In this document: positions 1 to 57,844 of the stretch, one piece after another
How positions within the stretch are numbered: the stretch's first letter is position 1
How the letters are laid out: each line of letters starts with the position of its first letter
Origin: Oscillospiraceae bacterium
Lineage (GTDB): Bacteria; Bacillota; Clostridia; Oscillospirales; Oscillospiraceae
Direction of reading: 5' to 3'
DNA length: 57,844 bases
NCBI GenBank assembly: GCA_017439425.1
Contig: JAFSJE010000068.1
Location: forward strand, 1-57,844
Position numbers and translations under genes: made by a program
The notes under the pieces: model-generated
The model's database searches: none
What the model was told of the DNA's origin: nothing
Seen by the model: the letters and a program-made list of their open reading frames with translations, nothing else

Positions 1-1
1 C

Positions 2-73
2 GTCACGGGCAAAATTTCCGTCACATTACACCGCAACGTGGGCGACAAAATGTCGCTCACGTTCACGCTCTGA
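2..73 (+). CDS. C-terminal end of an unknown gene (cut by window edge)
   Basis: Reading from base 2 there is an open frame of 23 codons ending in TGA at 71-73. The end of the peptide reads RNVGDKMSLTFTL, an alternating hydrophobic pattern like the last beta strand of a small sandwich or PDZ-type domain. No start is inside the window, so this can only be the 3' end of a gene lying to the left. Its last codons form the first stem-loop of the array that follows. The family cannot be named from so little sequence, and the frame could be open by chance. Confidence 0.4.
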   Translation, partial: VTGKISVTLHRNVGDKMSLTFTL

Positions 74-358
74 CCTCGCGGACATTTTGTCCGCGAGGTC
101 AACTTATCGTGGTGCCCGTCACCGTGTCGCCCACCATAACGAACTGCCGCAATGTCTGATCCTCTAAAAACGACATTTTGTCGGTTTTAAGAGAGTGGTG
201 CCCGCGCGCGGCGCAGTCACCATTTTCTAAAACGGACACCGTGTCCGTTTTAAGGAATCAAACCGCACGCAGCTCGTTTTGATTTCAACCTCGATCAAAA
301 CGAAACCGTCTCGTTTTGATCGTCCACCGACCAGAACGACAAAGTGACGTTCTGATCG
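35..358. repeat. Array of about nine stem-loops with 3-nt loops
   Basis: Successive palindromes of 25-32 nt each have two 11-15 nt arms around a 3-nt centre: 35-63 (AAA), 72-100 (TTT, 13 perfect pairs), 110-136 (CCG, imperfect), 162-193 (TTT), 196-222 (GCG), 227-254 (CCG), 256-284 (GCA, degenerate), 292-322 (CCG, 13 of 14 pairs), 328-358 (AAG, 12 of 14 pairs). Centres lie 30-37 nt apart except for one 54-nt step. The core is usually GACA-NNN-TGTC, while the outer arms differ from unit to unit but stay complementary. No T-runs follow, so these are not simple terminators. They lie next to the xis/repressor/int module; function unknown. Confidence 0.85.
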
Positions 359-400
359 CCTTTCTCGGAAACGCTCTATCCCAACGGCGCGATCACGCCG

Positions 401-616
401 CTACTCCACTTGCCGTACTTCGTCCCGACATCGCAGGTTACGACCCTGATTGGCGCTCATGAAGTGCTCTAAGGTATCGGTGCGTATAATAGCCTTTCGC
501 CCGACCTTCAGCACCGGCAGCTTGCCCCATTCGACCAGCTTCCGCATGGTATTCCGCCCAATCCCCGTAATTTCGGCAGCTTCGTCGATGGTCACGCCCA
601 ATTTGACAACGCTGAT
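401..616 (-). CDS. Excisionase-like helix-turn-helix protein
   Basis: Small protein of about 70 residues with a MerR/excisionase-type helix-turn-helix: TIDEAAEITGIGRNTMRKLV, then a basic stretch with KVGRKAIIRTDTLEHF, the usual layout of Tn916-type Xis or DNA-binding domain excisionase-family proteins. Such proteins bend att DNA and steer the integrase towards excision. The start is unclear. A consensus promoter (666-694) puts the transcript start near 659, and the only good Shine-Dalgarno (GGGAGG, minus strand, 631-626) precedes an in-frame ATC at 616-614. In-frame TTG codons at 652 and 601 are alternatives. The ATG at 721 lies upstream of the promoter and cannot be used from it. Transcribed away from the repressor and integrase genes. 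Confidence 0.7.
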   Translation of the reverse strand: MSVVKLGVTIDEAAEITGIGRNTMRKLVEWGKLPVLKVGRKAIIRTDTLEHFMSANQGRNLRCRDEVRQVE

Positions 617-638
617 TGTGCCTCGCCTCCCTTCGTTT

Positions 639-761
639 GTTGCAAATCGCAACTCATTTGAGGGAAGTATAGCAGGCCGCACCGGATTTGTCAATAGCGT
701 ATTGCAACTTATTTTTGACACTCAACAAAAATTATTGAAAAGAACTATTGCAAATTGCAAC
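639..761. promoter_or_regulatory. Repressor operators, TTGCAA type (three sites)
   Basis: Three related sites: 639-653 GTTGCAAATCGCAAC, 700-710 TATTGCAACTT and 747-761 ATTGCAAATTGCAAC. The first lies at the start of the excisionase transcript, the second just upstream of its -35, and the third covers the -35 of the repressor promoter. This is what is expected for an XRE repressor acting on both promoters. Assignment to this repressor is inference. Confidence 0.65.
666..694 (-). promoter_or_regulatory. Sigma-A promoter of the excisionase gene
   Basis: On the minus strand TTGACA (694-689), a 17-nt spacer and TATACT (671-666). Predicted transcript start near 659. It is flanked by TTGCAA operators. 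Confidence 0.75.
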
Positions 762-776
762 ACCCTGTGTTATACT
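748..776 (+). promoter_or_regulatory. Promoter of the repressor gene
   Basis: TTGCAA (748-753), 17-nt spacer, TATACT (771-776). The -35 hexamer is part of the operator at 747-761, which suggests autoregulation. Confidence 0.7.
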
Positions 777-800
777 GGCGGCAACGAGGTGAGATACCAT

Positions 801-1475
801 ATGAAAACAGAAAGCAAGTTCACCGCAAAACAGGTCGGGGATCGGATCAGGGAACGCCGCACGGAGCTTCGCCTGTCCATGAATGATCTTGGCGAGCGGC
901 TTGGCGTCAACAAGTCCACCATCCAGCGGTACGAGGCGAACGGCGTCGATCCCAAGAAAACCTACATGATCGTTTCCCTTGCAAACGCTTTGGAAACGAC
1001 GCCGGAGTGGCTCAGCGGCTTGTCCGACGCGAAGGAGTACGACAACTACACCATCTGCAAAAAAGCCATTGACGAGCATATCTCGGCGTACCTCTATGAG
1101 ATGACGACTACCATCAGCGGTGAAGGACATCAGCAGTTGATGAACAACTTGCTCGGTGAGTTCATCGACCTCTATTCCATCCTCTGCTGCCACTTTGCGC
1201 GGGCGATGACGGAAGCGGACAGGATCGCGGAGGACGAGGGCTTGAAGGAATCAATTCGCCGGTACGCCATCGAGATCGGCGACGTGATCCAGAAGTCCTA
1301 CGTCAAGGAGATGGAAGCGCCGATTGAGGACATGAAGCGGCTGCTTGACGGCATTTTGCATCTCTACGACAACGGGCGCACAAGCGTCAAGATGAGCGAT
1401 CTTTTCAGCATCAAAGAACAGGCGCGGGAGCGCCTGAACGAAATCAGTGAAAGTAATGATTCCGTGACACCTTGA
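801..1475 (+). CDS. XRE-family repressor of the mobile element
   Basis: 224-residue protein beginning at ATG 801 with Shine-Dalgarno GAGGTG upstream. The reading frame stays open further left, but that part overlaps the xis gene and promoter and is not real. Residues about 8-65 form a Cro/C1 helix-turn-helix (QVGDRIRERRTELRLSMNDL, then GVNKSTIQRYEANGV). The rest is mostly helical without a peptidase motif, so it is not an ImmA/LexA-type self-cleaving repressor. Such proteins keep the element integrated by silencing excision genes; the TTGCAA sites in its promoter and beside the xis promoter fit that role. A short hairpin after the stop separates it from int. Confidence 0.85.
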   Translation: MKTESKFTAKQVGDRIRERRTELRLSMNDLGERLGVNKSTIQRYEANGVDPKKTYMIVSLANALETTPEWLSGLSDAKEYDNYTICKKAIDEHISAYLYEMTTTISGEGHQQLMNNLLGEFIDLYSILCCHFARAMTEADRIAEDEGLKESIRRYAIEIGDVIQKSYVKEMEAPIEDMKRLLDGILHLYDNGRTSVKMSDLFSIKEQARERLNEISESNDSVTP

Positions 1476-1486
1476 AAACAGAAACA

Positions 1487-1506
1487 GCCGGTTTTCTTTA
1501 ACCGGC
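1487..1506 (+). terminator. Short hairpin between repressor and integrase
   Basis: GCCGGTT (1487-1493), 6-nt loop, AACCGGC (1500-1506). There is no clear U-run, so it is a weak terminator or attenuator. A TATAAT at 1515-1520 just after it could serve int, with a poor -35 (TTTTCT at 1492-1497). Confidence 0.5.
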
Positions 1507-1585
1507 GTCTGTGATATAATCCCTTTACACGCAACGTATGTCACAGGCCCGATTGCCACGGAACAGAAAGGAGAAGTATTTACCG

Positions 1586-2884
1586 ATGGCAAAAGGTTCT
1601 GTGAGGAAAAAAGGCAACAAGTGGTACTACCGCTTCTACGTCGAGGACGAGAGCGGGAAGCTGGTGCAACGTGAGTTCACCGGCACGGCAAGCAAAAGCG
1701 AGACGGAAGCGATGCTCCGCAAGGCGATGGAGGACTACGAGGCAAAGAAGTTTGTCGCCAAAGCCGAGAACGTCACGGTCGGCGGTCTGCTGGATCTGTG
1801 GGTTGAGGAAGAATTGAAACCCGGTAATCTGAGCAACGGCACGGTCATGTCGTACATGGGAACGGTGGGGCGCGTGAAGCGGTATCCCATCGGCAGCCGG
1901 AAGCTGAAAACGGTCACACCGGAGCATTTGCAGGCGTTTTTCGATCACCTGTCCTTTGGCGGCGTTAACGCGGACGGCGCAAAGGACAAGCCGATCAGCA
2001 AGGGCTATATGCGGCTGTTCTCGGCGGTGATGCAGGGCGCGTTCCGCTTCGCGGTGTTTCCCAAGCGGTTGATGACCTACAATCCGATGCAGTATGTGAA
2101 GATCAAGCAGAAGCAGGAAACGCAGGAGCTGTTCACAGAAGATGCGGAGGACGGTTGTACCGTTCCGACCATCAGCTTTGAACAGTATAAGGCGCTGACG
2201 GATTGGCTCAAAAAGAAAAACAATCCGGCGCTCCTGCCCATCCGGATCGCCTACTTCACCGGGCTTCGCATCGGAGAGGCCTGCGCGCTCACATGGCAGG
2301 ACATCGACCTCAAGGAGCAGACGATCACGGTGCGGCGCAGTATGCGCTACAACGGGGCGCGGCACAAGACGGAGATCGGCACGACGAAGCGGAACAAAAT
2401 CCGCACGGTGGACTTCTGCGACACGCTGGCGGCGATCCTCAAGGCGGCGAAGGCCGAGCAGCACAAAAACCGCTTTCGGTACGGCGAGCTTTACAGCCTG
2501 AACTACTGTAAGCAGGTGCAGGAAAAGGGACGCAGTTACTATGAGCTTTACAGCCTCCCGCAGTCCGAGAAAGTCCCGGAGGATTGCAAGGAGCTGTCCT
2601 TTGTCTGTCTCCGTCCCGATGGGTGCTACGAATCCGCGAGTACGGTGAGCATTGTGTGCCGGACGGTGGCGAAAAAGGTGCCGGGTTTGGAAGGCTTCCA
2701 TTTCCATCAGCTTCGTCACACGTTCACAAGTAACCTGCTTGCGAACGGCGCGGCACCGAAAGATGTGCAGGAGCTGTTAGGTCATGCCGATGTAAGTACC
2801 ACAATGAACATCTACGCCCACGCAACGAGGGAAGCCAAACGCTCCTCGGCCCGCCTGCTGGATAAGGTAGCAGGCGGCGGCTGA
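1586..2884 (+). CDS. int: Tyrosine recombinase (site-specific integrase)
   Basis: 432 residues from ATG 1586, preceded by AAGGAGAAG; an earlier in-frame ATG at 1538 lacks such a site. The N-terminal part ([15 protein letters not shown]) is an AP2-like arm-binding domain, followed by a SAM-like core-binding domain (about 75-180) and the catalytic domain. Catalytic residues are visible: R228 (TGLRIGEA), H374 and R377 (HQLRHTF), H400 (GHADVSTT) and nucleophile Y410 (NIYAHA). This is the layout of Tn916/ICE and Gram-positive prophage integrases. Its position as the last gene before a host-like GNAT gene suggests that the element's attachment site lies just downstream. Expression with the repressor is plausible but unproven. 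Confidence 0.95.
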
Positions 2885-2890
2885 AAAAAG

Positions 2891-2930
2891 TTTCCCTTGT
2901 TTTTGCCCGTGAGGGAAAAAACAAGGGAAA
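2891..2930. terminator. 14-bp perfect inverted repeat after int
   Basis: TTTCCCTTGTTTTT (2891-2904) and AAAAACAAGGGAAA (2917-2930) around a 12-nt loop, starting 6 nt after the int stop. It would terminate int transcription and could also lie within the attachment region. Confidence 0.7.
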
Positions 2931-2950
2931 GGGAAGCAAGTTTGAGCGTG

Positions 2951-3020
2951 GGAACTGCGATAAAAGCTGATAAATAAAGGACTTGCGAGGATTTGGCAAG
3001 ATAAACGGGAATTTGGCGAG
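2951..3020 (+). other. Degenerate direct repeats, possible integrase arm sites
   Basis: Four related words in the same orientation: GGAACTGCGA (2951-2960), GGACTTGCGAG (2979-2989), GGATTTGGCAAG (2989-3000) and GGAATTTGGCGAG (3008-3020). Short direct repeats beside int often bind the integrase N-terminal domain. This role is inference; the partner att site is outside the window. Confidence 0.35.
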
Positions 3021-3025
3021 CTGCA

Positions 3026-3538
3026 TTAAAGTTTCAAAACAGCAACGATCTCGTCTCCGTCCTTCTCGCCGTTTTCTATAAAGCCAAAATCGTGATACAG
3101 CTTTGCAGCAACCTCATTTTCAGGTTCCCAAGAAGTGCTCCAAAGCTCTTCCTCGCCATCAGGAAAACTGCGAATATAGTCCAGCAGAAGCTTAAGAGCA
3201 TCCCTGCCATAGCCGCGCTTTTGATATCGCTGATCGATCATGAATCGCCACAGACAGTAGCTATGTCTATAGACGTCAGCCATTTCTTCGTACTCTTCGG
3301 AATTGTGACCGATCATGGCGAAACCTACGGGAGTTGCACCATCCCAGATGCCAAAGGCCTGTACAAATTTACTGTCAGCCAGGGTATCATAGGCCTGCGC
3401 CAAGCTGATTGCGTTCGAGGCTACGAAGTACTTCTGGTCTTTTGCAACTCTAAGGTCTATCAGCGGCCAGAAGTTCTCTTTGTCTGCCTTCACCAAATGA
3501 AGCCCCTTATTCTTAAGTTCATAGTTTGTGCGATCCAT
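3026..3538 (-). CDS. GNAT-family N-acetyltransferase
   Basis: 170 residues from ATG 3538, chosen because the minus-strand Shine-Dalgarno GGAGGAGG is 5-6 nt upstream and a TTGACC-17-TATAAT promoter (3603-3575) puts the transcript start near 3568, so the longer open frame to 3664 is not coding. The sequence follows the GNAT fold: N-terminal strand, acceptor loop, then QRYQKRGYGRDALKLLLDYI, the acetyl-CoA pyrophosphate-binding signature (Q/R-x-x-G-x-G/A), and a C-terminal LYHDFGF. Substrate unknown. It stands alone and is probably the first host gene beyond the integrated element, or the element's target. Confidence 0.85.
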   Translation of the reverse strand: MDRTNYELKNKGLHLVKADKENFWPLIDLRVAKDQKYFVASNAISLAQAYDTLADSKFVQAFGIWDGATPVGFAMIGHNSEEYEEMADVYRHSYCLWRFMIDQRYQKRGYGRDALKLLLDYIRSFPDGEEELWSTSWEPENEVAAKLYHDFGFIENGEKDGDEIVAVLKL

Positions 3539-3574
3539 CCTATCCTCCTCCATCAATCGCGATTTGTAGAACTG

Positions 3575-3603
3575 ATTATACCACCCCAATTCGGCATGGT
3601 CAA
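3575..3603 (-). promoter_or_regulatory. Promoter of the GNAT gene
   Basis: Minus strand TTGACC (3603-3598), 17-nt spacer, TATAAT (3580-3575). Confidence 0.75.
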
Positions 3604-3628
3604 GTACGTTACTCTCAAAAGCATTAAG

Positions 3629-3653
3629 GAGGCACTTCCTTACGAAGTGCCTC
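3629..3653 (-). terminator. Hairpin after the large CBM gene
   Basis: GAGGCACTTC (3629-3638), loop CTTAC, GAAGTGCCTC (3644-3653). It lies just past the stop of the 1933-residue lipoprotein gene. The tail is only moderately T-rich (CCTTAATGCTTTT on the minus strand). Confidence 0.65.
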
Positions 3654-3673
3654 CCTCGCAGCACCCTTTTATG

Positions 3674-6600
3674 TTATTTCGAGTATATTGCGACGTCCCG
3701 GATCTCTACCTCGGCTGTTCTGAGCTTATTGTTCTTTGAAGAACCGAACTGCCAGAGAAGCTCATACGCGGAGTCAGCGTCGAGGGCGTTTGTTGTGAAG
3801 GTGTACTCCTTCTCCTCGGTGCCGACGCCGAGGTTCTCGTAGATTGCGGTGTTCCACTCGCCCGCTCGGTTCAGAACGAACACGCAGTCGATATTCTTGT
3901 TTGCCTTCGCCTTGAAGGTCACGGTGTAGGTCTTGCCCGCCTTGAGCTCGACGTCGGGAATGGTGATCTTGTTCTCTCCGTCGGACTTGGATATCTTTGT
4001 CATGTTGTAGGTGATCTTGCCGCCTGCGGTGCTCATAGTGCCGCTCGCGCTGCCCTCGGCGTTGTACATCCACACAACGCTCTGCGGGAAGAGTATGCTG
4101 CTCACAGCCGTCGGCTCGGCGGTAGCGTAATCGATCTCCTTTGCCGCGACATACTTAAACTCAGCCGGAAGCACGCTCTTCGCGCCGCCCGTCACAAGCT
4201 CCTCAACTCTGACGTTCGAGACAGTGACTGCGTTCGCGCCTGCCGCCTTGCCGAGTGAGAGCTGGATGATAAGCTCGGAGTTTGCATTCGGCGTGAGAGT
4301 CGCAGTAACGGTGGACTTGTTCGCGCCCGCGCGCAGATCGTAGAGCGCGCCGACGCCCTTCTCGACCGCGCCGTTATTGTAGCAGATTTCATAATTGACA
4401 GCCGACTGCGCCGAAACGTCCATGCGCACGCGATAGGTCTTGCCTGTCGTGAGGTGAGCGCCGGTCTCAACGAACATTTTGACCTTCCACGCCTCTCTGC
4501 CGGTGGCAGGAACGGAGGTGATGTTCATCGTCGCCGATGTACCGTTATCAGTGAGATTTACCGCGTAATCCTCGTGCGCCCAGCCGTTTACGGTGCTCTT
4601 CGAGGCTAAGCTGAACGCAGTCGGCAGAACGCTCTCGCCCTCGGTAAGCTCAACGCTCTCGACTTTTATATCTGAAACTGTTATCGCGTTTCCGCTCTCG
4701 GAATTTCCGAGATTGAACTGAAGGACGAGGTCGGAGGCGTTTTCCATATCCGCGGGAACTGTGATAAGTCCGCTGACATTGCTCTTTTCGCCTGCCTTAA
4801 GTCCGTAGAGAGCGCCGTAGCCCGCCTCGGCGGCGCCGTTATTGAAGCAGAGCTCGAAGCCCTGAGCCTTCTCAGCGGCGACAGAAGCGCTTACGCGGTA
4901 GCTCTTGCCTGCCTCGAGTGACGCTCCGGTGGCGACAAAGAGCTTGATCTTCCACGGCTCAGCGTTCTCAGCAGTTTTATTTACGTTCACAACAGCCGCG
5001 CTGCCCGTTCCGGCGACGGATGCTTCGTAATCCTCGTGCGCCCAGAAGTCGAGGCTCGAGCCGGTAACGTAGCTTATGGGCTTTGTGAGTGCGTCAGTGC
5101 CGCCGGTGAAGCCGATCTTCTCGACGACGAGATTTGAAACGGTTATCTCATTTTCGGCTGTTGCGTTGCCGAGCGAGAGCTGGAGAACGAGGTTATTGAG
5201 ATAATTCATATCCTCGGGAATGGTGATTATCTTCTCATAGGTCTTTTTCTCGCCGGCAGGTGCGGTGAGACCGTAGACTGCGCCGTAGCCCTTCTCCTCA
5301 TTACCCTTGTTGTAGCAGATCTCGAACGGCTGCTCGGTCTTTGAGAGAACGTCGAGCTTGACGCGATAGCTCTCGCCTGCCTTGGGTCTGACGAGCGTAT
5401 CGACGAAGTATTTGACCTTCCAAGGCTCTCTGCCCTCTGTGGGAAGCGAGGTAATCGCAAGGGTCGCGCCGGTATCGGCGCCGGAGAGCGAGACCCTGTA
5501 ATCCTCGTGTGCCCATGCTGTTATCGGGCCGTCAACGTCGGCGGAGTAGGTGAAGTAGTTCGTATTGTATGTAATCTCTTCAATCTTAAGCTCACTGATT
5601 GTATAGGTGCAGGGAGTGTCAGTTCTGCCGAGGCAGAGCTGAAGCTCAAGGTTATGCGTCTCCTTCGCGTCGATAACAAAGGTCGCGGTGCCGCCGGAGG
5701 TAAATTCCTTAGCGCCGAAGCTTCCCTCACCTGTGCCGTTATAGCGAATCTCATAGCTCTGCTTATTCGCGGCGTCACAGTCTACGTCGACGCTCACGCG
5801 GTAGCTCTTGCCGGACTCGAGAGTAACCCCCGTGTTGACAAACTGCTTTATCTGCCACTCGCTTCTGCTGGCGGGTACTGCCTTGACCTCGAGGCTCGCC
5901 GCGCTCTCACCGCCGGTAAGTCTGACCTCATAGCCGTTGTCAGCCCATACGCTGAAGTGTCCGCCGTCGCTGAGCGCGAAGCCGGAGGGCAGCACGTTTT
6001 CCGCTGTTCCGAGCTCCTCGACCTCGATTTTGTTAATGGTGAGAACAGTATCTTTGGGCGCTTTGCCTATTTCAAAGATAAGATGCAGGTTTTCCGCCGC
6101 GTCAGCGTTCAGAATATAGGCTATCGTGCCGGTGCCGTTAAAGGCGTGCTGATCGTACTTTGCGCCGTAGCCCTTTTCCTCTCCGCCCTTGTTGTAGAGG
6201 AGATTGTAGTCAAAATCCTTGTTGGAGGTCACATTTACGGCGACTCTGTAAGTCTTGCCGGCCTCGATCCACGCGCGATACTCCGCATAATACTTGATTT
6301 TCCACGGCTCCGCAGACTCGTTAGTCTCATCATTTGTAACAGTGAGAGTCGAGGAGTTTTCGGTGGTGTTCGAGAGCACGACTCTGTAATCGTCTCCGAA
6401 CTCCTGCCTTGCCCATGCGTGAACCGGCGCAAACTCGTTGCTCAGCTCATCGGTCATAAGGTTATTCGCTTCATCCGAGCTCTTGACGATCCTTATATTG
6501 CTGACGGTTATCTCATTTCCGGCGGCGGTGTTTCCGAGTTCGAAGATAAGCTTTATTTCGCCTCTTCCGTCGATGCCGCCCGGAGTGGTGAAGGTAACGC

Positions 6601-9475
6601 ATTTTTCTCCGGTTTCGGTCTGCTCATACGCTCCGCCGTAATTTTCTGACCTGCGCGAATTGGCGCAGATGAGATTGTACTGACCAAGGTCTCCGGTCGC
6701 GGCAACGGTCGCATAGACCTTGTACTCGGTATTCGACTCGGGGAATACGCCGGTATTCACAATGAGCTTCGACGACCAGACTCCGCCGCCACTCCGCGCA
6801 GAGGTCACGTTCAGCGTAACAGCGCCGCTTTCGGCGGACGCAGTCTGACCTACGCCATCATACTGCTCGGTAAATACGTTCTGACGCTTTGAGTTGTAAT
6901 CCGTGCTCTGTTTCGCGGTGTAGGGAATCTTCTCGACCATGACGCCGCTTACAGTGATAACGTTGCCGACGTCGGTATCGCCGAACTGGAAGCGGAGAAC
7001 TATCTCGCCGCAGCTCGAATCTTCCGGAACCTTGAAAATGCTTGAAATCTCGGTATCGGCGTTCTCAGCGGCGTGGAGCCACGGGCGCTTGCCCTCTCCG
7101 TAGCCGTTTTCCACAGTGCCGTTATCAATTACAAGCTCAAATTCCCTGCTGCCATCGAGGAAACCCTTGCTCGCTTTGACATTTGCTGTGACTTTGTAGA
7201 TCGCCCCCGCCTCCGGATAAACTCCGGTGGAGATAAGCATTCTTGATGCCCAGACCTTGCCCGTTCCGTTGGGCGCCTTTGTAATTGTCAGCGCTGCGCT
7301 TGTTCCGTCGGTGGAAAGGTTCTGCTCAAGGCCCTCGCCCTGCTCCGCCTTTACGGTGACCTTGTCGTACTTGAAGCCAGTGGAAAGCACGCTCGCGCCG
7401 GGCACTACCGTTCTGCTGACGCCAGTTCTCATCTCAGTGATAACGCTGTTGAAGGAGAAGGATTCGGGGAGGATATCGGTATATTCGGACGTGAGCTCCT
7501 CAACCTTGATATCACTTATTGTGATCTTGGTTCCCTCTGCCGCATTTCCGACGGAGAGCTGAATGACAAGTCGACCATTATTATCCGGCGCGCCGGTGAT
7601 GATCCTCTCGACGGTCTTCTTCGCGTTTGCGGCGAGCTTCTGACCGTAGAGGACGTCGTAGCCCTTCTCAACGTCGCCGCTGTTATAGCAGAGCTCGTAA
7701 TCGAGCGCCTTATTTGTCTCAACGGTGAAGGTCGCGCGATAGCTCTTGCCCGCCTCCGGGACTACGCCCGTATCGGCGAGGAGCTTCGCCATCCAGACCT
7801 CGCGGGACAGCGCGGTCTTTTCAATCGTCATCGTCGCGGAGGTATCGGTATTATCAAGCGAAGCCTCGTAACCGTCAAAGAGCCAGCTTGTGATATTGCC
7901 GACGGAGGCGTAATTGATCGCCTCGGGAAGAACGCTTACGTTGCCCTTTTCGGTGATTTCACAGACCTTGACGTCGCTGACTGTGACAGCGTTTTCAGCG
8001 GGGCTTTTTCCGAGCATAAGCTGAATCGTGAGCTCGCCCTTGCCGTCAGTGCCGGCGACTGTGTATTCTATGGTCTTTTTCTCGCCGGAAGCGAGCTTTT
8101 CGCCGTACTGAGCGCCGTAGCCCTTCTCCTCGGACGCCTTGTTGTACGAAATCTCGTACTCCGTCTCCTTAGCCGAGGCGACGGAGAAGCTGACGGCGTA
8201 GCTCTTGCCCGCCTCGGGCGTTACGCCGGTATGGATAAGGAGCTTCGACTCATAGACCTCTCCCTTTTCGGGAACGGCGTCTATCCTGAGCACTGCGCTG
8301 TCGCTGTTTCTTTCAAGGCGCTGGGTGTATGTATCCGCGTGCTGCTCGCTCACGGCCTCGAAGGTGCCGTAGGTGATCGCAGACATTACGCTGCGGTAGC
8401 TCAGGTTGACCTCCTCGACCTTAAGACCGGAAACGCTGATGACGTTGCCGGAAGCAGAATTGGTCTTGCCGAGTTGGAGGCGAAGCACAAGCTCGCCGGC
8501 GGATCTCTCCGGAGTGACGAGGTATTCGATTCTGTCAGTGCCGCCCGCAGTGAGGCTTCTCCCGTAGAGCGCGCCGTAGGCGTTCTCAGACGTGCCGTCG
8601 AAGCAGACCTCATACTCGCTCTGACTCTTCTCAGCGCCTACGTTGAGGCTCACGCGGTAGGTCTTGCCCGCCTCGAGGGCAGCGCCGGTGTTAATGAGCA
8701 TCTTGGCTTTCCAGACGCCTCTGTCGGAGGCGGGAGCGGCAGCGATATTCAGCTTCGCGCCCGTCTCGGCGGCGGTGAGGTGTACCTCGTATCCGCCGTC
8801 GTGCTGCTCTGTGACGGTCTCTCTGAGCGCGCCGCCGATGGTGGCGGTGGAGCCTGAGCCGTCCGGCGCGTACTCCTCGACCTTGATCTCATAGAGGTCG
8901 ATCACAAAGGGTGCGAGCGCGCCGAGCTGGAGGTCGATGTACTTATTGTCGCCGTCCGCCTTGAAAGTGCCGGTTACGGTGTTTTTGCCCTTTTCGATGG
9001 TGAAGCTCTGATTATCGCCGAACTTGACCGTTCCGGCGGTATCGGAATCGAAATCAAAGGTGACGCGATAGGTGCTGCCCGGATTTGTCGCAAGCGTGCT
9101 CTCGAGCTTCAGGTGCCACGATTCTCCGTCGGTCTTGGAGGCGGCGATTCTGTAAGCTCCGTTTACAACCTCGCTCGTCGCGGCGACAGAATCGCCCTCA
9201 AGCTTTGTATTGAACACCGCGCTGGAGACGTTTTCAAAGGAATACTCCTTTGTGCCGAGGCTCATCGCCGGCACGGACTGTGTATCGTCTGTCTTCGGCT
9301 CTGTGGGAGTCGTCGGAGTAGTCTGTGTTGACGGGGTCGTTGGCGCGGGGGTGGTCTGCGAGGGCTGAGAGTTCGGCTCCTCGGTCTTAACGGGCTCCTG
9401 TGTCTGCGCACCGCAGCCTGAGAGTATCATTACTATGGCAAGCGAAAGTGCAAGAATTCGACTTAACTTTTTCAT
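3674..9475 (-). CDS. Giant surface lipoprotein of about twelve CBM-like modules
   Basis: 1933 residues. The lipoprotein signal ends in the lipobox LSGC (Cys21); a Pro/Thr/Gln-rich linker (about 25-70) follows. The rest is a tandem of about twelve beta-sandwich modules of roughly 140-190 residues. The ten middle ones repeat the pattern W-x-x-K-x-x-x-x-T-G, then E-A-G-K-S/T-Y-R-V, E-x-C-Y-N, and end V-S-D/N-I-K-V-E-E, as in CBM4/9-type carbohydrate-binding modules; the first and last are more divergent. No catalytic domain is visible. It is the last gene of an operon with a GH32 lipoprotein and another CBM lipoprotein. Inference: a surface arm that holds polysaccharide near the enzyme. CBM assignment is by pattern only. 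Confidence 0.85.
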   Translation of the reverse strand: MKKLSRILALSLAIVMILSGCGAQTQEPVKTEEPNSQPSQTTPAPTTPSTQTTPTTPTEPKTDDTQSVPAMSLGTKEYSFENVSSAVFNTKLEGDSVAATSEVVNGAYRIAASKTDGESWHLKLESTLATNPGSTYRVTFDFDSDTAGTVKFGDNQSFTIEKGKNTVTGTFKADGDNKYIDLQLGALAPFVIDLYEIKVEEYAPDGSGSTATIGGALRETVTEQHDGGYEVHLTAAETGAKLNIAAAPASDRGVWKAKMLINTGAALEAGKTYRVSLNVGAEKSQSEYEVCFDGTSENAYGALYGRSLTAGGTDRIEYLVTPERSAGELVLRLQLGKTNSASGNVISVSGLKVEEVNLSYRSVMSAITYGTFEAVSEQHADTYTQRLERNSDSAVLRIDAVPEKGEVYESKLLIHTGVTPEAGKSYAVSFSVASAKETEYEISYNKASEEKGYGAQYGEKLASGEKKTIEYTVAGTDGKGELTIQLMLGKSPAENAVTVSDVKVCEITEKGNVSVLPEAINYASVGNITSWLFDGYEASLDNTDTSATMTIEKTALSREVWMAKLLADTGVVPEAGKSYRATFTVETNKALDYELCYNSGDVEKGYDVLYGQKLAANAKKTVERIITGAPDNNGRLVIQLSVGNAAEGTKITISDIKVEELTSEYTDILPESFSFNSVITEMRTGVSRTVVPGASVLSTGFKYDKVTVKAEQGEGLEQNLSTDGTSAALTITKAPNGTGKVWASRMLISTGVYPEAGAIYKVTANVKASKGFLDGSREFELVIDNGTVENGYGEGKRPWLHAAENADTEISSIFKVPEDSSCGEIVLRFQFGDTDVGNVITVSGVMVEKIPYTAKQSTDYNSKRQNVFTEQYDGVGQTASAESGAVTLNVTSARSGGGVWSSKLIVNTGVFPESNTEYKVYATVAATGDLGQYNLICANSRRSENYGGAYEQTETGEKCVTFTTPGGIDGRGEIKLIFELGNTAAGNEITVSNIRIVKSSDEANNLMTDELSNEFAPVHAWARQEFGDDYRVVLSNTTENSSTLTVTNDETNESAEPWKIKYYAEYRAWIEAGKTYRVAVNVTSNKDFDYNLLYNKGGEEKGYGAKYDQHAFNGTGTIAYILNADAAENLHLIFEIGKAPKDTVLTINKIEVEELGTAENVLPSGFALSDGGHFSVWADNGYEVRLTGGESAASLEVKAVPASRSEWQIKQFVNTGVTLESGKSYRVSVDVDCDAANKQSYEIRYNGTGEGSFGAKEFTSGGTATFVIDAKETHNLELQLCLGRTDTPCTYTISELKIEEITYNTNYFTYSADVDGPITAWAHEDYRVSLSGADTGATLAITSLPTEGREPWKVKYFVDTLVRPKAGESYRVKLDVLSKTEQPFEICYNKGNEEKGYGAVYGLTAPAGEKKTYEKIITIPEDMNYLNNLVLQLSLGNATAENEITVSNLVVEKIGFTGGTDALTKPISYVTGSSLDFWAHEDYEASVAGTGSAAVVNVNKTAENAEPWKIKLFVATGASLEAGKSYRVSASVAAEKAQGFELCFNNGAAEAGYGALYGLKAGEKSNVSGLITVPADMENASDLVLQFNLGNSESGNAITVSDIKVESVELTEGESVLPTAFSLASKSTVNGWAHEDYAVNLTDNGTSATMNITSVPATGREAWKVKMFVETGAHLTTGKTYRVRMDVSAQSAVNYEICYNNGAVEKGVGALYDLRAGANKSTVTATLTPNANSELIIQLSLGKAAGANAVTVSNVRVEELVTGGAKSVLPAEFKYVAAKEIDYATAEPTAVSSILFPQSVVWMYNAEGSASGTMSTAGGKITYNMTKISKSDGENKITIPDVELKAGKTYTVTFKAKANKNIDCVFVLNRAGEWNTAIYENLGVGTEEKEYTFTTNALDADSAYELLWQFGSSKNNKLRTAEVEIRDVAIYSK

Positions 9476-9492
9476 ATTGCCCTCCAGAATCT

Positions 9493-11010
9493 TTATCTCG
9501 TGTATTCCTTAAGTCCGGTAAACTCGACTGTGTTTTCCTCGCAGAAAAGTCTGACGCTCTTTCCGGCGACGCCGTAGAGGCGGACTGTGAGCGCCGCGAC
9601 GCCGTCAACGTAGAACGTGCCGACGCTGCCCTCCTGAATGTATGTGAAGGTGTACTCCCTGCCCTTTTCAAGCGCGGCGAGGGTTTCGGTAACGGGGGTA
9701 AGTCCCTCGTTGAACGAGAGGCTGAGCGTGCCCTCGGAGGGACTCAGCGTGATGAGCTTGTAGCTCTCTTTTTCTCCGTTGTAGTCGAAGGCAAGGCCGA
9801 AGTCGCCGTTTCCGTCGAACTTGAAGCTGCCCTTGAGCATGAAGCTCTCGTAGGCGGTGAACACATCAGTGTAGGAGTATTTCGAGCCGGAGGCTATGGT
9901 CGCGCTCATGCTGTCGATATTGAGCTCTCTGCGGACAGTGTACTGCGCGGCGATAGAGTCCGCGGGTGCGAGATAGAGCGTGCCGTCGGCGTTCCGGCAG
10001 AGCCTCTGAACAGCCATATTGCCCGCCCACGCGGCAACTCTTTCGGTATCGTCCGCATACTCGGAACGTCTTGCCCAGCCGACCATATATGTGCCGTCCT
10101 TGCCCTCAACGTGCTTTGCCGCGTAGAAGAGCTTGGCGTCGAGGCGGCAGGCGTCGCCGTAGGGGCCATAGGGCGCGTCGCTCATCGCGTACCAGAGCGT
10201 ATCGTCCTGTCCGGAGTAGGTTATGTAGTACTTATCTCCGAGCTTGAAGGTATCGGAGCACTCGAGATTCCAGAAGCGCCCGGTGGGGTCGGTGAAGATA
10301 ACGCCGTCGTAGGTCGCGCTCGAGAGGTCAGGACTCAGCGTGAACTTGAGTATCCTCGCGACTCCGCCCTGCGAGGCGGTGACGGTAAGGATAATGTTGC
10401 CGGTCGCCTCATCGACGTATGCCTGCGGGTCGCGGAAGTCGTTTTTCTGTCCGAGCTCCTCCGGCGGGATAAGCTCCCAGTCGGTCTTTTTCGTGAAGGA
10501 GGTGAGGCTCGTGCCCTCGGCTACGAGGATCTTCTCCTTGTACTCAGCGTAATCCGAGGAGTGGTGTCCGGTGTAGAAGAATAGATATCTGCCTCCGACC
10601 TTGACCACCGAGCCGGTGCCGACCCAGCCGTCCTGACCGCCGTCGTAGTTGGACTCGATGATAACGTCCTCGGTCTCGGTGTAATTTACAAAATCGGTGG
10701 TCTGTGTGAGATAGATGGAGTGGTTATAGCTGTCGGCGCCCTGCTTGAGGTAGTAGATGTAATATGTGCCGTCCTCGTAGTAGGGCATCGTATCTCCGAC
10801 GTAAGCCTGAATGGGGCCGTAGGCGGCCGGCAGGAAGTAGCCCTTGTAGGTAAACTCCTTTTCCATGTCCTCGGGGTCGGTTATCGCGGAAAAGTCGGTC
10901 TCTCCGTCGACCTTTTTGAACTCCTCGCCGTCCTCAGCCTTCTTTGCGCAGGCGCAGAGTGCGAGCGCGAGGGCAATTACCAATAGAAACGCTGTCATTC
11001 TCTTTTTCAT
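9493..11010 (-). CDS. GH32-type (clan GH-J) surface glycosidase, lipoprotein
   Basis: 505 residues from ATG 11010; GGAGGTCACT sits just upstream, inside the first codons of a slightly longer frame, so the shorter start is used. The lipobox LCAC gives Cys21. The three clan GH-J acidic motifs are present: D73 in VGDTMPYYEDG (nucleophile position), D194 in the RDP motif (DFRDPQAY) and E250 in the EC motif (NLECSDTF, acid/base). The C-terminal half is the beta-sandwich usual for GH32, ending VRLFCEENTVEFTGLKEY. GH32 enzymes cut beta-fructosides such as inulin, levan or sucrose; the exact substrate cannot be read. The first motif differs from the classic NDPNG, so an unusual specificity is possible. 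Flanked by two CBM lipoproteins in one operon. Confidence 0.85.
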   Translation of the reverse strand: MKKRMTAFLLVIALALALCACAKKAEDGEEFKKVDGETDFSAITDPEDMEKEFTYKGYFLPAAYGPIQAYVGDTMPYYEDGTYYIYYLKQGADSYNHSIYLTQTTDFVNYTETEDVIIESNYDGGQDGWVGTGSVVKVGGRYLFFYTGHHSSDYAEYKEKILVAEGTSLTSFTKKTDWELIPPEELGQKNDFRDPQAYVDEATGNIILTVTASQGGVARILKFTLSPDLSSATYDGVIFTDPTGRFWNLECSDTFKLGDKYYITYSGQDDTLWYAMSDAPYGPYGDACRLDAKLFYAAKHVEGKDGTYMVGWARRSEYADDTERVAAWAGNMAVQRLCRNADGTLYLAPADSIAAQYTVRRELNIDSMSATIASGSKYSYTDVFTAYESFMLKGSFKFDGNGDFGLAFDYNGEKESYKLITLSPSEGTLSLSFNEGLTPVTETLAALEKGREYTFTYIQEGSVGTFYVDGVAALTVRLYGVAGKSVRLFCEENTVEFTGLKEYTR

Positions 11011-11021
11011 AGTGACCTCCA

Positions 11022-12866
11022 TTAAAGAACCTTCTGCTGATAGATGGTTACGTTCGTAAGCTCGACGGTCACGTCGCCGAGCGCGGCGGTGGCCTCGGAG
11101 CCAAACTGGAAGAGCATCTCAAAGTCCATATCGGAGCTTACGGGTCTGTCGGTGCTGAACGTGAACGTTCTCGCCTCGGTGGCGATATCCATAACCTCGT
11201 TGATTCTCGGATCCCACGAGCCTATGGGGTTCAGAATGAAGTTGCAGGAAACGCGCTTGTCGGCCTTCGCGGTTATCTCGACGGTGTAGTAGCTGCCGCC
11301 CTCAAGCTTCAGGGGATTCTCGCGGTAGCCGGCGACGAGCTTATTGTGCCAGTCAACGGTTCCGGCGTCGTCAATGCGGTAGAAGAAGCTGCCGTTCTCG
11401 GCGTAGACAGTGCCGACGCCGCGGTCGTTATCGTCGTCGGTGGCGTTGAAGGTCACCCACGGATGCTCAGGATTTAAGCTGTTATCGCTGTCGCCGCCGA
11501 ACGCCATCCATGTGTACGTGGTCTTGTCAACCCTTCTGTCGCCCTCGACAAGTCCGAATTCAACGCTCTTGAAGGTTATCCTGTTCGATGTCACTCCCTC
11601 CGCCGCGTTTCCGATCTGGAGGCGGATTACGGGGTCGGAGATATCGGTCTCTGCGGTGAACACGCCGCTTATCTCAAAGTCCTCTCCGGCGGGTGCGGCA
11701 AAGCCGTTGAAGTGTGCTCTCGCCTGCCACTCTCTCGAGTCGCTCTCAACGAGCGCCTCGCCGTTCTGCGCGTTCTCGGAGTTCATCACAAAGCGGTAAT
11801 AGTACTTGTTTCCGCTCTCGATCTTGTTTCCGCCGAGGGAGAGATTCGCCTTAACGCTCCATATCCCTCCGCCGTTCGGATAGGAGGTTATGTTCGCGAT
11901 CGCCTCGCCGTTTTCATAGACAGCCTCAGCCTTCGCTCCGTCGCTCGTGACGAGGTTCAGTCCCCTGCCTGATGTGAAGTCTGCGTTGAATACCGGCACC
12001 TCGCTCTCGTCGCCGGTGATCTCGTAAAGCTCTATCTTGTCGATCATAACAGTGAAGTTCTCGGGCGTTGTGTCGGCGGGGTTATCGGGATTCGGTGTGA
12101 TCTTGCCGAGGTTCAGAAGAAGCTCTGCGCTGCCCCTGCCGCCGGAGGTGAAGTCGAGCACTATGGGCGCGACGTGCGCTCCGATGCGCTGATTCCATAC
12201 GGCGCCCAGGGCTTCCCAGCCCTCCGCGCGCTCGTTGCGGGCGATGAGGTGGGCGTAAGTATCAGCAGTGGACTTTGCCCAGACCTTGACTCGGTACTGC
12301 GCCTCGATGAGGTCAAGCCCGGAGAACGCAAGCTGGATATCGCCGTCGCCGGCTCCGGCATTTGCGATGTCAAAGACGTAGGAGCCCTCTCTCAGCTCAG
12401 CCTTCGCACTCGCCGCCTCGCCGATTCTCGCCTCCCAGCCGAAGGTCTCGGTGACGGTCTGTGTGGAGAAATCAAACTGCTTATATACCTCCGGCTCGCC
12501 GATAGCGGCGGAGATCGTCAGGGTCGATTCGACCTCATAGCTCAGACCGCCCTTGTCGGTCACGGTATAGAAAAGCTCGTAGGTGCCGCCCTTTTTCGGA
12601 TTGAGCTTGCCGTTGCGGAACTTAAGCTCCGGCTCGGCGCGCACGTATATCATATTCGTGATGTCGCCCTCCTCCTTGTCGGTGGCGGCAACGCCCTCGA
12701 AGGCGTCGAACACCTCTCCGGCGTCGATATACTTGTCGATAACGCCGGTGATTACGGGCGCGGTGTTGTCCGCTCCCGTTGCCGCACCGTTTTCGCCTCC
12801 GGCTGAGCAGGCAGCCGCAGACAGAACGATCAGCAAAGACAGAGCTAACGCGATTCTCTTTTTCAT
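11022..12866 (-). CDS. Ig-like and CBM-module lipoprotein
   Basis: 614 residues, start ATG with GGAGGCC upstream. Lipobox AAAC with Cys20. Residues about 35-120 resemble the cadherin/Ig-like DUF5011 or cry22-type fold (DNTAPVITGV, then a strand pattern ending TYELFYTVTDKGG). Three CBM4/9-like sandwich modules follow (about 130-285, 290-440, 450-614), related to those of the giant neighbour encoded downstream (for example KIESGNKYYYRF and FGSEATAALGDVTVELTNV). No catalytic residues are recognised. It is the first gene of the operon, 11 nt before the GH32 start, and is transcribed from a consensus promoter overlapped by operators. Likely role: glycan binding at the cell surface. Confidence 0.8.
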   Translation of the reverse strand: MKKRIALALSLLIVLSAAACSAGGENGAATGADNTAPVITGVIDKYIDAGEVFDAFEGVAATDKEEGDITNMIYVRAEPELKFRNGKLNPKKGGTYELFYTVTDKGGLSYEVESTLTISAAIGEPEVYKQFDFSTQTVTETFGWEARIGEAASAKAELREGSYVFDIANAGAGDGDIQLAFSGLDLIEAQYRVKVWAKSTADTYAHLIARNERAEGWEALGAVWNQRIGAHVAPIVLDFTSGGRGSAELLLNLGKITPNPDNPADTTPENFTVMIDKIELYEITGDESEVPVFNADFTSGRGLNLVTSDGAKAEAVYENGEAIANITSYPNGGGIWSVKANLSLGGNKIESGNKYYYRFVMNSENAQNGEALVESDSREWQARAHFNGFAAPAGEDFEISGVFTAETDISDPVIRLQIGNAAEGVTSNRITFKSVEFGLVEGDRRVDKTTYTWMAFGGDSDNSLNPEHPWVTFNATDDDNDRGVGTVYAENGSFFYRIDDAGTVDWHNKLVAGYRENPLKLEGGSYYTVEITAKADKRVSCNFILNPIGSWDPRINEVMDIATEARTFTFSTDRPVSSDMDFEMLFQFGSEATAALGDVTVELTNVTIYQQKVL

Positions 12867-12891
12867 ATTAAGGCCTCCAATACTGTCTTAG

Positions 12892-13076
12892 TTTACATTT
12901 TGTAAATCTGCGCAGTTTTTCAGTAAAACCTTGCAATGCAAATTATAGTTTTCTTTTTACATATTGTCAATAAGTCGTGCTGTTTGTCATTTACATTTTG
13001 TAGCTGTGAATAAAAGATGTGTTTTTATCTTGTGCAGTTTGAATAAGTCAGAGTCTGTAAGTTTACATTTTGCACA
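12892..13076. promoter_or_regulatory. Four copies of a TTTACA-N3-TGTAAA operator
   Basis: 12892-12906 TTTACATTTTGTAAA (perfect palindrome), 12956-12970 TTTACATATTGTCAA, 12990-13004 TTTACATTTTGTAGC, 13062-13076 TTTACATTTTGCACA. One lies in the leader of the lipoprotein operon, one covers its -35, one is between the promoters and one ends just before the -35 of the LacI gene. Binding by the adjacent LacI-type protein is inference. The centre is AT-rich and lacks the CG dyad of typical LacI-family sites. Confidence 0.8.
12942..12970 (-). promoter_or_regulatory. Consensus promoter of the CBM/GH32 operon
   Basis: Minus strand TTGACA (12970-12965), exactly 17 nt, TATAAT (12947-12942). The -35 is embedded in the operator at 12956-12970, so repressor binding would block RNA polymerase. 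Confidence 0.85.
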
Positions 13077-13078
13077 TC

Positions 13079-13107
13079 TTGCTTTTTCTTATATTATATG
13101 GTATAGT
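13079..13107 (+). promoter_or_regulatory. Promoter of the lacI-type gene
   Basis: TTGCTT (13079-13084), 17-nt spacer, TATAGT (13102-13107). It lies 2 nt after the operator at 13062-13076, which fits autoregulation. Confidence 0.65.
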
Positions 13108-13143
13108 AAGACACAATGAATTATACAAAAGGAGCTTTTAGCG

Positions 13144-14166
13144 ATGGCTCGTAAACGTGTGACCATGCAGGATATAGCCGCCGCCTGCGGACTGTCGAGA
13201 AATACTGTCTCAAAGATTTTTAACTCCCGCGGCGCTGTACCCGAGTCTACAAGGAAAATGGTGCTCCAGAAGGCGCAGGAGCTCGGCTACAATCAGATAA
13301 TAGCTGACGAACCGGAGGAAAATACCGCGAAGAATATCGCGCTTTTAACTCAGCACAAGCTTCTGAGCCACAATTTCGGCGCGTTTTTCATAACGAGCTT
13401 TACCGATCAGATCTCCCGCGCGGGCTACACTCTCAAGATGTACGAGATCTCCCCCGGCGAGATCCGCGCAAAGTCGCTCCCGCCGCACTTTGCTCTCGAC
13501 GATACCTACGGCATACTCGGCATTGAGCTGTTTGACCGCGATTACGTCGAGATGATCTGCTCACTCGGCAAGCCGACTGTTTTCGTCGACGGGTACGCGC
13601 ACATTAACGAGGCGGTCAAGAACTGCGATTTTATCTCGATGGAGAACACCGCGTCGGTCTTCGCGCTCGTTGACAGGCTCATTTCTGCCGGAGCGCGTTC
13701 AGTAGGCTTTGTCGGAGATATTGAGCACTGCAACAGCTTCTATGAGCGCTGGATAGGCTGCCGCGTTGCGCTCGGGCGTGCCGGCATTATTATAGACCGC
13801 GCTCAGTGCATTCTCGACCCGGACGGCGAGTGCTACGGCGACGTTGAATGGCTCGAAGGCAGGCTGTCGGCGATGGATAAAATGCCCGACGCCTTCGTGT
13901 GCGCGAACGACTATCTCGCCATCCACCTCATGGCTGCGCTCAAAAAGCTCGGCTGCCAGGTACCGCAGGAGAAGATGGTCACGGGCTTCGACGGCTCTAT
14001 GGAGTCGGCTATGGTCGAGCCTGCGCTCACAACGGCGCAGATACCGAGCACCGACATCGGCCGCCTCGCCGCGGATACGCTCTCAGCGCGGATAGTCAGC
14101 CCGGGCCGGCCATACACCACGGTGTACGTCAGGTGCTCACCGATATTCCGGCAAAGCACAAGATGA
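13144..14166 (+). CDS. LacI-family transcriptional regulator
   Basis: 340 residues, start ATG 13144 with AAAGGAGC upstream. The N-terminal LacI helix-turn-helix is clear (VTMQDIAAACGLSRNTVSKI), followed by a hinge and a periplasmic-binding-protein-like effector domain (about 65-335; SVGFVGDIEHCNSFYERWIG and DAFVCANDYLAIHLMAALKK). The recognition helix carries SRNTVSK instead of the common SVSTVSR, in line with the unusual AT-centred operators found beside it. It is divergent from the CBM/GH32 lipoprotein operon and probably represses it until a fructan-derived sugar is bound; the ligand is inference. Confidence 0.9.
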   Translation: MARKRVTMQDIAAACGLSRNTVSKIFNSRGAVPESTRKMVLQKAQELGYNQIIADEPEENTAKNIALLTQHKLLSHNFGAFFITSFTDQISRAGYTLKMYEISPGEIRAKSLPPHFALDDTYGILGIELFDRDYVEMICSLGKPTVFVDGYAHINEAVKNCDFISMENTASVFALVDRLISAGARSVGFVGDIEHCNSFYERWIGCRVALGRAGIIIDRAQCILDPDGECYGDVEWLEGRLSAMDKMPDAFVCANDYLAIHLMAALKKLGCQVPQEKMVTGFDGSMESAMVEPALTTAQIPSTDIGRLAADTLSARIVSPGRPYTTVYVRCSPIFRQSTR

Positions 14167-14169
14167 AAA

Positions 14170-14195
14170 ATCCCCGGTTCGCCTGAACCGGGGAT
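14170..14195 (+). terminator. Hairpin after the lacI-type gene
   Basis: ATCCCCGGTTC (14170-14180), loop GCCT, GAACCGGGGAT (14185-14195). Strong 11-bp stem 3 nt after the stop; the tail is only weakly T-rich. Confidence 0.7.
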
Positions 14196-14265
14196 CAGTT
14201 ATTCAATTACAATTCTTACAGGGGCGTTGAGCGCACCCGCCCGAATGACTGTAAGAGTGTAAAAA

Positions 14266-14417
14266 CACCCCTACAACCCCTACCACCCCTACCTTCCCTA
14301 CCTCCCCTACAATCCCTACTTACTATTACTTACTCTATATTATTAGTAGGGGTGGTAGACGTGGGTGACGTGGGTGACGTGGTAGACGTGGTAGACGTGG
14401 GTGACGTGGTAGACGTG
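14266..14417. repeat. Two arrays of 9-bp repeats on opposite strands
   Basis: 14266-14319 holds six pyrimidine-rich 9-mers of the form NNYCCCTAC (CACCCCTAC, AACCCCTAC, CACCCCTAC, CTTCCCTAC, CTCCCCTAC, AATCCCTAC). After an AT-rich stretch (14320-14345), 14346-14417 holds eight purine-rich 9-mers: GTAGGGGTG, then seven of GTAGACGTG or GGTGACGTG. The first G-rich unit is the exact complement of a C-rich unit, so the arrays mirror each other. No gene is seen in 14196-14431. The unit length and phasing resemble iterons or protein-binding arrays; function unknown. Confidence 0.85.
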
Positions 14418-14431
14418 CGTATGACATTTGC

Positions 14432-15256
14432 TCACACCTTACTTACAAGCTTAACGCCCGCATTCCCTTTCAGGAATGCCATTATCCGCGCCTTGTAGTC
14501 CGGCGCGGTATCGTAGGCGGCGTGGCCGAAGCCATCGTAAAAATACAGCTCAAAGCCGTCCCTGCCGCCGAGCGCTTCGGCGATCTCGCTCTCAGCGCCC
14601 TCTCCAAACACGCCGTCGTCGCGTGAGCTGACGCACATGACCGGGCAGATTATTTCACCAAGTCTGTCCGCGGCGTCGAAGCCCTCCATCGTTTCTGCAA
14701 GCTTAACAAACCGCGCAAGCTCCACATCCGTAACGCCCTTTGCAAGCTCTCTGAGGAAGGAGCGCGAGGCTTCAAATATTTTTTCGGGATAGACCCTCCT
14801 TCCGAAGTCGAGACACAGCGCCTCGGCGTCGCCCGCCTCCGCAAGAGCTATCCACTCCGCGAACGCGCGAAAGCGCTCGGGTGTGACCCGCGCCGTCGTT
14901 GAGCCGAGGATAAGCTTATCCGCCGCCTCCGGGTGCGATATTGCAAGTGCGAGCGCTATCATACCGCCCTGACTCGCTCCGAAAATGTTCGCTGAGCGCA
15001 GCCCGAGCGCGCGCATCGCCTCATAGGTGTCCTCCGCCATATCCGAAATCGTGTACTCCTCCGGAAGCTCTCTCCTCCGGTCAAAGAGATACACCGTGTA
15101 CTCCTCCGCAAAAAGAGAGTACGCCGACTCGACCGCCTTTGCCGAGAGCATAACGCTCTTTACACCAAGTCCCGGGATTATCACAAGCGCCTCCCGCCCG
15201 CTTCCGAATTTCAGATAGTCCATCGAAAAGCGCGCGGTATTTACAGTTCCTGTCAT
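14432..15256 (-). CDS. Alpha/beta hydrolase
   Basis: 274 residues from ATG 15256, preceded by GGAGGTGCGGCG; an open frame extends to 15301 but has no ribosome site. The fold signature is complete: oxyanion strand LVIIPGLGV, nucleophile elbow GASQGG with Ser95, a C-terminal acid in SSRDDGVFG and a histidine in DGFGHAAYD. No signal peptide, so cytoplasmic. Such proteins hydrolyse esters, lactones or small amides; the substrate cannot be told. It is alone on this strand, downstream of the 9-bp repeat arrays and divergent from the next small gene. Confidence 0.85.
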   Translation of the reverse strand: MTGTVNTARFSMDYLKFGSGREALVIIPGLGVKSVMLSAKAVESAYSLFAEEYTVYLFDRRRELPEEYTISDMAEDTYEAMRALGLRSANIFGASQGGMIALALAISHPEAADKLILGSTTARVTPERFRAFAEWIALAEAGDAEALCLDFGRRVYPEKIFEASRSFLRELAKGVTDVELARFVKLAETMEGFDAADRLGEIICPVMCVSSRDDGVFGEGAESEIAEALGGRDGFELYFYDGFGHAAYDTAPDYKARIMAFLKGNAGVKLVSKV

Positions 15257-15322
15257 CGCCGCACCTCCGTTTCTCTGATTATACTCCAAATATTTTCCCA
15301 TAGCAAGAGCCTGCGAAAGCTA

Positions 15323-15360
15323 TTGAATTTGCGCTGTTTTTCAGATATACTATCTGAAAA
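15323..15360 (+). promoter_or_regulatory. Promoter overlapped by a perfect 10-3-10 palindrome
   Basis: TTGAAT (15323-15328), 17-nt spacer, TATACT (15346-15351). The -10 sits inside TTTTCAGATA-TAC-TATCTGAAAA (15338-15360), a perfect palindrome with a 3-nt centre. Probably an operator for an unidentified repressor; it would also fold as a leader hairpin. Confidence 0.7.
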
Positions 15361-15372
15361 GGAGGCGTTTCG

Positions 15373-15786
15373 ATGGATTACAAATACGTTCGCATTCAGG
15401 GCCGCGAGCTTGCCGCCGCGACTATGTACGCAAAGGGCGTTTTCAGTATGTGCTGGAAGCTCATTCAGGACGATGTTATGGACGGTGAGGATGCGGAGCT
15501 CTTCAAGGAGATAGACGCATGGTTTGCCGAGAATCTGCCCTTCCCGCCTCAGTGCATGAACAAGGAGAAGGTGGTCTGCTTCTTCAAGACCGAGAACTCG
15601 GGCGAGATGATGAAGTGGATCCGGCCGGCTCTGTGGCTGCTCGACAGGTACAATCACCCCTACTACGTCGTCTACACCAACACCCCCGGCGAGATCGTCT
15701 ACGAGGATCACTATCAGGTTGCGGTCAGGGTCGAGGACTGGATAATAGAGGACTACGAGCATACATGGGTCGGAAAAGACGAATAA
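15373..15786 (+). CDS. Conserved-looking protein of unknown function
   Basis: 137 residues from ATG 15373 with AAAAGGAGG upstream. Not recognised. It is soluble and acidic (no signal or membrane segment), has an N-terminal helical region with MYAKGVFSMCWKLIQDD, and a C-terminal part rich in aromatic residues (PYYVVYTNTPGEIVYEDHYQ). Good codon structure, ribosome site, own promoter and a hairpin after the stop support a real gene. It stands alone between a hydrolase and a phosphatase on the opposite strand, so context gives no clear role. Confidence 0.75.
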   Translation: MDYKYVRIQGRELAAATMYAKGVFSMCWKLIQDDVMDGEDAELFKEIDAWFAENLPFPPQCMNKEKVVCFFKTENSGEMMKWIRPALWLLDRYNHPYYVVYTNTPGEIVYEDHYQVAVRVEDWIIEDYEHTWVGKDE

Positions 15787-15793
15787 ACAACGG

Positions 15794-15820
15794 GCTCCCC
15801 TTCCGGAAAGGTAGGGGAGC
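15794..15820 (+). terminator. Hairpin after the small unknown gene
   Basis: GCTCCCC (15794-15800) and GGGGAGC (15814-15820) enclosing a second small palindrome TTCCGGAA; short TT tail. Confidence 0.6.
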
Positions 15821-15873
15821 TTCAGACTGTAGACAAAAAGGAAAAAGCGTTGGATATAGGAGGCGGGGTTTTA

Positions 15874-15985
15874 GTGAAGGGGCCGGCCGAGAGGCCCCTT
15901 CACGTCGCATCACCCGCCCGCAGGCGTCATATTTTGCGCTCTCAAAGCGCAAAATATGTTCGATGCGTAGACAAAGTCTACGCAT
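15874..15985. repeat. Three long perfect hairpins in tandem
   Basis: 15874-15903: GTGAAGGGGCC / GGCCCCTTCAC (11 bp). 15928-15958: CATATTTTGCGCT / AGCGCAAAATATG (13 bp, loop CTCAA). 15963-15985: ATGCGTAGAC-AAA-GTCTACGCAT (10 bp, loop AAA). They fill the space between two convergent genes and have little T-run, so more than termination may be involved. The last has the same 3-nt-loop design as the array at 35-358. Confidence 0.8.
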
Positions 15986-15996
15986 TGAGCCGTTTT

Positions 15997-17322
15997 TCAC
16001 GCCGCCGGCGTTTCAAGAAATTTATCGCGCAGAAGCGTTATCCTCGCCTCGTCGAGCCCCAGCTCCTGCGTGAGATAGCCCTCCGCGCCGCCGTAATTCT
16101 CTTCGAGCCATCGGAGCGCGTTCTTCATAAGAACAGGATTGACCCCGTCCATCGCGATAAGATACCGGTCGAGCTTTTCTGCCGGGATCCCGCTCTCAGA
16201 GAGCATCTTCCGCTCGCCTGCGATCCTGCGGGAGTTAAAATCGTTAGTCAGCAGATAGTCGCGCATGATCGTTTCCTCGTCGGCGCCGAGAGCCGAGAGT
16301 ATAAGCATTGAGGCAACTCCGGTGCGATCCTTGCCCTGCGTGCAGTGGAAAAGGAGGCTCTGTCCCTCGGGAAGCGCCAGAAGATCCTCAAATAATTTGC
16401 GGTAATTCTCTTTTCCGGTCTTTCCCGCGAGAAATTCGACGTACATATTTTCGCTCACAATGCCGGAGTCCACGGCGGCAAGCAGCTTCGTTACCGAGTC
16501 TGCGGCTGCGTAGTCAACGCCCTTTTCTTGAAGGCTCTTCATCATATCCGCGCTGCGATGCGCGAGCAGCTCCATATCCATAATAGGCAGCCAGCGGTTC
16601 ACTACGCCCTCAAGCTCCGGCTCCGGAGCCTGCGTGACCTCGCTCTCCATGCGGAAGTCGGCAAACTCCGCAAGGTGATAGACCTCAGTGAGCTTTTTAA
16701 GATCCTCCCCGGTGCCGTCCGCGGGCTTCGCAGTGCGAAGGAGAACTCCGCGCTTCACAGTTCTGCCGTCCTGCATAACATAGCCGCCGAGCTCGCGGGC
16801 GTTGCCTATACCCGCAAGGCCGATGCTCTGCGAATCAATCGTATATACCGACGAGAGCGCGTAGTCCGGGTGCCTCTGCGCCCAGCGCCAGAGCATCGTG
16901 ACCGCCTGCGCGCGGGTGCAGGGAGCCTCCGGCGCGAAGGCGCTGCCGCCCACGCCAAGCACAACTCCGTCCATCCAAGCCCACGAGAGCGCCGTCTCTG
17001 AAGCATCCGAGTCTGTAAACGGGTGCCAGGTCACCGTCGGAAGCTGCGCGCTCAGCGCTTCAGACAGCATTCTGACCGCCTCAATGCGCGTCAAAGCCCC
17101 GCTGTCACCGGTCTTTTCGCCGCCGGTCAGTGCAGACAGCATCGCGCTCAGCTCTTCCGCCGTTACTGCTTCGTCTGCATCCGCCTCCGCCGTTATCATA
17201 CCGCGCTCCTGCGCCCACTGTACGGCGCCGGAGTACCATTTCTCACCTGCCGCTCCCGCCGGAACGGTCAGAGGAAGGCAGAGAGTCAGAGCTAAAAGCA
17301 GAGCGATCAGCTTTCTTTTCAT
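15997..17322 (-). CDS. Exported SLH-domain tyrosine phosphatase
   Basis: 441 residues, start ATG with AAAGGAG upstream. A cleavable signal peptide (about 1-25, ending PAGAAG) is followed by two S-layer-homology-like repeats (about 28-150; WYSGAVQWAQERGMIT and VVLGVGGSAFAPEAPCTRAQ). Residues about 160-430 are a bacterial tyrosine phosphatase (Y_phosphatase3 type): GIGNARELGGY, ADFRMESE as the aspartate-bearing region, and the P-loop HCTQGKDRTG with Cys327 and Arg333. All catalytic residues are present. This places a dual-specificity-type phosphatase on the cell wall, an unusual fusion. It lies 48 nt after the redox operon and has its own probable promoter (17388-17360). Confidence 0.9.
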   Translation of the reverse strand: MKRKLIALLLALTLCLPLTVPAGAAGEKWYSGAVQWAQERGMITAEADADEAVTAEELSAMLSALTGGEKTGDSGALTRIEAVRMLSEALSAQLPTVTWHPFTDSDASETALSWAWMDGVVLGVGGSAFAPEAPCTRAQAVTMLWRWAQRHPDYALSSVYTIDSQSIGLAGIGNARELGGYVMQDGRTVKRGVLLRTAKPADGTGEDLKKLTEVYHLAEFADFRMESEVTQAPEPELEGVVNRWLPIMDMELLAHRSADMMKSLQEKGVDYAAADSVTKLLAAVDSGIVSENMYVEFLAGKTGKENYRKLFEDLLALPEGQSLLFHCTQGKDRTGVASMLILSALGADEETIMRDYLLTNDFNSRRIAGERKMLSESGIPAEKLDRYLIAMDGVNPVLMKNALRWLEENYGGAEGYLTQELGLDEARITLLRDKFLETPAA

Positions 17323-17359
17323 ATAGAGTTTTCTCCTTTGCTGAATGTCTTTCGGATTT

Positions 17360-17388
17360 ATATTAGCACATCAACGGCTTTTGCGCAA
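17360..17388 (-). promoter_or_regulatory. Probable promoter of the SLH-phosphatase gene
   Basis: Minus strand TTGCGC (17388-17383), 17-nt spacer, TAATAT (17365-17360), inside the 3' end of the preceding gene. Read-through from the redox operon is also possible, as no terminator is seen between them. Confidence 0.5.
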
Positions 17389-18006
17389 GACGCGGGCACA
17401 CGCGCCGCCTGTAAAGGCAAAAAGCGTCATCATCGAAAGGTTCTCCGCGAAAACGAGCGCCGCCGGCTTATCGTAGTCAAAGCAGGCAAAGGGCGTGCGG
17501 AAGAGGATGTAATCCGCTATCCCGCTCTGTGCAAATACCCACAGACCTGCGCACGCGACCACCGCCGCCGCCACCGCAAGGGCGGTTTTTGTTCTTTTTC
17601 CGAGCTTTGCGGTCATTGCCGGAACGTGCAGACCGAGGTGCAGTCCCATAAGAATGAACGACCAGTAGCTCATCGCAAGGTGAAACTGCCTTGCAAAGGA
17701 AACGGGCAGAAGGCCGTAGAGGAAAGGCAGAGCGTGGGTGCTCATCGCCATACCGCAGAGCGCGGTCAGTGCAATCGAGGCAAGCAGAAGCGTATTTACC
17801 GCGGTGAGAACGATGCGATAGGCGGTGTACCTGCCCTTGAACAGCGAGGAGTACCATTTGCGGTTCAGAACGTGATGGACTATGAGCGTGACGTCGATTG
17901 CGACGCCGAACCACTCGTGCAGCACTTCGCCCGTCACCTGATACGCCATGAGGAGCATTAAGAGAGCGCATAAAAGCGCGTCAATGCAGAGCTTCAGATT
18001 TTTCAT
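17371..18006 (-). CDS. DUF4405 membrane protein (heme-type helical bundle)
   Basis: 211 residues, start overlapping the previous stop as ATGA. Five hydrophobic segments are visible (about 7-25, 35-45, 65-90, 105-130, 140-160, with another near 185-205). Histidines sit in helices in positions typical of DUF4405/cytochrome b-like proteins: EVLHEW, IVHHVLNRKW, FHLAMSYW and GLHLGLHVP. Members of this family often accompany flavin-bearing extracytoplasmic proteins and are thought to pass electrons across the membrane. Here the gene directly follows a flavodoxin lipoprotein, so electron transfer to it is a reasonable inference. Last gene of the TetR-controlled operon. Confidence 0.8.
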   Translation of the reverse strand: MKNLKLCIDALLCALLMLLMAYQVTGEVLHEWFGVAIDVTLIVHHVLNRKWYSSLFKGRYTAYRIVLTAVNTLLLASIALTALCGMAMSTHALPFLYGLLPVSFARQFHLAMSYWSFILMGLHLGLHVPAMTAKLGKRTKTALAVAAAVVACAGLWVFAQSGIADYILFRTPFACFDYDKPAALVFAENLSMMTLFAFTGGACARVLRKSR

Positions 18007-18677
18007 TTGAGCGTTTCAATCCACGCTCTCAGCTCGTCCTCTGAAACGCCGCCGGAGAAGCGCTTACCCTCAAGCCAGCTGCCGCTTCCGGCGTTCTCGG
18101 CGAGGTTTTTCCCGCTCCTGCCGATGCCGCTGGAGGACGAGGTGCAGAACGGAATCACGGTTTTGCCCTCAAAATCAAAGTTCTCCACGAAGGTATCCAT
18201 GATTCTCGGCTCCTCTCCCCACCAGATGGGGTAGCCGACGTAGATTTTCGTATAGCCGTCGAGAGAAATTGCCTCGCTGCCGATCTCCGGGCGAACGCCG
18301 GAGTCGTTCTGCTCCTTTGTAGAGCGGCTGTTACGGTCGCTCCAGTTGAGGTCGGCGTCGGTGTATTCCTCAGCCGCCTTGATTTCGTAAATGTCAGCGC
18401 CCTCGATGGCGGCAATCTTCTCCGCCACGCCCTTTGTGGTGCCGGTGGCTGAGAACACAACTACAAGTACCTCGCTGTGCTTCTCTACCGAAGGCTCCGG
18501 CTTGGCAGCACTCTCGGACTGAGGCTCTTCTTCGTTTTCCGCAGCAGGCACTTCCGTTTTGGGCGCTTCCGTGACAGTTTCCTGCGGCTGTGCTTCTTTT
18601 TCCGGTTCATTCGCCGCACAAGCGGCAAAGCTCATAATCATAACGAGCGCTAAAATAAGTGTCAATGCTTTTTTCAT
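18003..18677 (-). CDS. Flavodoxin-domain lipoprotein
   Basis: 224 residues from ATG 18677; an in-frame TTG at 18686 overlapping the previous stop is an alternative start. Signal with lipobox FAAC (Cys20), then a low-complexity Glu/Pro/Ala linker (about 22-65), then a flavodoxin domain: strand LVVVFSATGTTKGVAEKIA with the FMN phosphate loop SATGTTKG, and GYPIWWGEEP as the second FMN loop, typical of the flavodoxin_4 group. A flavodoxin tethered outside the membrane is unusual, since flavodoxins are normally cytosolic. Neighbours (flavin reductase, CMD protein, DUF4405 membrane protein) point to a redox chain. Confidence 0.88.
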   Translation of the reverse strand: MKKALTLILALVMIMSFAACAANEPEKEAQPQETVTEAPKTEVPAAENEEEPQSESAAKPEPSVEKHSEVLVVVFSATGTTKGVAEKIAAIEGADIYEIKAAEEYTDADLNWSDRNSRSTKEQNDSGVRPEIGSEAISLDGYTKIYVGYPIWWGEEPRIMDTFVENFDFEGKTVIPFCTSSSSGIGRSGKNLAENAGSGSWLEGKRFSGGVSEDELRAWIETLK

Positions 18678-18682
18678 ATCGC

Positions 18683-19012
18683 TCAATCCTCGCCCCAGAC
18701 CTCTTTAGCCAGTCTGAACACCGCCCAGCCCTTGGGCCAGCCGACATACATCGCAGCGTGGGTGATTATTGCGGCGATCTCATCCTTCGTTACGCCGTGA
18801 GCCTTTGCGTTCTGCAAATGATAAAGGAGCGATGAATCGGTGATGCCTGAAGCCATAAGGGCCACGACTGTGACAATGCACCTTGTTTTTACGTCGATTG
18901 CCTCGTCGTTCCATACCTCGCCGAACAGAACATCGTCATTGAGGTGGACAAACATGGGCGCAAACTCTCCGAGCTGCGCTCTTCCGGCAGTCTGTACTAT
19001 CCTTTCTCCCAT
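18683..19012 (-). CDS. Carboxymuconolactone decarboxylase-family protein
   Basis: 109 residues, full length for a single-domain CMD protein. The helical core is visible: EVWNDEAIDVKTRCIVTVVALMASG, then LLYHLQNAKAHGVTKDEI and AAMYVGWPKGWA. The AhpD-type CxxC pair is absent; the site has SSLLYH instead, so this is not a disulfide peroxidase of the AhpD type. Proteins like this often occur in operons with aldo/keto reductases and flavodoxins; their chemistry is mostly unknown. Start 3 nt after the flavin reductase stop. Confidence 0.8.
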   Translation of the reverse strand: MGERIVQTAGRAQLGEFAPMFVHLNDDVLFGEVWNDEAIDVKTRCIVTVVALMASGITDSSLLYHLQNAKAHGVTKDEIAAIITHAAMYVGWPKGWAVFRLAKEVWGED

Positions 19013-19014
19013 TT

Positions 19015-19557
19015 TCAGCCCATCCTTCCGCAGTCGCCGACCTTGCCGCCGGTGACAAAATACTCATAGGTCGGGAACTCAAAAAGCACCGGCTTGAAAA
19101 CGTGGTAGTTTATCTTGCCCTTCTCGTTGAGCACGCTCTCGTCAGCGTAGGTTGCGAGAATCCTGCAGATAAAGTTATCAAAGTGCTCAAGCTCGTAGTT
19201 GCCGTCGACCTCGCACTCGATGGAGACCTTTGCGTCGTCTATAAGCGGCGCGCCGTTTTCGCCCATCGTCCACTTAAAGGCTTCGGACTTATCGGTCTTG
19301 TTTCCGCTTATCGTTCCCATTTTGTCGGCTTGGCTGAGCCAGGATTCGTCCACGACATTGACCGACAGCTTCTTTGTCTCACGGATACCCTTGTTAATGA
19401 AATGCGCCTGAACGAGCGACACCATAAGATGGCTGTGCGCCACAGTGCCTGCGTGTGCGACAAGCGTCCACGTCGGCTTGCCCTCTACCATAGCGCCGAC
19501 CACTATAACGGGGCTCGGATAGAGAGCCAGAGTCGCGCCGATATTCTTCTTTGCCAT
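19015..19557 (-). CDS. Flavin reductase-like (FMN-binding split-barrel) protein
   Basis: 180 residues, start with AAAGGAGATG upstream. Matches the flavin_reduct split-barrel family: PSPVIVVGAMVEGKPTWTLVAHAGTVAHSHLMVSL near the N-terminus (isoalloxazine loop), then KKLSVNVVDESWLSQADKMG, and a C-terminal core ending YEYFVTGGKVGDCGRMG. Family members bind FMN and pass electrons from NAD(P)H, or act as flavoredoxins. In this operon it may feed electrons to the flavodoxin lipoprotein or act with the aldo/keto reductase; that is inference. Confidence 0.85.
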   Translation of the reverse strand: MAKKNIGATLALYPSPVIVVGAMVEGKPTWTLVAHAGTVAHSHLMVSLVQAHFINKGIRETKKLSVNVVDESWLSQADKMGTISGNKTDKSEAFKWTMGENGAPLIDDAKVSIECEVDGNYELEHFDNFICRILATYADESVLNEKGKINYHVFKPVLFEFPTYEYFVTGGKVGDCGRMG

Positions 19558-19558
19558 G

Positions 19559-20491
19559 TTATTTCATCTCCTTTTCCCAGAAGCGAATTGCATTTATACC
19601 GAGGCTGTCGGCTATTCTTTCAAGCTCCGAAACCTCCTCGTCGGTAAGCGTAACGGAAGCCGCCTTTGCCGCGTCCTCAACGTGGCTGACCTTCGTAACG
19701 CCGATTATAGGCAGCGTTCCCTTTGCGATAGCCCACGCAACCGGTATCTGCGCCGTGCCGACGCCGTATTTATCCGCGAGCTTTTTCAGTGCGGCGTTCA
19801 GAACCTCAAGCTTGCCGAGTACAGGGTTATAGGTTGCGGCTCTGTCGGAGGAGGCGGGCATCGGGTGAAAAGTATCATATTTTCCGCTGAGAGCGCCCTG
19901 CTCCAGCACCATGTAGGAGAAGAAGATTATGCCGTTTTCCTTGCAGTAATCGAGTATGCCGGACTCCTCAGATGAGCGGTTTATAAGTGAATAGTGGTTC
20001 TGAACGGCGGAGAGCTTCAGTCCGTGAGCCTTAAGGATCTCGTTTGCCTCCTTTATTTCCGCGAGATTGTGGTTTGATACTCCGAGCATCGGCACATTGT
20101 CCCTGCCCTCATAGTACTTCGCAAGCTCCTCCGTCCAATGGGGTGCGTTCCATACGTTGTGTATCCAATAGACGTCGAAGCGGTCAAGCTCCATAAGCTC
20201 AAGCTGCATTTCGATCATATCCGCCATCGCGGTTTCCCTGCCGTTTGCGCACTGGGGTGTGAACTTATCCGACACAAAATAGCCCTCTCGCGCTCTGCCC
20301 TTCAAAAAGCCCGCAAGCACCTTTTCAGAGGTGCCCATTCCGTAGGCATAGGCGGTGTCCCAGAGGTTGAGTCCGCACTCCATAGCCTTGTCAAAAACAG
20401 GGCGGAGCGAGTCGGCTGTGAGGTCGCCGCCGAAGGTGCCGTCGTTGCCCCAAGCCCATGCGCCAAGCGCGATTTTCGGTAAATTATTCAT
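19559..20491 (-). CDS. Aldo/keto reductase
   Basis: 310 residues. The catalytic tetrad is visible: D45 and Y50 (LWDTAYAYGMG), K76 (SDKFTPQ) and H111 (YWIHNVW). The NADPH site follows (LGVSNHN; GTAQIPVAWAIAKGTLPIIG). Reduces aldehydes or ketones with NADPH; substrate unknown. The start overlaps the TetR stop by 4 nt (ATGA), so the two are translationally linked, and the gene lies directly under control of that regulator. Confidence 0.93.
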   Translation of the reverse strand: MNNLPKIALGAWAWGNDGTFGGDLTADSLRPVFDKAMECGLNLWDTAYAYGMGTSEKVLAGFLKGRAREGYFVSDKFTPQCANGRETAMADMIEMQLELMELDRFDVYWIHNVWNAPHWTEELAKYYEGRDNVPMLGVSNHNLAEIKEANEILKAHGLKLSAVQNHYSLINRSSEESGILDYCKENGIIFFSYMVLEQGALSGKYDTFHPMPASSDRAATYNPVLGKLEVLNAALKKLADKYGVGTAQIPVAWAIAKGTLPIIGVTKVSHVEDAAKAASVTLTDEEVSELERIADSLGINAIRFWEKEMK

Positions 20492-21117
20492 TTTGAACTC
20501 TCCTTTTCAGATAATAGTCTATTAAGAAAGCTGAGCGTCAGCTCATAGGCAGACTGGTAAACGTAGTCTATCCCCGCGTCGTCCATAGCCGTTTTCTGCT
20601 TATCCGTCACGGCGGTGTAGGGGTAGATGCCGAACATAAACGGGAAGAACATATAAATGAAGCCTGCTCTCTCGCTCTCCCCCATTTCAGGGCGGTACTT
20701 TCTGAGAAGCTCGCTCACAAGCTCCATGGAGCGGCCGTAGGCTTTTTTGAAGGATACAAGGTTTTCTTGTCTGCTCGACGCCTCCATATCGTAGTTGTTC
20801 ATGCTCAGAAGCTTCAGAAGCTGACCGCGCTTTGCGAGCGAGCCGGCTATTGCCTCCGTCAGATTTACCTCTCCGTCGCAATTCAAAATCCCGGTAAGCT
20901 CCTCGTTCCAGCGCTCATACTCCCGCTCAAAAAGCGCAAGAAAGATTTCTTCCTTCGTCTGAAAGTAATTGTAGATCGTAGGCCGTGAGAACGGCACGGC
21001 GTTCCCTATGTCCTTCAGAGTTATTTCCTTGAAGCTTCTCGTTTTATACAGCTCCTCGCAGGCGTTGATGATCTCCTCCCTGCGGCCGGCTATCAGCTCC
21101 GTCGATCCTTTAATCAT
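20488..21117 (-). CDS. TetR-family regulator of the redox operon
   Basis: 209 residues, first gene of the operon. N-terminal helix-turn-helix of TetR type: RREEIINACEELYKTRSFKE, then ITLKDIGNAVPFSRPTIYNYF (about 25-50). The C-terminal helical ligand domain (about 60-205) matches the group often labelled TetR_8. Two nearly identical palindromes overlap its own promoter, so it should repress the whole operon. The inducer is unknown; the enzymes controlled (aldo/keto reductase, flavin reductase, flavodoxin) suggest an electrophile or redox signal. Confidence 0.9.
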   Translation of the reverse strand: MIKGSTELIAGRREEIINACEELYKTRSFKEITLKDIGNAVPFSRPTIYNYFQTKEEIFLALFEREYERWNEELTGILNCDGEVNLTEAIAGSLAKRGQLLKLLSMNNYDMEASSRQENLVSFKKAYGRSMELVSELLRKYRPEMGESERAGFIYMFFPFMFGIYPYTAVTDKQKTAMDDAGIDYVYQSAYELTLSFLNRLLSEKESSK

Positions 21118-21138
21118 GGCAGTACCTCATACGTTTAT

Positions 21139-21192
21139 TGCTGACATCGTGTCAGCACGGCTATTATAGCAGGTTGTTGACATCGTGTCAAC
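21139..21192. promoter_or_regulatory. Twin TetR operators
   Basis: TGCTGACATCGTGTCAGCA (21139-21157) and GTTGACATCGTGTCAAC (21176-21192), centres 36 bp apart, both perfect palindromes around TCG. One covers the start of transcription and the other the -35. Confidence 0.88.
21163..21191 (-). promoter_or_regulatory. Consensus promoter of the TetR redox operon
   Basis: Minus strand TTGACA (21191-21186), 17 nt, TATAAT (21168-21163). Predicted start near 21156, inside the first operator. Confidence 0.88.
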
Positions 21193-21285
21193 AGAAATAA
21201 CGGCGTAAAATTTTAAAACTTTAACAAAACTAAAACAATTCTGTGCTATAATCCTCACTGAAACAGCTCACAGGGGGGATTTACC

Positions 21286-21957
21286 ATGTTCAAGATACTC
21301 GTCGTGGAGGATAATGCGGAGCTTAACCGCACCGTCTGCGCATATCTCGCTCAGAACGGTTTTGAGGCTATCGGCGCGCCGTGCGCGAATGACGCCTATA
21401 ACGAGATGTACGCCAATATGTTCGACCTCATCATTTCAGACATTATGATGCCCGGGATCGACGGCTTTGAGTTTGCAAAAACCGTCCGCGAGCTGAACAG
21501 CGACATTCCGATTCTATTTATGACCGCGCGGGACGATTTTGAGTCGAAGCGCAGGGGTTTCAGGCTCGGAATAGACGACTACATGGTAAAGCCCATCGAT
21601 CTTGACGAGCTCATTCTCCGCATTGACGCGCTCCTGCGGCGCAGCCGGATCGCGCGCAGCCGCAAGCTTGAGGTCGGCGCGCTCACGCTCGATATGGATG
21701 AGCACAGCGCCACCCTCGGCGGTGAGGATATACCGCTCACAGTGCGCGAATTCAACCTCCTGTACAAGCTCCTCTCCTACCCGAAAAAGACCTTCACGCG
21801 CACACAGCTTATGGAGGAATTCTGGGACGCGGAGAGTGATTCCGGCCCGAGAGTTGTCGACGTGTACATCACAAAGCTGCGCACGAAGCTCGCTCATTGC
21901 GATGATTTTGAGATCCAGACCGTCCACGGTCTCGGCTACAAGGCGGTGATAAAATGA
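21286..21957 (+). CDS. OmpR-type response regulator
   Basis: 223 residues, start ATG with AGGGGGG upstream. Receiver domain 1-118 with phosphoacceptor D52 (LIISDIMMPG), acidic pair near the N-terminus (VVEDN) and K102 (MVKPID). Winged-helix DNA-binding domain about 130-223 (REFNLLYKLLSYPKKTFTRT, VDVYITKLRTKL). Stop overlaps the start of the histidine kinase gene (ATGA), so they form a pair. TATAAT at 21247-21252 is a likely -10. An A-rich stretch with repeats of TTTAAAAC/TTAACAAAAC/TAAAACA upstream (21209-21240) may be its own binding site; this is inference. Confidence 0.93.
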   Translation: MFKILVVEDNAELNRTVCAYLAQNGFEAIGAPCANDAYNEMYANMFDLIISDIMMPGIDGFEFAKTVRELNSDIPILFMTARDDFESKRRGFRLGIDDYMVKPIDLDELILRIDALLRRSRIARSRKLEVGALTLDMDEHSATLGGEDIPLTVREFNLLYKLLSYPKKTFTRTQLMEEFWDAESDSGPRVVDVYITKLRTKLAHCDDFEIQTVHGLGYKAVIK

Positions 21958-22967
21958 GAAAGCTTCGGGATTTAGGCAGGCTCTTTATGTATCTATTCAT
22001 CGTCGCGGCGTTTCTGACGGTGAACTTTCTGCTGTTCATGCACATCGAAAATATACGCTTCGCCGCGCTCATAACCGGCGCGAACGCCGTCGCGATGACG
22101 CTTCTTCTCTGGTTTATCGACAATCACCGCCGCAAAAAGATGATCGACGAGCCGGTGAAGAAGATTCAGGACGGCATCGACCGCGTGACAGCCGGCGATC
22201 TCACCTCCCGCATCGACAAAAAGGGCGTCGGCAACGCCTACGAGTACGGCAGCATCATAGACGGCATAAACAAGATGACCGAGGAGCTCGGTTCTGTTGA
22301 AACTCTCCGCACCGATTTCATTTCCAACGTCTCGCACGAGATGAAAACGCCGATCTCGGTTTTGCAAAACTACGCCACGCTCCTCCAGAGCGCCGGACTT
22401 GAAGATAATATGCGCATTGAATACGCAAAAAAAATAAGCGCCGAGACGCATCGTCTCAGTGCGCTGATAACAAATATTCTGAAGCTCAACAAGCTTGAAA
22501 ATCAGCAGATCTTTCCCGAGAAAACGCGCTTCGACCTGGCGGAGCAGGTCTGCGAGAGCATGCTCGAGTTCGAGCCGCGCTGGGAGGAAAAGAATCTCGA
22601 AATAGAAACCGACCTTGACGACGGTGTTTTCATCAGTGCTGACCGCGAAATGCTCGGCATAGTATGGTCAAATCTCATCTCCAACGCCGTGAAGTTCACG
22701 CCGGATGGCGGCAAAATAACGCTGTCCGTCAAAAAGCTCGGCGGCAGCGCCGTTGTTTCCGTAACCGACACCGGCTGCGGAATGGATGAAGAGACGATAA
22801 AAAGCATATTCAGGAAGTTCTATCAGGGCGACACAAGCCACGCCACCGAGGGCAACGGTCTCGGGCTCGCCCTCGTCCGGCGCATCGTCGATATTCACAG
22901 CGGGAGCATAGACGTCAGGAGCGAAAAAAATAACGGCAGCACCTTTGCGGTAACGCTGCCGTTGTGA
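21954..22967 (+). CDS. Sensor histidine kinase
   Basis: 337 residues. Two N-terminal membrane helices (about 9-30 and 36-55) with almost no external loop, a HAMP-like linker (about 58-115), then the HisKA domain with H128 (SNVSHEMKTP) and the ATPase domain with N-box NLISNAVKFTPDGG, G1 box DTGCGMDEE and G2 box GNGLGLALV. The lack of an outer domain suggests it senses the membrane, or a partner such as a transporter. The convergent downstream gene encodes a MATE-type exporter, a possible functional partner by proximity only. The 3' codons double as the exporter's terminator hairpin. Confidence 0.92.
   Translation: MRKLRDLGRLFMYLFIVAAFLTVNFLLFMHIENIRFAALITGANAVAMTLLLWFIDNHRRKKMIDEPVKKIQDGIDRVTAGDLTSRIDKKGVGNAYEYGSIIDGINKMTEELGSVETLRTDFISNVSHEMKTPISVLQNYATLLQSAGLEDNMRIEYAKKISAETHRLSALITNILKLNKLENQQIFPEKTRFDLAEQVCESMLEFEPRWEEKNLEIETDLDDGVFISADREMLGIVWSNLISNAVKFTPDGGKITLSVKKLGGSAVVSVTDTGCGMDEETIKSIFRKFYQGDTSHATEGNGLGLALVRRIVDIHSGSIDVRSEKNNGSTFAVTLPL
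22932..22963 (-). terminator. Terminator of the MATE gene inside the kinase 3' end
   Basis: AACGGCAGC (22932-22940) and GCTGCCGTT (22955-22963). On the minus strand the hairpin is followed by ATTTTTTT. It lies within the last codons of the histidine kinase on the other strand. Confidence 0.8.
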
Positions 22968-22972
22968 TCAGG

Positions 22973-24697
22973 TTATTGCAGGGGTTCACTCTGCGAAAAG
23001 CGGATCATATTTCTGTTGTAGCCCGTTGTTACAAGATACGCCTTCTCCTTGTGCGCTTCCATAAGCCCGCTCAGAAGGAAGCTGCTGAGTCCCGTGATTT
23101 TCGCGTCCGGATCGGTCAGGTCGAAGAGCTCGCCCGAGTCGCGCTCGATTACGAGCACCGAGCCATCCTCATAAATCAGCGACAGCTCTATAAGCACCGG
23201 CTTCTTTGCCGATTTGTTTGTGTCGAGGATCGTCATACCTATCTCCTCGACAAAGAGCGCCGCGCGGCTTGCCTGCGCCTTCGGAAAGCCGTGCGATAAA
23301 AGGCTCTCCTCGACCTTTCGGGAGAGGGCAGCCGCGCTGCCGGAAGTAAGCGTATCGTCCATGACCTCGATTTCCGAGTCCATATCTCCCAGCAGGTACG
23401 GGAAATTGTCCTTTCCGAATCTCAGCCGCACAAAGCCGAGTGAGCAGATAAGCGTCAGCACCGGTGAGATTGCAAAGCCCGCCCACATTCCGTTTATGCC
23501 GAACAGCGTGCCGCAGAGCATCGGCAAAGCTATGTACATCAGCCCGTTCTGGAGGCAGGCAAAGCCTGTCGCCATGCCTATGCGGTCGATGAGCATATAA
23601 TAAGAGGTCATGAGCGACACCGCGCTGCAGAAGGTAAAGCCCAGCGACACGATACGGATGGCAGTTATCGACGGCGCGAGCGTCTCGCCTCCGGAGATGC
23701 CGAAGAGCGCGCAGAACTGCGCCGGGAATATCCATATGAGCGCCGTTGCGATAACGCCCTCGATAAGCGCCGCCTTTACGGCTGACTTCATTACTCTCTT
23801 GATGAGCCGGTGATTCCTCTCTCCGAAGTATGTTCCGACAAGCGGCTGCATCGCCATACCGACGCCGTCAAGAACTACGCCGAATTCAATAAGGCTGACT
23901 ACAACGGCAAGCGTGACGAGTCCCGGCTCGCCGTAATGCCTGGAGACGAAGCCTATCATAACGTAGTCCATCAGCGCCCAGCAGAGGTAGACCGAGGAGT
24001 CCACTATGCTGTAGCGCGAGGTGAGCAGGAAGTCGCTGAATTTCAGGTGCCACACAAAGCGGAGCGAGTTGCCCTTGCGGAAGTAATGCCAGAAGCAGAC
24101 GAGAATACCGAGCGCGTTGCCGATGACTGAGCCGAGTATGATGCCCGTCATACCGAGAAAGCGCGTCAGAATTACGGAGAGAATGACGTTTCCGCCGATC
24201 TGGAAGCCGTAGCAGATGTTGTTGCACAGCTCGTCGCCGTCGGAGTACACCATCTGCTCAAGATAGAAGATTACGATGGTGAGGAACGCGTTTATCGGAA
24301 CAAAGCGGTAGTATTCGAGCGCGTTTGCGAGAATGTCGCCCGTAATGCCGTTTGCGCTGAAATAGACGTTCTGAATGAGAAATATCGTAAGAGCCGAGAT
24401 AAGTCCGATGCCGGTGCTGACGATGAGCCCCTGACTGTAAATCTCGTCAGCGCGCGCTTTTCTCATCGCGCCGACCTCTCTTGTATAAACTATGCCCACG
24501 CCCGTTGAGACGAGGTCGCCGAAGAAGGTCACTATACCGGTCACCGGCGTTATTGCGTTAATCGCCGCAACGCCCGACTCACCGATAAAATATCCGGCAA
24601 CGATGCTGTCGCAAAGGAGCATGAGGTACATGACCGCCTTTGTAAACGTGCCGGAGAGAAACATTGAGCCGAACTTTTTCTCACAAAAGCCTTTCAT
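22973..24697 (-). CDS. MATE-family transporter fused to an RsbW-like ATPase domain
   Basis: 574 residues from ATG 24697 (GGGAGGAGAGGG upstream); the frame stays open to 24871 but that part lies upstream of the promoter. Residues about 1-430 are a twelve-helix MatE transporter (CDSIVAGYFIGESGVAAINA near the N-terminus). Residues about 439-574 are soluble and read like a GHKL/HATPase_c_2 anti-sigma-kinase fold: AALFVEEIGMTILDTN (N-box-like, glutamates near 484-485, Asn494), VLIELSLIYEDGSVLVIERD, GELFDLTDPD and KITGLSSFLLSGL. The glycine-rich ATP lid is reduced. The transporter probably exports drugs or metabolites by cation antiport; the role of the fused domain is unknown. Confidence 0.85.
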   Translation of the reverse strand: MKGFCEKKFGSMFLSGTFTKAVMYLMLLCDSIVAGYFIGESGVAAINAITPVTGIVTFFGDLVSTGVGIVYTREVGAMRKARADEIYSQGLIVSTGIGLISALTIFLIQNVYFSANGITGDILANALEYYRFVPINAFLTIVIFYLEQMVYSDGDELCNNICYGFQIGGNVILSVILTRFLGMTGIILGSVIGNALGILVCFWHYFRKGNSLRFVWHLKFSDFLLTSRYSIVDSSVYLCWALMDYVMIGFVSRHYGEPGLVTLAVVVSLIEFGVVLDGVGMAMQPLVGTYFGERNHRLIKRVMKSAVKAALIEGVIATALIWIFPAQFCALFGISGGETLAPSITAIRIVSLGFTFCSAVSLMTSYYMLIDRIGMATGFACLQNGLMYIALPMLCGTLFGINGMWAGFAISPVLTLICSLGFVRLRFGKDNFPYLLGDMDSEIEVMDDTLTSGSAAALSRKVEESLLSHGFPKAQASRAALFVEEIGMTILDTNKSAKKPVLIELSLIYEDGSVLVIERDSGELFDLTDPDAKITGLSSFLLSGLMEAHKEKAYLVTTGYNRNMIRFSQSEPLQ

Positions 24698-24721
24698 TCC
24701 CTCTCCTCCCTTTTTATCCGT

Positions 24722-24750
24722 ATCATAGCACAAAAGCTGAGAAATTGCAA
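24722..24750 (-). promoter_or_regulatory. Promoter of the MATE gene
   Basis: Minus strand TTGCAA (24750-24745), 17-nt spacer, TATGAT (24727-24722). Confidence 0.7.
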
Positions 24751-24764
24751 CACGCACCTCCATC

Positions 24765-24902
24765 ACGCAGAAAGCGCCGTCCTCAAGCCGAGGGCGGCGT
24801 ATTATTATTTTGTATGTCCTGCGAGGCAGGCTTCGAGGGCGGCGAGAAAGCTCCTTTTGCCGGATAAGCACTTCTTCCTCAACGGCATGGAGTTCAACCT
24901 CG
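24765..24902 (-). pseudogene. Scar made of a LytTR-regulator end and a GH3 fragment
   Basis: 24765-24860 is nearly identical to 30060-30155, the 3' end and downstream hairpin of the LytTR response regulator; on the minus strand it still reads KRSFLAALEACLAGHTK and stops at 24805-24807, against KKSFLAAIEAYRARHTK in the intact gene. Directly joined, 24858-24902 matches 35920-35965 of the GH3 gene (a 19-nt exact run and 32 of 37 positions in the best part), encoding KHFFLN and EFN on the plus strand. No start or intact domain remains. It lies between the isocitrate dehydrogenase gene end and the MATE promoter. Confidence 0.7.
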
Positions 24903-24917
24903 TGTGGCTTTTTTATA

Positions 24918-24944
24918 AATCCGGTGGTGCCGCAATGCCGGATT
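24918..24944 (-). terminator. Hairpin after the isocitrate dehydrogenase gene
   Basis: AATCCGG (24918-24924) and CCGGATT (24938-24944), immediately past the stop codon; the minus-strand tail is TATAAAAAAG, so termination would be weak. Confidence 0.45.
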
Positions 24945-24945
24945 G

Positions 24946-26142
24946 TTACAGCTTTTCTGCGATTTTCTCAAGAAATTCCGTTGTATTCAGCACCTTCGCC
25001 CCGGCTCCCTCGGCAATCAGCGCGAGATCCTTCGTCATGAAGCCGGACTCGATGGTTCCGATCGTCGCGGTCTCGAGCTTATCCGCAAAGGATGCAAGCG
25101 GCGCGTTTGAATCGAGCTCGGCGCGCTTTCTGAGCGCTCCGCTCCAGGCGAAAATCGTGGCTACGGGGTTAGTGCTCGTCTTTTCGCCGGCCTGATAGCG
25201 ATACCAGTGGCGCGTCACGGTGCCGTGTGCCGCCTCGTACTCAAAGTTGCCGTCCGGCGAAACGAGAACGCTCGTCATCATCGCAAGCGAGCCGTAAGCC
25301 GTCGACACCATGTCGCTCATAACGTCGCCGTCATAGTTTTTGAGCGCCCAGACAAAGCCGCCCTCAGAGCGGATAACGCGGGCTACGGCGTCGTCGATAA
25401 GCGTATAGAAGTAGGTGATACCGGCCTTTTCAAACTCCGCCCTGTACTCCTCGTCATAGACCCGCTGGAAAATATCGCGGAATTCGCCGTCATACTGCTT
25501 GGAGATCGTATCCTTGCAGGAAAACCACAGATCCTGCCCAAGCGAAAGCGCGTATGCAAAGCTCGCGCGGGCAAAGGATACTATGGAGTCGTCGCGGTTA
25601 TGCATTCCCTGCAAAATACCGGGACCGGCAAAATCGTATATAAGCTCGCGCTTCTCCTTGCCGTCCTCGCCGGTGAACACAAGCTCCGCCCTTCCGGCGC
25701 AGGGTATGCGAAGCTCCGTCGCCTTGTAAATATCCCCGTAGGCGTGGCGCGCGATGGTGATCGGCTTTTTCCACGTCTTTACAACGGGGCTTGCGACCTT
25801 GGTAAGTATCGGAGTACGGAACACAGTTCCGTCAAGCGCGGCGCGAAGCGTGGCGTTCGGGCTCTTCCACAGTCCGTGCAGGCCGTACTCTTCAACTCTC
25901 TGCTTGTTCGGCGTTATCGTGGCGCACTTAACGCCGACGTGAAGCCTCTTTATCGCCTCCGCCGCCTCGAGCGTAACGCTGTCGCCCGTCTCATCTCTGT
26001 GCCGGAGTCCGAGGTCGTAATACTCGGTATTCAGCTCTATATACGGCTCAAGAAGGAGCCTTTTTATATCGGCCCATATAACTCTCGTCATCTCGTCGCC
26101 GTCCATTTCGACGATCGGGACGGGCATTCTGATTTTTTCCAT
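24946..26142 (-). CDS. icd: NADP-dependent isocitrate dehydrogenase (eukaryote-like type)
   Basis: 398 residues. Matches the homodimeric NADP-IDH subfamily shared by eukaryotes and some Clostridia: VEMDGDEMTRVIWADIK, VKCATITPNKQRVEE, LWKSPNATLRAALDGTVFR (substrate loop with Ser/Asn/Arg), ISKQYDGEFRDIF, YDGDVMSDMVSTAYGSLAMM (metal-binding Asp) and EAAHGTVTRHWYRYQAGEKTSTNPVATIFAW (NADP site). Converts isocitrate to 2-oxoglutarate in the cytosol. The start follows the hydratase stop by 1 nt, with GAGGG as ribosome site, so the two are co-transcribed. With the divergent citrate synthase this forms the oxidative branch that feeds glutamate synthesis. Confidence 0.95.
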   Translation of the reverse strand: MEKIRMPVPIVEMDGDEMTRVIWADIKRLLLEPYIELNTEYYDLGLRHRDETGDSVTLEAAEAIKRLHVGVKCATITPNKQRVEEYGLHGLWKSPNATLRAALDGTVFRTPILTKVASPVVKTWKKPITIARHAYGDIYKATELRIPCAGRAELVFTGEDGKEKRELIYDFAGPGILQGMHNRDDSIVSFARASFAYALSLGQDLWFSCKDTISKQYDGEFRDIFQRVYDEEYRAEFEKAGITYFYTLIDDAVARVIRSEGGFVWALKNYDGDVMSDMVSTAYGSLAMMTSVLVSPDGNFEYEAAHGTVTRHWYRYQAGEKTSTNPVATIFAWSGALRKRAELDSNAPLASFADKLETATIGTIESGFMTKDLALIAEGAGAKVLNTTEFLEKIAEKL

Positions 26143-26143
26143 A

Positions 26144-28306
26144 TTAACCCTCTTTTTTCGATTTATACCAGTTCATAAGGCACCCGGCGAGCAGTATTTC
26201 GCGCTCCTGCACGGTCAGCGGCGGCAGTCTGAAGGTGATGCTCTCCTTCTTCCCGCCGGAGATAAGCACCCCCGGCACCTCCGTCCTTCCGCTCTCTATA
26301 ATTTTTCTCACGCCCGGAAGATAGACAAATCCGCCGACCTCTCCGGAAAATTCGCCGTCGCAGTAAAGCGGCAGCATACCCCAGTTTATTACGTTCGAGC
26401 GATAGCGCTTCGTCGCAAAATCGCGCACTATGTTCGCGCCGCCGCCGAGCACGCGCTGACAGCTTGCCGCCTGCTCCCTTGCGCTTCCGTCGCCGGGGAG
26501 TATGGCATAAATTGCTGAGGCAAGGGGAGCTTCGCCGTCGATACCGGCTTTTTTCAGTATTTCCTGCGGGTCGATCGTCCTTGTCTCCTTCGTCCGCCCG
26601 ACGTACCCCGGATCCCTTCTCGAGAGCGTAAACTCAGCGAGGCGAAGCGGATTTGAGCGGTAGGAGGAAGTCTCTCCCGAGGGTATCAGCTCGTCAGTCG
26701 TTGTCACGGGGTCGCGTATAACGCTGTCAAGGCGCAGAAGCAGATTTTCGGGAAGCGGCGGAAGCGACGGCCACGGTACGATATTCGGCCCGAAGATGAG
26801 CTTTTCCCCGCTGTTTGCCCTGCCCCAGCCGTCATAAACGCGCTTTGAATAAATAGTCCCGTCAAAGATGTAGCCGGCCCCGCGCGGCTCCTCGTAATCA
26901 ACGTCTGATGCCGAGGTCAGCACGCCGCCGTTTGCCGCGGTCGCGGCGATGCTCCTCGCGTCCATGAGGAAAACGGAGCTTATCTGACCCTCGCCCGGCT
27001 TGCTGCCCTCGCGGTTCGGGAAGTTGCGGGTGGTATGGCGAATGCTGATGGCGTCGTTCGAGGGCGTGTCTCCCGCGCCGAAGCACGGGCCGCAGAACGC
27101 GGGCTTTACTACCGCGCCGCTCATCATCAGCTCCTCTGCGATTCCGCTGCGCATAAGCGCGAGATTCTGCGGCGCGCTCGAGGGGTATACCGAGAGGCTG
27201 AACCCGCCGTTTCCGGTGCTGCGTCCTTTGAGTATAGATGCCGCCGCCGCGAGATTATCGTACATTCCTCCGGCACAGCCGGCGATTATGCCCTGATTGA
27301 CGCTCAGCTTGCCGCCCTGAAGCTTATCCGTGAGCCTCAGACGCGGATTTTTCCTCTCGCACTCGCGGAGAATATCGCCCGGGTTTGCGATCAGCTCGCG
27401 CAGAGTACAGGCGTTCGAGGGGTGGAACGGCAGCGCCGCCATCGGCTCGAGCGAAGAGAGATCTATTTCGATCATCGCGTCGTACACCGCGCCCTCCTCC
27501 GGAGCCATCGCGCGGTAAGCCTCGGGTCTGCCGTGGAGCGTGAGGTATTCCCTCACTCTTTCGTCAGTTGTCCATATAGATGAAAGGCAGGCTGTCTCCG
27601 TAGTCATTACGTCGATGCCGATCCGGTAATCCATCGGAAGCGCCGAGACGCCGGGTCCGGCAAATTCGAGGATCTTGTTCTTTACAAAGCCGCGCTCGTA
27701 GACCGCGCCGCAGAGCGCTATCGCTGCGTCGTGCGGGCCGACGCCGTGAGCCGGCGTGCCGGTGAGCCAGACGAGCACTACCTCCGGCTCGGCAATATCA
27801 TAGGTATTCTCCAGAAGCTGGCGCACGATCTCCGGCCCGCCCTCGCCGACGCCGAGAGTTCCGAGCGCACCGTAGCGGGTATGGGAGTCAGAGCCGAGTA
27901 TCATCCTGCCGCACCCGGCAAGGCGTTCCCTCGCGTACTGGTGGATAACGGCGAGATTCGCCGGAACGTAGATCCCGCCGAATTTTTTAGCCGCGGAAAG
28001 CCCGAAAACGTGGTCGTCCTCGTTGATAGTTCCGCCGACCGCGCAGAGCGAGTTGTGGCAGTTTGTCAGCACATACGGCACCGGGAATTTTTCAAGCCCG
28101 GACGCCATGGCAGTCTGTATAATTCCGACGTACGTTATATCGTGGCTGATAAGGCTGTCAAATTTCACCCTGAAGCCGTCCCCGCCCCTGTGGTGTGCGC
28201 GAAGGACAGAATATGCCATCGTTTTTTCGCGCCCCTGCGGGCTCTTCCCGCACTGTACCGGAGCTCCGCCCGTAAGCATGACCGGATGAGAGGTTAATTT
28301 AATCAT
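26144..28306 (-). CDS. Aconitase-family hydratase
   Basis: 720 residues, start ATG with GAGGTGCGG upstream. Aconitase/IPM-isomerase superfamily: HNSLCAVGGTINEDDHVFGL and GSDSHTRYGALGTLGVGEGG near the N-terminus, cysteines for the 4Fe-4S cluster in IAGCAGGMYDN and FCGPCFGAGD, then FPNREGSKPGEGQISSVFLM, and a C-terminal swivel domain (about 520-700). The overall pattern resembles the YbhJ-type putative hydratase more than classic AcnA or AcnB. Because it sits between isocitrate dehydrogenase and citrate synthase it most likely serves as the aconitase of this organism; that is a context inference. All three Cys ligands are present. Confidence 0.88.
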   Translation of the reverse strand: MIKLTSHPVMLTGGAPVQCGKSPQGREKTMAYSVLRAHHRGGDGFRVKFDSLISHDITYVGIIQTAMASGLEKFPVPYVLTNCHNSLCAVGGTINEDDHVFGLSAAKKFGGIYVPANLAVIHQYARERLAGCGRMILGSDSHTRYGALGTLGVGEGGPEIVRQLLENTYDIAEPEVVLVWLTGTPAHGVGPHDAAIALCGAVYERGFVKNKILEFAGPGVSALPMDYRIGIDVMTTETACLSSIWTTDERVREYLTLHGRPEAYRAMAPEEGAVYDAMIEIDLSSLEPMAALPFHPSNACTLRELIANPGDILRECERKNPRLRLTDKLQGGKLSVNQGIIAGCAGGMYDNLAAAASILKGRSTGNGGFSLSVYPSSAPQNLALMRSGIAEELMMSGAVVKPAFCGPCFGAGDTPSNDAISIRHTTRNFPNREGSKPGEGQISSVFLMDARSIAATAANGGVLTSASDVDYEEPRGAGYIFDGTIYSKRVYDGWGRANSGEKLIFGPNIVPWPSLPPLPENLLLRLDSVIRDPVTTTDELIPSGETSSYRSNPLRLAEFTLSRRDPGYVGRTKETRTIDPQEILKKAGIDGEAPLASAIYAILPGDGSAREQAASCQRVLGGGANIVRDFATKRYRSNVINWGMLPLYCDGEFSGEVGGFVYLPGVRKIIESGRTEVPGVLISGGKKESITFRLPPLTVQEREILLAGCLMNWYKSKKEG

Positions 28307-28532
28307 TTATCCGCACCTCATTCGCGTTTTATATAGCGCTGAACAGTATACCATTTTCGCATAAATATAGCAATAGTTTTGCAACATATTTTATAATTTA
28401 ATGCAAATTGCACTTGTCATCCCGCAAAATCACTTTAGCGTTTTGTCGTAAATGCACTTTTTTTGATAAGCTATTGCATTTTCTTTAGTATAGCGTTATA
28501 ATTCACTCAATCAAAGCCCGGAGGTTTTTCCC
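28307..28532. promoter_or_regulatory. Divergent control region with repeated TTGCA words
   Basis: No gene. The citrate synthase promoter is at 28474-28502. On the minus strand a weaker promoter for the hydratase operon may use TGACAA (28419-28414) and TTATAA about 17 nt later. TTGCA/TGCAA words recur at 28373-28385, 28401-28412 (TGCAAATTGCA) and 28474-28478, suggesting a shared regulator site; identity unknown. Confidence 0.5.
28474..28502 (+). promoter_or_regulatory. Promoter of the citrate synthase gene
   Basis: TTGCAT (28474-28479), 17-nt spacer, TATAAT (28497-28502). Confidence 0.75.
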
Positions 28533-29897
28533 ATGAGCAGTTTATCCGAGAAGCTCGTTCACGAATACGTCGCATCATTCTCGCAGGATCTTGCCGAAAA
28601 ATACGCTATCGATTACTCGAAGTACAGCACGGTCAACATCAAGCGCGGCCTGCGCAACGCCGACTCCACCGGAGTTATAGCCGGCGTCACCAAGGTCGGC
28701 TCCGTTATGGGCTATATGGTGATGGACGGCGCGCCGATCGCCATGCCCGGAAAGCTCTATTACCGCGGCTATGACGTTGAGGAGATAGTCGACAGTCACG
28801 CAAAGAGCGGCAAGTTCGGCTACGAGGAGGTCGCGTATCTTCTGCTTATGGGCGAGCTGCCGACTCCGGAGGAGCTGGAGAAATTCGACGCCATTCTGTC
28901 GCAGGCGCGTTACCTGCCGGACGGCTTTACGGAGGATATGATCATCAAGGCGCCGAGCCGCAACATTATGAACAAGCTCGCGCGCGGCGTTCTCGCGCTC
29001 TATTCTTATGATGACAATCCTGACGATACGTCGATTGAGAACATTCTTCGCCAGTGCATTGAGCTTATAGGTCGTTTCCCTGTCATTGTGGCGAACGCAT
29101 ATGCCGTCAAGCGCCACTATTACGACGGTAAGAGCCTTTATATCCACGTTCCGCGCGAAAATCTCTCCGTTTCCGAAAACTTTCTCCGCATAGTCCGTCA
29201 GGATAAGAGCTATACCGGGGAGGAGGCGAGGCTTCTCGACCTTATGCTCATTCTCCACGCCGAGCACGGCGCGGGCAACAACTCGGCATTCTCCTGCCGT
29301 GTGCTGTCCTCCACCGGAACCGATACCTATTCGGCGATTGCGGCGGCGGTCGGCTCTCTCAAGGGCCCGCTGCACGGCGGCGCGGCGAAGGCGGCAAAGG
29401 ATATGTTCCTCGATATAAAGGCAAACGTATCCAACCCCGCCGACGATGGTGCGCTCAAGGACTATCTTGTTAAGCTGCTCGACGGCGAGGCGGGCGACAG
29501 AAGCGGCAAGATCTACGGTCTCGGTCACGCGGTCTATACGATCTCCGACCCGAGAGCCGTGCTTCTCAAAAAATACGCGCGCACAATGGCTGAGGAGAAG
29601 GGGCTCAGTGAGGATTTCCGCATACTGGAGTCCGTTGAGCGGCTCGGCATACCGCTCATTATGGAAAGGAAGCACCTTACGATCCCGATCTGCGCTAACG
29701 TCGATATGTATTCGGGGTTTGTTTACAGTATGCTCGGCATACCCGACGATCTGCTGACCCCGCTGTTCGCCACGGCGCGGATCGCCGGCTGGTGTGCTCA
29801 CCGCATCGAGGAAATACTGACCGGCGGCAGAATCATCCGTCCGGCATACAAGGCCGGCGCCGCGAACCGTCCTTATACCGAGATCGAACAAAGATAA
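28533..29897 (+). CDS. Citrate synthase
   Basis: 454 residues, start ATG with CCGGAGG upstream. Type II-like citrate synthase with the longer N-terminal region of Clostridia: MPGKLYYRGYDVEEIVD, GRFPVIVANAYAVKR, LILHAEHGAGNNSAF and GPLHGGAAKAAKDM (the two catalytic histidines), GLGHAVYTISDPRAVLL and VDMYSGFVYSMLGIP. Condenses oxaloacetate and acetyl-CoA to citrate; a 2-methylcitrate or Re-type role is less likely from sequence. Divergent from the aconitase/IDH pair, ending at a strong terminator. Confidence 0.95.
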   Translation: MSSLSEKLVHEYVASFSQDLAEKYAIDYSKYSTVNIKRGLRNADSTGVIAGVTKVGSVMGYMVMDGAPIAMPGKLYYRGYDVEEIVDSHAKSGKFGYEEVAYLLLMGELPTPEELEKFDAILSQARYLPDGFTEDMIIKAPSRNIMNKLARGVLALYSYDDNPDDTSIENILRQCIELIGRFPVIVANAYAVKRHYYDGKSLYIHVPRENLSVSENFLRIVRQDKSYTGEEARLLDLMLILHAEHGAGNNSAFSCRVLSSTGTDTYSAIAAAVGSLKGPLHGGAAKAAKDMFLDIKANVSNPADDGALKDYLVKLLDGEAGDRSGKIYGLGHAVYTISDPRAVLLKKYARTMAEEKGLSEDFRILESVERLGIPLIMERKHLTIPICANVDMYSGFVYSMLGIPDDLLTPLFATARIAGWCAHRIEEILTGGRIIRPAYKAGAANRPYTEIEQR

Positions 29898-29921
29898 GCC
29901 AAAATTTTGCTCATACAGCAC

Positions 29922-29949
29922 AAAAAGTCACCCGAGAGGGTGACTTTTT
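29922..29949 (+). terminator. Terminator of citrate synthase, part of a dispersed repeat
   Basis: AAAAAGTCACCC (29922-29933), loop GAGA, GGGTGACTTTTT (29938-29949). Perfect 12-bp stem with U-run. The same stem occurs at 36640-36669 and, partly, near 55562. Confidence 0.92.
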
Positions 29950-30021
29950 ATTTGGAGCCGGTGTAATACTAATCCCTAATTAAAGCAAGACATTATCCAA
30001 CTGCGTCACAAAGGCGATCCA
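29922..30021. repeat. Dispersed repeat, copy 1
   Basis: The terminator stem is followed by TTGGAGCCGGTG (29952-29963) and, 54 nt on, TCACAAAGGCGATCCA (30006-30021). Copy 2 has the same three blocks in the same order and spacing at 36640-36739. The sequence between blocks differs. No gene is seen in 29898-30099. Confidence 0.7.
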
Positions 30022-30069
30022 TAATTTTCCCCGGTGTCTGCTTATTTGGGAGCAGTATTACGCAGAAAG

Positions 30070-30094
30070 CGCCGTCCTCGAGCCGAGGGCGGCG
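30070..30094. terminator. Hairpin between citrate synthase and LytTR regulator genes
   Basis: CGCCGTCCTCG-AGC-CGAGGGCGGCG, one U-G pair on the plus strand, followed by TATTATTATTTT there. It lies just past the stop of the minus-strand regulator and can act for both directions. A duplicate lies in the scar at 24765-24802. Confidence 0.6.
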
Positions 30095-30099
30095 TATTA

Positions 30100-30816
30100 T
30101 TATTTTGTATGTCTTGCGCGGTAGGCTTCGATAGCGGCGAGAAAGCTCTTTTTCTTCGGCTGGCTTATTCTCAGCTCCACTCCGTTATCGAGAATGCAGT
30201 CGAGACCGTTTATCCTCGAAACGCAGGCGAGATTTACAAGATAGCAGCTGTTGCAGCGGCAGAAATCGTCTTTTGAAAGCTCACTTTCAACCTTCGTGAG
30301 GCTCGAATAGCGTGTGTAATCACCGCCGAGAGTGTGGTAGACAGCCCAGTGTCCGGTTATCTCCACAAAGCGTATATCCTCCTGCGCGAGGCGTATATCG
30401 CCGCTTTTCGTGTTTATCACTACGTCGGCTTTGGAGATAAACGGCACGCGCTTTACTGCCTTAGTGAGCTTCATCGCAAATTCATAGTAGTTTACGGGCT
30501 TTACGAGATACGCGAGCGCGTCGACCTCATAGCCCTCGACAGCGTACTGCATCAGGCTCGTTGTGAATATCAGTATCACCCTTCCGTCGAGTGAGCGGAG
30601 GCGGTGCGCGGCGTCCATACCGTTCATATACGGCATCTGAATGTCCATAAAGATTATATCGTGCTCCGCGGAGTACCGGTCAAGGAGCGAAACGGCGTCG
30701 GGATACTGCGTGATTTTGAACTGGAGGGAGTTTTCACGCCCGTAGCGCTCGATATAGCTCTTTACTGTGTCGGAGGCGGCTCTGTCGTCCTCGACTATCG
30801 CTATTCTTATTGCCAC
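30100..30816 (-). CDS. LytTR-family response regulator
   Basis: 238 residues from GTG 30816, chosen because AAAGGGAG precedes it and VAIRIAIVEDD starts the receiver; the longer frame to 30975 has no ribosome site. Receiver domain 1-120 with phosphoacceptor D58 (IIFMDIQMPYMNG) and a lysine in AYLVKPVNYYE. LytTR DNA-binding domain about 135-235: VVINTKSGDIRLAQEDIRFVE, then FCRCNSCYLVNLACV and FLAAIEAYRARHTK. Such regulators (AgrA/LytR type) bind direct repeats upstream of surface or peptide-signal genes. Paired with the GHKL kinase gene 85 nt upstream. Part of its 3' end is duplicated as a relic at 24765-24860. Confidence 0.9.
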   Translation of the reverse strand: MAIRIAIVEDDRAASDTVKSYIERYGRENSLQFKITQYPDAVSLLDRYSAEHDIIFMDIQMPYMNGMDAAHRLRSLDGRVILIFTTSLMQYAVEGYEVDALAYLVKPVNYYEFAMKLTKAVKRVPFISKADVVINTKSGDIRLAQEDIRFVEITGHWAVYHTLGGDYTRYSSLTKVESELSKDDFCRCNSCYLVNLACVSRINGLDCILDNGVELRISQPKKKSFLAAIEAYRARHTK

Positions 30817-30901
30817 ACTATCACTCCCTTTGCGCCGATTATGGCATTTCCGGGGCGGATTTGCAACCGAGGCAGCGTAACCTTGGATTTTGCAGCATAA
30901 C

Positions 30902-32230
30902 CTAATCCTGTATCGGTATGCGGCAGATAAGCTCAAAAATCTCGCCGCTTGCGCTCGTTTCAAGCTCTCCGCCATTGAGCGATGCGATGTATTTCATGCT
31001 CTTTATTCCGAAGCCGTGGCGGGTCTTATCGTCCTTTGTTGTGGACTCATGGTCTTGCCCGTCAAAGTAGTTCGTGACAGTTATCTCGACAGAGTCTCCG
31101 TCGCGGCGCACAGAGAGGTCGATTATCCGCTTTTCCGGGTCATCGAGCTTCCGCACAGCCTCGAGCGCGTTGCCGAGGGCGTTATTGAATAGGGAGTAGA
31201 TATGCGTAGTTCGCATGAAGCTGAGAAGCGAGCCATCCGCCATGCAGGTAAAGCGCACGCCCTCCTTGTCGAACACAAGCTGCTTTTCGTAGATGACGAC
31301 GTCGAGCACCTCATTGCCGGTCTTTATTCCCGAATCGTAGAAGTGCAGCGCCTGCTTCAGATTTTTCAGCTCCTCCTCAGTGAGCTTGCAGCTGAGGTCG
31401 TCAAGCTGGTGGCGCAGGTCGTGGCAGCGCATATTGACAAGCTCTATATTTTCCTTGACGCTGTCGTACTGCTTTCTCTCCTCCCGCATAAGGCGCTCGG
31501 TAAGGGCTATTTCCTGGCGGTATCGGTTCTGAACGAATATTCCGGTGCGCAGCAGAAGCACGAAGAGGGCGGCGACGATGCCGCTCAGGTTTATTATGAA
31601 GTACAGCGCATCGCTCTCGCGCATATATTCGCGGCTTAGCGCCTGAAAGAATACGAGCCAGAGCGCAAAAAGCATAGAAAGAACGGGGATTTTTCCCTTT
31701 GCTTCTCTGTCCGCCTCGCTGAGCCGTTCCCGCCCGAATGCAAGCCACAATCCGATTATAACAAGGGTTCTTATCAAAAACATTATAAGCCAGTCGCGCG
31801 TATCGTTCGGTGTGCTGAAAAGGCTTATCGTCTCATAGTGAACGTTTCCCGAGAGCATAACGCAAAGGGTGAAAACGCGGGAGGAAATCTCCTCTGTTGC
31901 GTAGGCGGCGCACCACGCCATAAGCTTTCTATACGGGCTTCCTTCATAGCATATATGGATGAGCAGCAGGAAAATGAAATATGTAACGAGCATCGTAAGA
32001 AGCCGTGTGAATATGCCGTTTACCTTCGTCCGAAGAACGGCTAGCAGGTAAAACGACGCTATGCAGATTAAAAAAGCAAAAATGAGCCTCGGAACAAAGT
32101 ATCTCCTCTTCGGAAGATATCTGCAGTAGAGCAGTATTGAAATAATCATCGGAATTGAAAAAGACGAAATTACGATGAAGTTATATGTGTATTCTCCGAG
32201 GATGCTGTGGATAACCGCCAAACCGTTCAC
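30902..32230 (-). CDS. GHKL (AgrC-type) sensor histidine kinase
   Basis: 442 residues. About six membrane helices occupy residues 15-235, then a coiled stretch (about 235-265), a dimerisation helix with H270 (NMRCHDLRHQLDDL) and a GHKL ATPase domain (about 330-440; LFNNALGNALEAVRKL as N-box, HGFGIKSMKYIA as G2). This is the AgrC/VirS/DUF5808-like architecture that usually works with a LytTR regulator, as here. The signal could be a peptide or membrane cue; no peptide precursor gene was seen nearby. It has its own consensus-like promoter (32273-32245). Confidence 0.9.
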   Translation of the reverse strand: MNGLAVIHSILGEYTYNFIVISSFSIPMIISILLYCRYLPKRRYFVPRLIFAFLICIASFYLLAVLRTKVNGIFTRLLTMLVTYFIFLLLIHICYEGSPYRKLMAWCAAYATEEISSRVFTLCVMLSGNVHYETISLFSTPNDTRDWLIMFLIRTLVIIGLWLAFGRERLSEADREAKGKIPVLSMLFALWLVFFQALSREYMRESDALYFIINLSGIVAALFVLLLRTGIFVQNRYRQEIALTERLMREERKQYDSVKENIELVNMRCHDLRHQLDDLSCKLTEEELKNLKQALHFYDSGIKTGNEVLDVVIYEKQLVFDKEGVRFTCMADGSLLSFMRTTHIYSLFNNALGNALEAVRKLDDPEKRIIDLSVRRDGDSVEITVTNYFDGQDHESTTKDDKTRHGFGIKSMKYIASLNGGELETSASGEIFELICRIPIQD

Positions 32231-32244
32231 CTTCTCTCAAAGCA

Positions 32245-32273
32245 ATTATATAAAATTCCAAAGCAAAGGTCAA
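32245..32273 (-). promoter_or_regulatory. Promoter of the GHKL/LytTR pair
   Basis: Minus strand TTGACC (32273-32268), 17 nt, TATAAT (32250-32245). Confidence 0.8.
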
Positions 32274-32327
32274 TTTTAATTTATGCTGTTAGGTTATGTT
32301 AAAATGGCTTAGATTGTGCTTTTTCGG

Positions 32328-32356
32328 TTGAGGCAGGCACATTAAAAAGCTATTAT
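32328..32356 (+). promoter_or_regulatory. Promoter of the unknown lipoprotein gene
   Basis: TTGAGG (32328-32333), 17 nt, TATTAT (32351-32356). Upstream TTAGGTTATGTTAA (32290-32303) could be a LytTR-type site, given the divergent LytTR system; unproven. Confidence 0.5.
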
Positions 32357-32399
32357 TTTCACGTAACAAACCCAAATAATAAAAAACGGAGGAATTACG

Positions 32400-33557
32400 A
32401 TGAAAAAGACATTTCTGAAAGCTATCGCACTCTGCCTCGTTCTCACTCTTGCGCTTGCCCTCGCCTCATGCGGCGGCAATACAGCAAACGAGACGCCCGA
32501 GACCAAGACAGAAGCAAAGACCGACGAGTCCGCCGCCAGCACCGAAGAGCCCGCTCAGCGCAACTGGACCGGCTTCCACAAATGGCTTGAGGAGGACTGG
32601 GCTTCCAAAACCGCCGAGTATCAGTTCACAGGCTATTGGGATATGGGCGACTCTGAGTACAACATCGCCTTCTCCTTCCTTATGAACCTCTACTCCGACG
32701 GCTCCGTCATGGCAAACCAGTATCAGGAAGGACGCTCCGACTACCGCTATTTCGGCTCCTGGGAAAAGGTGGCCGACCCGGACGGCGATGAGCTTCACAT
32801 CAACATCGCAGAGGAGACCGGCGGCGAGATCGAGGACCGCATCGGTCACAAGTACAGCTACGTTGTCTATGAGGAGGCTGACGGCGGCTACAGCTTCGGC
32901 TTCGACTTCGGCATTGCCGGCGGTCAGTACTTCCGTGTAGCAAACCTTACCGGCTCCAAGGAGATAAAGTACGCCTCCGTTGAGGACTTCCAGAAGGCCG
33001 CCGCCGAGGGCGCGTTCGTAGTCGCTCCCGAGCCCGTTGAGGAAGCTCCCGCTGAGGAGACTCCGGCTGAAAGCACCGGCTACACCGCCACTGTCGCCCT
33101 CGGCGACCAGAGCTTTGACGCCACTCTCGTTCTGAACGACGAGACGAGCGCAACCTTCACCGCCGCAGTAAGCTTCGACTGCACCTATGTGAAGGACGGC
33201 AACACCGTTACGCTGACCTTGACAGGTGAGCCGGAGGGCTTCCAGGCTCAGATCTGGCCGGCAGTAAGCCACATCTGGGTACTTAACGACGAGGATATGA
33301 CCATGCGCGGCGCCACCGCCGCTTACGATGCTGACGGCCTCACCCTCGTCACCTTCGCAGACGGCACCATGCGCGTTGAGTTCCCGCAGTACAATATGGC
33401 TCGTGACGGCTTCACCTACACCCTCTCCGAGGACGGCGCGACCCTCACCGTTACCGGCACTCCCGACGCCGATGCGATGGGCAACTTCCAGCAGATCTGG
33501 GACGGCATGGGCGCAGGAACCTATACCATCGACGGCAATACCGCTGTCAAGGCGTAA
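32400..33557 (+). CDS. Lipoprotein of unknown function
   Basis: 385 residues, start ATG with GGAGGAATTACG upstream. Lipobox LASC (Cys24), then a Thr/Glu/Ala linker (about 26-55). Two acidic beta-rich domains follow: about 58-195 (YQFTGYWDMGDSEYNIAFSF, RYFGSWEKVADPDGDELHIN), which resembles a lipocalin-like or META-like barrel, and about 220-385 (YTATVALGDQSFDATLVLND, TYVKDGNTVTLTLTGEPEGF, GTYTIDGNTAV), another small barrel. A Pro/Glu linker (EPVEEAPAEETPAEST) joins them. Family not recognised. It lies between the LytTR system and the membrane GH3 gene, so a surface role in glycan use or sensing is possible. Confidence 0.75.
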   Translation: MKKTFLKAIALCLVLTLALALASCGGNTANETPETKTEAKTDESAASTEEPAQRNWTGFHKWLEEDWASKTAEYQFTGYWDMGDSEYNIAFSFLMNLYSDGSVMANQYQEGRSDYRYFGSWEKVADPDGDELHINIAEETGGEIEDRIGHKYSYVVYEEADGGYSFGFDFGIAGGQYFRVANLTGSKEIKYASVEDFQKAAAEGAFVVAPEPVEEAPAEETPAESTGYTATVALGDQSFDATLVLNDETSATFTAAVSFDCTYVKDGNTVTLTLTGEPEGFQAQIWPAVSHIWVLNDEDMTMRGATAAYDADGLTLVTFADGTMRVEFPQYNMARDGFTYTLSEDGATLTVTGTPDADAMGNFQQIWDGMGAGTYTIDGNTAVKA

Positions 33558-33572
33558 AGCTAATCGAAATAT

Positions 33573-33594
33573 AAGCCCGGCAGCCGCCGGGCTT
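33573..33594 (+). terminator. Hairpin between the lipoprotein and GH3 genes
   Basis: AAGCCCGGC (33573-33581), loop AGCC, GCCGGGCTT (33586-33594). Weak T-tail, so partial read-through into the GH3 gene is likely. Confidence 0.65.
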
Positions 33595-33615
33595 AACTTA
33601 TAATGAGGTGACAAT

Positions 33616-36609
33616 ATGAAAAAGAATAAGCTCGGACTTATAATCTGGTGCGTATTTCTCGTCTGCGCCCTCGTTCTGAACATAGGCGCGACCGTCTACG
33701 CAATGAGCTGGGACAGAGCGCTCACGGGATACTTCGGCACTGTCGGCGGCACAGAGATCGCCGCCGTGGAAACTCAGGACTACCAGACTGTTGAGGAGCT
33801 TCTCGCCGCTGAAAAGGAGGCGGAGCTTCAGATAGTCGCTGAGGGTACTGTGCTTCTCCAAAACGATAACGGCGCTCTGCCGCTCTCAAAGGGCGACAAG
33901 GTCAGCGTTTTTGGTCAGACAGCGCAGATGTGGATGACCAAGGAGCGCATCACCGGCACGAAGGACACTGTATTCCTCGAGAGCCTCGAGAGCGCAGGTC
34001 TTGAGATAAACACCTCGCTCAGAAAGTTCTACAAGCAGTCCAAGCACACCGATTGGGGCATCGGCGCAAACCTCGGTAACGGCGGCGTTGCCGGAACCTG
34101 GCAGCTTGACGAGGTGCCGCAGAGCGAATACACCGAAGAGCTTAAGGCGAGCTACGCCGATTACTCTGACGCCGCCATCGTAGTAATCTCCCGCGGCGGC
34201 TCTGAGGGCGGCGACCTGCCCAGATATATGGGTCGCTACGGCGGCTCTGACAGCGACAGCTATCTTGACCTCACCCCCGAGGAAAAAGACCTCTTTGCCT
34301 CCGTAATGGCGTCCGGCTTCAAGAAAACCGTGCTTATTATGCACACAACGAACGCTATGAACATGAAGGACATCGCCTCCTACGGCTTTGACGCCATTAT
34401 CTGGGTCAGCGGCACCGGCGAGGACGGCGTCGAGGTCATGGGAAAGCTTCTCACAGGAGATTATAATCCCTCCGGCAGAACAGTCGATACCTTCGCCTAT
34501 GATAACTTCAATTCTCCCGCCATGCAGAACTTCGGCGACTTCCGCTTCACCGAAAGCGGCGCGCTCGTCACCGCCACCACCACAACAGTCGGCGGAACCT
34601 ACAGCTATCTCAATTACGGCGAGGGCATCTACGTCGGCTACAAGTACTACGAGACCCGCTACGAGGACGCCGTTCTCGGTCAGGGCAATACCGCAGGCTA
34701 CGATTACGCCGCCGACGTGGCGTTCCCCTTCGGTCACGGGCTCAGCTACACCGCATTCGACTGGACGGATTACACCGTAACCGACCCCGATGAGGACGGC
34801 AATATGACCGTTTCCGTCAAGGTCACGAACACCGGCGATTGTGCCGGAAAGGACGTCGTAGAGGTCTACTATCAAGCGCCGTACACCGATTATGACCGAG
34901 AGAACGGAGTTGAAAAGGCCTCCGTCAACCTCTTCGACTTTGCAAAGACAAAGCTTCTTGCGCCCGGCGAGAGCGAAACTGTCACCCTCACGGTAAACGC
35001 AAACGATATGAAGAGCTACGACGCCAAGGGCGCCAAGACCTACATCCTCGAGGCCGGCGATTACTACATCACCGCCGCAAGAGATGCCCACGACGCTGTG
35101 GAGAGAATTCTCGCCGCAAAGTCCGGCTCTGAGGCTCTCACCCATAAGTACACCGTTTCCGAGCTGAAAACACTCTCCACCGCAGTCACCGGAAACGAGA
35201 TTACTAACCTCTTTGACGATGCCGTTCTCCCCGACGCTGTGTATCTCAGCCGCGCGGACTGGAGCGTTCTCGATAATGGCGGCATCCGCTATGCCGACGG
35301 CACAATGGCGGCGGACAGCCAGACGATGGACGAAAAAGGCACCGTCTACACCCACGAGGTCGACCCCGCTATCCTCGCCGTTCTGAAAAGCGAGGGCTGG
35401 GACGTTGCCGGAAATCCGAAGAGTATGGACGACAGCTCGTGGGAGGCAGTTTCCTACGGCGAGAAGAACGGTCTTACACTCTCAGACCTCTCCGGCAAGG
35501 ACTACGATGACGAGGCTTGGGATAAGCTTCTCAATCAGATGACCCAGGCTGAGCAAACTGAGCTTGCAGGAAAGTCCGGCTGGGGCAACGACGCCGTCAG
35601 CTCCATAGGCAAAGCCAAGAGCTTCTTTATGGACGGCCCGCAGGGTATGATAGACTATGTCTCCGGCGGAGTCGGCTACCAATTCACCGACGCAAACCTC
35701 CTCGCCGCCACGTGGAACAAGGAGCTTGGCAGGCTTTTCGGCGACCTTGTCAGCCAGGAGTTTACCCTCAAGGGCGCCTCGATCTGGTGGGCGCCGGCGG
35801 TCAACATTCACCGCACCGCCTTCTCCGGCAGAAACTTCGAGTATTACGGCGAGGACGGCACCTTCAGCGGCATCTTCGCCCGTGAGGTAGTTCTTGCGGC
35901 AAAGCGCAACGGCCTCAACTGCCAGATAAAGCACTTCTTCCTCAACGATCAGGAGTTCAACCGCGGTGCAAACGGCCGCCTTGCTCCCTTTGCCACCGAG
36001 CAGGCGATGCGTGAGATTTACCTCAGAGCCTTTGAGCTTCCCCTCAAGGCAGTTCCCTCCGCAGGTGTTATGCTCTCCATGGCGAGGATCGGCGCTCGCA
36101 TAGCTCCGGGCTCATGGGCGGTCTGCACCGGCATACTCAGAAACGAGTGGGGCATGACCGGAGCTATTATCACCGATGCGCAGAGCCTTACCACAGCCGA
36201 GGCTGAGCAGGCGCTCGCCGCAGGCTGCGACCTCGTCTGTACCACCCAGTCCACGGTTTATTCTGCCGAGGCTCTCGCCTCGAAGGGCGGTCAGTACAAG
36301 CTGCGTGAGAGCGTGAAGCACTATCTCTTTATGGAGGCTAACGCCACCGCGTCGTCGCTTGATATCTCCGAGGGCTTCCCCGTCTACATTATCCTTCTCA
36401 TCGCGTTCAACGCCCTCGCCGTCATCTATCTCGGCTATGTAACCCTCGAGATTGTCCGTGCCGGCGGCGCAAACATACTCCCTGGCAAGCAGATCTGGGT
36501 TCTTCGCATAATCCTCTGGGCAATCGGAGGCGTTATACTTGCGCTTCTGCTCTTCAAATTCTTCACAGAGTGGCTCCCGATGCTCAGGTTCGCACTTCAG
36601 ACGATCTGA
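33616..36609 (+). CDS. Membrane-anchored GH3 beta-glycosidase with permuted domains
   Basis: 997 residues, AATGAGGTGAC upstream. N-terminal membrane helix (about 6-30), then the GH3 C-terminal sandwich domain first (about 75-330; VVISRGGSEGGDLP contains the usual acid/base loop), a fibronectin-like domain (about 385-500), and the TIM-barrel GH3 N-terminal domain last (about 640-905; IKHFFLNDQEFNR, nucleophile D854 in MTGAIITDAQS). Two more membrane helices close the protein (about 916-940 and 957-980). The barrel nucleophile motif has TDA where most have SDW/TDW. The order is swapped relative to classic GH3 enzymes, and the membrane anchoring is uncommon. Probably a beta-glucosidase or beta-xylosidase acting outside the membrane. 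Confidence 0.88.
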   Translation: MKKNKLGLIIWCVFLVCALVLNIGATVYAMSWDRALTGYFGTVGGTEIAAVETQDYQTVEELLAAEKEAELQIVAEGTVLLQNDNGALPLSKGDKVSVFGQTAQMWMTKERITGTKDTVFLESLESAGLEINTSLRKFYKQSKHTDWGIGANLGNGGVAGTWQLDEVPQSEYTEELKASYADYSDAAIVVISRGGSEGGDLPRYMGRYGGSDSDSYLDLTPEEKDLFASVMASGFKKTVLIMHTTNAMNMKDIASYGFDAIIWVSGTGEDGVEVMGKLLTGDYNPSGRTVDTFAYDNFNSPAMQNFGDFRFTESGALVTATTTTVGGTYSYLNYGEGIYVGYKYYETRYEDAVLGQGNTAGYDYAADVAFPFGHGLSYTAFDWTDYTVTDPDEDGNMTVSVKVTNTGDCAGKDVVEVYYQAPYTDYDRENGVEKASVNLFDFAKTKLLAPGESETVTLTVNANDMKSYDAKGAKTYILEAGDYYITAARDAHDAVERILAAKSGSEALTHKYTVSELKTLSTAVTGNEITNLFDDAVLPDAVYLSRADWSVLDNGGIRYADGTMAADSQTMDEKGTVYTHEVDPAILAVLKSEGWDVAGNPKSMDDSSWEAVSYGEKNGLTLSDLSGKDYDDEAWDKLLNQMTQAEQTELAGKSGWGNDAVSSIGKAKSFFMDGPQGMIDYVSGGVGYQFTDANLLAATWNKELGRLFGDLVSQEFTLKGASIWWAPAVNIHRTAFSGRNFEYYGEDGTFSGIFAREVVLAAKRNGLNCQIKHFFLNDQEFNRGANGRLAPFATEQAMREIYLRAFELPLKAVPSAGVMLSMARIGARIAPGSWAVCTGILRNEWGMTGAIITDAQSLTTAEAEQALAAGCDLVCTTQSTVYSAEALASKGGQYKLRESVKHYLFMEANATASSLDISEGFPVYIILLIAFNALAVIYLGYVTLEIVRAGGANILPGKQIWVLRIILWAIGGVILALLLFKFFTEWLPMLRFALQTI

Positions 36610-36639
36610 CAACAAGCTTCCATTTCTCCTCTTAAATAC

Positions 36640-36669
36640 AAAAAAGTCACCCGATCGGGTGACTTTTTT
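36640..36669 (+). terminator. Perfect palindromic terminator after the GH3 gene
   Basis: AAAAAAGTCACCCGA and its exact complement, a 30-nt palindrome ending in TTTTTT. Same stem as at 29922-29949. Confidence 0.9.
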
Positions 36670-36739
36670 GTATTGGAGCCGGTGATGCTGCGGATGGTCT
36701 CGGCAGTGAGATTGCAGATAGTATCACAAAGGCGATCCA
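36640..36739. repeat. Dispersed repeat, copy 2
   Basis: Terminator palindrome, TTGGAGCCGGTG (36673-36684), then TCACAAAGGCGATCCA (36724-36739), as in copy 1 at 29922-30021. The block TGGAGCCGGTG would match the complement of a tRNA 3' end of the form CACCGGC-U-CCA, but no tRNA body is present. Nothing else is recognised from 36740 to the promoter near 36880. Confidence 0.7.
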
Positions 36740-36879
36740 CCTGCCCTTTTGCGGCGAAGCGGGAAGCGGCGGGTTCTTCCTTCCCAGTACGAGCTTTCCC
36801 AGAATTCTGATTATCAGCGGCAGCTTTGCCATTCAGACAGCATCAGAAAAATATCCATCTTTTTGTCATCTTAAATTGG

Positions 36880-36908
36880 TTGATTTTTAACTGTGCTTGT
36901 GATATTGT
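36880..36908 (+). promoter_or_regulatory. Promoter of the araC-type gene
   Basis: TTGATT (36880-36885), 17 nt, TATTGT (36903-36908). The -35 lies in GGTTGATTTTTAAC, which repeats the core of the boxes at 48381 and 55407, so autoregulation is likely. Confidence 0.55.
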
Positions 36909-36944
36909 ATAAAGTGACGAAAGAAAAAAAAGGGGGGTGTTCTG

Positions 36945-37976
36945 ATGAAAAACCGGGAGCTCGTTCCGGAAATGCAGGGACTTAATAAAGTCGAGATTCT
37001 GGCGCGTGAGAAATACGCCTCCACCGGCAACAGCATGACCTACGAGGAATACCTCTACGTTATGACCCATCCGGATCCGCTGCCGACGGTTTCGGAGCTC
37101 CTTTCGCCATGGGTGCAGGCGGAGGCGGCAAAGCTCAGGGAGCAGTTTCGAGAGCGCTACGGCACTGAAAGGCTCAGCGCCGAGGACTTTATAAACGATG
37201 ACTGCCCCATTGAGGTGGAGTATCTTCAGCGCTACATCGACATCCCGCCTCACCGCCATGATTTTGTGGAGTGCGCCGCCGTGATCTCCGGCGAGTGCAG
37301 GCATACGATAAACGGCGTTGAATACGTTCAGCCTGCAGGAAGTCTGTCCTTTGTCACCGTGGGAACGCTCCACAAGCTTGACGCCGTGGGGGACTCCTTC
37401 TGCGTCACCATGAAGCTCCGCGCCGACTACTTTCAGAGCCTGCGGCTGCCGAATATGATACACTTCATAAGCCCGGTCATGTTCACCTGCGATGACGATC
37501 CTCTCTTCGGCGAGCTTATGCTTTCCCTCGCGAGGCAGCAGCGCGAGAAGCCTCCCTATTGCGATCAGCTTATGGAGCGGCTCTTTGAGGTGCTGTTTCT
37601 CTACATCATGCAGAATTATCAGGACACCGTGCAGTATCTCACCAGCGGGATCTCTCAGAACGAGAAGATCATCTCGATAGTCGGCTATATGATGGAGAAC
37701 TACCGCACCGTGACCCTGCATTCTCTGGCGGAGCGTTTTCATTACTCCGACGCCTATATGTCACGCCTTATCTCCGAAGCGCTCCACACCAACTTCTCCA
37801 CGCTGCTGAAGGCGTACAAGCTGGATCGTGCGGCGGAGCTCCTGCACAGCACCGATCTGAAGCTCTCCGACCTCTGCGCCGAGGTTGGCTATTCCGACAC
37901 GGCACAGTTTATCCACAGCTTCAAGGAGCGCTTCGGCGTAACTCCGATCAAATACCGCAGAGAACAGAAAAGCTGA
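36945..37976 (+). CDS. AraC-family regulator of the glycoside locus
   Basis: 343 residues, start ATG with AAGGGGGG upstream. N-terminal helical region (about 1-90), cupin sensor domain (about 95-195; IDIPPHRHDFVECAAVISGE with a metal/sugar-binding HxH pair) and two AraC helix-turn-helix motifs (about 245-340; TLHSLAERFHYSDAYMSRLI, then LSDLCAEVGYSDTAQFIHSF). Usually an activator that binds a sugar in the cupin domain. It converges on the six-gene hydrolase operon and shares upstream sequence words with both operons of the locus, so it is the best candidate for their regulator. Confidence 0.92.
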   Translation: MKNRELVPEMQGLNKVEILAREKYASTGNSMTYEEYLYVMTHPDPLPTVSELLSPWVQAEAAKLREQFRERYGTERLSAEDFINDDCPIEVEYLQRYIDIPPHRHDFVECAAVISGECRHTINGVEYVQPAGSLSFVTVGTLHKLDAVGDSFCVTMKLRADYFQSLRLPNMIHFISPVMFTCDDDPLFGELMLSLARQQREKPPYCDQLMERLFEVLFLYIMQNYQDTVQYLTSGISQNEKIISIVGYMMENYRTVTLHSLAERFHYSDAYMSRLISEALHTNFSTLLKAYKLDRAAELLHSTDLKLSDLCAEVGYSDTAQFIHSFKERFGVTPIKYRREQKS

Positions 37977-37998
37977 CGGCGAACCCGTCAGCTTTTCT
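37966..37998. terminator. Bidirectional terminator between araC and the hydrolase operon
   Basis: AGAAAAGCTGACGG (37966-37979), loop CGAAC, CCGTCAGCTTTTCT (37985-37998). Perfect 14-bp stem with T-runs on both strands; overlaps the araC stop codon and abuts the end of the convergent operon. Confidence 0.9.
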
Positions 37999-37999
37999 G

Positions 38000-38962
38000 T
38001 TAGGAATTCTTCTCCACGTCCTGCCAGTTTGCGTTATGAAGTATCTCCGCGTTCTCTCCGATAAATACCGCTCCCGCCTCTTCGTCGCCGGCAAGCTGCC
38101 AGAGCATCCAGGCGGTCATATATCCGTCCGAGCGTGCGAGCATCTGCTCGTGCTCCGCTCCAACGGCTCTGCCGCGGACCTTCGTGACGCTGTCTGAAAC
38201 CTTGCCGTAATTCTCCACGAGAGCGGACAGCGGCGAAACACCGCCGAAGCCCTTCTCGGGGTCTGTGCCGGAGTCGTCAGATTTTCCGGTACCGGCGCAC
38301 ATGAAATAGGGAACAGTGATTTTTGAAGCGTCATACTCCCAGCCCATGTTCTTCGCAAGAGTCGGGTATGCCGCGCTGCCGGTAAAGATGGTCTTATAGT
38401 TTTTGCCGTTCTCAAAATTCGTCAGCGCGCATATCGCCCCCGCGCCGCCCTGGGAATAGCCGATAACGCCCATATTCTCATAGTCGATTTTCCCGTTAAG
38501 GACGCTGTCGGAAGGGATATTCAGCATAAAATCCAGCGTAATGGACGCCGTCTCACCGTTTCCGGCCTGCCCGTCCTCGTTGCCGACCACGATAAAGCCC
38601 CATGAGGCAAGTCTCGGGAAAAACGGCTCATAGGATGCGGCGGGCGTTCCGCTGGCGTTGACCACCATTATCATCGGCCAGCGCTTTTCGGTGACGGTCA
38701 ACTCCGCGGGATACCAGACTCTCACCTTTCCGATGGATTCGTTATCGGAAGGAAACTCTGTATAAGCGGTCGCGTAATCGCCCGGCTGAGAATACTTCAT
38801 CTCCATCGGAGCATCGGATTTAAAGTTCAGATAATAGCCCTCTGCAATATCGTTGTTTCCGTCGCCGTTTGGCAGCATGGACTTTATGTACATATATCCC
38901 GCCGTTCCGGCGCCGGCTATAATCAACAATATTGCGATCAATACAATCATAACTTTTTTCAT
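38000..38962 (-). CDS. Membrane-anchored alpha/beta hydrolase
   Basis: 320 residues, GGAGAACAG upstream. Single N-terminal membrane helix (about 3-25) and no lipobox, so anchored with the enzyme outside. Alpha/beta hydrolase resembling the PET-hydrolase/chlorophyllase-like group: PMIMVVNASGTPAASYEPFF (oxyanion region), GVIGYSQGGAGAICAL with Ser170, an aspartate near SDDSGTD and histidine in VGAEHEQML. Last gene of the operon. Likely an esterase that removes acyl groups from the substrate before uptake; inferred from location. Confidence 0.82.
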   Translation of the reverse strand: MKKVMIVLIAILLIIAGAGTAGYMYIKSMLPNGDGNNDIAEGYYLNFKSDAPMEMKYSQPGDYATAYTEFPSDNESIGKVRVWYPAELTVTEKRWPMIMVVNASGTPAASYEPFFPRLASWGFIVVGNEDGQAGNGETASITLDFMLNIPSDSVLNGKIDYENMGVIGYSQGGAGAICALTNFENGKNYKTIFTGSAAYPTLAKNMGWEYDASKITVPYFMCAGTGKSDDSGTDPEKGFGGVSPLSALVENYGKVSDSVTKVRGRAVGAEHEQMLARSDGYMTAWMLWQLAGDEEAGAVFIGENAEILHNANWQDVEKNS

Positions 38963-38976
38963 TCTGTTCTCCGCGT

Positions 38977-40095
38977 TTATTCACCTATCAGTGAAAGCCC
39001 GTGGCTCTGTACGTCGCCGTTCACAGCGGCGGAAATCCAGTCCGCAACGCTGACGCCGTCCTCCAGCTTATCAAAAGCATTGCTGGAGATAATGGTGTGC
39101 TGTGTATTGCCGGTTTGGGGGTCTGCCGCGCAGCTCCAGATATAGATGCCTACACCCGGAATATTCTTCTGCAAGCCCTTCACCATATCCGAAAGGTCAC
39201 GCTCGAACTCATCTCCAAGTGCCTTGGTTTTGTCCATCTTTCCGGTGTTGATGTACGACTGATACTGCATCAGCGTATCATCCCGGTATGAGCAGTCGAA
39301 CAGTATCTTTACGCCGTCTCCGCGCTTATTATACAGCGCTGTCAGACTGTCGAGCACAAGGTTGTCTGTTGTCAGCCTGTCGGAAATAGCTTTCGGAGAT
39401 TTCCAGAGGTTTACCGCTGTCTCGTGCCATCCGTCATAGAGGAGAAGCGAGCTGTCCACGCAGACCGTGACGTTTTTTGCGCTCGGGAAGCGGTCGATAA
39501 CGTCGTCAGCCAGCAGCGAGGTACCGAAGCCTCCCGCGGAGAAGCCCGTTACAAGCAGAGTATCCGGCTCGCCCACATAGGGCTTGATTTGCTCCACGAA
39601 AGCTGCGTAATTGCTGTAGCCGGTGTGATAAACCGTCTTGTTTCCTTCATAGACTCCGGTGCCGGAGTGAAAATCGCCGGTGGCGTAGGGTATCACGATG
39701 AAGCTCCAGTCCTTGAAGGGATTGTTCTCCGCGCTGCTGCCGATTCCGCCCTCCGCCACGAAGTCCTGCGCCGTCATATTCGTGGCATAGAACTGATTCC
39801 CGCCCTCCGAGGTTTCCGGCGTGATGCTGACGCCGCCGCCGAAGAAGTAGACAACGACCTTGTTCTCGGCGCCCTTTTTGAAAATTCCGTGCCACTCGCT
39901 GCCGTCCGAGGATTGGGTACCGTCTACTGCCACCTCATACCATTTGCCGATCTCCGGCTCGCCCGTCAGCTTCGGGTGCCGCTTCAGAAAGGTATTCGCC
40001 AGAAGCGCGTAAACAAGCGCTCCCGCCGCCACAGCAACAGCCAGCAGCACAATCAGTATAATTCTTACAATATGATGTTTTTTTGCCTTTTCCAT
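38977..40095 (-). CDS. Membrane-anchored pectinacetylesterase-like hydrolase
   Basis: 372 residues from ATG 40095 (GAGGGTGATATTG upstream). N-terminal membrane helix (about 9-33), then a pectinacetylesterase-type alpha/beta hydrolase domain: KVVVYFFGGGVSI (oxyanion loop), IVIPYATGDFHSGTG, LVTGFSAGGFGTSLL with nucleophile Ser186, and candidate acid/base residues in FDCSYRDDTLMQYQ and TGNTQHTIISS. It is a clear paralogue of the soluble protein encoded at 44889-46016 in the same operon (shared ATGDFH, GFSAG, KxPKxISDRL). The pair differs in location: this one faces outside. Function inferred as O-deacetylation. Confidence 0.85.
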   Translation of the reverse strand: MEKAKKHHIVRIILIVLLAVAVAAGALVYALLANTFLKRHPKLTGEPEIGKWYEVAVDGTQSSDGSEWHGIFKKGAENKVVVYFFGGGVSITPETSEGGNQFYATNMTAQDFVAEGGIGSSAENNPFKDWSFIVIPYATGDFHSGTGVYEGNKTVYHTGYSNYAAFVEQIKPYVGEPDTLLVTGFSAGGFGTSLLADDVIDRFPSAKNVTVCVDSSLLLYDGWHETAVNLWKSPKAISDRLTTDNLVLDSLTALYNKRGDGVKILFDCSYRDDTLMQYQSYINTGKMDKTKALGDEFERDLSDMVKGLQKNIPGVGIYIWSCAADPQTGNTQHTIISSNAFDKLEDGVSVADWISAAVNGDVQSHGLSLIGE

Positions 40096-40111
40096 CAATA
40101 TCACCCTCAGA

Positions 40112-42409
40112 TCATAATTCAAAAGTGTATTCCCCGCCCGTGAGAATTCTTTTCTCTCCGTTTGGCAGACTCAGGCGGGCAGTCGTCCCTTGCGGCACGG
40201 TGCAGGTGTAGATTACACCGCTGTCCGTTTTCTCCCAACGGGATTTTATGCCTCGATAGCTGCCCTCCGCCCAGCTTAGACTGCCGCCGATGATCGGGCG
40301 CAGCTCAAATTCCTTGAAGCCCACCGTCGGGCGTATACCCGCGACGTACTCAAACAGGAACTGGCAGACCGCGCCGAAGGAGTAGTGATTGAAGCTGTCG
40401 CGGAACACGTCCATGCCGTTCCAGTTTTCAAGCATCGTCGTGGCGCCGAGGGCGATCGGGTGCAGCCAGCCGGGAGCTTCCGTTTGCTCTAAAATGCGGA
40501 ACGCTTCGTTTGCCAAGCCGTTGTCACAGAGGGTTGGAAGCAGATAAACCGTGGAGAGAAAGCCGGTGTTAAGGCGGTAATCTGCCGCCTCCAGCTCGCG
40601 TTTGAGCTGAGCAATCACCAGCGGCTTCTTCTCCTCGCTGACCATATCCAGCGCCAGGGCGCGGATATACGCCGCCTGATGTCCCTTTTGAATTTCACCG
40701 TCGCCGCCTATGAGGTATTTATCGTAGGCGGCTTTTATTTTGGCAGAAAGCGCCGCATAATGCTCTGCGTCCTCGGTTTTGCCGAGGATTTTCGCCATTT
40801 CAGCTAAGTTGTCGCAGCTTCGCTTGGTGTAGGCGGTCGCCACCTCCGGCTTGCCGTATTTCGCCATGTGTGCCACAAAGTCCGCCGCCGTGCCGCCCTT
40901 CGCAAAAAGCTCGATGACCTCCGGCGCCGGAGGCAGAGGCTCGTTCCACTCGCCGTAGTGGAAGCGGGTGTCGTAGATATAGTCCCCGTCGCCGTTTTTG
41001 TACCACGGCTTATCGGCGTACAGGGGATTTTGCTCCTTCATGCAGCGAAGCGAAAACTCGACCCACTTTTTCGCCGTGTCGTAGTGCTCTTTTATGAACT
41101 CCACATCTCCGTACATCAGATACATCTGATACGGGATCCACACGGCGGAATCTCCCCAGCCCACGCTGTCCTCGCCGATGTTGCCCTCGCCGGAAGGTCC
41201 TGCCAATGCCATAGCGGGATTGACCGCCTGCACGGCTTTGAGCTCCTCCGGATTGTGGACGCTCGATGTGGACGGAAAGGTGATGCCGACCTTGCCGGAG
41301 GCGTACTGCTCGATGGTCTGATCGACGAGCCATTTTTTAAAAAACTGCTGTACGTCCATGAAATACGCCGCAGTTCGGCAGTAGATCATGGCGTCGCCCG
41401 TCCAGGCGTTGCGCTCGCGGGTGGGGCAGTCCACCGGCACGTCCAGAAAATTGCCCTTCTGGCTCCAGCGGGCATTTTCCACCAGCTTGTTGATAAGAGG
41501 GTTGGAGCATTTGAAATCTCCGACCTCCTCCATATCCGAATAAACCGCAATCGCCTCGAAGTCCGCGTCCTCGATGCCCTCCACAAGCGCGTAACGGAAG
41601 CCGAACACGGCAAAGTGCGGGGTGTACTCCTCGACATCCGCGCCCTTGCAGATGTAGGTGATCTCCTGAAATTCCGTCCGCCCGCCGTCACAGTTGGCGG
41701 TGGAGAACTTGCCGTCCTTGTCCAATCCTTCGCCGTACTTCAGATGCACGGTCTGCCCGCGTGTGGTGCCCCGAAGGGTCATGTGGACATAGCCCGCAAT
41801 ATTCTGCCCGAAGTCGATGACGAGATTACCCGCACTGTCATGAAAAGGCTTTCCGAAAAATCGCTCCTTTTCTCTGACCGGAACGCTCTCGTTTTCGATG
41901 AGCTTCCCCCCGGTGTGCTCGGTGCAGAGGGCGGCTTTTTGCCAGTCTGACGGCGCAATTCGGGCGTCGTAGACCTCGCCCTTCTGCAGATCTGTACGCC
42001 GAACAGCTCCCGTGGTGACCTCGAAGCTCTCGTCGGTGGCAATCGCTTCCTCGCTGCCGTCGGCGTAAAGAAGCCGCAGCTCGCTCCAGAGCGCCAGCGT
42101 ATAGCCGAAGTTGTTGTTCCAGCGCCACCAGCCGTCACCGACTGTGACACGCAGTTCGTTGTCGCCCTCTTGCAAGAGTGCGGTAACGTCATATTCCTGC
42201 ACCTGGATGCGGAAATAGTAGCTCGTCAGCCCCGGCAGAAAGCGGTTTTCCGTCACGCTCACGCCGTTAATTTCCGCCTCATAGATCCCGTGGGCGGAGA
42301 GGCGCAGAGCTGCGCTAACGAGTCCCTTTTTCACCTTAAAGCCGCGCCGGAATACCGGCACGAGCCGCGTTTCCCGATTATCCTCCGGGTGAGAGATCCA
42401 TTTTGCCAC
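40112..42409 (-). CDS. GH78 alpha-L-rhamnosidase
   Basis: 765 residues from GTG 42409 with AAAGGAGGCGG upstream; no signal peptide, so cytoplasmic. Bac_rhamnosid N-terminal domain (about 10-140; LSAHGIYEAEINGVSV, GDGWWRW), a concanavalin-like domain (about 160-290; LVIDFGQNIAGYVHM), the (alpha/alpha)6 barrel (about 300-660) with DCPTRERNAWTGDA around D327, the region of the catalytic acids, and SFNHYSFGAVCQFLFEYVAG, then a C-terminal sandwich (about 680-765). Inverting enzyme that removes terminal alpha-L-rhamnose from glycosides or oligosaccharides. Its presence is the main clue that the substrate of the locus carries rhamnose. Confidence 0.93.
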   Translation of the reverse strand: MAKWISHPEDNRETRLVPVFRRGFKVKKGLVSAALRLSAHGIYEAEINGVSVTENRFLPGLTSYYFRIQVQEYDVTALLQEGDNELRVTVGDGWWRWNNNFGYTLALWSELRLLYADGSEEAIATDESFEVTTGAVRRTDLQKGEVYDARIAPSDWQKAALCTEHTGGKLIENESVPVREKERFFGKPFHDSAGNLVIDFGQNIAGYVHMTLRGTTRGQTVHLKYGEGLDKDGKFSTANCDGGRTEFQEITYICKGADVEEYTPHFAVFGFRYALVEGIEDADFEAIAVYSDMEEVGDFKCSNPLINKLVENARWSQKGNFLDVPVDCPTRERNAWTGDAMIYCRTAAYFMDVQQFFKKWLVDQTIEQYASGKVGITFPSTSSVHNPEELKAVQAVNPAMALAGPSGEGNIGEDSVGWGDSAVWIPYQMYLMYGDVEFIKEHYDTAKKWVEFSLRCMKEQNPLYADKPWYKNGDGDYIYDTRFHYGEWNEPLPPAPEVIELFAKGGTAADFVAHMAKYGKPEVATAYTKRSCDNLAEMAKILGKTEDAEHYAALSAKIKAAYDKYLIGGDGEIQKGHQAAYIRALALDMVSEEKKPLVIAQLKRELEAADYRLNTGFLSTVYLLPTLCDNGLANEAFRILEQTEAPGWLHPIALGATTMLENWNGMDVFRDSFNHYSFGAVCQFLFEYVAGIRPTVGFKEFELRPIIGGSLSWAEGSYRGIKSRWEKTDSGVIYTCTVPQGTTARLSLPNGEKRILTGGEYTFEL

Positions 42410-42433
42410 GTTCTCCGCCTCCTTTTCTGTATT

Positions 42434-44875
42434 TTACGACAGCCTCTTTGCCATTGCAAGCATTCTTCCGGCGCAGGTTTCAAGCTCTGCCCGGGTTATA
42501 ACTCCGTCGGCAAGCCCGCTCAGAATGCCGTTTACATCGTCGGTACTGCCCGCCATGATGAGGTCGTTGCCGCTTTTTATGCACAGAGCGGCGCTTGACG
42601 CTCCCAGCTCGCCCAGATTGAAGCTGTCACCCGTGGTGCCCCAGTCGGTCATGACAAAGCCCTCAAAGCCCCACTCGCCGCGAAGGACGGTGGTAAGCGT
42701 GTCATAGCGGTTGGCGGTGTGAGTGCCGTTAAGGAGGTTATAGGATGTCATAAGAGCCTTGGGGGCGGATTCCTTGACGCAGATCTCGAAGCCCTTCATA
42801 TAGATTTCCCGCAGGGCTCTCTGCGAAACGATGCTGTCGGAGCCGAAACGGTTGGTCTCCTGGTTATTGCAGAGGTAGTGCTTAATGGTGACGGCGCATT
42901 TATGGTGCTTCTGCACGCCTCGCACGACTGCCGCCGCGGTTTTTCCGGAGATCAGAGGATCCTCGGAATAGTATTCAAAATTTCTGCCGCACAGGGGGCT
43001 TCGGTGGATATTCAGCGCCGGAGCAAGCCAGACGTTGACGCCGAAGCGCTCCATTTCCTCGCCAACGATGTCGCCGCACTTCTCCGCAGCAGCCGGGTTC
43101 CACGCCTGAGCCAGCGCGGTGCCGATGGGGATAGCGGAAGCGTAGTGGCAGCACACCTCATGGGTGTCCGCAAGTCGGGCATTCTCCGCAAGCTTGGCTT
43201 TAATAAGCTGCTGTATCTGCTCGCTGAACAGGTTCATCATCGCGCCAAAGGCTCCGGCATCCACGCTCTCGGCGCCGGCCTCTGTTTCCACGTATCTGGT
43301 GGCAAGCCGCAGACCTGCGGGTCCGTCGGCGGTGACGAGCCTTCCGAAGCCCTTTTCATAGATAACGTCAGCTGTCTCGCCCGCGCCTCCCGCAACGGTG
43401 GAGGCTGAATTTCCGATAATGGCCGCCATGCCGCCCGCCTCACTGTGCTTGCCCACGCAGGAGAGAGCCAGCTCCCTGTCAGAAAAGCCGGACATATCCG
43501 GGATGGCGAGCTTCTCGCCGGGAATCCTCCCGCTGTCAAAATGACCCTTTCCGGCGTAATCGGAGGCGCTTACGCTGATTATGTGCAGGTTTTCCGGTAT
43601 GCTTCTGCGCGCCTCCGGCACCCAGTCCTCAAAGTCCGCCTCGCCGCCGGAATGACTGAGCTTCGAAGTCGCGGCGTCGCCGTCAAGCGCGACCGCGCCG
43701 ATGGCTTTATCGCCGATATAGATGACATACTCGCCCTTTTCGAGAAGCCAGCAGTCGTTCTCTGCGTCCCAGCTTGCCATATTTTCGACAGGCAGCGACA
43801 GCGTGACCGTCTCGCTCTCGCCGGGCTTGAGTTCACGGGTTTTTATGTAAGCACCCAGCTCACGGAGGGGTTTTTTCAGCTTGCCGTCCGGGGCGGAGTA
43901 ATAGAGCTGCACGCTCTCTTTTCCGGCATAGCTGCCCGTATTCTTCACCGCCGCCTTTACGAAAACCGCGCCGTTCTCTACAGAAAAGCTCTCGCACTCT
44001 GTACTGAACTCGCTGAAGCTCAGACCGAAGCCGAAGGGAAACAGCGGTCTGACTCCCGCAGCGTCAAAATAGCGGTAGCCGACGTAGACTCCCTCGCGGT
44101 ATCGGGTGTGATCGCGCTCGGCAAAATCGCCGATGGTGGGATAGTCCTCGGCTCTTGCCCAGGTGGCGGTGAGCCTGCCGGAGGGGTTAGCCCTGCCCAA
44201 CACTACGTCCGCGAAGGCGTCGCCGGTGACAGAGCCGAGCTGGCTGAGAAGCAGCACGTTTTCCACCTTGTCCAGCACCGGGCTTATATCCACCGGCCCG
44301 CCCACGTTAAGAACGAGCATAAATTTGCCGTATTTTTCAGCGCAAAGGAGAATATCCCTCTTTTCGTCCTCCGTGAGAAGCATATCGCCCTCGTTTCCGG
44401 GGCGGTCGCTGCCCTCGCCGGAGTTGCGGCCAAGCACGTAGATGCAGACCTCGCCCTCGCCGTCAATGGGCAGCTCATAACGCGGCTCCTCAGGTTCCTT
44501 TCCCATGCCGAGAAGGAACGCAGGCTTGCCCTTGGCCTTTGCCTCGGCCATTAAATCCTCATAAAATTTGCGCTTCGCCTCGCGCTTTGCCTTGGCATAG
44601 CCGTCCATCCACGCCTTTGTGGTAAGTGTGAATCCGGCATTTTCAAGCCCTTCCTCTGCGGTCACATAATGGCGCACGTTAACGTCGCCGCTGCCGGTGC
44701 CGCCCTTGACGGTTTCGCGCGCGCCGGAGCCGTAAAGAGCGATTTTGCAGGGGGCGGTGAGCGGAAAATCTCCGTTCTTCTTAAGGAGCACCATGCACTC
44801 CGGCGCAAGAGCGCGGAGGGCGGCGAGATGCTCTTTTTCATAATCCTGTATTTCAGATGTGGTCACTTTTATCAT
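42434..44875 (-). CDS. GH3 beta-glycosidase with permuted domain order
   Basis: 813 residues, start with AAGGAGGACTGG upstream; no signal, so cytoplasmic. The C-terminal sandwich domain comes first (about 20-240; VCIYVLGRNSGEGSDRPGNE holds the acid/base loop), then a fibronectin-like domain (about 300-395), then the TIM barrel (about 470-790; TIKHYLCNNQETNR, nucleophile D744 in GFVMTDWG). Same swapped order as the membrane GH3 at 33616-36609, but without membrane segments and with the usual TDW motif. Likely a beta-glucosidase acting on imported oligosaccharide after rhamnose or acyl groups are removed. Confidence 0.92.
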   Translation of the reverse strand: MIKVTTSEIQDYEKEHLAALRALAPECMVLLKKNGDFPLTAPCKIALYGSGARETVKGGTGSGDVNVRHYVTAEEGLENAGFTLTTKAWMDGYAKAKREAKRKFYEDLMAEAKAKGKPAFLLGMGKEPEEPRYELPIDGEGEVCIYVLGRNSGEGSDRPGNEGDMLLTEDEKRDILLCAEKYGKFMLVLNVGGPVDISPVLDKVENVLLLSQLGSVTGDAFADVVLGRANPSGRLTATWARAEDYPTIGDFAERDHTRYREGVYVGYRYFDAAGVRPLFPFGFGLSFSEFSTECESFSVENGAVFVKAAVKNTGSYAGKESVQLYYSAPDGKLKKPLRELGAYIKTRELKPGESETVTLSLPVENMASWDAENDCWLLEKGEYVIYIGDKAIGAVALDGDAATSKLSHSGGEADFEDWVPEARRSIPENLHIISVSASDYAGKGHFDSGRIPGEKLAIPDMSGFSDRELALSCVGKHSEAGGMAAIIGNSASTVAGGAGETADVIYEKGFGRLVTADGPAGLRLATRYVETEAGAESVDAGAFGAMMNLFSEQIQQLIKAKLAENARLADTHEVCCHYASAIPIGTALAQAWNPAAAEKCGDIVGEEMERFGVNVWLAPALNIHRSPLCGRNFEYYSEDPLISGKTAAAVVRGVQKHHKCAVTIKHYLCNNQETNRFGSDSIVSQRALREIYMKGFEICVKESAPKALMTSYNLLNGTHTANRYDTLTTVLRGEWGFEGFVMTDWGTTGDSFNLGELGASSAALCIKSGNDLIMAGSTDDVNGILSGLADGVITRAELETCAGRMLAMAKRLS

Positions 44876-44888
44876 TTTCCAGTCCTCC

Positions 44889-46016
44889 TTAAAGGTTCCC
44901 TAACCCCAATTTCAGCGGCTTTCCGTTTACGCCGCTTACCATCCAGTCAACGCATTTCACGCCGTCCGCCTTTGTGGTGAAGGCCGCGCCGGAGCCGCAG
45001 ATGCAGTGTACGGTCAGATTGGCGTCGCCGCTCGATTTGTCCGGGGTGTCAAAGATAAAAACGGCGAGATTTGGTATTCTTTCGGACAGAGTCTCCGTAA
45101 GCTCCTTCAGATCACGCTGGAATATATCGCCCGTGCGGGCGGTGGGCTTCCAGTTCCCGTTCTCCTGTAAATAGCCCACAAATTGCGTCAGCGCCGCGTC
45201 GCGCTTGGAGCAGCAGTACATGATCTTTACCTCCGGACGCTTTTCGTGGAGGGCAAGAAGGCTGTCCGTGACTATTTCGTCGCCGGTCAGCCTGTCGGAG
45301 ATCTCCTTCGGCGCTTTCCAGACGTTCTCCGCCACGCTCCTCCACTCCCGGCGCATGATGGCGCTGTCCACGATGGCGGTCACGTCGCCGCAATCCGGGA
45401 ACTCACCGCAAACATCGTCGGTAAGGAGGCTCGTTGCAAAGGCTCCTGCGGAAAAGCCGGTCACGATGAGCTTTTCGGGATTAGGAACAAGCTCTTTTAT
45501 TTTGGAGAGCAGAGCGCGGTAGTTCTTATAGCCGTGGTGGTGCAGTATGGCGGGTTTTCCGTTTAAGTCGGTGTAGGGAAAATCGTTCGTGCCGCAGTGG
45601 AAGTCGCCGGTGGCGTAGGGCACGAAGAGTATGCTCCAGTCCCGGAAGGGATTTTGCCTGCTCCTGCCGTAGGTGCCGAGCTTCATGACGATGTCTGCGA
45701 AGAAGACCTCCTGGGAGTAGAAGGTCTGCCCGGAATTGCCCACGGTATTCGGTCTTGCCGCGGTGTACTCGTCAAAGGACACGCCGCCGCCGGAAAAGGC
45801 TATCATCAGCTTGTTTTCCTTTCCGAGGCGCAGGCAGCCGTGGTAGGGTTCCCCGTTGGCGCAGACGGCGCCCTCCGGGTGGTACTCGTAGTTTTTCCCG
45901 ACTGCCGGCTTCTCCGGCAGCTCCGGGAAGCGGGTCAGATTTATGTAAGTATAGAGTGCTTTATTAATAAGCGGCCAGCCCTTCATATCGGGTTTTCTTT
46001 CCTTTACTTTAGCCAT
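44889..46016 (-). CDS. Cytosolic pectinacetylesterase-like hydrolase
   Basis: 375 residues from ATG 46016, overlapping the 3' end of the GH2 gene (GAGGAGGG upstream). No signal or membrane helix. Alpha/beta hydrolase of pectinacetylesterase type: KLMIAFSGGGVSFDEY, LFVPYATGDFHCGTND, IVTGFSAGAFATSLL with Ser189, CCSKRDAALTQF and NLTVHCICGSG. Close paralogue of the anchored protein at 38977-40095. An intracellular copy suggests that some acylated substrate is imported intact. The precise ester bond is unknown. Confidence 0.85.
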   Translation of the reverse strand: MAKVKERKPDMKGWPLINKALYTYINLTRFPELPEKPAVGKNYEYHPEGAVCANGEPYHGCLRLGKENKLMIAFSGGGVSFDEYTAARPNTVGNSGQTFYSQEVFFADIVMKLGTYGRSRQNPFRDWSILFVPYATGDFHCGTNDFPYTDLNGKPAILHHHGYKNYRALLSKIKELVPNPEKLIVTGFSAGAFATSLLTDDVCGEFPDCGDVTAIVDSAIMRREWRSVAENVWKAPKEISDRLTGDEIVTDSLLALHEKRPEVKIMYCCSKRDAALTQFVGYLQENGNWKPTARTGDIFQRDLKELTETLSERIPNLAVFIFDTPDKSSGDANLTVHCICGSGAAFTTKADGVKCVDWMVSGVNGKPLKLGLGNL

Positions 46017-48280
46017 GCTTTTCCCTCCTCGCGGCTTATTAGCAGCGCCCTGCCGTGCCACGTTTTGATTGTTCTGTCAAAAAAGTTTTCCTCGCTTACG
46101 GGATCGGCGGTGCCGAAGCCCAGTATATCCCCCTCTGCGGTTATTTCCATATCCGCGTCCGGGTTCAGTTTGCCGTTTTCGTCAACGACGGAAATCTCTG
46201 TTATGCCGTTTTCGGTTTTAGTCTCTATGCGGACGTTATAAGAGGCGGTTTTAAGCTCGTCACGGCCGGTTTCCACGCCATCCGTATAGCTCACCGCGCT
46301 CAGAATGCCGGGCTTGAACACGGTGTGAAACACCGCCTTGCACTTTTCGGGACGAATTTTTCCGGCGCTCTCGCCATTCACAAAGAGCTCCACCTCGTCA
46401 GCGCCGGAATACACCTCCACGGCGATGGGTTTTCCCTCAAAGCCCCGGTGATTCCAGCTCCGCTCCGCGTCGGACCAGCCCCATTTGGTGGGGGACTGCT
46501 TTTCGCCGAAGTGGGCCGGATCCTGCACCGCGATATACGGTGCGGTCCGCAGCCCCCAGACAATTTCCCGCCAGTAAGAAATGGGGCGTCGGTCGCCGAT
46601 AATGTCAAAGTCCCCGCAGAAGGCGGTTTTCCAAGGATAGGCGCCGTACAGATCGTAGTCGGACGCCTCGCCGTAGCGGCACTGTCCCACACCGGCCTCG
46701 CCTATGTAATCCCACGCCGTCCACGAGAAATCGCCGATAAGCTGCGGGATCGCACCGCACTTTCTCCAGTTGTCATAAAGGGATGCGGGGAAGGTCTCGC
46801 TGCCCAGAAGGATGCGCTGCGGGTAGGTCTTTGCGTCGGTCAGGTACCGGAAATCTCCGTAATTATACCCGGCTATGTCAAGATAGCTGAACGCCTCGTC
46901 CAGCGGCTTTTCAATCTCCGGCAGGGTCAGGAGCTTCATCAGCTCTTCTGTATTGCCGTTCATAATGGAGTTGATGTCAAGCCCGCTTCCGGCTGCTATG
47001 CTCATCAGCTTATCGCCGACTGACAGCATTATATTGACGCCGTTCGTTATATATCTCGTTTTATCGAGAGCGCGTATTTTATCGGCGATTTTTCTGCCGT
47101 GCTGTGCCTCGAATTTATTGGATAGCTCAAAAATCTCGTTTCCGATGGAGTACATGATGACAGACGGGTGATTATAGCTCGTGTTCACCATGCTCTCGGC
47201 GTCCTTTTCCCAATTATCCGCAAAAAACGCGGAATAGTCAAGCTCCACCTTCGGGGTCGTCCAGGCGTCGCAGAGCTCGTTCATTACAAGCATTCCCACC
47301 TCGTCGCAGACCTCCAGAAGCATGGGACTTGCCGGGAAATGCGCTGTTCTGACCGCGTTATAACCGGCGTCCTTGAGCTTTCTAATCTTTCTTTCGGTCA
47401 GAGCACGGGTTTCGACGGCTCCGGCAATGCCGCTGTCGTGGTGGATGCAGCCGCCCCGCAGCTTGACGGGTCTGCCGTTCAGACGCAGTCCGCGCCTCGT
47501 GTCGAGAGACATAGTGCGGATGCCGAAGCGGGTCTCGGCGCTGTCAATGCCGACTATTTCGGTCTCGCAGGTGTACAGTGTCGGCTCCTCCGGGCTCCAC
47601 AAACCGGGCTTCTCAAGCTCCACGCGGAGGGTGACTTTTTTCGTCTCGTTCGGCAGGAGCGTGACCGGAGCCGAGACCTCCGCCCCGCCGATTTTGTGGT
47701 GCAGGACGACGTCCTTTACCGCGTTTTCCCGGTTTACAATAATAGTTTCCACCGAGAGGACGGCTATCTCGCTGTCCGCTTCGAGAGTCGTTATCTTCAC
47801 GCCCTCCGGCGCAATATGCACGCTGTCGCCGCGCAGGATATATACGTTCCGGTAAATGCCCGTACCGGTGTACCAGCGGGATGAGGGCGAGCCGTTTCTG
47901 ACGAGCACCTTTATCGTATTGTCCCCTTCTGTCAGATATGGAGATATGTCCGCCGTGAAGGGAGTGTATCCGTTAATATGTCTTGCGGCGAGAGCGCCGT
48001 TTACGTAGACGGCGGCGTTCATATATACGCCCTCGAAGCAAATGCAGGTCGCGGTTTTCGCGCCGTCCCAGCGGAAGGTCTTCAAGTAATGGACGGTCTT
48101 GTAGGGATAGTAGCCGGTGGCGTTTCCTGTGGGGCTGCCCGGGTCGCGCTTTTCCAGTACCATGGCGTCGTGGGGAAGCGTGACCGCGGCCGGCCCAGCC
48201 TTGCCCCTCACAGTATCCTCCAGCGCCGTCCCGGAGGAATTATAAAAAAGCCAGCCTTCGTTAAACAGTTCTTTTTCCAT
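46004..48280 (-). CDS. GH2 glycoside hydrolase (beta-galactosidase-like)
   Basis: 758 residues from ATG 48280 (GGGAGAGGTG upstream), first gene of the second operon; no signal peptide. Sugar-binding jelly roll (about 1-150; WYTGTGIYRNVYI), Ig-like domain (about 160-265), TIM barrel (about 270-560) with acid/base E382 (SIGNEIFE) and nucleophile E495 (LGSETFPAS), then a DUF4982-like domain and C-terminal sandwich (about 600-758; VYSGADEVELFVNG). The Asn-x-Lys motif of beta-glucuronidases is not evident, so a beta-galactosidase or related activity is more likely. It would trim a beta-linked sugar from the imported substrate. Confidence 0.92.
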   Translation of the reverse strand: MEKELFNEGWLFYNSSGTALEDTVRGKAGPAAVTLPHDAMVLEKRDPGSPTGNATGYYPYKTVHYLKTFRWDGAKTATCICFEGVYMNAAVYVNGALAARHINGYTPFTADISPYLTEGDNTIKVLVRNGSPSSRWYTGTGIYRNVYILRGDSVHIAPEGVKITTLEADSEIAVLSVETIIVNRENAVKDVVLHHKIGGAEVSAPVTLLPNETKKVTLRVELEKPGLWSPEEPTLYTCETEIVGIDSAETRFGIRTMSLDTRRGLRLNGRPVKLRGGCIHHDSGIAGAVETRALTERKIRKLKDAGYNAVRTAHFPASPMLLEVCDEVGMLVMNELCDAWTTPKVELDYSAFFADNWEKDAESMVNTSYNHPSVIMYSIGNEIFELSNKFEAQHGRKIADKIRALDKTRYITNGVNIMLSVGDKLMSIAAGSGLDINSIMNGNTEELMKLLTLPEIEKPLDEAFSYLDIAGYNYGDFRYLTDAKTYPQRILLGSETFPASLYDNWRKCGAIPQLIGDFSWTAWDYIGEAGVGQCRYGEASDYDLYGAYPWKTAFCGDFDIIGDRRPISYWREIVWGLRTAPYIAVQDPAHFGEKQSPTKWGWSDAERSWNHRGFEGKPIAVEVYSGADEVELFVNGESAGKIRPEKCKAVFHTVFKPGILSAVSYTDGVETGRDELKTASYNVRIETKTENGITEISVVDENGKLNPDADMEITAEGDILGFGTADPVSEENFFDRTIKTWHGRALLISREEGKAWLK

Positions 48281-48318
48281 ATGCACCTCTCCCCTTGTTC
48301 TCGCCACGGTCATTGTCT

Positions 48319-48347
48319 TTTATCGCTGCCATTCTACAATATGTCAA
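48319..48347 (-). promoter_or_regulatory. Promoter of the GH2-GH3-GH78 operon
   Basis: Minus strand TTGACA (48347-48342), 17 nt, GATAAA (48324-48319). The start would fall near 48312, upstream of the GH2 ATG at 48280. Confidence 0.65.
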
Positions 48348-48380
48348 ACTAAAAATGTACCCGCTTTCATTACGGCTTAA

Positions 48381-48420
48381 ATAGGTTGATTTTGACATTG
48401 TATTTCAAAATTGTGCAGTA
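48381..48420 (-). promoter_or_regulatory. Shared upstream box, copy A
   Basis: Plus-strand words ATAGGTTGATTTTGACATTG (48381-48400), CAAAA (48406-48410) and TTGTGCAGTA (48411-48420). They recur with the same order upstream of the GH94 operon (55407-55447). Position upstream of the -35 suits an activator site; AraC binding is inferred. Confidence 0.65.
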
Positions 48421-48428
48421 TAACGAAA

Positions 48429-48456
48429 AGCGGAAGCTGTTTTCACAACTCCCGCT
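48429..48456 (-). terminator. Terminator of the GH94/transporter/esterase operon
   Basis: AGCGGAAGCTGT (48429-48440), TTTC, ACAACTCCCGCT (48445-48456). On the minus strand this gives a 12-bp stem with a GAAA loop and a TTTT tail, just past the last stop. Confidence 0.75.
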
Positions 48457-48467
48457 GAAATCATTAT

Positions 48468-49469
48468 TCATTTCGTGTGTCTCTCCATAAAGGCGATGAG
48501 TCTCCGTTCTCCCTCAGCCGCCTCCGCGTCAGAGCGGGCGAGATTCAGAAAGCCGTGGGGCAGTTCCTTGTTTTCGGGGATATACAGCTCGTTTTCTACA
48601 CCGAGACAAGTCAGCTTCTCGGCGCAGGAGCGCATATCCTCGGGAAAGCCGTCCTTTGGTCCGGCGTCGAAGAAGCAGGGCGGAAGCTTTTCGTTAAAGA
48701 ATGCGCAGGCATTGTAGCTGAGGGCGGTATCAGACTTCATATCCACGGTCTGGAGGAAATTTCCCATCATGGCGCGCATCTTCCAGTTGAAGTTTTCCGT
48801 AATGAAGGGCGCGTCGTCGATGACGAGGCATTTTATGCTTTCCGGTTGAATTTTCGGGTAAATGCCCAGCCTCTCGCGGTACTCCGGGTTTGCGAGGAGC
48901 GCGCCGTACTGTCCTGTGAGTATTGCGCCTGCCGAGGAGCCCATAACGGCGACGTTCGTCATATCGAGGCCGTACTCCTCCGCGTGGTCAGTGAGGAAGT
49001 CGATGGCCTCGGTGAGCTGGCGGAGCTGGTCGGGGAAATGCCCGACGGGGGTCAGAACGTAGTCCACGTTCACGAAGTTGAAGCCCGCGGAGACTATATC
49101 CTCAAACATAAAGTTCGCGTCGTCGCCTGCCGCCAGGGGGTCTCCCATGGTCTTGCTGCCGCCGAAGAAGCCGCCGCCGTGGGTATAAATGACCGTTGGG
49201 CGCTTTACCGAGGTGTCCTCGGTGGGATAGGTGATGTCGAGATAGCTGTTCATGAAGCGGTCGGAGTATTTTATCTCCGTCACCATATACTGTCCGTTGG
49301 ATTTGACAGCCCTCGTCGGCTCGCGGAAGGGCTTGAAGGAGTTGAAGGGCGCGCCTCTGTACATTGCGAGCTGGATACCGCCGATTATCTTTTCAGAGAG
49401 TCCCACAGTCAGCGGGAGCTTTTCGAGCATGGAGAGGTCGAAGCCTCCGGGAATACCGTTATCCGCCAT
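48468..49469 (-). CDS. Alpha/beta hydrolase (HSL/carboxylesterase type)
   Basis: 333 residues, TAAGGAG upstream; no signal. Oxyanion motif THGGGFFGG, nucleophile elbow VMGSSAGAILTG with Ser179, acid in GPKDGFPEDM and histidine in LPHGFLNL. Typical of hormone-sensitive-lipase-like carboxylesterases and acetyl esterases. An N-terminal extension of about 60 residues precedes the fold. Last of three esterase genes behind the transporter; together they suggest that the imported sugar carries several ester groups. Substrate unknown. Confidence 0.85.
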   Translation of the reverse strand: MADNGIPGGFDLSMLEKLPLTVGLSEKIIGGIQLAMYRGAPFNSFKPFREPTRAVKSNGQYMVTEIKYSDRFMNSYLDITYPTEDTSVKRPTVIYTHGGGFFGGSKTMGDPLAAGDDANFMFEDIVSAGFNFVNVDYVLTPVGHFPDQLRQLTEAIDFLTDHAEEYGLDMTNVAVMGSSAGAILTGQYGALLANPEYRERLGIYPKIQPESIKCLVIDDAPFITENFNWKMRAMMGNFLQTVDMKSDTALSYNACAFFNEKLPPCFFDAGPKDGFPEDMRSCAEKLTCLGVENELYIPENKELPHGFLNLARSDAEAAEGERRLIAFMERHTK

Positions 49470-49479
49470 ATTTTACTCC

Positions 49480-50505
49480 TTATATATTGTTTATCATACC
49501 GTGCAGTGCGCGGTCGATGTCCGCAATCGTTTCAGCGGGTATCTGGAGCATCTCCATTATCTCACGGACGGTGTTGTTCCCCACGGCAAGGCTCAGACCC
49601 TCCACAGAAAACCCGCGCGCCTTGGCTACCGCCTCGATTCCGGCGTACATGGGCGCGAGCACGGCTTTTGCCTCCTCCGACTGCTTTGCCATGTGGTTAA
49701 GAGTGCAGGCAGTGGAGAGCACCGGGGCGAAGTTGCCGTTCATGCTGACGGCGGTCTCCGGCTCTGTGAAGCCGTTTCGGGTGAGCCTGCCCATAATTTC
49801 GCCCAGCCAGCCGACGCTGTCGTCCACCCAGTGGGGTACTCTCGGAGAGACGGAGTTTGTGATGATATGCTCTTCGCCGGTTGAGAAGCCGTGGCCGCCG
49901 TAGGAGTAGATGTGGCTCTCAAAGGCTACGTCCTTTTCGGCAAGAGCCCATTCCATAGCAAGGGCGTTTTTTATATCCACCGTTCTGTCGTCCCGGCAGG
50001 CGGCGATAAAGCAGGGGCAGGTGTCGTTCGAGACGTGCTCGTGGGGATAGGGCATACCCGGCTGGCACATATCCACGATTTCCTTCATAATAGCAGGATA
50101 GACGAGCACCGCGGCGGCAGGTCTGTGCTGAGCCACGGTAGCGGCGCAGGCGGCGAGGTGTCCTCCGGCGGAGAATCCAACAACGGCGATTTTCGCGGGG
50201 TCAATGTGCCATTTTTCTGCGTTTTCAATGATGAGCGCCATCGCCTCCTCGTAGTCCTCCAGCGGCAGCGGCCACTTGCCCTTGCTTGTTACGGTATAGC
50301 GCAGGACGAAGGTCTGGTAGCCCGCCCTCGAGAAAGCCATCGTCACCGGGTCGGCCTCCCTATCGGAGCACATGGCGTAGCCGCCGCCCGGAAGAACGAG
50401 CATAGCAGGGCGCTTGGCATAGCCGAACTCGCCCCCCGCGTCCTGAATATACGCGGTGAGGCTGACGTCTCTCTCCTCGTGCAGGATGATTTTTTCATTA
50501 GTCAT
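49480..50505 (-). CDS. Acetyl-xylan-esterase-like hydrolase with extra C-terminal domain
   Basis: 341 residues, GAGGAGGAGC upstream. The first about 245 residues are a BD-FAE/acetyl esterase fold: LVLPGGGYAMCSDRE, VVGFSAGGHLAAC with Ser112, CRDDRTVDIKNA (acid) and YSYGGHGFSTGE (histidine). Such enzymes remove acetyl groups from plant oligosaccharides in the cytosol. The last about 85 residues (from GRLTRNGFTEPETAVSMNGN) form a separate helical tail beyond the usual length, with ALHGMINNI at the end; its role is not recognised. Middle gene of the esterase trio. Confidence 0.85.
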   Translation of the reverse strand: MTNEKIILHEERDVSLTAYIQDAGGEFGYAKRPAMLVLPGGGYAMCSDREADPVTMAFSRAGYQTFVLRYTVTSKGKWPLPLEDYEEAMALIIENAEKWHIDPAKIAVVGFSAGGHLAACAATVAQHRPAAAVLVYPAIMKEIVDMCQPGMPYPHEHVSNDTCPCFIAACRDDRTVDIKNALAMEWALAEKDVAFESHIYSYGGHGFSTGEEHIITNSVSPRVPHWVDDSVGWLGEIMGRLTRNGFTEPETAVSMNGNFAPVLSTACTLNHMAKQSEEAKAVLAPMYAGIEAVAKARGFSVEGLSLAVGNNTVREIMEMLQIPAETIADIDRALHGMINNI

Positions 50506-50526
50506 TTCTGCTCCTCCTCAGAGTTT

Positions 50527-51396
50527 TTATCCATTTTCTCCGGCAAACATTCTTCGGGTCATTTCTACCTTGTACTTAAAGCAGTCCTCCCGCAGTCTGT
50601 CCTGCTCTGGCTTCTCCTCGGCCTTGTCGGTGCCGAAGCCGTGATAGCCGGTCTCGTATTTTCGCAGATCCAGGAGCCTGCCCGCTTTTTTGAGCCTCTC
50701 GGCGTACCTTTCTCCCTGCTCGCAGAGAGGGTCGCGCCCGCAGACAATGACAGAGGCAGGCGCCAGCTTTCCTGCCGTCTCATCAGTGAGGGAGGCGCCC
50801 GGGGAGATAAGCTCGCTGTCAAGCGGGAGCTGCGAGGGATAAACGTCCAGCATCAGCTTCACGACGCCGCCGATCTCCATCTTATCGAAGGCGGTAAAGT
50901 CAAGAAACGGCACCTCCATGATCTGACCCGCTATCTTAACGCCCTTCTGAGCCAGCCTGACGGCGGCTCCGGCGGTGATATGTCCCCCGGCGCTGCCGCC
51001 GGAGATGACGATTCTATCGGGATCGACGCCAAGCTCCGCCGCGTTTTTCTTAAGCCACTCCACCACGGAGACCACCTCCTCCAGCTGATACGGAAAAGGC
51101 TTTTCATATAGCCGCTTGTAGTTTACGTTTACAACGAAAGCGTCCAGCTCCCCGCTGAGGCGGGCGCAGTAGCGGTCATCGTCCACGGCGTCAAGACCCA
51201 CCCACGCGCCGCCGTGGATCTGGACGAAAACGGGCATATTTTCTCGGGTCTTCGGGTAGTAGAAGATGGCCTCCACCGGCTCGGCGCCCTCACGGGCGAT
51301 GCTCGCCCTCTCGCCCAGAACCCTTTCGTTTTTATAATGTTCGTTCGCCTTTTTAAAACGCGCGCTGAAAAAGGCTCTCTTTATCGCATTTATCAT
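50527..51396 (-). CDS. Alpha/beta hydrolase (HSL-type esterase)
   Basis: 289 residues; start 1 nt after the transporter stop, so translation is coupled. Motifs: VQIHGGAWVGLD (oxyanion HGG), VISGGSAGGHITAG with Ser135, CGRDPLCEQGERYAERL (acid) and GYHGFGTDKA (histidine). Cytoplasmic carboxylesterase of the hormone-sensitive lipase family. Tight coupling to a sugar symporter supports a role in deacylating the imported compound. Confidence 0.87.
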   Translation of the reverse strand: MINAIKRAFFSARFKKANEHYKNERVLGERASIAREGAEPVEAIFYYPKTRENMPVFVQIHGGAWVGLDAVDDDRYCARLSGELDAFVVNVNYKRLYEKPFPYQLEEVVSVVEWLKKNAAELGVDPDRIVISGGSAGGHITAGAAVRLAQKGVKIAGQIMEVPFLDFTAFDKMEIGGVVKLMLDVYPSQLPLDSELISPGASLTDETAGKLAPASVIVCGRDPLCEQGERYAERLKKAGRLLDLRKYETGYHGFGTDKAEEKPEQDRLREDCFKYKVEMTRRMFAGENG

Positions 51397-51397
51397 A

Positions 51398-52897
51398 TCA
51401 GTATTTCCTCGAAAGCTGCGCTTCGCATTCGGCGCGGGTTATCTCGCCGCCGTTGCACTTTGCCATAAGCTCGGCGTCCTTGTCTCTGAGGTTATAGAAC
51501 CACAGGACGATGGCGGAGAGTATGTAGCCGATGCCGGGAATGAGGGCATAGACGACCCACATACCGTGGATAGCCTGCGGCGTCTGATAAGCGGCCTGCC
51601 CGACCTCCATGCCCATAGCCAGAAGTTCCTCGTAGCTCTCCGCCTGCACCTCGTTCCAGCCGTAGAGACCCATGACGAGAAGACCTATGCTTCCGCCGAC
51701 GCTGGCGGTGGCCTTGCTGACGAAGGAGTTGAGGGAGTAGAAGATGCCGGAGCAGTCCTTTCCGGTCTTGTAGCGGGTGTATTCGATGGTATCCGGCGCG
51801 ATGAAGTTCATGAATACGTATCTCACGGAGTTGGCAAGTCCCGCAATCGTGCCGAGAATGATGAAAACGGGAACGTTCTCATAACCCGCTATGTACTGCA
51901 GCAGGTACATTCCGCCGAAAACGAGGCCGAGAATAAGCATAGAGTTGCGGCGGCCGAATTTCTTTGCGATCTTGTCCGCCTGAGTGTTTATGACAAGCGC
52001 CGGAACGAACGCGATGAGCACCGGCAGGGATGCCACGATGGTGCTTCCGCCGAAGAGATAGAAGCTCACAAGTCCGGACACCGCCGAGGAGGTCGCCGCC
52101 GCTCCGGATACGAGGGTCGAGAGAAGGTAGATCATCATATACTTGTTCGTTTTGACGCAGTTCCACATATCCCTGAGAGTATAGCTCTCGGTGACGTCCT
52201 CCTCCACGTTCCTGAGCTCGGTGTTGTACTCCCTGCCGTGAATGACGAGGGGTATCATGATCGCCGTGCAGATAAGAACGGCGACGATGGCGACGCCGGT
52301 GAAGGAGAAGCCGGGTCCCGCCACGGGGTCGACGAGAAGATTCAGCGTAACGCCCACGATGACGGCGGCAAGCATCGTTACGATGCCCTTGACTGTAAGA
52401 ATATGGGTGCGCTCGTCGGTGTTGTCGGTAAGCGTCATGACGAGGGAGTTCATCGGCACCTCGCAGAGGGTGCAGGAGAAGTCGTAAAGAAGGTAGGTCA
52501 CGATGAACCACGCTACCTTTGCCCAGACCGGCAGAGCCGAGGGCATCAGGTAAAAGAGAATGGTGAACAGCGGGAACAGGAAGAAGGTCAGCCGGAACCA
52601 AGGCAGATATTTGCCCTCGCCGGTGAGCTTTCGGAACGCCTTCCACTCGGTTATTTTCAGCTTGTCGATAAGGTAGCCGAACACAACGTCGTCCACGGCG
52701 TCTATTATCTTCAGCACCAGCAGAACTCCGGCGAGAAGCGCAAGATTAACGCCGCGCAGGGCGAGAAACGACGTCATATAGGTCTGGAACACGGATGTGC
52801 CGAAAAGCCGCCCGGAGTCTGACAGGTAGTAGTTGAAGCGCTCCCGCGTACTGAGCCGCCAATCAGGGTGCTTGTTCGTTCTCTCTTTCTTTGCCAT
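51398..52897 (-). CDS. GPH-family (MFS) sugar symporter
   Basis: 499 residues with twelve membrane helices. GPH/MelB-type signatures: RERFNYYLSDSGRLFGTSV at the start, IIDAVDDVVFGYLIDK (cation-binding aspartates on helix II), FSCTLCEVPMNSLVMTLTDN, and APDTIEYTRYKTGKDCSGIF in the second half. These transporters bring in glycosides, disaccharides or hexuronides with H+ or Na+. Second gene of the operon, between the GH94 phosphorylase and three esterases, and the only transporter of the locus, so it should import its substrate. A cytosolic-facing C-terminal tail of about 35 residues (ITRAECEAQLSRKY) is present. Confidence 0.92.
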   Translation of the reverse strand: MAKKERTNKHPDWRLSTRERFNYYLSDSGRLFGTSVFQTYMTSFLALRGVNLALLAGVLLVLKIIDAVDDVVFGYLIDKLKITEWKAFRKLTGEGKYLPWFRLTFFLFPLFTILFYLMPSALPVWAKVAWFIVTYLLYDFSCTLCEVPMNSLVMTLTDNTDERTHILTVKGIVTMLAAVIVGVTLNLLVDPVAGPGFSFTGVAIVAVLICTAIMIPLVIHGREYNTELRNVEEDVTESYTLRDMWNCVKTNKYMMIYLLSTLVSGAAATSSAVSGLVSFYLFGGSTIVASLPVLIAFVPALVINTQADKIAKKFGRRNSMLILGLVFGGMYLLQYIAGYENVPVFIILGTIAGLANSVRYVFMNFIAPDTIEYTRYKTGKDCSGIFYSLNSFVSKATASVGGSIGLLVMGLYGWNEVQAESYEELLAMGMEVGQAAYQTPQAIHGMWVVYALIPGIGYILSAIVLWFYNLRDKDAELMAKCNGGEITRAECEAQLSRKY

Positions 52898-52915
52898 TTT
52901 ATTGTCCTCGCTTTC

Positions 52916-55327
52916 TTAGCCCATTATAACGCTGACGGCGCTGTCTCCGTCAAGCATTTCTTCCGTAATGATATTGCCGTCTATAGCTTTGCCGCCGATG
53001 GCGACGGATTTTACGCCGTGCTGAACGTGATATGGATTTTTGACCTCGATAGTGAGGCTTTTTCCGCGGTACTCCCGCTCCACGGTGAAGCCGTCCCACC
53101 CGGCGGGAATGGACGGGTCGATGAGAAGTCCCCTTGCCGCAGGTCGGACGCCCAGGATGTACTGCGTCGCCGCGACGTCCATCCACGCCGCCGTTCCCGT
53201 GACCTGGCTGACGCAGCCCCAGCCGAATTTCTCATTTGCCCTGCCAAGGAGCGTGGAGCAGTAGGCGTAGGCCTCGGACTTGTAGCGCTCGACGCCGATT
53301 TTCTTTATTATCTCGTGGGGCAGAAGCTGTTTATACAGCTCCCACGCCCGGTCGCCTCGTCCCAGAAGCGCCTCCGCCATGATTGCCCAGCAGTTTGCCT
53401 GGCAGAATACGCCTCCGTTCTCTGAATAACCGGCGGGCAGACCGTTCACCATATCCGAGCGCTTATCCGGCCAGCCGGGAAAGCCCGGCGCGTTCAAGAG
53501 CATTCCGAGCCCGGTGCCGAGCTCGCTCCACGCGGAGTCCATCGCCTCAATATTTTGCGCTCTCTCCCCAACTCCGGCGATCACCGGCCAGCTCTGGGCG
53601 TTGAGCCAGATTTTCATATGCTCCGCCGTGTGGGAGCCGATGGGATTTCCGTCGTCGTCAAGACCCCGCAGGTACCACTCGCCGTCCCATGCGTATTCGG
53701 CGAGAGCCTCCTTCTGCTGAGTTATGCGGCTCGCAAACCGCTCGGCAAGCTCGTGTTCTCCGCGCATTTCCGCAAGCTCCGAAAGCTCCGTGAGTGCGTA
53801 GATGAGCTGACAGGCGACCATCGCGCTCTCTCCCCTGCCCTTCCGTCCGAAGGGACCGAGGTGGTCGTTCCAGTCTGAGAACAGGATGAGCGGCAGTCCG
53901 TGCTCTCCGAGGTGCTTTTCCGTGAAGTCTATGCCGCGCAAAAGGTGCTCCCAAAGGCTCGCGCCGCCGGTATGGCTTATCTTATCAGCCGCAAGGAACG
54001 GTATTTCCTTATCCAGAAGGCTCAGATTGCCCGTCTCGGCGACGATGGCGTAGGCGAGATAGACGAGCCATAAATGGTTATCGGAGCGGGTTATGTCCTG
54101 AGCCGGCGCCTTTTCCTCCGGCCACATGATATGCACCGGGTGACCGTCCTCAAACTGCTGGGATGCGAGATAGCATAGCATCTCATACGCCCACTCCGGC
54201 TTCCTGTACGCCTGGGCCAGCATATCCTGCGCGCTGTCGCGGAAGCCGATCCCGCGAACGCCGGAGGCTGAGGAGCTTATGGAGCGGGAATAACGGGCGG
54301 TCTGAACGCATTGGAGAGGATTCCACGTATTGATATGCCTTTCCGCGTCCGCATCGGGGATGCGGCACTGACAGACGGTGAGGTGCTTATTCCACCACTC
54401 CCGGCATTTTCCGAGCTGATCTGTCACGGCTCCCGGTCTTCTCAGTTCAGCCAGCGTCCTTTTCGTCTCCGCAGCGGCTTTTTCGTAATTTGACAGTGCG
54501 CCGGGGGTGACGCCGAGGTAGTAGTTGATCGTTTTTTCGCCGCCCGCGGGAACAGTAACTGCGCTGTGCAGCGCTCCGCAGGGCTCGCCGCCGTTCAGGT
54601 CAGTGTTGCTGAGTACGCCGCGCCGGACCTCGGCGGGATCTCTCTCATCCCGGTAATTGCCGCAGAACTCGTCCCGGTTGCAGCACCAGGAGACGGTCTT
54701 TTCGCTCTGCCCGAAGTACACAAGCGGCGATTCGTCCTTTCTGGGGTGCATCCACGCGGTGTAGGCGTAGGTTATGGCGTCCAGCTCTTTATCGTAGACC
54801 GCCCGGGTATTCCACTTGAGGTAGTAGCCGAGGGTGTTCTCCTCCTTGGCGAGGAACTGGGAGAGCTCCACGTAGGCGAATACGTCGCAGGAAATATCCT
54901 CGCCGCTCTCGTTTGAGAGCTTCAGCTCCCAGAGGAGCGTGTCGCTGTCCTGCGCCATAAAAAGGCGGAGAGCTGCGCGCAAGCCGTCCTTTTTCGCCGT
55001 GAAGGCGGAGACTCCCGGCGCGTGAGAGGCGCTGCGCTCGTCTGCCGCCGTGTCACAGGGGCGGAAGGTGGGCGACCATATCGTGCCGTCCTTCATGCGG
55101 ATATATACGTAGTACCCCGGCGAGTCGACCGGCAGGTTGTAGAAGCGATAGCGGGTGATGCGAAAGGCTATGGGCGAGCGCCACCAGGTCATGCCGCCGC
55201 CAGCCTGCGAAACGAAGGCGTGGAAGCTCCCGTTGGACAGGTAGTTTATCCACGGCTGCGGCAGGTCAAAGCGGTTAAAGCGTATTTCGCGGTCATTGTC
55301 GTTGAAAACGTATGGTAATTTCTCCAT
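52916..55327 (-). CDS. GH94 phosphorylase (cellobiose phosphorylase type)
   Basis: 803 residues, the length of single-unit cellobiose phosphorylases; GCAAGGAGCAG upstream. N-terminal sandwich (about 10-280; NDNDREIRFNRFDLPQPWINYLSNG is typical), linker helices, (alpha/alpha)6 barrel (about 320-720) and C-terminal strands. Key sites: GFRDSAQD, SDWNDHL with D484/D487 (general acid in the DWND motif), TGTAAWM (phosphate loop) and GVRPAARGLLIDPSIP. It cuts a beta-glucosyl disaccharide with phosphate, giving glucose-1-phosphate and saving ATP. Cellobiose is the default guess; laminaribiose, sophorose or other acceptors cannot be excluded. First gene of the transport operon. Confidence 0.93.
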   Translation of the reverse strand: MEKLPYVFNDNDREIRFNRFDLPQPWINYLSNGSFHAFVSQAGGGMTWWRSPIAFRITRYRFYNLPVDSPGYYVYIRMKDGTIWSPTFRPCDTAADERSASHAPGVSAFTAKKDGLRAALRLFMAQDSDTLLWELKLSNESGEDISCDVFAYVELSQFLAKEENTLGYYLKWNTRAVYDKELDAITYAYTAWMHPRKDESPLVYFGQSEKTVSWCCNRDEFCGNYRDERDPAEVRRGVLSNTDLNGGEPCGALHSAVTVPAGGEKTINYYLGVTPGALSNYEKAAAETKRTLAELRRPGAVTDQLGKCREWWNKHLTVCQCRIPDADAERHINTWNPLQCVQTARYSRSISSSASGVRGIGFRDSAQDMLAQAYRKPEWAYEMLCYLASQQFEDGHPVHIMWPEEKAPAQDITRSDNHLWLVYLAYAIVAETGNLSLLDKEIPFLAADKISHTGGASLWEHLLRGIDFTEKHLGEHGLPLILFSDWNDHLGPFGRKGRGESAMVACQLIYALTELSELAEMRGEHELAERFASRITQQKEALAEYAWDGEWYLRGLDDDGNPIGSHTAEHMKIWLNAQSWPVIAGVGERAQNIEAMDSAWSELGTGLGMLLNAPGFPGWPDKRSDMVNGLPAGYSENGGVFCQANCWAIMAEALLGRGDRAWELYKQLLPHEIIKKIGVERYKSEAYAYCSTLLGRANEKFGWGCVSQVTGTAAWMDVAATQYILGVRPAARGLLIDPSIPAGWDGFTVEREYRGKSLTIEVKNPYHVQHGVKSVAIGGKAIDGNIITEEMLDGDSAVSVIMG

Positions 55328-55356
55328 AGCGCTGCTCCTTGCTTTTTGATGGTCTC

Positions 55357-55390
55357 ATCATAGCAAAGAGCCGGGTAAAAAAATACCCGG
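55357..55390 (-). promoter_or_regulatory. Probable activator-dependent promoter of the GH94 operon
   Basis: Minus strand TATGAT (55362-55357) with a poor -35 (TATTTT, 55385-55380). A 7-bp inverted repeat CCGGGTA-AAAAAA-TACCCGG (55371-55390) overlaps the spacer. A weak -35 fits dependence on an activator. Confidence 0.5.
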
Positions 55391-55406
55391 TTTTATAACC
55401 ACCCAG

Positions 55407-55447
55407 ATATGTTGTTTTTGACATATTCCAAAAAATTTGTGCATACT
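55407..55447 (-). promoter_or_regulatory. Shared upstream box, copy B
   Basis: Plus-strand ATATGTTGTTTTTGACATAT (55407-55426), CCAAAAAA (55428-55435) and TTTGTGCATA (55436-55445), aligned with copy A at 48381-48420: ATA-GTTG-TTTTGACAT, CAAAA, TTGTGCA. Lies just upstream of the GH94 promoter. Confidence 0.65.
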
Positions 55448-55568
55448 GCACGAAAAAGAAAAAGCTGAGGACGGCACAGTCACTCAGCAGGTGGATATTT
55501 ACTGCAAATTCATAGGTCTGACAATATCTGAAAAGGTGGATATAAATATGCTCGGGTAAAGAAAAAGT

Positions 55569-55693
55569 CACCCGATTAGCCGGGTGTTCATAAGACAGTT
55601 TTAATCAAAAAACTGATTTGGGCATCTGGCTGGCACGGTTGGCAACAAAAAGGAAGATGATCTGCATGCTCATGTGCAGGTCATCTTCCTTTT
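55569..55693 (-). terminator. Terminators downstream of the AraC/GyrI gene
   Basis: Main one at 55648-55693: AAAAGGAAGATGA and TCATCTTCCTTTT with an inner CTGCA/TGCAG stem; T-runs on both strands. A smaller hairpin CACCCG-ATTAGC-CGGGTG (55569-55586), preceded by AAAAAGT, is a decayed third copy of the terminator stem of the dispersed repeat. Between 55448 and 55568 nothing else is recognised. Confidence 0.85.
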
Positions 55694-55706
55694 TTACGGT
55701 ATAGAG

Positions 55707-56600
55707 TTACTTTTTTCTCTTCACCGGTACCCAGATTGCACTATGATAATCCGGGTCAGTCATTTCTCCGTTTACACAGTCATACCACTCAACCGTTGCA
55801 TTTCCGCTCAGCTCATAATCCGGATTGCCGGGCAGCCATTCAGAGAAGATCCGAGTGTTTACGCTCTGCAAGGTCTGCGGATTAGGCCCGATGCAATCGA
55901 AAACCGCCCATTCATTCCTTGGGAACTCGTAGACCACCATTCCATCCGGTACTGCTCCGCCCGTGTACTTGCCCGCGATCAGATAGCGGAACTTGCCTCC
56001 GCCGATATCGTCGATGCAGACACCATATTCCCCGATGCAGTTGTCCACCAGCGCCTGCTCATAGGGATTTGAGGGTGCATTTCCCGCATAAACACGGTTG
56101 GCATACTTCTCACAGGTTTCATTCCAGAACTTCGGGATTTCTGCATAAGCGGTTTCATTGTCGAAAACCTTCTGGAAGCCGATGACCTTGAACGGAAACA
56201 TGGGCGCAATTTTAACATCCATTTGACTGCCTCCTTGTACTGATAGTTTGATTGTCAAGGGAAGAAAGACTTTTCCGGCGGCTCCGTCACGGACCTGCGA
56301 AGGGGTCGCACCGTGAAAACGGGAGAATGCTTTTGTGAAGCTCTCCGGAGTATCATAGCAGTACCGAAGGGCAATCTCGATCACCTTGTCTTCTGTCTCC
56401 TTCAGGTCCCGTGCCGCTTGATACAGTCTGCGGTTTCGCATGTATTCTCCGATTCCGCAGCCGGTCATCAGCGAAAAGCCCCTCTGGAGGAAAAACGGGG
56501 AAAGATGCACCCGGGCAGCCACATCCTGCGCACTGATGTCGTCGGTCAGATGCTCTTCCATATAATTGATCGCTGTACGAATACTGATAAGCCACTCCAT
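55707..56600 (-). CDS. AraC regulator with GyrI-like ligand domain
   Basis: 297 residues, GGAGGATC upstream. The AraC DNA-binding domain comes first (about 5-105; AQDVAARVHLSPFFLQRGFS and IEIALRYCYDTPESFTKAFSRFHGATP), followed by a GyrI-like/Rob-type effector domain (about 130-297; VIGFQKVFDNETAYAEIPKFW, EYGVCIDDIGGGKFRYLIAG, WAVFDCIGPNP, VEWYDCVNGEMTDPDYHSAIWVPV). This Rob/Rv2-like order is typical of regulators that bind hydrophobic or drug-like molecules. The upstream gene encodes a stand-alone GyrI-like protein, likely in the same operon (39-nt gap). Confidence 0.92.
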   Translation of the reverse strand: MEWLISIRTAINYMEEHLTDDISAQDVAARVHLSPFFLQRGFSLMTGCGIGEYMRNRRLYQAARDLKETEDKVIEIALRYCYDTPESFTKAFSRFHGATPSQVRDGAAGKVFLPLTIKLSVQGGSQMDVKIAPMFPFKVIGFQKVFDNETAYAEIPKFWNETCEKYANRVYAGNAPSNPYEQALVDNCIGEYGVCIDDIGGGKFRYLIAGKYTGGAVPDGMVVYEFPRNEWAVFDCIGPNPQTLQSVNTRIFSEWLPGNPDYELSGNATVEWYDCVNGEMTDPDYHSAIWVPVKRKK

Positions 56601-56639
56601 CGGCAGATCCTCCGTCCCTTGATAGGATCATTGTATCTC

Positions 56640-57320
56640 TCAAAACGGAAATTGTCCTGTCATTTCCTGCCCGGATCTGTCCTGCCATGATTCCTTTCGG
56701 ATCGGGTGCCGAATCACAGTTTTCAGCTTTTCCGGCGAAACCTTTCTTGCGTCGCTCAGATAGATCTCATGGTGCATTCTCTGACTTGTTATGTCCGGAA
56801 CATATCCTTGTGTCTCCATATATTCATGCATCCGGGCGACCGTCGCGGGTTCATCGTCATAGGAACCGACATGCAGGCATTGAACGCACAGCCCCTCATC
56901 ATAGGTCAGGAACTCTGCCTTCGGGAAGTCCGTCTTCTTTTTTCTTGTCGCTTCCGCGACGGCCCACGCGAAATCATCTGCGGTCACGAAATCGGGCAGA
57001 CGGATCACGGAGATCCACTGAAAGGCATCTTTGTACGCATAGTCAATGCCCTGAACCCCGTCCTGCCACCAGAAGCCTTCCAGCGGAGGAACGACGTAAT
57101 CGAAATAGCCCTCGATACGGTGATCCCCCATTTTGCTCATCTTGATGGTAAAGGCGATGCCGTACAGCAGTCCGATGGACTGCTTGTACTCGCCATCCTC
57201 CTGATTAGGGTCGCCCTGTCCTAGAACGGCGATAAAACTCATGGGCGGCACGGTTACGATGCCGGGTTTGTTCTTCGGCATGTAGAATTCTTTATATTCT
57301 TTTTTGAAATCAAACGCCAT
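56640..57320 (-). CDS. Stand-alone GyrI-like ligand-binding protein
   Basis: 226 residues, start ATG with AAAGGA upstream. GyrI-like family (SOUL/SHV-type small-molecule binding): FKKEYKEFYMPKNKPGIVTV, MSFIAVLGQGDPNQEDGEYKQSIGLLYGIAFTIKM, EGFWWQDGV, QWISVIRLPDFVTADDFAWA and LHVGSYDDEPATVARMHEYM. The C-terminal part has RRMHHEIYLSD-type ending as in the family. Such proteins bind amphipathic compounds and may sequester or hydrolyse them. It lies upstream of an AraC regulator that has a domain of the same fold, so both may answer one ligand. Confidence 0.9.
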   Translation of the reverse strand: MAFDFKKEYKEFYMPKNKPGIVTVPPMSFIAVLGQGDPNQEDGEYKQSIGLLYGIAFTIKMSKMGDHRIEGYFDYVVPPLEGFWWQDGVQGIDYAYKDAFQWISVIRLPDFVTADDFAWAVAEATRKKKTDFPKAEFLTYDEGLCVQCLHVGSYDDEPATVARMHEYMETQGYVPDITSQRMHHEIYLSDARKVSPEKLKTVIRHPIRKESWQDRSGQEMTGQFPF

Positions 57321-57401
57321 TCCTTTGCCCCCAAAGTTTATTGCTTTTACATGGTATGGTATTCATGCACAGTATCCCGGAGGAAGACCCAGCCAAGGCT
57401 T

Positions 57402-57844
57402 TCAGGCCTTCCGGTAAAAGGAGTAATGCTGTGCTTTTTCAAAGCCGAGCTTTTCGTAAAACGGGAGATCGGAAATCACATAGGCTTCCTTAGCACCGAG
57501 CATCTTTGTCCGGTTCAGCGCTTCCGAAAGGAGCGCGGCGGCGATCCCCTTACCACGGCAGGAGGGGATCGTGCAGACCGGCTCCACATAGGCATAATCG
57601 GTATCCTTGTGAAACCAAACGCAGCAGTAGGAGACCTTGCCGCCATCCGGCGCAAGCGCGGTCAGACTGAGGCGCTGATTCAAATGCCTGCGGTTTTGCG
57701 GGATCACAGGGTCTTCCCGCTCAAACTCTTCCCGATCTTCCCCGTGGTCAAATCCCTGCCACAGCAGCCATTGAAAATCGTAAGCCTCCTGTACCGGGTC
57801 AAGCTCCGAAAGGGAGAAGCCATCCGGCAGATCAGATAAAACCA
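57402..57844 (-). CDS. GNAT-family N-acetyltransferase (5' end outside window)
   Basis: The frame is open from the stop at 57402-57404 to the right window edge, giving at least 146 residues; a GTG at 57707 is internal. Visible: VQEAYDFQWLLWQGFDHGED, then SYCCVWFHKDTDYAYVEPVCT, the acetyl-CoA motif SCRGKGIAAALLSEALNRTK and LPFYEKLGFEKAQHYSFYRK at the end. A typical GNAT fold; substrate unknown. The N-terminus and ribosome site lie beyond base 57844. A small AAGGCC/AGCCTT hairpin overlaps the stop. Confidence 0.85.
   Translation of the reverse strand, partial: VLSDLPDGFSLSELDPVQEAYDFQWLLWQGFDHGEDREEFEREDPVIPQNRRHLNQRLSLTALAPDGGKVSYCCVWFHKDTDYAYVEPVCTIPSCRGKGIAAALLSEALNRTKMLGAKEAYVISDLPFYEKLGFEKAQHYSFYRKA

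Follow-up and report, generated by a model that had tools for sequence, protein, structure and literature searches.

The first 358 nucleotides of a contig from an Oscillospiraceae bacterium (GenBank JAFSJE010000068.1) carry one palindrome after another, next to genes for an excisionase-like protein, a repressor-like protein and a tyrosine integrase. The locus raises the question whether such a row acts as folded nucleic acid or as a set of double-stranded sites, which molecule would read it and whether it belongs to the integrase module at its side. The whole stretch of 57,844 nucleotides that was analysed is referred to as the window, and its features are presented in Table 1.

A row of nine palindromes at a contig end

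Nine palindromes with arms of about 14 bp around a 3-bp centre were located between positions 35 and 358 of the window, centred at 49, 86, 123, 177, 209, 240, 270, 307 and 343. In the first 375 nt, 9 or more of 13 Watson-Crick pairs are formed at eleven centres, namely those of the nine units and two inter-unit centres at 291 and 325, as compared to at most four in any other 375-nt tile and at most four in dinucleotide shuffles (n = 300); the rest of the window has 0.6 such centres per 360 nt. The nine-odd palindromes in a row that had been noticed from the sequence are therefore real. Position 1 of the window is the end of the contig (C59) in a genome of 2.3 Mb and 95.5% completeness, and the row is therefore probably truncated. 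By eye, a possible extra unit is seen near position 13 and a weak one near 150.

Table 1. Palindromic units and other features of the window, with the second intergenic row
Feature	Position	Strand	Description	Pairs
u1	35..63		half-sites CGACA/CGACA, outer arms AACGTGGG	12/13
u2	71..101		perfect 14-bp arms, half-sites GGACA/GGACA	
u3	110..136		TGGTG...CACCA, half-sites CGTCA/CGACA	9/13
u5	161..194		half-sites CGACA/CGACA, outer arms CTCTAAAA	
u6	196..222		TGGTG...CACCA, core GCGC	10/13
u7	224..257		half-sites GGACA/GGACA, outer arms TTCTAAAAC	
u8	257..283		ATCAAA...TTTGAT, diverged core	10/13
u9	292..322		CGATCAAAACG..., half-sites CGAAA/CGAGA	12/13
u10	328..358		half-sites CGACA/CGTCA	11/13
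Open frame end containing u1	2..73	+	VTGKISVTLHRNVGDKMSLTFTL, then stop	
Excisionase-like gene (xis)	401..721	-	HTH_17, Tn916-Xis; neighbour, membership in the array not supported	
HTH_3 repressor-like gene	801..1475	+	inside open frame 450-1475; neighbour	
Tyrosine integrase gene (int)	1538..2884	+	neighbour; many relatives adjoin a MobL relaxase	
Long inverted repeat	2891-2930		directly after the integrase gene; terminator-like by eye	
Reading frame	3674-9475	-	1933 residues, lipoprotein-like start, repeated units	
L160 row, second intergenic row	1428-1978 (G440:C11, ~8.79-9.34 kb)		seven palindromes	

The outer arms differ from unit to unit, yet they pair well. When the nine units are aligned, 87.2% of the cells are paired as compared to 55.4% in shuffles, slid controls reach 32-42%, and 13 of the 14 arm pairs have changed on both sides. 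The compensating arm changes claimed in the preliminary description thus held up in the covariation test that it had proposed. Its conserved 3-nt loop did not, since the centre varies among the units (AAA, TTT, CCG, TTT, GCG, CCG, GCA, CCG and AAG, in order). A core of GACA-NNN-TGTC, described as prevailing, is present on both arms in four of the nine units and on one arm in two more, with u6, u8 and u9 departing from it, and the alternating TGGTG...CACCA type does occur, amounting to two of the nine units (u3 and u6).

CRISPR arrays are built of tandem units with constant and variable parts. Unlike these, every unit of the window is a palindrome by itself, and constant repeat and spacers are both absent, in agreement with the earlier statement that the row is not a CRISPR. 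Stops break the frames, so that none is open through the whole array; together with a similarity to known sites that is confined to the palindromes (see below), this speaks against a decayed coding sequence whose codons would explain them. The open frame end that contains u1 has no PHROG match and may be due to chance or represent the tail of a truncated gene. Long T runs after the units were not seen by eye in the window sequence, and a BLAST search of positions 1-400 against phages and plasmids gave no match.

Palindromes and recognition helices in ParB-like genes

Run on the genome that contains the window, a covariance model built from the array units (R1) detected one weak solitary match besides the array. 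At E 0.01 it matched 16 of 400 genomes of the family, for the most part at isolated palindromes. One of the matches (L156) places the sequence of u7 in frame within a ParB_N-domain gene, and another (L160) is an intergenic row of seven palindromes. The other single matches in the genus and family are mostly isolated palindromes, and inspection of the L043 sequence revealed a terminator-like hairpin. A palindrome pattern with up to two mismatches showed no excess in the 400 genomes (9 genomes versus 8 for the reversed control). The exact pattern AAACGGACANNNTGTCCGTTT was found in 16 viral contigs versus none for its reversed control, and in 11 of the 16 the palindrome lies inside genes of three kinds. 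Six of these genes have a family match, to ParB_N (L177, L189), MT-A70 (L187) or DUF3102 (L178, L185 and, just under the cut-off, L182), and five more are alike by eye (L192, L179, L180, L184, L186). In the DUF3102-or-similar phage proteins (L178, L180, L182, L184, L185, L186) the palindrome is placed just outside the helix-turn-helix.

For the ParB-like genes, 80 phage loci were retrieved with the N-terminal 125 residues only, the linker having no part in the retrieval, and 68 non-redundant loci remained after 12 were dropped as at least 90% alike. The best palindrome of the linker, before the helix-turn-helix, scores at least 8 in 60 of the 68 loci (88%). Background windows (n = 3,728) reach this score in 1.05% of cases and synonymous shuffles in 7.0%; in 42 of the 68 loci the palindrome outscores 99% of the synonymous shuffles made from that locus. 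In 55 of 62 phage loci, the palindrome is centred on a third codon position. Linker scores range from 3 to 6 in 21 ParB genes assigned by eye to the chromosomal type. The palindromes inside Clostridial genes score lower than those of phages: of 17 distinct ones, 15 have scores of 5-9.5, and L284, L315 and L291 fall inside the 3-6 range of the chromosomal-type genes. Other strong palindromes, scoring 9.5-15, are present in the same region of seven conjugative-transposon-type ParB genes (by eye), namely L276 of the window's own genome and L334-L339; in this survey, whose scores stand without a null, L275, L332 and L333 reach 7.5-8 in that region and the other ParB genes 4-8.5. With the unit model, 28 of 50 phage records match, each at one place except L183, a count that is a minimum as R1 misses many known sites. 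L183, a 20.6-kb phage contig, has four near-identical palindromes of the AAAACGGACA...TGTCCGTTTT type within about 500 bases (10076-10589), crossed by open frames of up to 208 residues, none of which was identified. No row was seen near 16 Clostridial ParB-like loci.

An inserted mobile palindrome was considered for the linker and rejected, since the linker has the same length whether or not it carries a palindrome (mostly 31-40 residues to the helix with one versus 32-37 without). Rickettsia palindromic elements are palindromes inside reading frames. In contrast to these, the palindromes described here leave the linker length unchanged, occupy one place in one gene family and follow the helix of the protein, and are therefore not inserted copies of one element.

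The core bases of the in-gene palindromes follow two residues of the recognition helix in 53 phage ParB-like loci, which remained from the 68 after removal of six with a palindrome score below 7, seven without a parsed helix and two with irregular helices (L264, L214). The first helix residue is matched by the corresponding base in 52 of the 53. Lysine is found with AAC in 6/6 cases and leucine, asparagine or threonine with AAA in 7/7, while arginine is found with either in 0/39. On the N-domain tree, with residue classes that had been set after an earlier look at helix/site pairs, 14 of 17 class changes of the first residue and 9/9 changes of the second fall on branches where the site changes. 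Nine of ten Clostridial ParB-like genes fit the code. Among seven further Clostridial genes, judged by eye, L313, L315 and L317 fit, in L314, L316 and L320 the first residue alone fits (L320 having T with CCC/CGC, against the code), and L318 fits no code class; serine with C, as in L291, also speaks against the code. Since the core bases follow the two helix residues, the encoded ParB-like protein is most likely the reader of its own in-gene site. The code leaves the palindromic outer arms unexplained; they stay palindromic though unread by it.

Sites inside the gene of their reader have precedents. The available text of PMC4442127 places parS-359 inside parB of Bacillus subtilis, that of PMC5043065 places ori-lambda inside gene O, and that of PMC7383237 attributes the specificity of ParB and Noc to four residues. 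The parS sites of ParB and Noc resemble the in-gene sites in being palindromes for a protein with ParB_N and helix-turn-helix domains, in that they can sit in the parB gene, and in a specificity that depends on few residues. In contrast to parS, the sites described here are about 27-31 bp long with a 3-bp centre and differ among genes in step with the recognition helix, and the row of the window consists of differing units with no parB gene in sight. The terms 'palindrom' and 'intragenic' are absent from the main text of a recent ParB-fold survey (PMC12704722), and no published report of the helix code or of such rows was found in a literature search that lay mostly outside the subscription journals.

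Window units as candidate dimer sites

Four units of the window match in-gene sites beyond a permuted-arm null (300 permutations). u1 equals the in-gene site of the ParB-like gene L285 at 27 of 29 bases and u7 that of L156, also at 27 (null maximum 22 for both), u5 that of L317 at 24 and u2 that of L284 at 22 (null maximum 20 for both). The best matches of u3 and of u10 (the latter to L323/L166) are 20/29, equal to the null maximum, and u6, u8 and u9 have no match above the null; three loci that were too short and three second copies were left out of the comparison. Flanks of the matched sites agree at 9 and 5 of 29 bases for u1, 8 and 9 for u7 and 12 and 7 for u5, about 7 being expected by chance, and the similarity is therefore essentially confined to the palindrome. 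Both half-sites have the core of the in-gene sites in four of the nine units, one half-site has it in u3, u9 and u10, and neither in u6 and u8.

Given that the palindromes recur in ParB-like genes, with cores that track the recognition helix, the most likely role of the units is that of dimer-binding sites and not of RNA hairpins. Judged from sequence comparison, the array probably comprises nine or more palindromic sites on double-stranded DNA for dimers of mobile-element ParB-like proteins, i.e. proteins with a ParB_N domain and a helix-turn-helix. Applied to the units, the code suggests an E-R or Q-R helix as the reader of the CGACA units and an R-R helix as that of the GGACA units (u2 and u7). 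The mixed cores (CGACA, GGACA and others) suggest that several proteins, or one tolerant protein, read the array. The window's genome contains four ParB_N genes, none of them of the L156 type at E 1e-8 in the assembled sequence, which ends at the array on this contig. The lack of a cognate gene in this assembly speaks against the reading, as do the weaker Clostridial in-gene palindromes and the unmatched units u6, u8 and u9. A ParB-like protein of the same element, its gene lost at the contig end, or one of incoming elements would load on the array, and the loaded array might then work as a centromere- or operator-like loading zone. A loading zone of this kind, belonging to a truncated element, seems to be the plainest reading.

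The preliminary description had offered a dimeric binding site alongside a folded RNA, a recombination site and a single-strand origin; the former is strongly supported by the ParB-like in-gene sites and the helix code, and the latter three found no support. The array folds strongly (z-scores of -9.4 for the plus strand and -11.0 for the minus strand), and in the related in-gene palindromes G-T mismatches exceed A-C mismatches on the coding strand (22 versus 7, offsets 2-11), as would be expected of a transcript that folds into hairpins, be it a small RNA or the 3' end of the xis mRNA. The G-T excess, which speaks against a role purely as DNA sites, could reflect constraints on codons or an additional function at the RNA level. 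Against an RNA role, the array has no Rfam match at the gathering score (two weak microRNA matches fall below threshold), the mismatches of the units favour neither strand by eye, and covariation with a helix is a feature of protein-DNA recognition; an RNA function for the row is therefore highly improbable.

Palindrome rows are also known from origins of replication. The row could be, or be part of, a lambda-O-like origin. In that case its helix-turn-helix initiator would be encoded beyond the contig end on the left, and u1 would belong to the final part of the initiator gene. Tandem palindromes are frequent in viral contigs (at least 120 with GGACA, 85 with CGACA and 73 with GGAAC), and some of these rows lie in genes, by eye in the linker after a winged helix (L362, L360). 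Lambda-O-like palindrome rows were observed, by eye, inside phage helix-turn-helix genes at positions 5762-5912 of L362, 11886-12071 of L360 and 1162-1334 of L419. In this other protein family the second half of the code carries over, agreeing in 27 of 54 helices (GGACA 12/18, CGACA 2/5, GGAAC 13/31), a number reached by 0 of 20,000 permutations. Carry-over of the first half was rejected, as its 32 of 54 agreements (GGACA 5/18, CGACA 2/5, GGAAC 25/31) are reached by 332 of 20,000 permutations. The 54 helices were obtained by collapsing 72 motif matches among 233 contigs (80, 80 and 73 for GGACA, CGACA and GGAAC), with a pattern devised after a looser, mostly noisy one and with some of the 72 plainly noise.

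The iterons of ori-lambda resemble the array in forming a row of inverted-repeat sites for a protein dimer, and ori-lambda lies in the gene of its reader, according to the available text of PMC5043065. Lambda-type iterons would be expected to repeat a near-identical site. The units of L362 and L419 share most of their outer arms, those of L360 only a base or two beyond the core. In contrast, the outer arms of the window units differ between units and are well paired, most units lie outside frames and they match ParB-like in-gene sites; in 80 of the at least 120 GGACA loci the outer arms pair mostly at 2-4 of 8 positions. An initiator gene is not present on the window contig, beyond whose end it would lie. 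An origin is an unlikely explanation of the row, and sites for ParB-like dimers are preferred.

Relatives of the row and the neighbouring module

The preliminary description had placed the array beside an integrase module and proposed a search for such arrays next to xis and int genes in relatives. The unit model matches none of 84 related integrase loci (L074 and L023 among them being the same contig), and L273, run alongside, is the sole source with a match. A palindrome scan of the related loci gave no row either; L066, scored as a row of 12 palindromes, was rejected because runs of N had been paired with N. Beside xis in 85 related-integrase loci we identified a MobL-type relaxase in 55, a ParB-like gene in one (L135) and something else in 11, the contig ending in five and xis not being found in 13, so that 18 of the 85 loci do not extend to the left of xis or have no recognised xis. 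With no match to the unit model beside the module in 84 relatives, the array was rejected as a regular part of the xis/repressor/int element. In L135, the ParB-like gene with its in-gene site (5564-6487) is about 0.36 kb from the xis of a related integrase, close to the position at which the window carries the array. A GCGAAATACAC...GTGTATTTCGC repeat, possibly an oriT, adjoins xis in L023, with variants in L019 and L021 (by eye); none was seen at positions 360-400 of the window.

Two intergenic rows were found in all, those of the window and of L160. The L160 row shares outer-arm types with the window (AACGTG, ATCA[AG]AACG and GGTG), adjoins a DUF4143/AAA gene and has type III restriction-modification genes nearby (by eye). 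Its genome (G440) is 98% complete, and the only ParB_N genes found in it, two in number, look by eye like the chromosomal type. Relatives of the window's genome have no row in 99 genomes searched by BLAST or in 34 genomes of the genus searched with the unit model.

Extra copies of parS cause incompatibility. It is possible, though not likely, that the rows act in this way, i.e. as arrays of ParB-like sites of several specificities that would bind, and thereby disturb, the ParB-like proteins brought in by phages and integrative elements, a reading that is a special case of the preferred one, so that the confidences in the two overlap. The in-gene sites that the window units resemble come from different ParB-like alleles, and the setting of the L160 row, near restriction-modification genes in a genome whose ParB_N genes are both chromosomal, is in line with it. 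On the other side, only these two rows were found, with a putative action for each, the window genome is incomplete at its array, and a BLAST search over the L160 row gave no match to the row in 41 other genomes of its genus (five matched, all outside the row). With similar reserve, some Clostridia may keep a tandem library of differing ParB-type sites, akin to the in-gene sites of several mobile-element ParB-like proteins, in genomes without those genes, capturing the partition-type proteins of invaders.

Template switching corrects quasi-palindromes. The row might thus consist of former sites in decay, whose palindromes persist through template switching and which serve no present function, and the three units with diverged cores, the lack of a reading frame and the absence of a row in the relatives (99 genomes by BLAST, 34 genus genomes by unit model, 84 loci) fit such a relic. 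However, the outer arms of u9 pair perfectly despite its diverged core, and the in-gene sites follow their protein, which indicates selection on the type of site, at least there. We consider a relic rather unlikely, and a loading zone for ParB-like dimers remains the preferred reading of the array.

Many genes of phages and elements appear to hold, in the linker, the DNA site that their own product reads, so that gene and site form one unit in which they travel and can change together. From sequence alone, such genes yield many natural pairs of protein and site, together with a code that can be read within one helix-turn-helix family. The evolution of DNA specificity, a long-standing question, thereby becomes directly testable. 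If the rows do act on the proteins of incoming elements, they would constitute an addressable defence that works through protein-DNA recognition instead of RNA guides. The code, in turn, suggests readers of orphan rows such as the array of the window.
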